Positions 1 through 32,435 of a stretch of DNA of 32,435 bases are shown piece by piece. The stretch lies in contig PNON01000025.1 in the NCBI GenBank assembly GCA_013824865.1, forward strand, positions 1 through 32,435, read 5' to 3'. A program made the position numbers and the translations under genes. Position 1 is the first letter of the stretch. Every line of letters begins with the position of its first letter. The notes beneath the pieces are model-generated. The model had not been told where the DNA came from, did not search any database, and saw only the letters and a program-made list of their open reading frames with translations. This DNA is from Anaerolinea sp. (GTDB lineage Bacteria; Chloroflexota; Anaerolineae; Anaerolineales; Anaerolineaceae).

Positions 1-90
1 ATTTCTGGTCTATGGAAATTTGATACAGTAACCTCGCCTCGAATTGGTGCTCCCCTGCTCACATACATATTAGCATTCATATCTCTCTTT

Positions 91-810
91 TCATTCCACG
101 GGTTTGGCAACAATGATCACCCGGTGGGAATTGCCACGTTTTGGCCAGCAGGTTACCAGGGTAATGCGCTCATCATCCTTGTGCCCTATCCACTCCGCAT
201 TTGCCCTCCGAATATCAAGTGAGACATCCACCTCTTTCAACAGCTGTTTATCAACCACCTCATAGATGAATACCTTTTGACCCGAATACAAATAAACCAA
301 ATCGCCAATTTCCAACTCTACCAGATGACCAAATACTTTGCCGTAAGCATTGTGATGACCGCCAATTACCGTATTGCCCATTTCGCCTAATGGCGCAGAA
401 TTGGCCTGCCAGCCGGCAGCGCTTTGATCCGGGACAATCCACTGTTCAAACCACTGATCGCGGATCTCCAGCGTGGATTGAGTTGAAGGGATAACTGGCG
501 CATCCACCTTAATGGCTGGAATTACAATCCGGTCTGGAATATACCCGATGATTGGTTCCAAGGTTGGTGTTGGTTCAGCAATAACTACAGGTGTGGTTGT
601 GACTTGCCGATCTGGGATCGATGCGGTTGAATTAACAGGAGCTTCAGCGAAGGTTGAGGAAATATTCGGTCCCTGAACTGTTTTCGTCAGAGCCCGCTCA
701 AACTGGTAATTATTTATCGCATCCGGGATATCCACAAAGATATTGAGAACTGCGGCGACAAGCAGAATCGTGCCTGCGGAGATAAGGATGATACTTCTTC
801 TTGGCTTCAT
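91..810 (-). CDS. Sortase family transpeptidase (class D/E-like)
   Basis: Membrane-anchored cysteine transpeptidase of 239 residues, expected to cleave a C-terminal sorting motif of secreted proteins and transfer them to an acceptor outside the membrane. The N-terminus has a basic start and one membrane segment (about residues 6-26), then a Pro/Thr-rich spacer to about residue 90, then the sortase beta-barrel. The catalytic triad is visible: His152 in IGGHHNAYG, Cys221 in ITLVTCWP, and Arg230 in SHRVII. The gene lies just downstream of a secreted protein with IPVTG-type motifs, its likely substrate, on the same strand but separated by a terminator-like hairpin. Exact sortase class is uncertain; family assignment is firm. 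Confidence 0.93.
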   Translation of the reverse strand: MKPRRSIILISAGTILLVAAVLNIFVDIPDAINNYQFERALTKTVQGPNISSTFAEAPVNSTASIPDRQVTTTPVVIAEPTPTLEPIIGYIPDRIVIPAIKVDAPVIPSTQSTLEIRDQWFEQWIVPDQSAAGWQANSAPLGEMGNTVIGGHHNAYGKVFGHLVELEIGDLVYLYSGQKVFIYEVVDKQLLKEVDVSLDIRRANAEWIGHKDDERITLVTCWPKRGNSHRVIIVAKPVE

Positions 811-837
811 TGTATATTCTTGATAAATAAAAATAAA

Positions 838-872
838 TTACCAGAAGGGCGATACACTCACCCTTCTGGTAA
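838..872 (-). terminator. Intrinsic terminator between substrate and sortase genes
   Basis: Perfect 12-bp inverted repeat (838-849 with 861-872) with an 11-nt loop. On the minus strand it is followed by a T-rich run, as expected for Rho-independent termination after the gene ending at 897. The sortase would then be read from partial read-through or its own promoter. Confidence 0.75.
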
Positions 873-896
873 CAATCTTACTACCAATCAATCTTC

Positions 897-2138
897 TCAG
901 TTATCCTTCAGCTTGAAAGATACACCCTGGGACAGGAAGGCAATCCCCAGGAAGATATAACCAAACTTTAGGAAAAGTGTTCCAAGGGGAGTTCCAGAGA
1001 ACGGATTGGAGAAATCCGCGCCAGTTACCGGAATCAGAAGTTCCTGATCCGGGTCCGCTGTGGTCAGGGTGGATACAAAGGTGGGTTGGGCAGCAGCCTG
1101 TTTCACGGGTTGTACGCCACCAGTCACCGGGATCAGCAGGGGTTCTTCACCACCACCGCCAGTTTCGGGAACTTTGGTTGGCGGAGGATTGACAACCGGG
1201 GTGGCAGTATCGGGCGCCGGGCACGGGCTGGTTTCGCTGGTGGTGCTGCTTAAATTATGCTGCTGGTCATTATTATCCAACCAGGAAATCGTCATGGTAT
1301 GATAACCGCCGACAGTAGAGAATGTCAGGCTGCTATTGGCTGGAACGGTGCCAGAACCTGAACCGCCGCTGCTAAGCGACCAGCCAAATTGCACAGGAGA
1401 ACCATTTGTGTTTGAAACGGTCCATTGTTGTTGTGGCGCGGCGCAAATATAACCCAACGAAAGCCTGGCAAAAGGAACTACAGTGGCAGTTGGCTCTTCA
1501 GTTGGCGTGGCAGTTGGTTCTTCAGTTGGTGTGGCAGTTGGTTCCTCAGTGGGTGTGGCGGTTGGTTCAGGCGCACTGCATGCCGGATCATCTTGTCCAG
1601 ATATCTCAAAATCGCCAACGTGATCAAAATGACCGTTCCAGCCATCTGCATCCACATTTAGTGAAAGCGGATTTTCAAGATTGCCGGGTGGGATATGGCA
1701 GATCCAGATTTTGTGGTCTACAACCGCAGTAGAAGTGACTGTAGCTGTAGAAGTTTCTGTAGGATCAACCCCTGTAACCGGGATGAGTATTAGCGCTTCA
1801 ATTGTACTTTCTGGTGTACTGGTAGGCGGGACATCAGTTGCTGTCGGTTCAGGCGCACTACAGCTTGGATCATCTCTACCGGAGATCTCAAAATCGCCAG
1901 CATGAGCATCATGCCCATTCCATCCATCCGCATCCACGTTAATTGCCAATGGATTATCCGGGTTACCGGGTGGGATATGGCAGATCCAAATTTTATTCGC
2001 TTGCGATGAAGCGCCATTTGAAGCATAAACAGGCTGGCTTACGAATGATAAGATTATTCCAACGATCAAACTCACAACACCGGCGGTATAAGCCATGAAA
2101 GCGAGTTTCCGAAAGAATTGATGTTTTTTTATTTTCAT
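897..2138 (-). CDS. Secreted sortase-substrate-like protein with repeated IPVTG motifs
   Basis: Secreted protein of 413 residues. A signal peptide or membrane segment spans about residues 10-40 (ending near VYAS). Two near-identical ~45-residue modules follow (49-93 and 143-187), each with KIWICHIPPGN, a DADGWNGH stretch, GDFEISG and a closing Cys, suggesting a small disulfide or metal-stabilised domain. A PTEEPTAT linker occupies about 190-220 and a further beta-rich domain about 223-310. LIPVTG occurs three times (118-123, 335-340, 368-373), plus VPETG at 323-327. The last copy precedes a hydrophobic segment (about 383-403) and a short tail ending KLKDN, matching a cell-wall sorting signal. 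A GGGAG-like ribosome site precedes the ATG. Adjacent to a sortase; biological role unknown. Confidence 0.85.
   Translation of the reverse strand: MKIKKHQFFRKLAFMAYTAGVVSLIVGIILSFVSQPVYASNGASSQANKIWICHIPPGNPDNPLAINVDADGWNGHDAHAGDFEISGRDDPSCSAPEPTATDVPPTSTPESTIEALILIPVTGVDPTETSTATVTSTAVVDHKIWICHIPPGNLENPLSLNVDADGWNGHFDHVGDFEISGQDDPACSAPEPTATPTEEPTATPTEEPTATPTEEPTATVVPFARLSLGYICAAPQQQWTVSNTNGSPVQFGWSLSSGGSGSGTVPANSSLTFSTVGGYHTMTISWLDNNDQQHNLSSTTSETSPCPAPDTATPVVNPPPTKVPETGGGGEEPLLIPVTGGVQPVKQAAAQPTFVSTLTTADPDQELLIPVTGADFSNPFSGTPLGTLFLKFGYIFLGIAFLSQGVSFKLKDN
1483..1570. repeat. 24-bp tandem repeat coding for PTEEPTAT linker
   Basis: Three full and one partial copies of a 24-bp unit (1483, 1507, 1531, 1555). 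They encode 8-residue PTEEPTAT units in the sortase-substrate-like protein. Copies differ by a few silent or near-silent changes. Confidence 0.9.
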
Positions 2139-2221
2139 GATATTTTCTCCCGAAAATTCTTATAATAGATAATTTAGACTATATTTATCTATAATTATAT
2201 ACTTATAAGATAGGGAATAAA

Positions 2222-2255
2222 TGGCTAACCTTTCATCTGTATAAGGCCTAGCCAA
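2222..2255. terminator. Hairpin downstream of btuD
   Basis: Imperfect inverted repeat: a 6-bp TGGCTA/TAGCCA stem, a small internal loop, then CCTT/AAGG. It lies between the end of btuD and the upstream region of the secreted protein. The minus-strand tail is only weakly T-rich, so termination of the btu transcript here is plausible but not certain. Confidence 0.4.
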
Positions 2256-2284
2256 ATTTTAATTATTTTGTAACAATAATGTAA

Positions 2285-3070
2285 TTATTTATGGGGTATG
2301 ATCACGGGGTATTGAACATCCGGCGGTTGAAAAACCTTCATTTCCACCTGGTATCCAGCCGAAAGAATGCCCGCTCTTAGTACCTCATCCCGCGAACCAA
2401 CTGCTATGCACCTACCATCCACTAAAAGGAGGATCTGATCCGCATAGCGCGCGACCAGGTTCAAGTCATGGATCGCTACCAGTACCACCAGCTGGTTCTC
2501 GACAGCCAGTTCCCGTAATAGATCCAATACGTTGAGCTGGTAGTGGATATCCAGGTACGCGGTCGGTTCATCCAGCAGCATGATCCGCGCCTGCTGAGCC
2601 ACCGCCCTGGCCACCAGTACCCGCTGAGCTTCGCCCCCTGAGAGTTCACCGATCCTGCGTTCTGCCAGCAGGAGTGTATCTGTCCGCTGCAGCGCGTGAT
2701 GGACAATCTCATTATCTTCTTTGCTGAAATTGCCAAACCAGCCGCTATATGCCGTGCGACCCATGGTGACCACTTCGCGCACTGTGAATGCCGGCGGCAG
2801 GTTCCTGGCTTGTGGGATTACCGAAACCAGTTTTGCTCGGGGTGCGGGATGCAATCTTGATACATTAAAACCATTGATCTTAACTTCACCTGTTTCTGGC
2901 ATTAATATCCCCGAAGCAACGCGAATGAGGGTGGATTTGCCGGCCCCATTTGGTCCGATTAAGGCTGAAACCTGGCCAGGTAAAAACCGCGCGCTGATAT
3001 CAAACAACACCTGCCGATCTAGATAACCAGCAGAAACGTGCTCGAAACTTAAGGTATATTCGTCAGACAC
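2285..3070 (-). CDS. btuD: Cobalamin ABC importer ATP-binding protein
   Basis: ATPase of the B12 importer, 261 residues, cytoplasmic, powering the BtuC permease. It shows Walker A GPNGAGKST, signature LSGGEAQRV, Walker B IMLLDEPT followed by a Tyr-Leu-Asp, and the H-loop in AIHDLNL. The frame stays open much further upstream, but that part overlaps btuC and is not ABC-like. The GTG at 3070 (VSDEYTLSF) is chosen because the ABC domain begins there, it sits 5 bp after btuC, and GGTAGG lies just upstream. ATPases of iron-siderophore importers are close relatives; the riboswitch upstream of the operon decides for cobalamin. Confidence 0.9.
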   Translation of the reverse strand: MSDEYTLSFEHVSAGYLDRQVLFDISARFLPGQVSALIGPNGAGKSTLIRVASGILMPETGEVKINGFNVSRLHPAPRAKLVSVIPQARNLPPAFTVREVVTMGRTAYSGWFGNFSKEDNEIVHHALQRTDTLLLAERRIGELSGGEAQRVLVARAVAQQARIMLLDEPTAYLDIHYQLNVLDLLRELAVENQLVVLVAIHDLNLVARYADQILLLVDGRCIAVGSRDEVLRAGILSAGYQVEMKVFQPPDVQYPVIIPHK

Positions 3071-3075
3071 TTTAC

Positions 3076-4116
3076 CTACCAGAAAGCCTGTTGTTTGGAG
3101 CGTTTTAATACCCACAGGAAGAAGGGAGCACCAACCAACGCGGTGATGATGCCGAGCGGTACTTCCTGCGGTGGAATGAGAGTGCGCGCCAGCATATCGG
3201 TTAACAATAATACAACCATACCCCCCAGGATCGAGAGTGGAATCAGTTTCCGATAATCTCCACCCCAAAGGATCCTGACTACATGCGGAACGATCAGCCC
3301 CACGAAGCCGATAATACCGGTAAATGCCACTGCTGCTGCCGCCGCCAAAGTAGACCCCAAAATCACGATGAATTTCGTAAAAGAGGTATTTAATCCAAGC
3401 TGGGCAGCTTGCTCTTCGCCAAATTGCATCACGTTCAAAGCATGCCCTGAGGCTAACAGTAACCCCAACCCAATAAAAGTGTAAGGCAGCATGGCCAATA
3501 CCGGTTCCCAACTGGAAGTGGACACACCGCCCAGAAGCCAAATAATGGCGCGTCGTAACTCTCCCTGGGATCTTATCATCAAGAAGGAGGTGAGGGCTGT
3601 GCAAAAACTACTCACTGTCACCCCCGCCAAGAGCAGGTTGGTCACAGGCACGGTTTTACCCACCCGCGCCAAAATATAAACTAACATTACAGTGAGCATG
3701 CCAGCCAGTAAAGCTGCGAAAGGTATGGTGAAATATCCAAACAGGGAGGCTGGCCATTTAATACTCATCGCGATAACTGCTCCCAGCCCAGCTCCTGAAG
3801 CCACCCCGATCAAGTATGGGTCAGCCAGCGGATTGCGAAACAGCCCCTGGTAAGCAGCACCGCTGCCTGCCAGAGATGCTCCGGTCAGTGCAATAAGGAC
3901 AGTCCGCGGAAAGCGCAAGTCAAGCAAGATGGTCTCAAAGGTAACCGGCCAATCAGGATGTATATCCAACCCGGGCAACCGGCTCAGAAAGACTTTTAGC
4001 ACGGTGCTCACCGGGATGGATATTGTCCCAACTGCCAGGCTGAGGCAGGCAGCGATGAAAGCCAGGCCAGCGACCAAGATAATGGGTTTGAGCAGCAGCT
4101 TTCCGCGGAGAGTCAT
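3076..4116 (-). CDS. btuC: Cobalamin ABC importer permease (FecCD family)
   Basis: Polytopic inner-membrane permease of 346 residues, usual length for the BtuC/FecCD family, with about ten hydrophobic segments. Recognisable family stretches include the early LRFPRTVLIALTGASLAGSG, GLIVPHVVRILWGGDYR, and a C-terminal EVPLGIITALVGAPFF. It would form the transport channel as a homodimer with two BtuD subunits. It begins 5 bp after btuF and ends 5 bp before btuD, so the three genes are one transcription unit. Sequence alone cannot separate B12 from siderophore permeases; the riboswitch supports B12. Confidence 0.92.
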   Translation of the reverse strand: MTLRGKLLLKPIILVAGLAFIAACLSLAVGTISIPVSTVLKVFLSRLPGLDIHPDWPVTFETILLDLRFPRTVLIALTGASLAGSGAAYQGLFRNPLADPYLIGVASGAGLGAVIAMSIKWPASLFGYFTIPFAALLAGMLTVMLVYILARVGKTVPVTNLLLAGVTVSSFCTALTSFLMIRSQGELRRAIIWLLGGVSTSSWEPVLAMLPYTFIGLGLLLASGHALNVMQFGEEQAAQLGLNTSFTKFIVILGSTLAAAAAVAFTGIIGFVGLIVPHVVRILWGGDYRKLIPLSILGGMVVLLLTDMLARTLIPPQEVPLGIITALVGAPFFLWVLKRSKQQAFW

Positions 4117-4121
4117 ACAGT

Positions 4122-5042
4122 TTATGGATGAAGTAATGCCACGATCAATTCGAGACCATCCACCAGACGGGGACCGGGGCGGCTGACCAGGTTATCATCG
4201 AATGCATACACCCGACCATTTACAACCGCTAAGATATTAGACCAACCCGACCTTTCTGCCAGGCTTTCCGGGGTAACACCGTAGGCTGCATCTCCCAGCA
4301 GGATAACTTCCGGGTCCGCAACAATCAGGGCTTCCTGGCTTAGCTGCAGGTATCCCGGACCGGCTTCGCTGGCGACATTCACGCCCCCAGCCATGCTGAT
4401 CAGCTCGTCAATATACGTGCTACTGCCCACTGTCCATGGTTTGGCGGGGTCAGAGGTACCATCCAGTTCGTAAAACACCTTAACCGGTTGGTCTTGGGAA
4501 TTGATGGCGGAGGTGATGGTGTCAATCCTTGTCTGCAAGGTTTCTGTTAGCTGACTGGCTTCTTTCTCCTTACCCACCAGGCTGCCGATAAAGCTGATAT
4601 TTTCCAGCACACCCTTCAAATCTACCGGGTTAGAGAGGAAATAGACATTCAAACCCAGATCTTCCATTGACTTCACCTGCTCAGGAGTATTGATTTCAGC
4701 CGCCAGGATGAGGTCTGGTTTGAGAGCGGCGATCTGTTCCAGGCTGTATTTACCCATCGATCCACCCACCGAAGCCACGTTTTGTGCTTCTGCCGGAAAA
4801 TCCGAAAATTCGTCCCGTCCCACCACCTGCGGGCCAGCTCCCACTGCAAATAATAGTTCAGTATTGGATGGCGCGAGGGAAATGATGCGCATTGGAGTGA
4901 CCGGGAGAGAGACAGTTCTGCCCAGTCCATCCACCACTTCATGTGACTTCGCTGAATTTGCACCAATTGTTGCGCAGCCCGTCAAAGTCATGGCAGCGAT
5001 TACGATCCATAATATGCTTTTTATCTTTATTTTTTTATACAT
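4122..5042 (-). CDS. btuF: Cobalamin-binding lipoprotein
   Basis: Substrate-binding lipoprotein of the B12 importer, 306 residues. The lipobox LTGC puts the lipidated Cys at residue 23. The helical-backbone binding-protein fold is indicated by GLGRTVSLPVTPMRIISLAPS, NTELLFAVGAG, VVGRDEFSDFP and the C-terminal SRPGPRLVDGLELI. The ATG at 5042 has AGAGGA at good spacing and begins a proper signal sequence. A longer frame back to a GTG at 5123 would run through the riboswitch terminator and has no usable ribosome site. First gene of btuFCD. Confidence 0.92.
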   Translation of the reverse strand: MYKKIKIKSILWIVIAAMTLTGCATIGANSAKSHEVVDGLGRTVSLPVTPMRIISLAPSNTELLFAVGAGPQVVGRDEFSDFPAEAQNVASVGGSMGKYSLEQIAALKPDLILAAEINTPEQVKSMEDLGLNVYFLSNPVDLKGVLENISFIGSLVGKEKEASQLTETLQTRIDTITSAINSQDQPVKVFYELDGTSDPAKPWTVGSSTYIDELISMAGGVNVASEAGPGYLQLSQEALIVADPEVILLGDAAYGVTPESLAERSGWSNILAVVNGRVYAFDDNLVSRPGPRLVDGLELIVALLHP

Positions 5043-5072
5043 ACTAAATCCTCTTGTATATAAATTTGAATT

Positions 5073-5096
5073 AAAAAACCTGTCCGCTGACAGGTT
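5073..5096 (-). terminator. Intrinsic terminator of the cobalamin riboswitch
   Basis: Stem AACCTGTC / GACAGGTT with a 4-nt loop, directly followed on the minus strand by a run of T. It sits between the aptamer and btuF, so ligand-controlled transcription termination is the likely mechanism. Confidence 0.85.
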
Positions 5097-5149
5097 TGGT
5101 GAAAAATGTGAATCAGTCTCCACCTCCTTTGCGCGAGATTGTGGTTAAC

Positions 5150-5279
5150 GCAGACCCGGCGGGCGACCTGACTTGGAATAGTTCCTTACAGTTGCGCGAC
5201 AGTGCTGGACTGGATCAAGAAGATCGCACCAGCTTCGCCTTTAAGCCTTCCCTTCCGAGGGTTGAGGCACCCGGTCTGC
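5150..5279 (-). ncRNA. Cobalamin riboswitch aptamer
   Basis: On the minus strand a 7-bp closing stem (GCAGACC, 5279-5273, with GGTCTGC, 5156-5150) encloses typical cobalamin-aptamer elements in order. These are GGTGCC, a GAAGCTGGTGCGA stretch, CGCGCAACTGTAAG, and a B12-box-like AAGTCAGGTCGCCCGCC. It lies in the leader of btuFCD and is followed by an intrinsic terminator. Expected behaviour is reduced btu expression when cobalamin is bound. Boundaries come from the closing stem; the subclass was not determined. Confidence 0.9.
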
Positions 5280-5298
5280 TCTATTCAGTTGTGTATTT

Positions 5299-5327
5299 AT
5301 TTTACAATCATTATCATCCGGCGTCAA
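5299..5327 (-). promoter_or_regulatory. Sigma70-type promoter of btuFCD
   Basis: Minus strand TTGACG (5327-5322), 17-bp spacer, TAAAAT (5304-5299). The predicted start near 5292 lies just upstream of the riboswitch closing stem. Confidence 0.65.
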
Positions 5328-5536
5328 TTGGAATTTGAGTTGTTCAAGGTTGCTTTTCCGTATCAAGAGAGTTTCCGCTCATGCAGTTCATATTTCATTT
5401 TAGTCCTTGATTTTTATCGCTACCTGAATATATTATTAATTGTCAGAAATCATTGCTCGCTTTCTGTTGCGGGTTTCAATACCTGTTATTTCTACTTTAC
5501 TGTGGTAATAGTTCAGTATGAAAGGAGCTATTCGAA

Positions 5537-6508
5537 ATGAAAAAGATTATTGTTATTGCGCTTATATTATGCTTGCTATTAACCGGATGCGAACCTGCCA
5601 CTGAATCACCAGTATCTGAGGAAGCAGCACCACAGGTAACTCAAGTGCAGGTGGAACAGGGTCAGGTGGCTGGGGAAGTAACACCAACCATACAGCAACC
5701 AACAGAAGTACCGCCCCCACTCCCACTCCCAACCCCAACACCAGAACCCGCTTTACCTCCTGAGCCACAGGAGATCAGTTTTAATGCTGTGGATGGGCAG
5801 GAATTGAAAGGCTTGTTCTATCCCGCAGCCAGGTTGAACACACCGGTGGTGGTCCTTATCCACTGGATCAAGGGAGATAAGAGTGACTGGTATGAAATAG
5901 CACCCTGGCTGCAGAATCGCGGTTTGAAAAACCCCTTCCCAAACCCGTCAGATGAACCCTGGTGGGATCCAACCTGGTTCCCGGCTATAGGTGAAGAAAT
6001 TTCCTACAATGTCTTTATATTCTCATTGCGCAGCTGCCTGCCAATGAACGAAAAAGGGTGCCCTAAATTCATCGCGAATGCCTGGCTGGATGATGTGGAA
6101 GGAGCCATGTTAAAGATTACCGAGTTGGAAGGCGTGGATGCCTCCCGAGTTGTAGTCATCGGCTCCAGCATCGGCGCAGATGGCGCAGCGGATGGCTGCT
6201 TGATCTTTAATGAACACCAGCCGAGTGCCTGCCAGGGCGCATTATCTCTATCCCCAGGCAGTTACCTGGGGATGGAATATGCAAAGGTGGTGGAAACACA
6301 CAGCCAGTCTGCCTCACCGGCCACGATCTGGTGTCTGGCTGATGAAAATGAGATCAGCATCTGCAAATCTGCTGGAGAGTATCCCAATTACCAGATATTC
6401 GAAATCCCCGGCGGTGATCACGGGACCATGCTGCTAAGCCCGGAACTCACCCCACTCCCATTGCAACTGATCCTGGATTTTTTGGATCTGACACTGGGTG
6501 GCGAATAA
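5537..6508 (+). CDS. Alpha/beta-hydrolase lipoprotein
   Basis: Predicted lipoprotein of 323 residues. The lipobox LTGC has the acylated Cys at 18, followed by a Pro/Glu/Thr-rich tether to about residue 78. The alpha/beta-hydrolase domain shows VVVLIHW near 104-110, a nucleophile elbow GSSIG with Ser211, a candidate acid in LADE (Asp269), and GGDHGT with His295 as the catalytic base. Several Cys (167, 175, 221, 232, 266, 276) could form disulfides outside the membrane. It resembles dienelactone-hydrolase-like or serine-esterase-like proteins; the substrate is unknown. AAAGGAG precedes the ATG. It is transcribed divergently from btuFCD. Confidence 0.85.
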   Translation: MKKIIVIALILCLLLTGCEPATESPVSEEAAPQVTQVQVEQGQVAGEVTPTIQQPTEVPPPLPLPTPTPEPALPPEPQEISFNAVDGQELKGLFYPAARLNTPVVVLIHWIKGDKSDWYEIAPWLQNRGLKNPFPNPSDEPWWDPTWFPAIGEEISYNVFIFSLRSCLPMNEKGCPKFIANAWLDDVEGAMLKITELEGVDASRVVVIGSSIGADGAADGCLIFNEHQPSACQGALSLSPGSYLGMEYAKVVETHSQSASPATIWCLADENEISICKSAGEYPNYQIFEIPGGDHGTMLLSPELTPLPLQLILDFLDLTLGGE

Positions 6509-6593
6509 GCTGACCTACTTTCACCGATTTATTACGATCCTGCCTACCCGAAAATCTTTGGTGAGTAAACGTGGTCAGGATAAATCCTTATTA

Positions 6594-7076
6594 TTATGAG
6601 TTGTAACGTTTTACTTCAGTCAGCATCTGGATGGTTTTAGATATCCTGGCAGCCCGTGTTTCTGGTTTCCTCGACGCCTCAATGGCATCCACGTGTTCCT
6701 TCTGATGCGAATATGAGAGTTTCTTCCAGTTCTTTCGCGCCTGAGCATTGGCTTCCAAGGCTGCTTCCAGGTCTGGCGGTGGTGAAATCACCCGCGGAAG
6801 GTCATCGTAGGCCATTTCCACATTTACGACATCTCCAGCCTTTAATCCAGCGCTTTCACGCAGGTTTCGATTCACTCCCAGGTAGTGGACGCCACCATAA
6901 GGAAAGAGGCTGCTTCGAAATGAATAACCATTCAGCGTGCCCATGACTGACACCCGGCCGCGGATTCCAAATACCTTGTAAATATCAAAAGGCACACTGA
7001 TGAATGTGGCCGAACTATCCGGCTCCCTGGTAAGGGTGGCCTGGAATACCAATAGTTCTTTAGGTTTCTCTTCCAT
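6594..7076 (-). CDS. YdeI/OmpD-associated family protein with DUF1905 domain
   Basis: Cytoplasmic protein of 160 residues. The N-terminal half (ELLVFQATL... FDIYKVFGIRGRVSVMGTLNG... YLGVNRNLRESAGLKAGDVVNVEM) matches the DUF1905 beta-barrel pattern. The C-terminal half (LEAALEANAQARKNWKKLSYSHQKEHVDAIEASRKPETRAARI) matches the YdeI-type helical tail. An in-frame ATG at 7097 exists, but the ATG at 7076 is preferred because GCAGGAG lies at correct spacing. No enzymatic function is established from sequence. It converges with the lipoprotein gene on its left. Confidence 0.8.
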   Translation of the reverse strand: MEEKPKELLVFQATLTREPDSSATFISVPFDIYKVFGIRGRVSVMGTLNGYSFRSSLFPYGGVHYLGVNRNLRESAGLKAGDVVNVEMAYDDLPRVISPPPDLEAALEANAQARKNWKKLSYSHQKEHVDAIEASRKPETRAARISKTIQMLTEVKRYNS

Positions 7077-7311
7077 ACCTGCTCCTGCAATATTCATGGC
7101 AGAATAATTATATCTTGCGTCCTGACATTCACTGAGTATATCAAGGTTTTATCTGGGTATTTTATTAATGATGACACTTTCCCAGTAAGATACGCTGTGC
7201 GAATTTTATTTTATCTTTTTCCTGCATCAGCAACTTATGATGGGCTTCCTAACGATGGCATGATTCTGGCAACGTTCTAGATGATAGGGATTTATTATAA
7301 GGAGCTTACTC

Positions 7312-8721
7312 ATGAAAAATAAGGCGTCCCTTGCCATTTTCTCCATCATCATCAGCCTGAGTCTGGCGCTCGCGCCAGTTTCTACTGCGTCTGCCATCAG
7401 CACAGGTTTCTCCACCAGCATCACCTACCAGAATATCGGCAGCGATATCGCGCATGTCACCATCCTGTATTACGCGGACGAGAAAACGGAGGCAACTTCC
7501 ATTGTGCAGCCCGACCTGGCTGTTGGCGCCAGTCAGACGGTCTCTCTGACCAACCTTGCCCCTGCCACAATCGGAACCAGGGGTGCAGTTGTAATCAAAT
7601 CAGACATGGAAATCGCTGTTCTTACCACGCAGGTACCCACGACCACCACTATTAAAGGTCGCGGTTTGGCGTCAGCCACTTCTTCCGGCTCTTCTCAAAT
7701 CTGGCTGCCCAATCTACGCAAAGCACCTAATGGAACTCAGGTTCTTTCCATCCAGAACCTGGACAGCGCAGTTGCGGATATCAAACTCACCTTCTACGGA
7801 GGCGCCAGCCCGGTAAGTGTCGAAAAGAAGAATATTCCTGCTGGAGGATCAGCGTATATAGACCTGGCTGAAGTGACCGGACTGACAATTCCGTTTATTG
7901 GCACTGCTCAAGTGGTGACTGCTCAATCCGGATCGACTACTCCCGGCAAGATCAGTGGTATGGCACTGCATTCTTTCGGCACAACCACCGAAGTTTATGC
8001 CACGGAAAGCATTTCAACGGGAGGCAACAAACTCTATATGCCGCTGGCATTATGTTATGGAATGGGAGGGATGAGCACCTCATATTATGTATTCAATACC
8101 GATGCCACCCAATCTGCTATTGTCACAGTGCGTTATAGCAGTGGTAAACTTGAAACTGCTACTCTGCCCGCCCGCGGACAACGTTACTTCAATGCCTGCA
8201 CGCCGACCGGCACTGTGTCAGGCTACTCCGGTTCTGCAGTGATCACCACCAATGGGTCAGCCATTCTTGCGGTCGGCAACATTAAATCAAATGGCATGGC
8301 AGCTACATTCACGGGCCAGGCAGTGGGTGGAAAGAAACTGGCGCTTCCGGTTGCACTGTATTCCACCGCGAATTACGCCAATGGTCAAAAATCGCGTACC
8401 ACCATCAGCGCAATGAACCTGGGAAGTAGTCTGGCAGCTGGTGCTGTAAAAGCCAGGTATTATGGCCGGGATGGCACATTGGTTGGTACCGTAACATTCC
8501 CGGCTTTCGCCTCAGGCAGCCGGATTGATACCAGCGCAGCCCAACTTGGAACTGCTGGAGCTGAGTTTGGATATTACTCAAATGGTGTGAATGGCGGAAG
8601 CGTCATTATTGAAGGGCCATCAGGCAGTTCACTGGTAGCCGTGGCCTGGGTGGTCAATGTAGCTGGTCCTGGGCTATATTCAGGTGAAACCTACAACGCC
8701 ATCATAACAGCCGGACAGTAA
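7312..8721 (+). CDS. Secreted beta-rich repeat protein, function unknown
   Basis: Exported protein of 469 residues with a Sec signal peptide (about 1-28, cleavage near STASA). I recognise no enzymatic motif. It is low in charge and rich in Ser/Thr/Gly/Ala, with about four diverged modules of roughly 100 residues. Each contains an asparagine-led strand (YQNIGSDIAHVTILYY, IQNLDSAVADIKLTFY, VFNTDATQSAIVTVRY, AMNLGSSLAAGAVKARYY), then a stretch describing added strand pairs, then a GSAVI or GAVVI strand. This suggests tandem immunoglobulin-like beta sandwiches on the cell surface or in the medium. There is no sorting motif or C-terminal anchor. A GGAG site lies upstream of the ATG and an intrinsic terminator follows. 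Confidence 0.75.
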   Translation: MKNKASLAIFSIIISLSLALAPVSTASAISTGFSTSITYQNIGSDIAHVTILYYADEKTEATSIVQPDLAVGASQTVSLTNLAPATIGTRGAVVIKSDMEIAVLTTQVPTTTTIKGRGLASATSSGSSQIWLPNLRKAPNGTQVLSIQNLDSAVADIKLTFYGGASPVSVEKKNIPAGGSAYIDLAEVTGLTIPFIGTAQVVTAQSGSTTPGKISGMALHSFGTTTEVYATESISTGGNKLYMPLALCYGMGGMSTSYYVFNTDATQSAIVTVRYSSGKLETATLPARGQRYFNACTPTGTVSGYSGSAVITTNGSAILAVGNIKSNGMAATFTGQAVGGKKLALPVALYSTANYANGQKSRTTISAMNLGSSLAAGAVKARYYGRDGTLVGTVTFPAFASGSRIDTSAAQLGTAGAEFGYYSNGVNGGSVIIEGPSGSSLVAVAWVVNVAGPGLYSGETYNAIITAGQ

Positions 8722-8758
8722 ATGGGGCTTTGTTTTAGGCTGGAGTTACAAAGAATCG

Positions 8759-8792
8759 TCCCCATCCTGGCTCAGGACGGGGATTTATTTTT
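8759..8792 (+). terminator. Intrinsic terminator after the secreted repeat protein
   Basis: Stem TCCCC-A-TCCTG / CAGGA-C-GGGGA with a 3-nt loop, followed on the plus strand by TTTATTTTT. It separates the convergent secreted-protein gene and mntP. Confidence 0.85.
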
Positions 8793-9360
8793 ATGATTGA
8801 ATTAAACCCAGATGGGAAAAAAGAATCCGGAAACCAATTCCGATGAGTACCAGACCGCCAACAATCTCCATCCGTTTGCCAAATTTTTGACCGAGCCGGT
8901 AACCTGAGAACAGCCCAACCAGTGACAACCCAAAAGCGACTATGGCAATTACAAATACGGAAAGCAGGATGGGAGTTTGAATAAACGCGAAGCTTAGCCC
9001 GACCGCCAATGCGTCAATACTGGTTGCCACAGAAAGCATGACCATCAATCCACCCTTGGTGGGGTTTTTCTTATGCGCTTCTGCTTCATTGCCAAAGCCA
9101 GAGCGGATCATATTAACACCGACAAATACCAGCAAACCAAAGGCTATCCAGTGATCCAACTGGTAAATCCAACGGGAGATGGTGCTCCCGGCCAGCCATC
9201 CCAGGAATGTCATCAGCCCCTGGAAAATGCCAAAATGCATAGCCAGCCGTAACATGGAGCGGCGATCTATCTTTGAACCATTGGTCCCTACACCCAGTGA
9301 GACTGCGAAGGCATCCATGGCCAGGGCGAATGCGATTGCGACAATCCCGAAAATGTCCAT
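8791..9360 (-). CDS. mntP: Manganese efflux pump MntP
   Basis: Membrane protein of 189 residues, the normal size for MntP, with six hydrophobic segments. The hallmark acidic motifs are present in both halves: ALAMDAFAVSLGVG near the N-terminus and SVATSIDALAVGLSF in the middle. The role is export of Mn2+ under excess. A TATAAT lies about 10 bp upstream of the ATG with no Shine-Dalgarno sequence between, so the message may have almost no leader. No yybP-ykoY riboswitch, common upstream of such genes, is visible in the short space to the next gene. Confidence 0.92.
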   Translation of the reverse strand: MDIFGIVAIAFALAMDAFAVSLGVGTNGSKIDRRSMLRLAMHFGIFQGLMTFLGWLAGSTISRWIYQLDHWIAFGLLVFVGVNMIRSGFGNEAEAHKKNPTKGGLMVMLSVATSIDALAVGLSFAFIQTPILLSVFVIAIVAFGLSLVGLFSGYRLGQKFGKRMEIVGGLVLIGIGFRILFSHLGLIQS

Positions 9361-9517
9361 ATTGCTGCATATTATACTAAACTATAAATTTCGAGAATCG
9401 CCAGATGATATTAAGCTAACCCTTCACTATCCCTGGTGGTAGAGACCTGCCAGGTCATCTATCCCTTCCACCGGAACTATGGTTTAATAAGCCAATCTCA
9501 CATGTAAAGGGTGAACC

Positions 9518-10840
9518 ATGGCAAAAGATACTCCAAAATCATTCAAGAATTTGGTCCTCTATTCAATATATGTGCGAAATCACAGTCTGGAAGGTACTTT
9601 TAATGCTGTCACCAGAGACCTGGATCGCATTAAAAAAATGGGGGTGGATGTCGTCTGGCTCATGCCCATCCACCCGATTGGAAAGAAAAACAAGAAAGGC
9701 AGCCTGGGCTGCCCATATTCGATATCAGATTACCGGTCAGTCAATCCTGAATATGGAACTTTGGCTGATTTCCAGGAGCTGATCGCAGTCAGTCACCAAC
9801 TCGGTTTGAAGGTCATGATCGATGTGGTCTACAACCATACAGCTCACGACTCCATCCTCGTAAGGGAGCATCCCGAATTCTTCCATCAAGACGGGCAGGG
9901 CAACCCGGTCACCACCGTCCCAGATTGGAGCGATGTGATTGACTTGAAACATCCCCATCCTGAATTGACGCGCTACCTGATCGATTCTCTTAAATATTGG
10001 GTGTCCATCGGCGTGGATGGCTTCCGTTGCGATGTTGCATCCCTGGTCCCTGCTGAATTCTGGCAACAAGCCCGTCGGGAAGTATCCGAAGTTAAACACG
10101 GAGTCATCTGGTTGGCGGAAAGTGTCCATGTTGTATTCGTAGAAACGCGCCGCCAGGAGAAGCTGTTTGCCATCTCAGACAGTGAAATATACACAGCCTT
10201 TGATCTGACCTACGATTATGACATCTGGCCCATGTTCCAGCACACGGTCAAAGGCGATCTGCCCGTCAAACGCCTGCTTGAAATGTACCGTTTTCAGCAC
10301 GCTATTTATCCAGCCAATTTCATCAAGATGCGCTACGTGGAAAATCACGACCAGTCCCGCATCCGCCAGTCTGTTCCCGACACAAACCGGGCGCTGGCAT
10401 GGACTGCTTTCGAAGCCTTCAACGATGGCGCATGGTTGATCTATGCCGGACAGGAAGCTGGCGAAGACCATACCCCCTCACTATTTGAGAAAGACATTGT
10501 ACGGTGGAATGGGTATCCTTTCCAGGATTTACTTACCCGTCTGAACGGCATCAAAAAACATCCCGCCGTCTCAGAGGGCTTCCTGCTCTTCCTGGAAACC
10601 GAGCCAGTCATCCAGGTCGCCTGGAAGGCGAACACAGTCCATCTATACGGCATCTTCAATGTGGAAGGTCAAAAGGGAAAGGTACAGGTACATATTCCAA
10701 ATGGCAGTTACACTGACCTCATCAGTGGCAGCGTGGTCAAAGTTGTGCATGGGAGAATGGATATACCGGCAGTCGCTATCATTCTGGAAACTTCCACCCT
10801 GCTGAAAAATCAACAATTTTTCTCTGAATTGCTGGATTGA
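9518..10840 (+). CDS. GH13 alpha-amylase family glycoside hydrolase
   Basis: Cytoplasmic (no signal peptide) enzyme of 440 residues acting on alpha-glucosidic bonds, such as maltodextrins, trehalose or related oligosaccharides. The conserved GH13 regions appear in order: DVVYNH (102-107), GVDGFRCDVA with nucleophile Asp172, WLAESVH with acid/base Glu201, and YVENHDQSR with Asp278 as transition-state stabiliser. The barrel is followed by a short C-terminal beta domain. No carbohydrate-binding module is seen. AAAGGGTG precedes the ATG. It is followed closely by an SRPBCC gene, probably co-transcribed. Exact specificity cannot be read from sequence. Confidence 0.9.
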   Translation: MAKDTPKSFKNLVLYSIYVRNHSLEGTFNAVTRDLDRIKKMGVDVVWLMPIHPIGKKNKKGSLGCPYSISDYRSVNPEYGTLADFQELIAVSHQLGLKVMIDVVYNHTAHDSILVREHPEFFHQDGQGNPVTTVPDWSDVIDLKHPHPELTRYLIDSLKYWVSIGVDGFRCDVASLVPAEFWQQARREVSEVKHGVIWLAESVHVVFVETRRQEKLFAISDSEIYTAFDLTYDYDIWPMFQHTVKGDLPVKRLLEMYRFQHAIYPANFIKMRYVENHDQSRIRQSVPDTNRALAWTAFEAFNDGAWLIYAGQEAGEDHTPSLFEKDIVRWNGYPFQDLLTRLNGIKKHPAVSEGFLLFLETEPVIQVAWKANTVHLYGIFNVEGQKGKVQVHIPNGSYTDLISGSVVKVVHGRMDIPAVAIILETSTLLKNQQFFSELLD

Positions 10841-10857
10841 GGTGTTTCAGGAGCACA

Positions 10858-11301
10858 ATGGCGCAGGATGACAAGAAAAACAATCATAAGGAAGAGTTGC
10901 ATCTAACCATAAAGCTGCCTGTTTCTGCTGAGGTGGTGTTCAACGCATGGATCGATAGCACCTGCCACCGGGATTTTACCGGGGGCAACGCCTACATCGA
11001 TCCACGGAATGGCGGCAATTTCTCTGCCTGGGATGGCTACATCACCGGTATCCTGCTCAAGCTTGAACCTTACCATCGCATCATTCAATCGTGGCGTACG
11101 ACAGATTTCCACCCGCTCGATCCTTCTTCCACCCTTGAAATTGTGCTGGACGAGAAAGATGATGGGGTGATGGTGACTTTTCACCATACAGATTTACCGG
11201 CAGGTCAGGGCGCCTTGTACGAAAAGGGCTGGAAGGAGTATTACTTCGAGCCGATGATAGGGTATTTCAGTTTTTTGGCCAAACAGCTTAAAGATAAATA
11301 A
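10858..11301 (+). CDS. SRPBCC / AHSA1-family protein
   Basis: Small cytoplasmic protein of 147 residues with the START-like helix-grip pattern: LTIKLPVSAEVVFNAWIDS at the start, a central GGNFSAWDGYITG, LEPYHRIIQSWRT, and a final GWKEYYFEPM helix. Such proteins bind hydrophobic ligands or act as Hsp90 co-chaperone-like (Aha1 C-terminal) domains; no specific ligand can be assigned. The ATG at 10858 is preferred over the in-frame ATG at 10837, which overlaps the amylase stop, because CAGGAG sits at good spacing before it. It lies 17 bp after the amylase gene. Confidence 0.82.
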   Translation: MAQDDKKNNHKEELHLTIKLPVSAEVVFNAWIDSTCHRDFTGGNAYIDPRNGGNFSAWDGYITGILLKLEPYHRIIQSWRTTDFHPLDPSSTLEIVLDEKDDGVMVTFHHTDLPAGQGALYEKGWKEYYFEPMIGYFSFLAKQLKDK

Positions 11302-11380
11302 ATTTTTTGCAATACCTAATCGCGTGGATGAGTTCCGCCCTGTTGCGTCTTGTTTTGCTCCCCCTGGTTGTGAATGGCAA

Positions 11381-12583
11381 TTAACCAATTATGGGTTTCA
11401 CAAGTCTTATGAATTGCTCAGCTTTATGGTCAATTTCAGCTTCCGTACTCATGATATTGATCCCGAAATCTGTGCCCAACCCAGAATCCACCACGCCCAC
11501 ACTCAGATTCACTGCCCGGCTTAGAATATCATCGGTTCTAGGCAGCATGTGTTTCTCGAAATGCTTCTGCCCGTCGCGATCAACATAGGATAGAATCTGT
11601 TCCATGTTGTTATAGACATGCCAGCCGGATTTGTCCACCGTTTTTGATCCCAGAGTTTCAGCGACTTTTTGCGCAGTTGACGCATCTTCTAACAGGACTG
11701 TAAGCAGGGTAGCACATTCACCCGGATCATTGATCTTGCGAAATTGCAATCCTTCGAGATGGGCAGATTGAATAGCCTGCTTAAACCTTTGCTTCTTCGT
11801 CCTCAGTAAACACAAGATCAAATCGAGTTTCCGCAATTGAGCCAGAGCAAAAGCGCCGGTAAGCTCATTCATGCGCAAATTGATTCCGATCAATGTCCGT
11901 TTCCCGATCTCTGAGCCTTTCCGCAAGGGCATATGCCCCTGATCATGGAACCCAAAAGCCCGTTCATATAAAGCTGTGTCGCTGGTGATCAGCAATCCGC
12001 CATCCCCCGAGTTGATCACTTTGAAATTATTCAATGAGAAGGCGCCAAACTCGCCAAATGTTCCGAGCATTTTCCCCTTATAAGAAGCCCCCAGAGCCTG
12101 GCAGCAATCTTCTATCAGGAAGAGTCCTTTATCTTTCGCCAGTGCAACGCAAGGATCCATATCGCACGGATTACCCAGCATATGCACAGGGATGATCGCC
12201 CTGGTTTTGGGAGTGATCTTTGCCATGGCATCAGCAATATCCATCGTCAGCGATTCATCGATCTCCACCATTACCGGTATCGCTCCCATGGCAATCACAG
12301 CAGAAAACGTGGCCACAAATGTGTACCCGGGAACGAGTACCTCATCACCTGGTTTGACGCCCAATGCCGCCATACAGGCCATCAGCGCTCCCGTACCTGA
12401 GCTAACTGCCACACAATGAGCTGCGCCCGTCAATCCCGCAAATTCTTGTTCCAGGGAATAAACTTTGTGCTTGAATTTCGGATCTTCATCACTGCCATAA
12501 CGAGATAAGTGCCCGGTAGTTAAGACTTCAAATACTTCATTTTTTTCCTCTTCACCAAACAAATAATAACCAGGGCCGGGCAT
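11381..12583 (-). CDS. DegT/DnrJ/EryC1/StrS family PLP aminotransferase
   Basis: PLP-dependent sugar aminotransferase family protein of 400 residues, normal length. Visible features are AVSSGTGALMACMAALGVKPGDEVLVPGYTFV in the N-terminal half (phosphate and substrate region), IEDCCQALGA with Asp159 contacting the pyridine nitrogen, and AFSLNNFKVI with Lys188 at the Schiff-base position, followed by GDGG. It therefore retains catalytic residues, unlike its paralogue at 30236-31423. AAAGGAGGG precedes the ATG. It is 10 bp downstream of a ChbG-like deacetylase gene on the same strand, suggesting joint action on an amino or acetamido sugar. The natural substrate is unknown. Confidence 0.9.
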   Translation of the reverse strand: MPGPGYYLFGEEEKNEVFEVLTTGHLSRYGSDEDPKFKHKVYSLEQEFAGLTGAAHCVAVSSGTGALMACMAALGVKPGDEVLVPGYTFVATFSAVIAMGAIPVMVEIDESLTMDIADAMAKITPKTRAIIPVHMLGNPCDMDPCVALAKDKGLFLIEDCCQALGASYKGKMLGTFGEFGAFSLNNFKVINSGDGGLLITSDTALYERAFGFHDQGHMPLRKGSEIGKRTLIGINLRMNELTGAFALAQLRKLDLILCLLRTKKQRFKQAIQSAHLEGLQFRKINDPGECATLLTVLLEDASTAQKVAETLGSKTVDKSGWHVYNNMEQILSYVDRDGQKHFEKHMLPRTDDILSRAVNLSVGVVDSGLGTDFGINIMSTEAEIDHKAEQFIRLVKPIIG

Positions 12584-12593
12584 AATCCCTCCT

Positions 12594-13433
12594 TTATGTG
12601 TTATTCCAAAATGGTTGCAGTATTTGGTAGGTTACGATCTTGATCCCCTCAGCGGCGATTGCCTGCCGACATGCCACAGAATTGAAAAAGGTATAATCCG
12701 CCTGGCGCACCCGCCAGCGAGGGTTAATTGTCCGTAGTTCAGCAGTTCCACGCGCCGGATGGATGGCCCATTCCGAGACTCCTTCCGGTAGGTCCTGCAG
12801 CATCCGCAGGTAACGAAGAGCTTTGCCAGAGGTAGGCAGATCAAAGCTATCCAAATCTGGATGGTCAATAACGGGTAATCCCATATTTTTAACCAGCTTG
12901 ATCAAATGCTTTTCGTGCACCCGCAAAGCCAATCCATATTCCCGTGACAAACGAATGGACATCCTGAAGATATCCTCTCGGGCATCGTGGATATTGCAAT
13001 GGCTGTCCAATTGGTTTGGATGCAAGCCAAGCGCATAAGCTGTCTCTATCTGTACCCGCCACTCCATTTCCAGTTCTCGCAGATCTACCCTGAGCAATAA
13101 TGCTCGTTTTTCGGTTTCCAGCGGAAAGTATCCTTCACCATCTACCAACGACGGGATCTTATTTGGAGATGTAAGCGGCCGCCAGCGGTAAATCTCATGT
13201 TCGCTGATGGTGGTAAGGTGGACGCCATGCGCAATATTCGGCCGCTTTTTTAATTGCTCTGCGCCATGTTTTCCCCAGGGCGGCGGCAGCATGATCGTAC
13301 AAGAGCTGGCATTTCTATTTTCAAGGGTGAAGATTGCACTGCTATTTGCAGTCAGGCACATTCCATAATCATCAATGTTCAGGATAAGGAGCCTTGATCC
13401 CTTAGGATATCCAAGCAGTTCGGTCGTTAGCAT
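12594..13433 (-). CDS. YdjC/ChbG-family carbohydrate deacetylase
   Basis: Cytoplasmic protein of 279 residues in the YdjC family, metal-dependent deacetylases acting on N-acetylated oligosaccharides. The expected metal and catalytic residues are seen: NIDDYGM near 19-25, the HGVHLT segment near residue 69, and QLDSHCNIHD in the middle. A Pro-rich loop (LPPPWGKHG) follows the first motif, as in relatives. AAAGGGA precedes the ATG. It forms a two-gene unit with the downstream aminotransferase. E. coli ChbG acts on chitobiose; here the partner gene suggests a different N-acetyl sugar, but this is inference. Confidence 0.82.
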   Translation of the reverse strand: MLTTELLGYPKGSRLLILNIDDYGMCLTANSSAIFTLENRNASSCTIMLPPPWGKHGAEQLKKRPNIAHGVHLTTISEHEIYRWRPLTSPNKIPSLVDGEGYFPLETEKRALLLRVDLRELEMEWRVQIETAYALGLHPNQLDSHCNIHDAREDIFRMSIRLSREYGLALRVHEKHLIKLVKNMGLPVIDHPDLDSFDLPTSGKALRYLRMLQDLPEGVSEWAIHPARGTAELRTINPRWRVRQADYTFFNSVACRQAIAAEGIKIVTYQILQPFWNNT

Positions 13434-13565
13434 GATCTATTCCCTTTGGTGGTTTGATTATATTGCAAACGTTTGCACTTTTCAAGACCCTGAATTGCCG
13501 GAACTACCCATAATAAAAAATTCGCGCTGAGGTTTATCCTTGGCGGAATCAGATACAATATCAAC

Positions 13566-14471
13566 ATGTCAATTCCTGCGAATAACACCTCACCCGATGC
13601 TCCCTTAAGAGATAGCAATCCCTTTCTCCAAAATGCCCGGGAAGGACGGCATGGCATCCGTTGGTTTTTAGCGACAACATTTTTTGTCCTCATTTGCTGG
13701 CAAGTGATAGGTGCTATCCCGTATCTTATAGCCATAACACTGGGTTGGAGCGAAGACCCGCTGATATCGTTTATTGCCCTCAACTCAAGTTTCGTTGTGT
13801 TGTTAGCCAGCCTGGTGTTTGCCATGCACAGGGTTCATCACCGTCATCCGCTCACACTGGTATCCCCAGATGGCAGCTTTTCCCTTCGCCGGGCGCTAAC
13901 CGCTGGCAGCCTGTGGTTCGTCATCACCTTGCTTAACTGCCTGCTGGATGCAGTTGTTCACCCCGGGTCATATCATCTGTCATTCAACCTGGCAGATTGG
14001 CTTCTTTTCATGCCAGCAGCCATTATCCTTATCCCCATCCAGGCAGGCTCCGAAGAGCTTCTCTTCAGGGGATATTTTCTGCAGCAAACTGCTTTCCTTT
14101 CCAAGAATAAGTGGGGGTTGGCCACCCTTTCTGGCAGTATCTTTGCTGTGCCTCATTTTTTCAACCCTGAAATGCAGCAGGGATTTTTTCTGACCGCCTT
14201 GTTTTATTTTGCATTTGGCTGGGTCATGGCAATGATCACGCTAAAAAGCTGCCGATTGGAATACGCTCTAGGAGTTCACATCGCCAACAACCTCACGACT
14301 GTTCTCATTGCCAATTACACCGGGTCAGCGCTGCCATCCCCCGCCATTTTTACTGCCAGCATCGTAGATCCCTCATTCAACTTGTTGGCTTTCCTGGGCT
14401 CGGCTGCACTTTTATGGATATTGCTTTTCCACCTACTACCATCTCTCAACAAACCAAAAGGGTCTTCATGA
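13566..14471 (+). CDS. CPBP family intramembrane metalloprotease
   Basis: Polytopic membrane protein of 301 residues of the CPBP (Abi/CAAX protease and bacteriocin-processing) family. All motifs are intact: SEELLFRGY with Glu163/Glu164 and Arg168, FAVPHFFN with His197, and VHIANN with His238 and Asn241/242. These form the intramembrane zinc site. The role may be maturation of a peptide or prenyl protein, or something else; no substrate gene is adjacent. No Shine-Dalgarno precedes the ATG, and a TACAAT lies 6 bp upstream. The stop overlaps the next start in ATGA, so the transporter is translationally coupled. Confidence 0.87.
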   Translation: MSIPANNTSPDAPLRDSNPFLQNAREGRHGIRWFLATTFFVLICWQVIGAIPYLIAITLGWSEDPLISFIALNSSFVVLLASLVFAMHRVHHRHPLTLVSPDGSFSLRRALTAGSLWFVITLLNCLLDAVVHPGSYHLSFNLADWLLFMPAAIILIPIQAGSEELLFRGYFLQQTAFLSKNKWGLATLSGSIFAVPHFFNPEMQQGFFLTALFYFAFGWVMAMITLKSCRLEYALGVHIANNLTTVLIANYTGSALPSPAIFTASIVDPSFNLLAFLGSAALLWILLFHLLPSLNKPKGSS

Positions 14472-15313
14472 TTTCATCCAATATCCTGGGTATTTTGTTA
14501 TCGCTTTTCTCCGCCGCCAGTTGGGGCAGCGGTAATTTCCTTGGCGGGTTTACCACCCGCAAATTCAACCGCTACGCGGTGTTGGTTATATCTTCGTTCG
14601 CTGGAATCGCGATAATTTTAATCTGCCTCATTCTTTGGCCAGAACCCTTTCCCGGGTTTCCGGAGGCGCTGTGGGCAATTCTCGCCGGTACCTGCGGAGT
14701 GGTCGGTCTTGGGACGCTGTATAAAGCTCTTTCCCTGGGACATTCCGCACTGGTTGCCCCCACGGCAGCAGTCATTGGCGCAGCCATCCCGGTGCTGTAT
14801 GGCATCCTGCTGCAAGGTATGCCGGATGGCAAAATATTTGCCGGTTTTTTACTGGCGTTCGCGGGTATCTGGCTGGTTTCCCGGATTCCTGGCGAGTCAA
14901 AACAGGTCTCATCCCGGAGCCTGGGGTTGGCCATCATCTCCGGGATCGGATTTGGCGGATTTTTCATTATTATCACAATGTCGGTTCCCGAGCTGATATT
15001 TTCCCCGCTCATCCTTTCCCGTTTTTCTTTTTGCATCGTCAGTTACCTCTTGTTGATACTGATGCGAGGCAATTTACAAGGGGCCTTCACCAGCCCAATT
15101 ATCTGGTTCACTGGTTTTTTTGACGCAGGAGGAACTACGTTTTATATGCTTGCCAAGCAACTCACCCGGGTGGATGTGGCAGTTGTGCTGTCATCACTTT
15201 ATCCAGCCATCACAATTCTGCTTTCGAGAATCTTCTTAAAAGAACACGTGTCCACCTCGCAGTGGCTGGGGGTGGGTCTAATTTTGCTGGCAGTGGCGCT
15301 TATTTCTATATAA
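14468..15313 (+). CDS. EamA/DMT-family transporter
   Basis: Membrane protein of 281 residues with about ten hydrophobic helices arranged as two EamA repeats: LGILLSLFSAASWGSGNFLG at the N-terminus, and a second half ending DVAVVLSSLYPAITILLSRIF and QWLGVGLILLAVALISI. Drug/metabolite transporter superfamily; the solute is unknown. A longer in-frame start at 14414 exists, but the ATG at 14468 is favoured by the helix start, an AAGGG site and the ATGA overlap with the upstream CPBP gene. Confidence 0.87.
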   Translation: MISSNILGILLSLFSAASWGSGNFLGGFTTRKFNRYAVLVISSFAGIAIILICLILWPEPFPGFPEALWAILAGTCGVVGLGTLYKALSLGHSALVAPTAAVIGAAIPVLYGILLQGMPDGKIFAGFLLAFAGIWLVSRIPGESKQVSSRSLGLAIISGIGFGGFFIIITMSVPELIFSPLILSRFSFCIVSYLLLILMRGNLQGAFTSPIIWFTGFFDAGGTTFYMLAKQLTRVDVAVVLSSLYPAITILLSRIFLKEHVSTSQWLGVGLILLAVALISI

Positions 15314-15340
15314 ATAAAAAGAGAGCGGTTTCCCGCACTC
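15314..15340 (-). terminator. Intrinsic terminator of the liv operon
   Basis: On the minus strand GAGTGCGGG AAAC CGCTCTC forms a short hairpin (15340-15321) followed by TTTTTATTTA. It lies 5 bp after the livF stop and overlaps the end of the convergent transporter gene. Confidence 0.7.
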
Positions 15341-15345
15341 TAATA

Positions 15346-16053
15346 TTAAATACCCAGGTATGCTTCTTTCACCTGAGGGTTGCTCGCAATCTCTTTTGCT
15401 GTACCCGCGAGTGTGATGAGTCCCGTCTCCAGCACATATGCGCGGTGAGAAACAGATAGTGCCATTTGCGCATTCTGCTCCACCAGCAGAATGCTGGTCC
15501 CTTCGGCATTGATCTCCTTGATAATGCGGAAGATCTCCTCCACCAGTATTGGGCTCAAACCCATGGAGGGTTCATCCAGCAGGATCAGGGTGGGTTTGTT
15601 CATTAGTCCGCGACCAGTGGCCAACATTTGCTGCTCTCCACCAGAAAGCGTACCGCCAAGCTGGTTGATGCGCTCTTTCAGGCGTGGAAAGCTACGAAAG
15701 ACCCTTTCAGTCATGCGGTCGATCTCTGCCCGGTCCTTGATAATGTAAGCACCCATTTCCAGGTTTTCACGTACGGTTAATGGAGCAAAGATCTTCCGAC
15801 CTTCTGGCACATGGCTCATGCCCAGAGTAACGATTTTGTCAGCTGGAGCAAGGGTGATATTCTCGCCCTTAAAGGTTATGGAGCCACTGCGTAGGCGGAT
15901 AAGCCCGGAAAGGGCGCGAAGGGTGGTAGATTTCCCTGCGCCATTGGCTCCAATCAATGATACGATTTCTCCTTGATTTACCTCAAAGGATATTCCTTGC
16001 AGAGCATGGATTGCGCCATAATACACATGTAAATCTTTGACTTCAAGCAACAT
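15346..16053 (-). CDS. livF: Branched-chain amino acid ABC importer ATP-binding protein LivF
   Basis: Cytoplasmic ATPase of 235 residues, the standard LivF size. It shows Walker A GANGAGKST, signature LSGGEQQML, Walker B LILLDEPS with MGLSPILVEEIF (LivF hallmark), and the H-loop replaced by VEQNAQMAL typical of this family. It pairs with LivG to energise the LivHM permease. The start overlaps the livG 3' end by 11 bp, indicating translational coupling. Last gene of the livKHMGF unit. Confidence 0.95.
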   Translation of the reverse strand: MLLEVKDLHVYYGAIHALQGISFEVNQGEIVSLIGANGAGKSTTLRALSGLIRLRSGSITFKGENITLAPADKIVTLGMSHVPEGRKIFAPLTVRENLEMGAYIIKDRAEIDRMTERVFRSFPRLKERINQLGGTLSGGEQQMLATGRGLMNKPTLILLDEPSMGLSPILVEEIFRIIKEINAEGTSILLVEQNAQMALSVSHRAYVLETGLITLAGTAKEIASNPQVKEAYLGI

Positions 16054-16843
16054 TGGCCGCTCCCTTTCCCAGGTAGGCTTCGATAACCAATCGGTTATCC
16101 TGGATCTCTTTCGGGGTACCCCGCGCGATTATTTCGCCAAAATCCATTACAGTGATACGTTCGCAAATTCCCATCACCACCCGCATTTGGTGTTCAATTA
16201 ACAGGATGGTAAGTTTGAAGTTGTCTCGAATAAAATGGATCATATCCATCAACTGGATAATTTCTCGCGGATTCATACCGGCAGCCGGCTCATCCAATAA
16301 TAGGAGCTGTGGTTGGCAGGCCATAGCGCGGGCAATTTCCACACGCCGCTGTTCGCCATAAGGAAGATTTTTCACGATCTCATTTTGAAAACGCGAAAGC
16401 TTCATTACATCGAGGAGGTCTTGTGCTTGTCCAGTAATTTCACGCTCTTTCTGGCTATAGCGCTCATTGCTTAAGATGCTATCTAAGAGGTTGTAACCAG
16501 CTGATGAATGAAAGGCAATCCGCACATTATCCAACACGGAAAGTCCATTAAACAACCTAATATTCTGGAAAGTCCTGCCTATGCCGGCGCGGGTAATCTC
16601 GTGCGGTTCAAACCCCACCAGATTAGTGCCATTTAATTTGACAGTGCCTTTTGTTGGCAGATAGATTCCGGTGATCTGATTGAACACGGTCGTCTTCCCG
16701 GCTCCATTCGGACCGATTAAACCCACCAGCTCACCTTTGAAAATCGTCATATTGAAGTCATTTACTGCGCGAAGACCGCCAAAGAATTTGGTTAGCCCTT
16801 CTACTTCAAGAAGAGGAAGTACTTCCATTGAATTTTCGTTCAT
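16043..16843 (-). CDS. livG: Branched-chain amino acid ABC importer ATP-binding protein LivG
   Basis: Cytoplasmic ATPase of 266 residues. Walker A is GPNGAGKTT, the LivG-type signature is NLPYGEQRRVEIARAM, and Walker B is LLLLDEPAAGMNP. The GIGRTFQNIRLF segment is characteristic of LivG. Its start overlaps the livM end by 4 bp (ATGA). A second in-frame ATG at residue 6 could be used instead. The two different ATPases match the heterodimeric arrangement of the HAAT importer family. Confidence 0.95.
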   Translation of the reverse strand: MNENSMEVLPLLEVEGLTKFFGGLRAVNDFNMTIFKGELVGLIGPNGAGKTTVFNQITGIYLPTKGTVKLNGTNLVGFEPHEITRAGIGRTFQNIRLFNGLSVLDNVRIAFHSSAGYNLLDSILSNERYSQKEREITGQAQDLLDVMKLSRFQNEIVKNLPYGEQRRVEIARAMACQPQLLLLDEPAAGMNPREIIQLMDMIHFIRDNFKLTILLIEHQMRVVMGICERITVMDFGEIIARGTPKEIQDNRLVIEAYLGKGAANVA

Positions 16844-18231
16844 GCCGTTTTTACCCCTTCTTTAGTTTCATTATTGCGCAATGGGGTGATCTTTGCCTTC
16901 AAGAAGCCCCATTCAATATTCCCCAGCAAACCCTGCGGTCGCACGAGCATCAACAATAACAGTGTCAGTGGGTAAAGCACATAACGCCAGGACGGCGCTT
17001 CCGGGCTGATCTTTCCAAGTATTTCTCTGAGCATTCCTTCCAGGAAAAAGATCCATCCAAATGCAGCAGTAATTGTTCCAGTCATACTCCCTAATCCGCC
17101 AAACACAATAATGATCAATGGATTGAACCCAACCAAGAAGTCAAAAGCATTGGGACTTAAGAAGCCGATGTAATGTGCGTAGACACCTCCTCCCAGTCCT
17201 GCAAAAAGGCTGCCAACAACGAAAGACATCAGCTTCGTCTCAGCTACATCTATACCCATCGAACGCGCAGCAATCTCATCCTCCCGCACAGAAATGATCG
17301 ACCGTCCAGTGGAAGAGCGGATAATATTTCGCATAATGATGATTACCGTTAGCATAAAGAAGAAAGCCCATGGCCATGTGGTCAACTTGGGAATACCAAT
17401 CATTCCGCGACCACCTTTCATTTCCGGGAAGGGGAGGATCGTATCCGAATTCACCATCAGGGTGTAGATAACAATTGAAAATCCCAATGTGGCTATGCCA
17501 AAGTAATCTGATCCCAACGATAAGACCGGTAAACCAAACAGGAAACTTACTTCTGCAGCAAATATTCCTCCAAACACAACCGCGAAGAAGAAAACAATGC
17601 TCATTGGAAAAGATTGATTCAGCACCCCTGGTTCAAGGGAGTTGCCCAGGTATGGGTCAATAAATGGCGCCAGAAACTTTCCTGCAAAGACAGCAGCAAC
17701 ACCAGCAATTACAGCCCCAATGAGGTAAAGGGTAAAGGAAGAAAGAACGGGCATCCTTCGCAGGTTGCTTAAGAATTTGCGGATTAGAAGAATGGTTAAA
17801 CCACCTAAAATTACGCCGATTCCCAGGACAGTCAAACCTCGCGAATCGCCGTTCATCCACCTAAAAGTGACATCAGCTGCAGCATATGCGCCTATTCCGT
17901 AAAAACCCCACTGCCCCAAGCTGAACTGGCCATTAAACCCATATATCAAGTTCAAGCCGAGAGCGACCATGGTCATGGAGCATGCCTGGTAAAGCAAGCC
18001 GCTATCAAAGCTATTGAGTAATTTGAAACCATTAAAATCTGTTAACGCCAGTTGAATGACGTAAAAGGCAACCACCGCTCCGACAGCGTTGAGCAGAAGA
18101 CTGATATTTAGTTTACGCGAACCCACTTTTATTACGGGTACTTTTACCCCCAGCACCCATAATAGCCCATAAAGATAGGCAATAACTGCGATGATTTTAA
18201 CAAGAGAAAACAATATCGATTTGAGTTCCAT
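16840..18231 (-). CDS. livM: Branched-chain amino acid ABC importer permease LivM
   Basis: Polytopic permease of 463 residues, longer than many LivM proteins because of extra N-terminal hydrophobic segments and an extended loop around residues 170-220. Family signatures are LGLNLIYGFNGQFSLGQWGF, the EDEIAARSMGID loop with AETKLMSFVVGSLFAGLGGG that contacts the ATPases, and the terminal YPLTLLLLMLVRPQGLLG. It forms the channel with LivH. It starts 9 bp after livH. Confidence 0.94.
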   Translation of the reverse strand: MELKSILFSLVKIIAVIAYLYGLLWVLGVKVPVIKVGSRKLNISLLLNAVGAVVAFYVIQLALTDFNGFKLLNSFDSGLLYQACSMTMVALGLNLIYGFNGQFSLGQWGFYGIGAYAAADVTFRWMNGDSRGLTVLGIGVILGGLTILLIRKFLSNLRRMPVLSSFTLYLIGAVIAGVAAVFAGKFLAPFIDPYLGNSLEPGVLNQSFPMSIVFFFAVVFGGIFAAEVSFLFGLPVLSLGSDYFGIATLGFSIVIYTLMVNSDTILPFPEMKGGRGMIGIPKLTTWPWAFFFMLTVIIIMRNIIRSSTGRSIISVREDEIAARSMGIDVAETKLMSFVVGSLFAGLGGGVYAHYIGFLSPNAFDFLVGFNPLIIIVFGGLGSMTGTITAAFGWIFFLEGMLREILGKISPEAPSWRYVLYPLTLLLLMLVRPQGLLGNIEWGFLKAKITPLRNNETKEGVKTA

Positions 18232-18240
18232 AAATTCCTC

Positions 18241-19365
18241 TTACGCCTTTTCCTTTTCGGGTTCACCAAAAATACCGGTTGGGCGAATAAGCAGGACAAT
18301 GATCAGGATGCTAAAGGCAATTGCGTCACGCATCGGGGTGGAGATATAGCTGGCTGTCAAAGATTCTGCCTGTCCCATGATCAAAGCGCCTACAAAAGCT
18401 CCGGGTATGCTGCCAATTCCTCCGAGCACTGCGGCCACAAATGCTTTCAGCCCGGGGTACACACCCATCAAAGTTCTAATGGACGGATAGGCTATGGCAA
18501 AAAGCACACCACCAAGCGCTGCGAAAGCGGCACCAATACCAAAGGTGAAGGAGATCACCTGGTCAACATTAATTCCCATCAACCTGGCTGTTGGCTTATC
18601 AAAGGATGTTGCCCGCATGGCAATACCGATCTTGGTTTTCCTGACAAGGTATTGTAAAAAGATTTGCGCCAGAACGGTGGCAACGATGATGATTACAAAA
18701 ATGTTTGAGAAGGTGATGGAACCAGGTGGCGTAGCGACGCCCTTCTCAATGGCATGAATGCCATCATTGATATACCAGGTTACCTCTTCAAATGGCCGTT
18801 TGTAGGAGATAAAACGTGCAGAGAAAACAAACTGGAGCAAACCGAAGTATTCCAGAAAGAATGATACACCGATCGCGGTAATCAAAGCTGCAATTCTTGG
18901 TGCATCCCGGAGTGGTTTATAAGCCACACGTTCTATCGTGATAGCTAGTAAAACACAAATCACCATTGCTAACAGGATAACCGAGATAGTACCCAAGATA
19001 CTACCCAGCATGGGGGTAATATTGGGGAAAACAACCATTGGCCAAACATGCAAGCCTAAATTTTCAATAGCAAAGTAACTGACAAATGCGCCCACCATGA
19101 ACACATCTCCGTGCGCAAAATTGATCAGTTTTACAATGCCATAAACCATGGTGTAGCCGAGAGCAATTAAGGCATATACAAATCCCAATTTCAAACCATC
19201 TAATACATTTTGTGCAAATAATGAAGGCTTTGCAATTAAGTTTTTTGCCAATACATATAATGCCAATAGACCAAGAAGAATTAATAAGAATTTTCCTATC
19301 CAGGCCAGGAAGGAATTTGGGGAAACAATGGTGATAGGTTTTTGGTGTTTGGAGACTGATTGCAT
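18241..19365 (-). CDS. livH: Branched-chain amino acid ABC importer permease LivH
   Basis: Polytopic permease of 374 residues. The N-terminus (about 1-48) is an extra hydrophobic extension compared with the compact E. coli type. The core begins LDGLKLGFVYALIALGYTMVYGIVKLINFAHGD, a LivH hallmark, and contains the ATPase-contact loop KPTARLMGINVDQVISFTFGIG and the C-terminal AVLGGIGSIPGAFVGALIMG. Preceded by AGGAGAG. It is the first gene after the intercistronic hairpin that separates it from livK. Confidence 0.94.
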   Translation of the reverse strand: MQSVSKHQKPITIVSPNSFLAWIGKFLLILLGLLALYVLAKNLIAKPSLFAQNVLDGLKLGFVYALIALGYTMVYGIVKLINFAHGDVFMVGAFVSYFAIENLGLHVWPMVVFPNITPMLGSILGTISVILLAMVICVLLAITIERVAYKPLRDAPRIAALITAIGVSFFLEYFGLLQFVFSARFISYKRPFEEVTWYINDGIHAIEKGVATPPGSITFSNIFVIIIVATVLAQIFLQYLVRKTKIGIAMRATSFDKPTARLMGINVDQVISFTFGIGAAFAALGGVLFAIAYPSIRTLMGVYPGLKAFVAAVLGGIGSIPGAFVGALIMGQAESLTASYISTPMRDAIAFSILIIVLLIRPTGIFGEPEKEKA

Positions 19366-19400
19366 CTGGCAAGCTCTCCTTCTTTGAATTGATTATAGAA

Positions 19401-19428
19401 CGATGGGGACAGGCAACTGTCCCCATCG
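19401..19428 (-). other. Intercistronic 12-bp hairpin between livK and livH
   Basis: Perfect 12-bp stem CGATGGGGACAG / CTGTCCCCATCG with a 4-nt loop, 12 bp after the livK stop. It has no T tract, so it is more likely a 3'-end-protecting or partial attenuating structure, which would let the binding protein be made in excess of the membrane and ATPase subunits. Confidence 0.7.
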
Positions 19429-19440
19429 CTTGAATACAAA

Positions 19441-20676
19441 TTACGGATTGACAACAGCTTCAAACTTCACACCATCCGCAGTAACTTTAAGGATGGTAGC
19501 AGATTTGATCGGGTTGTGGGAGGCATCGAAGGTGATATTGCCGGAAACTCCGTTGAAATTAATGGCTGCCATGGCGGCTTTGACCAGGGCAGTGTCATCA
19601 GCGCCAGCTTCGGTAATGGCCTGGAAGAGCAAGTTGGTTGCATCATAGGCCAAAGTAGCTAAGGCATCGGGTGTGCTGCCGTATTTCGCATTGTAGGCAG
19701 CAACGAAGTTCTGGACTTCGGGGCGGGGGTCTTCGGGGGAGTAGTGGTTTGTAAAGTAACCACCATCCGCTGAAGCCACATCAAGGTCAGCGGAATCCCA
19801 GCCATCACCACCGAGAAAAGCGGCGGTAATTCCCTTTTCCTTGGCTTGTTTGGTAGCCAGGTTCACAATATTGTAGTAATCGGGCAGATACACTACATCC
19901 GGGTTGGCATCGGCAACTTTCGCCAGGATGGCGGAGAAGTCGGTGTCATTGGCGGTGTAGGATTCTGTGCCAACAACTGTGCCACCAGCAGCGGTGAAGG
20001 CTTCAGTGAAGAATTGTGCCAAGCCCTTGACATAGTCATTAGCCTGGTCAACCATCACGAAAGCGGTCTTGGCGCCCAGGTTTTCAATGGCGAATTTAGC
20101 ACCAACCAAACCCTGGAAAGGATCGATGAAGCATGCGCGGAAGATGTAATCCTTGGTCTGGCCATTGGCATCCACAGTCACGCTTGGGTTTGTGGAAGTC
20201 GGGCTGATCTGAATTACTCCAGCAGCATTGGCAATTTCAGAGATCGGGATGGAAGCCTTGGAACAAACTTCTCCGACGATGTAATGAACACCATCCTGGC
20301 TGATGACTTTATTGGCAGCGTTTACAGCTGGGTCAGGAGTACACTGGCTATCTTCCACGAGGGGAACTATTGTCATTCCAAGTACACCACCTTTGGCATT
20401 CCACTCTTCAACTGCAAGAAGGAAACCATCGCGGGTGGAATTACCGAAAGTCGGAACTGGACCGGAAAGAGGAGCTAGAACAGCTACTTTAAGTTCACCG
20501 GCAGGTGCAGCAGGTGCTTCAGCAGCAGGTGCTTCAGCGGCGGGTGCTTCAGTGGCGGGTGCTTCTGCGGCAGGTGCTTCTGCGGCAGGTGCTTCGGCTG
20601 CCGGGGCTGCGGGAGCGCATGCGGTAAATAAGAACGCAACAACCAATAGAATGCTTAATACTTTGAACGACTTCAT
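19441..20676 (-). CDS. livK: Branched-chain amino acid-binding lipoprotein
   Basis: Substrate-binding lipoprotein of 411 residues. Lipobox LFTAC, then an Ala/Glu/Pro tether (about residues 22-60), then a type I periplasmic-binding fold beginning ELKVAVLAPLSGPVPTFGNSTRDGF. The expected family segments GGVLGMTIVPLVEDSQCTPDPAVNAANKVI, the SPTSTNPSVT motif (ligand-binding Ser/Thr) and YNAKYGSTPDALATLAYDA are seen. The ATG at 20676 is chosen over an upstream in-frame start because it begins a signal sequence and has AAGGAG upstream. Ligand is a branched-chain or related amino acid; urea- or amide-type ligands of related binding proteins cannot be excluded. First gene of livKHMGF. Confidence 0.93.
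   Translation of the reverse strand: MKSFKVLSILLVVAFLFTACAPAAPAAEAPAAEAPAAEAPATEAPAAEAPAAEAPAAPAGELKVAVLAPLSGPVPTFGNSTRDGFLLAVEEWNAKGGVLGMTIVPLVEDSQCTPDPAVNAANKVISQDGVHYIVGEVCSKASIPISEIANAAGVIQISPTSTNPSVTVDANGQTKDYIFRACFIDPFQGLVGAKFAIENLGAKTAFVMVDQANDYVKGLAQFFTEAFTAAGGTVVGTESYTANDTDFSAILAKVADANPDVVYLPDYYNIVNLATKQAKEKGITAAFLGGDGWDSADLDVASADGGYFTNHYSPEDPRPEVQNFVAAYNAKYGSTPDALATLAYDATNLLFQAITEAGADDTALVKAAMAAINFNGVSGNITFDASHNPIKSATILKVTADGVKFEAVVNP
20513..20602. repeat. 15-bp tandem repeat coding for AEAPA linker
   Basis: Six successive 15-bp units starting GGTGCTTC on the plus strand, encoding A-E-A-P-A units (one T for E) in the lipoprotein tether. Such repeats vary easily in copy number. Confidence 0.9.
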
Positions 20677-20863
20677 TTCGTTTCTCTCCTTATGCAATTT
20701 TTGAATACAGCTTACGACATTAACTTGCTTGGTGAAGATTGACATAAAATTTCTTGGATTCCATGGAGTTCTTGGAATATCCTACCACCTCCTTCCGGGA
20801 GATTACGGTATAACTTTTATAGAGTTTCTTCCATAAAACAGGTATTATATACCACTTCGGGGT
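20677..20863 (-). promoter_or_regulatory. Long 5' leader of the liv operon
   Basis: If the promoter at 20870-20898 is used, the livK message carries a leader of about 185 nt. It contains a 6-bp hairpin ATCTCC-CGGAA-GGAGGT and a second stem GGATATTCC / GGAATCC, both between the promoter and the livK ribosome site. I recognise no known riboswitch or T-box core. A second TATAAT (20849-20844) could give a shorter transcript. Confidence 0.4.
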
Positions 20864-20869
20864 TATTAG

Positions 20870-20898
20870 GTTATAATAATTAATTATAATCTTGTCAA
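20870..20898 (-). promoter_or_regulatory. Sigma70-type promoter of livKHMGF
   Basis: Minus strand consensus TTGACA (20898-20893), 17-bp spacer, TATAAC (20875-20870). Good match and spacing in an AT-rich intergenic region. Confidence 0.7.
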
Positions 20899-20951
20899 GT
20901 AGCAAGTTTCTATTATCTGTTAGTACCATCTCGGCGTGGAGGTAACATTGA

Positions 20952-21341
20952 ATGGCAAATATTAATTCAGAAAATCCTGTTCTCATCCGTGCGATCTTAT
21001 TTCTTCAGATCATCCCTTTATTATTATTCCCCCCGTCCACCTTTGACCTGAAATCGCAAACATGGTGGTTACCAGCCATCCTTGTTTTACTTGTGATTGT
21101 CGGAACTTCTCAGTTGCTGAGAAAAACTACCAGCCTATGGCCCCTTTACCTGGTTGCATTCGCACAGGGGTTCAATATCATCAGCCGATTGCTGATGCTT
21201 ATGCCGCAATCTGTGGCTGGAACAGAAGGTGGGGAGTTTAATGCGCTGTATTTTGTACTATCCATAATCTCCATGGCGGCATCCACATTTTTCCTGTGGT
21301 ACATTGAAAAACCGTCCGTTAAGCAGGCATTAGGCAGATAA
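20952..21341 (+). CDS. Small four-helix membrane protein, unknown
   Basis: Protein of 129 residues with four hydrophobic segments (about 12-27, 38-55, 62-85 and 98-117) and a short basic tail. I recognise no family motif. GGAGG lies 9 bp upstream of the ATG. It is divergent from livK and ends in an intrinsic terminator. No functional assignment is supported. Confidence 0.7.
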   Translation: MANINSENPVLIRAILFLQIIPLLLFPPSTFDLKSQTWWLPAILVLLVIVGTSQLLRKTTSLWPLYLVAFAQGFNIISRLLMLMPQSVAGTEGGEFNALYFVLSIISMAASTFFLWYIEKPSVKQALGR

Positions 21342-21359
21342 CCCTGTAATTCAAATTAC

Positions 21360-21391
21360 GGCAGGCCGTCTCATCCAGCCTGTCTTTTTTT
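21360..21391 (+). terminator. Intrinsic terminator after the small membrane protein gene
   Basis: Seven-bp stem GGCAGGC / GCCTGTC (one G-T pair) with an 11-nt loop followed by seven T. The stem overlaps the 3' end of the convergent ygbA-like gene. Confidence 0.8.
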
Positions 21392-21709
21392 ATTTGGTTT
21401 TTCCTGTATACCATCCAGCAGGTGCAGGACAGCCAGGATGGGATGTTTGAACAGCATGCGCGGACCCGCGTAGCGCATTACCTGGCGCACTTTTTCCCGC
21501 ATCTCTGGTTTATAGCAATGGACCGGGCATTTGACACAGGTGGTTTTCCCTTCCTGGTATGGGCACTTTTCAAGTCTCTGCAGAGCATACTCCTGCAAGT
21601 TAACGCAATCCCCACAGAGCATCTTGCCGCCATGAATCTCCCGGCAATACATGGAGATCATAGCAACTATCGTCTTTGCTTCCCTTTTCAGCCGGTTATT
21701 CGAAAGCAT
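21371..21709 (-). CDS. ygbA: YgbA-family protein (nitrous oxide-stimulated promoter family)
   Basis: Cys-rich cytoplasmic protein of 112 residues. It matches the YgbA family across its length, most clearly in TTCVKCPVHCYKPEMREKVR and RYAGPRMLFKHPILAVLHLL. Conserved Cys near residues 22, 32, 35, 49, 58, 61 and 65 could bind a metal or iron-sulfur cluster. In proteobacteria the gene is linked to the nitric-oxide response; its biochemical role is not known to me. AAAGGAG lies upstream of the ATG with a slightly long spacing. Confidence 0.85.
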   Translation of the reverse strand: MLSNNRLKREAKTIVAMISMYCREIHGGKMLCGDCVNLQEYALQRLEKCPYQEGKTTCVKCPVHCYKPEMREKVRQVMRYAGPRMLFKHPILAVLHLLDGIQEKPNKKRQAG

Positions 21710-21790
21710 ATCGTTTTAGGTTCTCCTTTTATATTATCCAGCGGTGATTAAGCATGGGGGAATTAAACAGAAAGTATTTTGGTGGAGTGG

Positions 21791-23443
21791 CTATGAGCAG
21801 GCTGCCAACGCATCCCGGACAGTCTCCATAACTTTTCCCAGGGCAATGAGCTGTAAATCTCCCGACAGGCGCAGTTTCAGCTCCACCCCGCCATGGCTTA
21901 GCGAGCGCTCGCCAATGGTCAGGCGGAGGGGACATCCGATTAGATCCGCGTCATTGAATTTAACACCCGGGCTTTCCATGCGATCATCACACAACACTTC
22001 CAGCCCGGCAGCCTGCAGGTCAGTATAAAGCTGTTCAGCAACCGGCAGTACGCCTGAGCCTTTCCCTGGCAGTACGACCATCTGCACCTGAAAAGGCGAA
22101 AGGGATGCCGGCAGGCACAGACCGTGCACGTCATGATGCTCTTCTGCCATACAGCCCAGGATTCTGCCATAATCAAGCGAACAAGTGCTGAAGAGGATTG
22201 GCTGCTGATTGCCATTCTCATCCTGCACCATGCAATCCGTTGTTTTTCCAAGTTCCCGGTCATAGGAGATTACTCTGCTTAATGCTACCGCGTTGATCAG
22301 TTCTATCGGTTCGCCGCAAGTTGGACAGGCATATCCAGGTTGGATGCTGGCAATGTCATCCACCATATCCGCCTGGTAATCGCGCGGAAAATTGGTATTG
22401 ATCAGGTGAAAACCATCTTCATTGGCACCGGCTGCCAGGTTGGTGCACAACGGGATCATTTCATCCACAACGACTTTTAAACTGCTACTCCCAAGCAATC
22501 CGATAGGGGAGGCATATCCAAGCGCCGCTCCAACTGAAAGGATCTCTTGCGTGGTAGCCGGGCGCAACGAAGATGCGCCCAGCATTCTGGTCAACTTTGA
22601 CTCGCTCACATCCATATCACCGCGCACTACCGCGAAGATAAAAATGGGCAGCTCAACGGATGGATACCCAGCCATATAGAATACGGCTTTGGCTGTTTTA
22701 TCGGCTGGAATTCCTAAAAAGTCTGCCAACTGCTGGATGGTTTCCGCGTGCGGTGTGGCTACTTTTACGATCCCCTCTGGCGGCTCATTCTCTGGTTGCT
22801 GACGCTGGAAACTGGCTACCCGACTGTCTGCGGCGTATCCGCAATGGTGGCAGGTGGCAACTGTATCCGACCCCAGGTCTGTCGCGCAATAATAACGCAG
22901 GTCTGATTCTGCGGTTCCACTCCCGGATTCAGCTTGCATGGTTCGCCATGGCAGGCCGCATTGGGACAGGACCCGCTCAAGTATCTGTGTAACCGTCTGA
23001 TGGCTTGCTTGATGTCCTGTTGGAGAAATATCGAGAGTATGGATGGCTGTACACCAGGATTGCCGGCCATTAAGTAATCCGCTGCGGGTGTGAACACCAT
23101 CGTGGCTTTTCTTTTGCGTGTGATAAACGATCTGTGGGAGCTGCCGGTGAGAGCGTATTTTTGCCCGTGAAAGTTCAATTATTTCATTCATGCCATCCGG
23201 AAGGTAATCGCCATTAACCGGAGCATTTTGAAGCCATAACTCTTGCCCACCAATAGCTTCCAACTCCCTCTTGAGTATCCTGTCCAGCTTTTGTAACGTC
23301 CTGGCACCCAGGGGCATCAGGCTGATACCTCCGGATGCGTGCGGGTGGAAATACCCGGCTCGTTGCAGCAATTGGTTGCCTTCCCCCACAGCCTCCACTG
23401 GAGATGATCTGAGTGTTTGTAGGAATAGCCGCGACATCTTCAT
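21791..23443 (-). CDS. Prolyl-tRNA-synthetase-like protein, probably aminoacylation-deficient
   Basis: Intact 550-codon frame homologous to bacterial-type ProRS from end to end: N-terminal MKMSRLFLQTL and RAGYFHPHASGGISLMPLGARTL, an inserted YbaK-like editing domain (about 220-390; VVRGDMDVSESKL, conserved Lys252), and the anticodon-binding domain (ALSPFQVQMVVLPGKG, GLEVLCDDRMESPGVKFNDADLIG). Key catalytic parts are missing. The GPTHEE loop and surrounding residues are deleted after QELWLQ, motif 2 FRDE is KSHDG, and the GHIFQLG proline-pocket segment reads PIELINAVAL. Motif 3 keeps an Arg (YGRILG). A CHHCGYAAD knuckle is near 198. It is therefore unlikely to charge tRNA normally; trans-editing, amino-acid sensing or another RNA-linked role is possible. 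Calling it proS would be misleading. Confidence 0.85.
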   Translation of the reverse strand: MKMSRLFLQTLRSSPVEAVGEGNQLLQRAGYFHPHASGGISLMPLGARTLQKLDRILKRELEAIGGQELWLQNAPVNGDYLPDGMNEIIELSRAKIRSHRQLPQIVYHTQKKSHDGVHTRSGLLNGRQSWCTAIHTLDISPTGHQASHQTVTQILERVLSQCGLPWRTMQAESGSGTAESDLRYYCATDLGSDTVATCHHCGYAADSRVASFQRQQPENEPPEGIVKVATPHAETIQQLADFLGIPADKTAKAVFYMAGYPSVELPIFIFAVVRGDMDVSESKLTRMLGASSLRPATTQEILSVGAALGYASPIGLLGSSSLKVVVDEMIPLCTNLAAGANEDGFHLINTNFPRDYQADMVDDIASIQPGYACPTCGEPIELINAVALSRVISYDRELGKTTDCMVQDENGNQQPILFSTCSLDYGRILGCMAEEHHDVHGLCLPASLSPFQVQMVVLPGKGSGVLPVAEQLYTDLQAAGLEVLCDDRMESPGVKFNDADLIGCPLRLTIGERSLSHGGVELKLRLSGDLQLIALGKVMETVRDALAACS

Positions 23444-23483
23444 CCAGTATCCTTCAGGCTCCGCTTTGATCTTTAATATAATA

Positions 23484-24272
23484 TTATAAGAAAGCTACCC
23501 ACAGGTGGGCGGCATGGTAGAGAATAGGCGCGAGCAAGCTGCCATTCTTTTTCATCAACCAACCCATCAACAGCCCCATCATCACCCGATAGATCACCGC
23601 GCCAGCGAGGGCTATTCCGGTAAACGGTAAAATAGCGAAAGCGACGACTGTCCACCAGATAATATAGAGAAGTGCGGCTGCAAGCCAGCCCCATTTTTCT
23701 CCAAGCCAGGCTGAGAACCTGGGTTGCACATACCCGCGAAAGACGACTTCCTCCCCTATCACCGCAATGATAGCCACAGCCAACGCCAGGAAGGCATCGG
23801 AATGTAAACCATTGATAATCGCGAAGATCTTACCGTGAAGAAAAATGGTCAGGAGCGCCAGCGCGGCTCCCATCTGGAGGCCTGCTCTGTAGGTATTCCG
23901 ATTCAACCCGATGCTGAGCAAAGGCTGTTTACGGATGATCAGGGCGGCGGCAACTGGCAGGAGGAGAATGCCAGAAAAAATCGATTGCGACACAATTGCA
24001 TTCATATCAGCCAGTCGGAACGTTGGCGCTCCAAACAGCCCCGGGTAGGACGGAAAGTTGGCAAGGTCTGTGAATATTGCACCTGAAAGCCTGAGTAAGA
24101 TGGCTGTAATCAGCACGACAAGGACGCCCACTGAGAGCGCGGCGGATCCCTCCCTTTTTGGATACTTGAATGTCAGCAAACGCCGGTTGCGGATAACCGG
24201 GCTGATTGAAAGGATCATAATGACTGCAATAACACCGATGATTTCGCTGATCAGGAGGATGGGAACGCTCAT
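23484..24272 (-). CDS. CPBP-family membrane protein, possibly inactive protease
   Basis: Polytopic protein of 262 residues with about seven hydrophobic segments. Motif 1 is intact, GEEVVFRGY with Glu174/Glu175 and Arg179. Motif 2, normally FxxxH, reads LLYIIWWTVV with no His. The last motif is present as YHAAHLW (His253, His256). The missing His may weaken or alter metal binding. Its start overlaps the bactofilin stop (4 bp), so the two are co-transcribed. Confidence 0.8.
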   Translation of the reverse strand: MSVPILLISEIIGVIAVIMILSISPVIRNRRLLTFKYPKREGSAALSVGVLVVLITAILLRLSGAIFTDLANFPSYPGLFGAPTFRLADMNAIVSQSIFSGILLLPVAAALIIRKQPLLSIGLNRNTYRAGLQMGAALALLTIFLHGKIFAIINGLHSDAFLALAVAIIAVIGEEVVFRGYVQPRFSAWLGEKWGWLAAALLYIIWWTVVAFAILPFTGIALAGAVIYRVMMGLLMGWLMKKNGSLLAPILYHAAHLWVAFL

Positions 24273-24748
24273 TGGGTTTTATCCTGACCATCTTTATCCG
24301 CAGGCGCACCATCAATCTCAGGAGCAGGAGAATCAACATTTAGGAGTGGGGTAGGCGCAAGTCCATAACGGGTCAGATCAATGGTATCTTCCATCTGGAT
24401 CTGTCCACGCAAGAAGGAACCCTCCTCAGTGGCCAGCGCCACCACCTTGACATCCCCCCATACCCGACCGGTGGAGCGAATCTCAAGCTTTTCAGCGGTA
24501 ATGTTTCCGCGCACAGCCCCCGCCACAATGATTGTATTGGCGACTACATTTTCACAGGTTACCCGGCCTGTTTCGCCCACAACCAGCAGCCCGCGCAAGG
24601 CAACTTTACCTTCAAAGGTCCCTTCTATGCGGATGCCGCCGGAACCGGATAAGTCTCCGACCCAATTGATGCCCGGGCCAATGACAGAGGTGACCCGTTC
24701 CACCGGGGTAGTTGATACAGATGTAGTGGAACCTGGACGCTTAAACAT
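24269..24748 (-). CDS. Bactofilin (polymer-forming cytoskeletal protein)
   Basis: Protein of 159 residues with a central bactofilin right-handed beta-helix, seen as repeated short strands (SGSGGIRIEGTFEGKV, LRGLLVVGETGRVTCENV, IIVAGAVRGNITAEKLEIRS, GRVWGDVKVVALATEEGSF). It is flanked by disordered N- and C-termini, the latter Pro/Asp-rich. Bactofilins assemble nucleotide-independent filaments involved in shape or envelope processes. AGGAG precedes the ATG. First gene of a unit with the CPBP-like protein. Confidence 0.9.
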   Translation of the reverse strand: MFKRPGSTTSVSTTPVERVTSVIGPGINWVGDLSGSGGIRIEGTFEGKVALRGLLVVGETGRVTCENVVANTIIVAGAVRGNITAEKLEIRSTGRVWGDVKVVALATEEGSFLRGQIQMEDTIDLTRYGLAPTPLLNVDSPAPEIDGAPADKDGQDKTQ

Positions 24749-24999
24749 ACGTACTCCTGTTTTTGATTTGAGTCATATCCCTGCTGACTTTTATAATGGC
24801 ACTTTATCGATGAAATGATTTACCTTGACCCTGATCATGCGGTCCTCAGTCAGTTTATACCATATTATCTGTAATAATTATCGCAAAGGTCTCATACCTT
24901 CATGTAACCTTTTATATGCATTATCCCATTCCCGCGTGATGACGTAAACTATATGTTATCAAGTACACCTATTTCTTACTCATATAAGGAGGTTCAACT

Positions 25000-25743
25000 A
25001 TGACCCATCTCAAAGTTGGAGACGTGGCTCCGGATTTTACCCTTCTCAGCCACCTGGATACCAATATTACCCTTAGCACATTACGGGGCAAGGTGGTTAC
25101 ATTGGCATTCTTTCCAATGGCCTGGACGCCGGTCTGAACAGCGCAGATCCCGTCGTATGATGCCGAACTCGGCAAATTCGCGGGATTAAATGCCCAGGTT
25201 CTGGGCATCAGCATTGATCATATCCCCTGTTTACAAGCCTGGACAGAGACCTTTGGAGGTATACATTACCCGATTCTAAGTGACTTCTGGCCTCATGGCG
25301 CTGTAGCCAAGCTTTATGGAGTCTTGCGGGTAGAAGGAAAATCTGAACGAGCCATTTTCGTGATCGATGATGAAGGCATCATCCGGTATATCGACATCCA
25401 TGACATAGACGAACAGCCGGAAAACAGGGTGTTATTCGATGAGATCAAAAAGCTCCGCCCGGGATATGTAGACGAAGCGATGATTGAAGACTCATCACCA
25501 TTGCCCCAGGGCGGGATTGTGATGTATTGCACCAGGTGGTGCCCCGAATGCCGGCGGGCACGCGATTGGTTGAACAACCAGGGTCTCCAGTACACTGAGG
25601 TGGATGTCATGTCCAGCCCGGGGGCGGATAAGCAGGTGCGTGCATGGAATAAAGGCAATCTGGTCACGCCCACATTCGATATTGATGGCCATATAATGAC
25701 CGGATTTGATCAGGAAAAGATCAACCAGATTTTGAATAGGTAA
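25000..25743 (+). CDS. Selenocysteine-containing peroxiredoxin-glutaredoxin fusion
   Basis: Read with the TGA at 25135-25137 as selenocysteine, this is a continuous 247-residue protein. The N-terminal peroxiredoxin domain (about 1-160) has VGDVAPDFTLL, then FFPMAWTPVU with Sec46 exactly where the peroxidatic Cys sits (family pattern TPVC), ISIDHIPCLQAW with Cys77 as a possible resolving Cys, and ERAIFVID with the catalytic Arg117. The C-terminal glutaredoxin-like domain (about 172-247) has VMYCTRWCPEC with the CxxC at 181-184 and the cis-Pro LVTPTF. The fused glutaredoxin would recycle the oxidised selenium centre, giving a self-contained peroxidase. TAAGGAGG precedes the ATG at ideal spacing. 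A SECIS-like hairpin follows the TGA. Conventional calling would truncate it to a later start. The 3' end overlaps the convergent glycosylase gene by 23 bp. Confidence 0.88.
25147..25186 (+). promoter_or_regulatory. Candidate bacterial SECIS element
   Basis: Starting 9 nt after the in-frame TGA, a 6-bp lower stem AUCCCG (25147-25152) / CGGGAU (25181-25186) encloses an upper stem UGCCG (25161-25165) / CGGCA (25170-25174) with loop AACU. The apical loop lies about 28 nt past the TGA, in the range expected for SelB-dependent SECIS hairpins. If the terminal G-C pair opens, the loop begins with G, as in many bacterial SECIS. Folding was done by eye. Confidence 0.65.
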
Positions 25744-26428
25744 CAGAACAGTTCTTAGAAAGCAAATCATCCAGTGCAGAGACTGGATGGTTTTGTTTCA
25801 GCACATATCTCCACGGAATACTGCGCCATGGTTCTGGCACGCTGTTTAAACCGATCCGCGCCGTATGTTCGACAGACTCTTCGTGTATTACAAAGCCAGC
25901 ATCAGCGATCCATAACCCAGCAGTGACTCCGCAGAGTGATACCCCGTTCAGTCGGCCATTCACCGAGAATGCCTGGCAGCACTTCGCAGGTCCGTCCGTC
26001 CAACCCCGCGAGAGGCAGCCTTCCTGGTTGGAACGCGGTGGTGGGCGAAGTATCCGCATCACATCCAACCCAGCGAGCGGCTCAACTGCGCGAATAAGCA
26101 CCGCGGCCGGTGAGCCGACTTCACCTGTCACTACGTTAAGCAACCAGTGCATACCATAGGTGAAATAAACATAAGCATGCCCGGGAGGGCCGTACATAAT
26201 GCTGGTGCGTGGAGTCCAACCAGCTTTCGCATGGCATCCGAGGTCATCTTCCCCCTGGTAAGCTTCTGTCTCGACGATCACCCCGACCAGGGTGGAACCC
26301 TGATATTCCCGTACCAGCAGTTTGCCCAATAGATGCCTGGCTACCTCGGTCGCGGGTTTCAGGTATTCGCTTTGTGGAATAAAGGAATGGATCTGTGCCT
26401 GGAGATCCAGGTCTGAGTTAAATTTCAT
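25721..26428 (-). CDS. DNA-3-methyladenine glycosylase (AAG/MPG family)
   Basis: Base-excision repair glycosylase of 235 residues, removing alkylated purines from DNA. The AAG family hallmarks are present: LLGKLLVREYQG, VETEAYQGEDD with the catalytic Glu, RTSIMYGPPGHAYVYFTYGMHWLLNVV, and GPAKCCQAF. The family is compact and lacks a helix-hairpin-helix. Its 3' end overlaps the convergent peroxiredoxin gene by 23 bp; its start overlaps the end of the upstream epimerase gene by 11 bp, so the two are likely translationally coupled though functionally unrelated. Confidence 0.93.
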   Translation of the reverse strand: MKFNSDLDLQAQIHSFIPQSEYLKPATEVARHLLGKLLVREYQGSTLVGVIVETEAYQGEDDLGCHAKAGWTPRTSIMYGPPGHAYVYFTYGMHWLLNVVTGEVGSPAAVLIRAVEPLAGLDVMRILRPPPRSNQEGCLSRGWTDGPAKCCQAFSVNGRLNGVSLCGVTAGLWIADAGFVIHEESVEHTARIGLNSVPEPWRSIPWRYVLKQNHPVSALDDLLSKNCSVTYSKSG

Positions 26429-27362
26429 CTATCTTGAAGGTCTTAATATTGGGGTCGCGCTCCAGCGTCAGTTTCAACCCGTTTTCCAGCATGATGGATG
26501 GTTTATAATTCAGTTTCTTTCCGGCCAGGCTGATATCCGCGCGCATGTGTTTTACTCCGCTATCCGCTTTTTGGTTGAAAACCACCTGCGGCTTCCCTCC
26601 GGTCACCTCCAAGATAACCTTTAATAAATCCTTGATACTGGTATCATGACCACTGCCAATATTAAAGATCATATTATTAATTTTTGGTGAAGTTCCCGCG
26701 GACATCATGGCATTGACCACATCATCCACATAGACATAGTCCCGTGTTTGTGTGCCATCATCGTTGATCACAATAGTACCATTCCGCATTGCCTGCCGGA
26801 GGAAGGAGGGGATAACCGGCGCATGCGCTGGCGGGATGTGCTGTCCTGGCCCATAGGCGTTGAAGATTCGCAGGCTTATGGTATCAATCCCTGCCAGGCC
26901 GCCAATGGTACGAATGTAGTATTCTGCTGAAAGTTTAGATACGGCATAAGGAGAACGGGGTTTGGGTTCCGCGTCTTCACGTAGCAATGGATTCTTCTGA
27001 TTTCCATATACCGCGCCAGAAGAGGCAAATACAACCCGTTTAATGCCCACATCTCGCGCAGCTTCCATCAATGTGACAGTTCCGCCAACATTCACCGTAT
27101 TGTAATCCCGGGGATAAAGCATAGATTCTGGGACGGACACCCTCGCCGCAAGATGAAAGACACAATCCACATCCTGCAGCAAAGACCATAACTTGGGTCT
27201 GTCATTAATATCCCCACGAGTGAAAAACACATCAGGAGATAACTTGGCTGGATCGCCTGTAGAGAGGTCATCCAATCCGCGCACATGATGCCCTTCCAGT
27301 ACCAGCCTGTTGGCTAGCGCTGATCCTAAGAAACCTGCTGCACCGGTGATGAGATATTTCAT
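26418..27362 (-). CDS. NAD-dependent epimerase/dehydratase (UDP-glucose 4-epimerase-like)
   Basis: Extended short-chain dehydrogenase of 314 residues, acting on nucleotide sugars. It has the Rossmann motif TGAAGFLG at 7-14, the FHLAARVSVPES segment, FASSGAVYG with the catalytic Ser, YAVSKLSAEYY with the Tyr-Lys pair, and the substrate-loop RIFNAYGPGQ. The profile is that of UDP-glucose/UDP-glucuronate 4-epimerases, but related dehydratases share these motifs, so the sugar is unsettled. It is divergent from moaA. Confidence 0.9.
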   Translation of the reverse strand: MKYLITGAAGFLGSALANRLVLEGHHVRGLDDLSTGDPAKLSPDVFFTRGDINDRPKLWSLLQDVDCVFHLAARVSVPESMLYPRDYNTVNVGGTVTLMEAARDVGIKRVVFASSGAVYGNQKNPLLREDAEPKPRSPYAVSKLSAEYYIRTIGGLAGIDTISLRIFNAYGPGQHIPPAHAPVIPSFLRQAMRNGTIVINDDGTQTRDYVYVDDVVNAMMSAGTSPKINNMIFNIGSGHDTSIKDLLKVILEVTGGKPQVVFNQKADSGVKHMRADISLAGKKLNYKPSIMLENGLKLTLERDPNIKTFKIDEI

Positions 27363-27451
27363 GGAATGTGATGTTTGTCCGTTTTTTGGATTATAGCATG
27401 GAAAAACGACATGATTTATACATCGTTGATTCTCGTGTACAATAGGTCTGT

Positions 27452-27479
27452 TTGAAATTCTAATGCTTGCTGCTATAAT
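27452..27479 (+). promoter_or_regulatory. Sigma70-type promoter of moaA
   Basis: TTGAAA (27452-27457), 16-bp spacer, TATAAT (27474-27479), with a predicted start near 27486 and a leader of about 20 nt. No clear Shine-Dalgarno sequence follows. Confidence 0.7.
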
Positions 27480-27506
27480 TTAGACATATTTACTCCAAAT
27501 TAGCCT

Positions 27507-28487
27507 ATGCCACTCGATCATTTCGGTAGAAATATTCACTATCTTCGCATCAGCCTGACGGATGCCTGCAATCTACGCTGTGTCTACTGCATGCCTGAAA
27601 ATATGGAGTTCCGGTCCAAAGCTGAACTGATGACTTCCGCTGAGATACTGCGGTTGACCCATATCTTTGCCAGTATGGGCGTGGATAAGATCCGTTTGAC
27701 TGGCGGCGAGCCAACCCTGCATCCAGATATCCTGCCCATTATCAGCGGCATAAAATCCATCCCCGGTGTCCGGTCTGTATCCATCACCACCAATGGTGTC
27801 CTGCTCGAGAAAATGGCACACCAGCTTGCCGATGCCGGGCTGGAACGAGCGAATATCAGCCTGGATACAACAGACCCGACAGAATTTTTCCAGATAAACC
27901 GACGCGATTCATATGACAAAGTCTGGCGTGGAATCCTGGCTGCTGAAGCAGCCGGATTGCTGCCCGTCAAACTAAACGCGGTCATCGTTCGCGGTTTAAA
28001 TGACAAAAATATCCCGAACCTCGCCAAACTCACTCTGGAGCATGATTGGCAGATTAGATTCATTGAAATGATGCCTTTCGGAGGTACAACGGAATTACAA
28101 ACCCACCAGGTAGTAACGACACAAGAAGCCATCCACATCATTGAGAACCAATATGGCTTATTGGAAATCCTCAATAACGGCGCGATGGATGGCGAAGCAG
28201 TGATGTACCGCATTCCAGGCGCTCCCGGAAAGCTCGGTTTTATTTCTTCAGTTTCTAAACCATTTTGTGCTTATTGCACCCGCGCCAGGTTAACAGCCGA
28301 CGGTCGGCTACGATTATGCCTGCTGCGTGAAAATGAGGTAGATCTGCTAAGTCCGATGCGGGACAGCGCCGCGGATGAGGATCTGCGCAAAATGATCGCG
28401 GAGGGTATCTGGGGAAAGCCGTGGGGGCATGGATTGGCAAAAGGCGAGGTCCCGCTAAACCGGACGATGAGTGAGATTGGCGGGTAA
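27507..28487 (+). CDS. moaA: GTP 3',8-cyclase MoaA
   Basis: Radical SAM enzyme of 326 residues, first step of molybdenum cofactor synthesis (GTP to 3',8-cyclo-7,8-dihydro-GTP). The N-terminal cluster motif is CNLRCVYC (Cys21, Cys25, Cys28), preceded by YLRISLTDA. The C-terminal second cluster is FCAYCTRARLTADGRLRLCL. The protein ends in Gly-Gly, the MoaA activator tail. It is complete and of normal length. No other moa gene is in the window. Confidence 0.96.
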   Translation: MPLDHFGRNIHYLRISLTDACNLRCVYCMPENMEFRSKAELMTSAEILRLTHIFASMGVDKIRLTGGEPTLHPDILPIISGIKSIPGVRSVSITTNGVLLEKMAHQLADAGLERANISLDTTDPTEFFQINRRDSYDKVWRGILAAEAAGLLPVKLNAVIVRGLNDKNIPNLAKLTLEHDWQIRFIEMMPFGGTTELQTHQVVTTQEAIHIIENQYGLLEILNNGAMDGEAVMYRIPGAPGKLGFISSVSKPFCAYCTRARLTADGRLRLCLLRENEVDLLSPMRDSAADEDLRKMIAEGIWGKPWGHGLAKGEVPLNRTMSEIGG

Positions 28488-28511
28488 CCCCCCGCCCCGT
28501 CGTGGATATTT

Positions 28512-29321
28512 TCAACTCAAGAGCAGCCAGATCATACCCAGCAGCACCGGCGCTGAAACCGTGCAGGCTGTATTCACCCAGTCATTATTCAGCCAGTCCC
28601 AGCCGCGGATGAGCCGGGTGGCATTCCCACAGCCATGCCGTGGGTGCTTCTCCGTCTCCTGATTACATGCATCGCAATAGAATATGCCCTGAATGGAAGC
28701 CCCCAGAGCAGAATCCACAAGGGAACCCACCAGGCCAGCCCCAGTAACCAGCAGAATCATGGATAATGAAGGGGTGAAAAATGTGGCCACAATGGCGATG
28801 AAACCTGCTCCTGCCAGCGCGCTGACTGTCCCTATCAAGGTAATCCCGCCGGAAGCACCCATATCCACCGGTTCTAAAGTCGTGATCAACCGGGGTCGGG
28901 TCGGCGAAAGCACGCCCAATTCTGTTGCCCATGTATCTGCGTTGGCCGCGGCAAGTGATGCGCAAAACAACCACCAAAAAATCGTTTGCTCAACGAAGAT
29001 TGCGCTCATCAACGTCAGCAGACCTGCTGCTCCCCCATTGGCCAGTACCTGCCATACATCCCGCCGGCTGCCTTTGGAAAACATCTCACTTACACCCTTT
29101 TTAGTCCCTTTGAAGAGTCTGGAGAGCAGGCTGGATGAAATAAAAAAGACCAGCAAGATGGCTGTGTACGGAAGACCGCCCACACCAAAGACAATCGTTC
29201 CCAACAATGCGGCTGCGATAGCCCCTGAACCTGATAGTGAGTGGACTTTATATGCCAGGGCAGCTATTGTGATGCCAAAGATAAGACCGATAATTATTGA
29301 AATGGTGGATGGAAATATCAT
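28512..29321 (-). CDS. DUF92 family membrane protein
   Basis: Polytopic protein of 269 residues. It matches the DUF92/TMEM19 family through LSGSGAIAAALLGTIVFGVGG, FFISSSLLSRLFKG, RRDVWQVLANGGAAGLL, and ANADTWATELGVLSPTRPRLIT. Plant homologues (VTE6) phosphorylate phytyl phosphate; in bacteria without tocopherol a polyprenyl- or isoprenoid-phosphate role is only a guess. A Cys/His cluster (YCDACNQETEKHPRHGCGN) near residue 220 is in a loop. It overlaps the PH-like gene by 4 bp. Confidence 0.87.
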   Translation of the reverse strand: MIFPSTISIIIGLIFGITIAALAYKVHSLSGSGAIAAALLGTIVFGVGGLPYTAILLVFFISSSLLSRLFKGTKKGVSEMFSKGSRRDVWQVLANGGAAGLLTLMSAIFVEQTIFWWLFCASLAAANADTWATELGVLSPTRPRLITTLEPVDMGASGGITLIGTVSALAGAGFIAIVATFFTPSLSMILLVTGAGLVGSLVDSALGASIQGIFYCDACNQETEKHPRHGCGNATRLIRGWDWLNNDWVNTACTVSAPVLLGMIWLLLS

Positions 29322-30232
29322 GGGGATATTGTCATTAGAAACAGTGAGATCATGATGAGCAGGGCAGTGATGCTGCTACCTGCATATAACATATATGAAA
29401 TGAATTTTTGCTCTTCCAGACGGAAGAAGAACGCCCCCGCAATTGTATCCACCAGAAAGATAATCACGCTCAACACGGGCAACAGCAACAGACGAATGGC
29501 GGGAGCAGGTTCCGCGGGCGCAACTGCTGAATATCCAAAGGTCACCTGCTGCCTGCTGATGATGAGGAGGATTGCCCAGATGAAAACCGCCGCGTTGATC
29601 AGAAAGCCACTGAGGAACAATCCACGCATCATTTGACTGTCCCAAAGCTTCCCGAGTATGAAAGATGGCCGGATGGAGTAGGCAAAGACCTGTTCAACGC
29701 TGCCCATTTCCACATTGCGATGGTAGATTGATAGGAACTCCCGTGCGGGTTCCGGCGAGATCACATAGACTGTTCCTGGAGCGGCTACCAGTAGAGCATT
29801 CGTCAGCCCATCAGCCAGGTATTCAACCCTGCCCAGACCATCCACCTGGCGGATACCCAGAAGCGCCCCGGGAAGAGGAAGGCGGGGTTTTAGCAGCGGT
29901 TCGATCAGATCAGTGACTGATCTCACCCATTCCAACTCGCGGATTGGAATGATCTCACTTCTCAGCCCCCAATGAATAGTCAAATAATCCCTATTCATCT
30001 CATAGAAAGCCCGATTAAGGGCTAACAATCGGTAACTTAGCATGGGCAGGGGCAGGAGAAAGAGGATACCCAGTGTCAGATAGAGGGCAAATAACCAGCT
30101 TTCGCCGGCCAAGGAGGAAAGCCAGAAACTGACCAATGATGTTGCGAAGGCCGAGAAGGTCATTGCGCCAAGGATGAGTGTACCTTTTTTTCGATGCGGT
30201 AGAAACCGGTGGGTGTAACTGGCAGTCTCCAT
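29318..30232 (-). CDS. Membrane protein with PH-like domain, unknown
   Basis: Protein of 304 residues. Two N-terminal hydrophobic segments (about 18-37 and 48-67) precede a soluble middle (about 70-190), then three more segments (about 208-225, 245-270 and 280-300). The middle resembles bacterial PH domains: MNRDYLTIHWGLRSEIIPIRELEWV and NALLVAAPGTVYVISPEPAREFL. Such domains often follow paired membrane helices. Function unknown. It lies between the DegT-like and DUF92 genes on one transcript. Confidence 0.72.
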   Translation of the reverse strand: METASYTHRFLPHRKKGTLILGAMTFSAFATSLVSFWLSSLAGESWLFALYLTLGILFLLPLPMLSYRLLALNRAFYEMNRDYLTIHWGLRSEIIPIRELEWVRSVTDLIEPLLKPRLPLPGALLGIRQVDGLGRVEYLADGLTNALLVAAPGTVYVISPEPAREFLSIYHRNVEMGSVEQVFAYSIRPSFILGKLWDSQMMRGLFLSGFLINAAVFIWAILLIISRQQVTFGYSAVAPAEPAPAIRLLLLPVLSVIIFLVDTIAGAFFFRLEEQKFISYMLYAGSSITALLIMISLFLMTISP

Positions 30233-30235
30233 TCC

Positions 30236-31423
30236 CTACACCAGTATCTGTGCCAGTATCCGGCAGACAATATCCACCTGGCGCTCTGTCATCCGCTGAG
30301 AGAAAGGCAGGGAGATGGACTTCGAACATAGGTCTTCCGCCGCCGGGTAATCTCCTTCCCGGTATCCGAATCTTTCGATCATGATCGGCTGCAGGTGGGC
30401 TGGCAATCCATGCGGTTGGGCAAGCACGCCAAGAATTTCCAATTCTTCCAGGAGTTCCTGCCGATTCAATGATTCATCCAGTGAGACAACCATCTCAGGC
30501 CGGATAGCCTGTCCCCTGTATGTATAAGCCGGGTGGACATTAATGACCTGAATCTCCATCAACCGCTGTTCGTACCAATTTGCTATCTTCTGGCATTGGT
30601 TTTGGAAGGTATCCACATGGAGAAGATGGGCATTCCAGAGAGCAGCCTGGATCCGGCCGGCCGAATAATTAAAACCCGGCTGTATCATCCTGTCCTCATT
30701 CTGCTCCAGTTGACAGCCTTGATTGCGTAATATGTGCAATTGTTCAGCGTGTCCTTCGTGGTTTGTGGTGAGCATCCCGCAGGTCACATTGGGAAACCCC
30801 TGCCCCATTTGGAAGGAGTAGATAGCCAGGTCAGCCAGCGTTCCCACCGCCATCCCATTTCCTATAATGCCAAGAGTCTGACTGAAATCTCCTAAAAGCA
30901 TCATCTGATCTGGCAATGCAATTTTGACTTTATCCACATATCCCGGTTGTGCCAATCCATGCTGCAGAATGACTGCTTTCAGATGCCCAATTTTTTCGCA
31001 GCCTTTCCGCGGCAGCCAGCGCCTGGAAAGTTTAACCGATGCATTCATGTCACTGGCGGTTTGGGAGATGCTGTCGGCATTCAGGCAGCCACTAATCCGA
31101 TCCACATCTACAAATACCGGGATGATATTCTCTTGTAACAACGCAGAAATCACCGGAATGGTTGTCAACGGGGATAAGATTGCAACATCCGCGGCTTGCA
31201 TCCGCGCCACTCGAAGCCCGAGATGCATGGCCGCCGCCCCGCTGCTGACGGCTATGGCATGCTTTACCCCAGTAATTTGCTGAAACAGGTTTTCCAGAAG
31301 CTCTACATCATTTGCCAGTTCCTGTGTACCTGCCAGTAAATTATCAAAAACTGTCTTTAATTCACTGGCAGTCAGTAAAGGCTCTAGTTCACGTAAATTG
31401 GTTCTAGATGTGCGCGTGGGCAT
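30236..31423 (-). CDS. DegT/DnrJ/EryC1-family protein lacking the PLP lysine
   Basis: Protein of 395 residues with the aminotransferase family fold: AVSSGAAAMHLGLRVA, AILSPLTTIPVISALLQENI, LLGDFSQTLG with Asp179 at the pyridine-contact position, and a C-terminal small domain. At the Schiff-base position the family pattern FSFxxxK reads YSFQMGQ, so Lys is Gln208. It cannot form the usual internal aldimine. GDP-4-keto-6-deoxymannose 3-dehydratase uses His at this position, so a non-aminotransferase PLP/PMP reaction, or a non-catalytic role, is possible. First gene of a unit with the PH-like and DUF92 genes. Confidence 0.83.
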   Translation of the reverse strand: MPTRTSRTNLRELEPLLTASELKTVFDNLLAGTQELANDVELLENLFQQITGVKHAIAVSSGAAAMHLGLRVARMQAADVAILSPLTTIPVISALLQENIIPVFVDVDRISGCLNADSISQTASDMNASVKLSRRWLPRKGCEKIGHLKAVILQHGLAQPGYVDKVKIALPDQMMLLGDFSQTLGIIGNGMAVGTLADLAIYSFQMGQGFPNVTCGMLTTNHEGHAEQLHILRNQGCQLEQNEDRMIQPGFNYSAGRIQAALWNAHLLHVDTFQNQCQKIANWYEQRLMEIQVINVHPAYTYRGQAIRPEMVVSLDESLNRQELLEELEILGVLAQPHGLPAHLQPIMIERFGYREGDYPAAEDLCSKSISLPFSQRMTERQVDIVCRILAQILV

Positions 31424-31738
31424 GTTTTCATTTTACTATAAATGGTTATTATCCCCCCGTGGTTCCTTTAATTAGGTGATCCACAAGGGAGTCGAGCCCT
31501 GAACCTGCTGATTAAGGTATCCGAAAGCAATCATTTTGCTTTAAACCCCCCTTATATGGTTGTCTATTAATGAATCAGTTTTTAAGGGGATTTCTAATCA
31601 CCATAATCAATATTAACCAACGAGGGATGGCTGTCATGTTGGTTTGAAATCATCTATCGGGGAAGATTGAGAATATTCGTCGGGCTGTCCCGATGGGTTC
31701 ACGCCCTTCTTCTAAATGATTAATTAGACCCTGGCAAG
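31424..31738. other. Intergenic region without a gene
   Basis: No coding sequence is supported. Visible structures are a 7-bp hairpin AAAGCAA-TCATT-TTGCTTT (31524-31542), a short minus-strand stem AGGG-CTCGACT-CCCT (31500-31486) resembling a tRNA T-arm, and a CGGG-ACAG-CCCG stem that may end the corrinoid-protein message. No complete tRNA can be folded around the T-arm-like element. Confidence 0.5.
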
Positions 31739-32380
31739 TTACACAATTGCCAGCAAACGTTTTGCGAGGATGGATGCCCGGCTTGCGTCCGGGGCAAATC
31801 CGTCAGCTCCAATCGCATCGGCAAATTTTTGGGTAACAGGAGCCCCCCCAATTATGACTTTGATTCCAGCACGCATCTGATGATCTTCCAAATAGCGAAT
31901 TGTCTTTTCCATATTTTGCATGGTGGTGGTTAACAAAGCCGACATGCCCACAATGTCCGGTTTGTGGGTGATAATGGCTTCAAGAAACGCTTCAGGAGAA
32001 ACATCTGCCCCCAAATCTATAATCTGGAAACCCGCTCCTTCCAACATCAGGCTGACCAGGTTTTTCCCGATATCATGCAAGTCACCTTTGACGGTACCGA
32101 TCACCACTTTTCCAATCGGCTGGATATCCTTCTCAATCAGCACCGGGCGTAAGATGGTCATCCCCGCCTGCATTGCCCGAGCGGAAATTAGCATCTCCGG
32201 GACAAAATATTCCCCCTCTTCAAATAATTGACCCACTTCCTGCATGGCGGCAATCAGCCCCTGGTACAACAGCTTTTCTACTGCTACTCCGCTTTCCAAA
32301 CCGGTTTGGATTTTCTGTTTCACTTCTTCTGCTTCTCCATTGACCACGGCAGTAAAGACTTCTTGAATGAGTTTTTCCAT
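31739..32380 (-). CDS. Corrinoid-binding protein (methyltransferase cognate, MtbC/MttC type)
   Basis: Cytoplasmic cobalamin-binding methyl carrier of 213 residues. An N-terminal four-helix cap domain (about 1-88) is followed by the B12 Rossmann domain with DLHDIG (Asp100, His102 as lower axial ligand, Gly105), the SALLT segment near 148-152 and IGGAP near 177-181. The length is that of stand-alone corrinoid carriers for substrate-specific methyltransferases, not of MetH. The methyltransferase partners should lie beyond the right edge. GAGGAT lies upstream of the ATG. It would use cofactor imported by btuFCD in the same window. Confidence 0.93.
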   Translation of the reverse strand: MEKLIQEVFTAVVNGEAEEVKQKIQTGLESGVAVEKLLYQGLIAAMQEVGQLFEEGEYFVPEMLISARAMQAGMTILRPVLIEKDIQPIGKVVIGTVKGDLHDIGKNLVSLMLEGAGFQIIDLGADVSPEAFLEAIITHKPDIVGMSALLTTTMQNMEKTIRYLEDHQMRAGIKVIIGGAPVTQKFADAIGADGFAPDASRASILAKRLLAIV

Positions 32381-32435
32381 TTTTTATCCTCAATATGACC
32401 TGGGACTTCAATTTCGATTTCCTAGATTAAAGTAA

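Follow-up and report, generated by a model that had tools for sequence, protein, structure and literature searches.

An eroded bacterial-type prolyl-tRNA synthetase of Anaerolinea as a probable stand-alone tRNA-editing factor

The window considered here, a 32,435-nucleotide stretch of contig PNON01000025.1 from an Anaerolinea sp. genome (assembly GCA_013824865.1), carries on its minus strand a relative of the prolyl-tRNA synthetase (ProRS) gene proS. The coordinates given in the initial annotation (21791-23443) are correct and the frame is indeed open throughout, with 550 codons running without interruption from an ATG at 23443 to a stop at 21791. A plausible candidate Shine-Dalgarno sequence (GAAGG) lies 8 nt 5' of the ATG, and the gene begins 41 bp past a gene for a CPBP-type membrane protease. 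The parts of its product, P0001, and the two conserved neighbours of the gene are as follows.

21791..23443, minus strand: eroded bacterial-type (P-type) ProRS, P0001, 550 aa; proposed stand-alone editing factor
22883..23443, minus strand: N-terminal half of what was the class II core (residues 1-187); 18 of 47 conserved positions kept
22310..22882, minus strand: INS editing domain with flanking four-Cys pair (residues 188-378); PF04073 at residues 230-351; 35 of 37 kept
22124..22309, minus strand: C-terminal segment of the old core (residues 379-440), its motif 3 degenerate (SLDYGR); 4 of 17 kept
21794..22123, minus strand: anticodon-binding domain, ABD (residues 441-550); PF03129 at residues 454-543; 20 of 20 kept
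23484..24272, minus strand: CPBP/Rce1-like membrane protease gene directly upstream of proS; PF02517; conserved neighbour
24269..24748, minus strand: bactofilin gene, conserved proS neighbour; PF04519

Conserved positions are those at least 95% conserved across 129 canonical relatives. P0001 retains 22 of 64 such positions in the catalytic core and 55 of 57 in the INS and ABD taken together (35/37 and 20/20; Fisher p = 1.1e-13 for the contrast), a pattern that is far from chance and far from uniform decay. The N-terminal half of the core, which is 30% identical to that of the canonical copy L007 and lacks about 26 residues between residues 75 and 85, has lost both the TxE loop and motif 2. The loop, AMTHEE in canonical enzymes, aligns to LPDGMN, THEE being replaced by DGMN where 128 of 129 canonical copies have the Thr; motif 2, canonically IQTKWRDD, aligns to TQKKSHDG, and its Arg, found in all 129 canonical copies, has become H114. 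The canonical VELGHIFKLGTRYS aligns to VALSRVISYDRELG, and the GHIF/GNIF strand is lost or changed in a motif table set against relatives. Motif 3 (canonical GSYGIGLGR) aligns to STCSLDYGR; the final GR alone is kept, and the motif 3 Arg is present as R427. These alignments bear out the losses in the ATP/proline site claimed in the initial annotation, motif 2 ending in SHDG among them, as well as the good preservation of the ABD and of the INS with its Lys, and they confirm that, judged from sequence, the aminoacylation site of P0001 has been destroyed.

A Pfam search of P0001 matched PF04073 and PF03129 and gave no match to the class II core, PF00587. The protein falls below the cut-offs of both ProRS families, with 353 bits against 558 for NCBIfam NF006625 and 269.1 against 306.7 for TIGR00409, and its closest relatives are bacterial-type ProRSs (PDB 2j3l, E 2e-73). 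An AlphaFold2 model of high confidence (pLDDT 94.1, pTM 0.90) finds its best PDB match in the same Enterococcus faecalis enzyme, 2j3l (Z 44.3 over 541 residues, rmsd 2.5, TM 0.90), which suggests that the eroded core can still position the INS and the ABD. Fold and synteny together mark P0001 as a descendant of bacterial-type ProRS, and the PF04073 match, catalytic Lys and GXXXP loop place it in the INS superfamily as a predicted deacylase. The key INS residues are K252, the G309-xxx-P313 loop, D327, GAN at 339-341 and H346. Four cysteines around the INS (C198, C201, C373, C376), invariant in the eroded and canonical copies of the clade, form a probable zinc-ribbon-like site linking the points of INS insertion.

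Homologs were gathered from the window's family and order. Clearly eroded copies are present in 26 genomes, the window's included, from 15 genera and six families (ten genera in the window's own family and five in five others); L151, from Anaerolineae bacterium Ch132, and L162, from MS_R1_8, are among them. One copy, L045, is cut off at a contig end; 25 eroded copies were aligned. Many of these relatives have intact frames with the same pattern of loss, instead of the frameshifts that would have spoken for decay. PF04073 and PF03129 are matched in 25 of 25 eroded copies and PF00587 in 5 of 25, whereas all three are matched in 25 of 25 canonical copies. K252, D327 and H346 are found in all 25 eroded and all 129 canonical copies, and G309 and P313 of the GXXXP loop, the GAN motif and the four Cys are invariant in the aligned eroded set. 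Intermediates also exist: the motif 2 Arg is missing from L132 and the THEE loop from L068, and L020 shows slight changes. The extreme form is L047, from a single-contig genome, a protein of about 400 aa whose core is nearly all gone and whose INS and ABD are kept; the best match of its model (pLDDT 92) is still a bacterial ProRS.

The window gene, for which no close relative was found, lies outside the within-genus pairs of relatives on which dN/dS was computed. Within eroded pairs the ratio is 0.08-0.28 in every part of the protein. In the N-terminal core it is 0.16-0.28, against 0.02-0.04 in canonical pairs; in the INS and ABD, eroded and canonical pairs have similar ranges. Canonical pairs are more alike in the core than in the INS (0.93 versus 0.77 identity, for example), and in nearly every eroded pair the INS is the more alike. 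These data show that the eroded relatives are under purifying selection, with constraint shifted from the synthetase core to the INS and ABD. The gene thus has neither the broken frame nor, as far as dN/dS from relatives alone can speak for it, the lost constraint of a pseudogene, and the earlier view that it is not decaying holds in the relatives that could be tested.

The initial annotation described the gene as a paralogue, a label that did not survive comparison of loci. Eroded and canonical proS copies alike are directly preceded by bactofilin and CPBP genes, which argues that erosion took place in the native proS itself and that the gene is an ortholog at the ancestral locus. Among the family genomes none has two P-type matches; given this and the single common locus, the model of a duplicated paralogue was set aside. 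The tree of eroded ProRS-like proteins envisaged earlier, built here on INS and ABD, calls for at least five changes, yet a single eroded clade is not rejected (AU test, p 0.21), nor is the joining of the large eroded clade with the copies of genus g8 (p 0.33). The nearest relative of P0001 in this tree is the canonical L007 (SH-aLRT 90), and genus g8 is mixed, with eroded copies in G008, G168 and G169 and canonical ones in G164 and G166. With synteny shared, no genome having both forms and one genus containing each, repeated in-place erosion is the simpler reading, and a likely one.

A second ProRS to charge tRNA(Pro) is present, of archaeal and not of bacterial type. The source genome, which is 85.7% complete, contains four genes with PF00587, and one of them, L003 on contig C23, encodes a full archaeal-type ProRS (TIGR00408, 566 bits; cut-off 437) with PF00587, PF03129 and PF09180 and no PF04073. 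The predicted canonical charging ProRS of this genome is this distinct archaeal-type enzyme. The sole other PF04073 protein found there is the YbaK-like L051, which scores 124 bits with TIGR00011, short of the cut-off of 153. The tRNA-Pro(CGG) gene (L105:1501-1576) specifies bacterial-type C1:G72 and A73, despite the archaeal-type charging enzyme, whose usual archaeal substrate is a tRNA with C72 (PMC11295145).

Archaeal-type ProRS matches occur in 24 of the 26 genomes with eroded copies (in two pieces in G007); the two without are G061, which is 61% complete, and G053, which is in 540 contigs. In G053 (96% complete) the most diverged eroded copy, L044, was found and no other ProRS, probably owing to an assembly gap. 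Among the genomes examined that have a full P-type gene and no archaeal-type match, the P-type motifs are canonical (G027, 97% complete, and the less complete bins G086, G087 and G145), G061 being the exception. G027 constitutes a natural control: its contig C10 (L022, L209) encodes a fully canonical bacterial-type ProRS, and the genome has no archaeal-type enzyme. Within the family co-occurrence is a weak test, since the archaeal-type enzyme is nearly universal there. In three cases, L126, L148 and L197 (contigs CAIQQN010000130.1, MGMF01000023.1 and JAGOMA010000002.1), archaeal-type and canonical bacterial-type proS genes are adjacent on the same strand, suggesting that the two enzymes may have cooperated even before erosion.

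The reading that we favour, with a probability of about 0.7, is that P0001 is a former bacterial ProRS turned into a dedicated trans-editing factor, which might be called ProRS-ed. One can picture the archaeal-type ProRS occasionally attaching Ala to tRNA(Pro) and releasing the product. The ABD of P0001 would recapture Ala-tRNA(Pro) by reading anticodon bases G35 and G36, the CCA end would be placed in the INS, and Ala would be hydrolysed with the help of K252 and the GXXXP loop. What is left of the core would serve only as a scaffold for INS and ABD, perhaps also as a dimer platform, and Cys-tRNA(Pro) would be left to the YbaK-like L051. The chemistry has precedent: every deacylase of the INS superfamily that has been studied relies on this Lys and on the GXXXP loop (PMC11286415), and E. 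coli ProRS K279A is defective in editing (PMC3973320). By itself the INS does not distinguish between tRNAs; the ABD directs it by recognizing G35/G36, while changes in the acceptor stem are irrelevant to ProRS editing (PMC3973320). ProRS is also named among synthetases able to recapture misacylated tRNAs in trans (PMC4787780). With the INS steered by the ABD, an irrelevant acceptor stem and recapture in trans, INS and ABD are what such a factor would have to keep, and motif 2 and the ATP site would be dispensable. That these proteins amount to a new bacterial class of trans-editing factors with their own ABD, arising several times in Anaerolineae by conversion of the native proS after takeover by the archaeal-type enzyme, we regard as somewhat better than an even bet.

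It is also worth considering that the bacterial proS, redundant beside the archaeal-type ProRS, is simply heading for loss and that its frame is intact by chance. The partly eroded copies (L020, L068, L132) would fit such late decay, as would the congener G001, where both flanks of the locus are conserved but a RIO-domain kinase gene takes the place of the missing proS (contig C43, L215:2572-3534, minus strand). Neutral decay spares no domains, however, and a split of 22/64 versus 55/57 (p about 1e-13), 25 other eroded copies with mostly full-length frames, low dN/dS (0.08-0.28) in within-genus eroded pairs and an invariant catalytic Lys/His/Asp set make this account unlikely. The loss in G001 and the absence of an INS-type protein from nearly all g16 genomes do mean that the family can dispense with the activity. 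PF04073 is absent from 27 family genomes, and the 20 listed are all of genus g16, which uses the archaeal-type ProRS and apparently does without INS-type proline editing. Many genomes with an eroded copy carry 2-5 further PF04073 proteins, so that clearance of Ala-tRNA(Pro) could be redundant. Complementarity, in which genomes without a P-type gene would gain stand-alone PF04073 proteins, was not seen.

The initial annotation left the choice between an editing factor and a tRNA-binding regulator. Its non-charging derivative is supported by the sequence comparisons, and of its two options editing is to be preferred. A non-catalytic tRNA(Pro)-binding regulator or scaffold, of the type that HisZ represents within the HisRS paralogs, or else a subunit acting together with the archaeal-type ProRS, would account for the fully kept ABD and for the adjacency of the two genes in three genomes; but a pure binder has no need of K252, the GXXXP loop, D327 and H346, all of them invariant, and we hold this to be quite unlikely. 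An editing factor acting mainly on another amino acid or another tRNA is very unlikely in our view: amino acid specificity does vary among INS superfamily members (PMC11295145), yet P0001 has changed least in its INS and ABD, which match canonical bacterial ProRS at 55 of 57 conserved positions. That P0001 might be an unconventional but active prolyl-tRNA synthetase, as the retained fold and R427 could be taken to mean, is hardly credible with the motif 2 Arg changed to His, the TxE loop gone, both family cut-offs missed and a full ProRS elsewhere in the genome.

The direct ancestor of the proposed editing factor is the bacterial-type ProRS with an INS (TIGR00409/NF006625; 2j3l), with which it shares locus, fold, INS and ABD; unlike that enzyme it has neither TxE loop nor motif 2 and little of motif 3, and would not be expected to charge tRNA. 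Its closest counterpart in function would be archaeal ThrRS-ed, a freestanding Ser-tRNA(Thr) deacylase with an ABD whose partner synthetase has no editing domain (PMC7373986, PMC11295145). Both would be synthetase-derived stand-alone proofreaders with an ABD, P0001 being non-charging by prediction, and L003, its putative partner, likewise has no PF04073 editing domain, but ThrRS-ed has a DTD-like editing domain and serves threonine in archaea, whereas P0001 has an INS and would serve proline in bacteria. The hydrolytic domain of ProXp-ala and YbaK is homologous to the INS of P0001 and also contains the Lys and the GXXXP loop; INS-superfamily trans-editing proteins are, however, single-domain (PMC11295145), whereas P0001, at 550 aa, has its own PF03129 ABD and what is left of a synthetase core. 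Streptomyces too has an additional ProRS-like protein, ProRSx, which charges Pro onto tRNA(ProA) and is the sole ProRS entry in a 2022 review of duplicated synthetases (PMC9437257); it retains the activity that P0001 has presumably lost. In the largely open-access literature covered, we found no prior account of an eroded editing ProRS and no paper on ProRS and its editing domain in Chloroflexi, so priority is uncertain.

Should the favoured reading hold, a displaced housekeeping synthetase would have become a pure proofreading protein, and an INS-family trans-editor would have its own anticodon reader, contrary to the single-domain rule (PMC11295145). A single order contains living examples of every stage, from canonical through partly and fully eroded to core-deleted. 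How anticodon recognition is relayed over about 70 Å to the editing site is an open question (PMC3973320), for which the eroded ProRSs may offer natural separation-of-function variants. They also pose an annotation hazard, as genes of this kind are readily given the label "proline--tRNA ligase". Elsewhere in the window (91-2138, minus strand), inspection by eye shows a sortase-like protein next to one of surface type, in which LIPVTG segments recur and are possibly an unusual sorting signal.

Follow-up and report, generated by a model that had tools for sequence, protein, structure and literature searches.

A predicted selenocysteine-containing peroxiredoxin-glutaredoxin fusion conserved in Anaerolineae

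AhpE (Rv2238c) of Mycobacterium tuberculosis is a cysteine peroxiredoxin (Prx), the sulfenic acid of which is directly reduced by the glutaredoxin (Grx)-type protein mycoredoxin-1 (Mrx1; PMC4360819). The two are separate proteins, and Mrx1 can use mycothiol. Selenocysteine (Sec) is found at the peroxidatic position of the TxxU Sec-Prx group, which comprises PrxU of Eubacterium acidaminophilum and its relatives, lacks a Grx domain and is listed as experimentally verified. The hybrid Prx5-Grx protein of Haemophilus influenzae (PDB 1NM3), which is glutathione-dependent, carries Prx and then Grx in one chain and has Cys. Selenoprotein fusions with a Grx-like C-terminal domain are represented by HUGP/GUXX-star (NF045501), which contains two Sec residues, and the UXX-star family. 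No Prx-Grx fusion is among the 119 families and subfamilies of prokaryotic selenoproteins inventoried in 2026, nor was one found in the passages retrieved from the Global Ocean Sampling study, which reports Prx-PP2C and other selenoprotein fusions.

The DNA analysed here (hereafter, the window) is a stretch of 32,435 nt on contig PNON01000025.1 of Anaerolinea sp. It contains a gene that almost certainly encodes a true selenoprotein, with Sec predicted at residue 46, in which a Prx domain is followed by a Grx domain. Among solved structures, AhpE is the nearest to the Prx half both by sequence and by fold, and the Grx half also matches the mycoredoxin model, but the fusion differs from AhpE in containing Cys77, a position at which AhpE has no Cys in the alignment. 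The H. influenzae hybrid was detected by structure search; it belongs, however, to the Prx5 subfamily and shares 21% identity with the fusion. The fusion scores 59.6 bits on the PrxU model (cut-off, 270), and only its Grx part matches NF045501 (23.6 bits; cut-off, 325), with one Sec instead of two. Because none of the 25 best NCBIfam models reaches its cut-off, standard annotation is likely to cut the protein at the UGA and to lose its catalytic half. Sec-Prx proteins were already known, as the preliminary description had stated, and so were Cys Prx-Grx hybrids; as far as the open literature shows, the combination of Sec with a Prx-Grx fusion appears to be new, although priority is not proven. 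The features of the locus are as follows.

24986-24993, + strand: strong ribosome binding site (AAGGAGGT), read from the sequence
25000-25743, + strand: complete gene for the predicted Sec-Prx/Grx fusion, 247 residues, Sec at residue 46
25015-25392, + strand: Prx domain (AhpC-TSA, AhpE-like), residues 6-131, Pfam AhpC-TSA 125 bits
25135-25137, + strand: TGA codon 46, predicted Sec at the peroxidatic position (PxxxTxxU); TGA in each of the 44 distinct Sec fusions, TGT or TGC in Cys homologues
25146-25187, + strand: bacterial SECIS-like hairpin, apical loop at 25166-25169, 8 unpaired bases after the TGA, minimum free energy (MFE) -20.7 kcal/mol
25228-25230, + strand: Cys77, candidate resolving Cys, shared by 39 of 46 fusions; at the N-terminal end of helix 75-83 of the structural model
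25348-25350, + strand: Arg117, the catalytic Arg of peroxiredoxins, invariant
25453-25509, + strand: linker between the domains, variable in alignment length and sequence; model block means 79 and 74 (lower confidence)
25516-25737, + strand: Grx domain, YruB/mycoredoxin-like, Pfam Glutaredoxin 41.6 bits over residues 173-230
25528-25551, + strand: C177-x3-C181-x2-C184, each Cys invariant across all 46 fusions

The gene starts with ATG at 25000, which is preceded by a GGAG-type site in most orthologues as well, and ends with TAA at 25741-25743. Its sole in-frame stop is the TGA at codon 46, in the context FFPMAWTPV-U-TAQ. The conservation search covered 61 genomes, namely the host and 60 relatives, and was followed by a scan of named genomes. 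In the 61 genomes, 27 full-length fusions were identified, each containing exactly one TGA in a single alignment column, and the 26 other than the window gene share 52-74% identity with it. Further fusions, mostly from Anaerolineae and including those of Leptolinea sp. HRD-7 and Ornatilinea apprima, were found in the named genomes, bringing the total to 44 distinct Sec fusions, which come from many assemblies, and two Cys fusions. The fusion is thus no isolated case: it forms a family conserved in Anaerolineae, with a Prx half resembling AhpE.

If the TGA were a genuine stop, or arose from a sequencing error, the locus would comprise a fragment of 45 residues followed by a separate Grx-containing gene, or would be a pseudogene. 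TGA is a normal stop in the host genome, and the mechanically predicted ORF begins at TTG 25324, but this reading is scarcely credible given the identical TGA in 44 distinct genes, the purifying selection on either side of it and a hairpin specific to the TGA-containing genes. Comparison with the same-genus orthologue shows purifying selection in all four gene segments: dN/dS is 0.195/1.80 in the part up to the TGA and 0.085/1.35 from there to TTG 25324, in each case far less than 1. Selenium-free decoding of the TGA as Trp or Cys, through an altered code or a near-cognate tRNA, is also highly improbable. Homologues have Cys at this site, so that Cys insertion would also yield a working enzyme; however, they never show Trp there, TGA terminates 10 of the 28 genes in the window, the Trp codon of the host is TGG, the host possesses the full Sec machinery, and the hairpin is confined to TGA genes. 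Conservation of the TGA column, dN/dS and stop usage led to the rejection of a truncated gene, of Trp at this codon and of a sequencing error. The preliminary description had proposed a single frame from the ribosome site to the stop interrupted only by codon 46, a TGA located where the family has Cys, and no need to read it as Trp; all three points agree with the frame at 25000-25743, the alignment of the Cys homologues and the stop usage, and the sequencing error that it had asked to be considered is excluded by the independent orthologues with the same TGA.

The same description had noted a SECIS-like hairpin shortly after the TGA, and folding placed its pairs at 25146-25187. Because this region is coding, the controls were synonymous codon shuffles in which the protein was kept unchanged. 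The window hairpin gave a z-score of -3.3 against 2000 such shuffles, of which 3 were equally stable. In the 27 orthologues, mean z-scores were -2.5 to -2.7 just past the TGA, compared with +0.3 to -0.7 in segments from other parts of the gene. By class, the means were -2.6 in the 44 Sec fusions, -2.7 in nine single-domain Sec-Prx genes and -0.2 in 45 single-domain Cys-Prx genes, a contrast that remains large although its P value of 3e-15 overstates the certainty because related genes are not independent. The strong hairpin has been lost in both Cys fusions (z about -1). Ten of the 16 pairs have changed on both sides, with a covariation score higher than in any of the 500 shuffles or any slid control.

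In the published model of bacterial SECIS elements, the apical loop lies 16-37 nt past the UGA and has 3-9 nt, the upper stem has 4-16 bp, and the MFE is at most -7.5 (PMC13188914). The window hairpin falls within these limits (28 nt, a 4-nt loop, a 5-bp upper stem and -20.7 kcal/mol), and a hairpin loop begins 16-37 nt past the UGA in all 44 Sec fusions. In the MFE fold, 28 of the 44 sequences have the G that the model places in the first two apical-loop positions. The window hairpin as folded has AACU as its apical loop, with a closing G-C pair, and the loop G arises only when that pair is open. A search of the gene region against Rfam gave no SECIS match that reached the gathering score; the three matches below threshold, with E values up to 10, are attributable to chance.

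Other TGA-containing Prx frames were encountered. Two of them (L044, G039:C44:16456-16857; L045, G038:C537:2416-2814) represent a second, unfused Prx family with the TGA in FTDT-U, are 41-43% identical, and have strong hairpins (z of -3.6 and -3.8, respectively); they apparently form a further subfamily of Sec-Prx, characterised by a TDTU motif. A further frame (L097, + strand near base 8190) contains a TGA in FPAAFTPL-U followed by 109 residues with no Grx motif.

The host genome (2.1 Mb in 57 contigs, 86% complete) was searched for selA, selB, selD and tRNA-Sec, as had been suggested, and all four were present above curated cut-offs (SelA, 530 bits; SelB, 342; SelD, 356; tRNA-Sec, 68). Because weak Rfam matches to tRNA-Sec turn up in every control genome (14 of 14), only the 68-bit match was counted. 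The SelD gene of the host (L047, G000:C43:1146-2075) itself contains one in-frame TGA and probably also encodes a selenoprotein. Of the 27 genomes with a Sec fusion, 24 had SelA above the cut-off, two had a partial SelA and one (G002, in 770 contigs) had neither SelA nor a strong tRNA-Sec. For the Cys fusions, no SelA was found in the metagenome-assembled genome (MAG) carrying L055, and Pelolinea has SelA. SelA is also frequent in relatives without the fusion, so its co-occurrence with the fusion is by itself weak evidence. Insertion of Sec at residue 46 by SelB, guided by the hairpin past the UGA, is a strongly supported prediction.

P39, T43 and residue 46 of the PxxxTxxC/U motif (Sec, or Cys in the two Cys fusions) and the catalytic R117 are conserved throughout. 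The Grx half has the C181-x2-C184 dithiol in all 46 fusions, the Grx fold and, at the cis-Pro position, a TP motif (residues 223-224), and it matches TIGR02196 (60 bits) and the TIGR02200 mycoredoxin model (49 bits), both under the cut-off. AlphaFold2 modelled the fusion with a pLDDT of 90 and a pTM of 0.79, and the best structural match of the model was M. tuberculosis AhpE (37-38% identity; TM-score up to 0.93, depending on the target). The protein is a very probable peroxidase as judged from its family: Sec46, in the AhpE-like pocket formed by P39, T43 and R117, would reduce H2O2 or organic peroxides and be converted to a selenenic acid. The AhpE subfamily is of the one-Cys type, with no resolving Cys in the Prx domain. 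In the fusions, Cys77, missing from 7 of the 46, may trap Sec46 as a selenosulfide in most members, and the remainder may react directly.

The reduction of AhpE by the Grx-type Mrx1 provides a mechanistic precedent for the fused Grx as a reductant. The C-terminal dithiol Grx domain (C181/C184) would reduce Sec46 as Mrx1 does AhpE, and we consider it probable that this domain is the reductant of the peroxidase half. In an unlikely alternative, the protein is a true Sec-Prx, the Grx domain serves other substrates, and free thioredoxin (Trx) reduces Sec46. Single-domain Sec-Prx sisters without a fused Grx exist, Trx reductase (TrxR) is nearly universal among the relatives, and Cys77 could give an ordinary Trx-reducible atypical 2-Cys enzyme; against this, the fusion persists across one clade with the three Grx Cys residues invariant, and AhpE, the closest relative of known structure, has a Grx-type reductant. 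Still less probable is a peroxide-driven oxidant relay or sensor, with Sec46 as the peroxide sensor and the Grx domain transferring the oxidation to client proteins instead of contributing to bulk detoxification. The architecture permits electron flow in either direction and no conserved neighbour fixes a pathway, but no regulator or client gene is linked, and AhpE is a peroxidase. A selenium peroxidase with a built-in reductant is the best explanation of the gene, and a likely one.

Glutathione synthetase (gshB) was above the cut-off in none of 31 genomes, host included, and TrxR was above it in 38 of 41, making Trx-type electrons the likelier supply. The Grx domain would accordingly be recharged probably by the TrxR system and probably not by glutathione, and a TrxR/Trx source is slightly favoured; canonical TrxR was not found in the host genome, which is 86% complete, and was present in a same-genus genome. 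The self-regenerating enzyme proposed in the preliminary description would still need its Grx domain to be recharged. The fusion would be likely to protect these largely anaerobic bacteria during exposure to oxygen. A more detailed scheme is offered tentatively: a glutathione-free single-chain relay from a Sec46-Cys77 selenosulfide to the three-Cys Grx site (C177, C181 and C184), recharged by TrxR, in which the fused Grx has made Cys77 dispensable in several lineages and Sec has twice been replaced by Cys with the fusion kept. An unfused pairing was observed in G036, a genome of the same family as the host, where a Grx-like frame (LWCGAT), separate from the Cys-Prx gene before it (L043, G036:C158), overlaps that gene. 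L043 was rejected as a Sec gene, since it encodes a Cys-Prx that genuinely terminates at the TGA.

Maximum-likelihood analysis of the Prx domain gave a tree with a weak root and several weak inner branches, in which the fusions group together (93/84) beside single-domain Sec-Prx proteins of several phyla (L072-L075, L078, L080, L090, L091 and L094), which resemble the fusion in carrying an in-gene hairpin. The two Cys fusions, L055 (TGT) and L118 of Pelolinea submarina (TGC), are nested within the Sec clade; L118 pairs firmly with the Sec form L024 (100/100), and the position of L055 is not firm. The simplest reading would be a single acquisition of Grx by a Sec-Prx and two later changes from Sec to Cys. 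The family adds a conserved selenoprotein architecture in a bacterial class often found in sediments and sludge. With the enzyme and its candidate reductant in a single chain, it offers a clean system for asking why selenium is used at the peroxidatic site. Natural Sec and Cys forms are available in close relatives (L024 and L118), and both forms occur in cultured organisms, the Sec form for instance in Leptolinea sp. HRD-7 (L053). One Sec fusion (L067), from an Acidobacteria MAG, is placed inside the Chloroflexota clade, reflecting either transfer or mis-binning; the Zod_Metabat label of this MAG is shared with several Anaerolineae MAGs.

No gene is conserved within 5 kb of the fusion across 24 loci, the sole cluster consisting of scattered ABC ATPases, and the genomic context therefore gives no hint of a partner; PADLOC returned no matches. 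In the window, a convergent 235-aa frame on the minus strand (25721-26428) extends over the final 23 bases of the fusion gene and presumably encodes a 3-methyladenine DNA glycosylase-like protein, as judged by eye.
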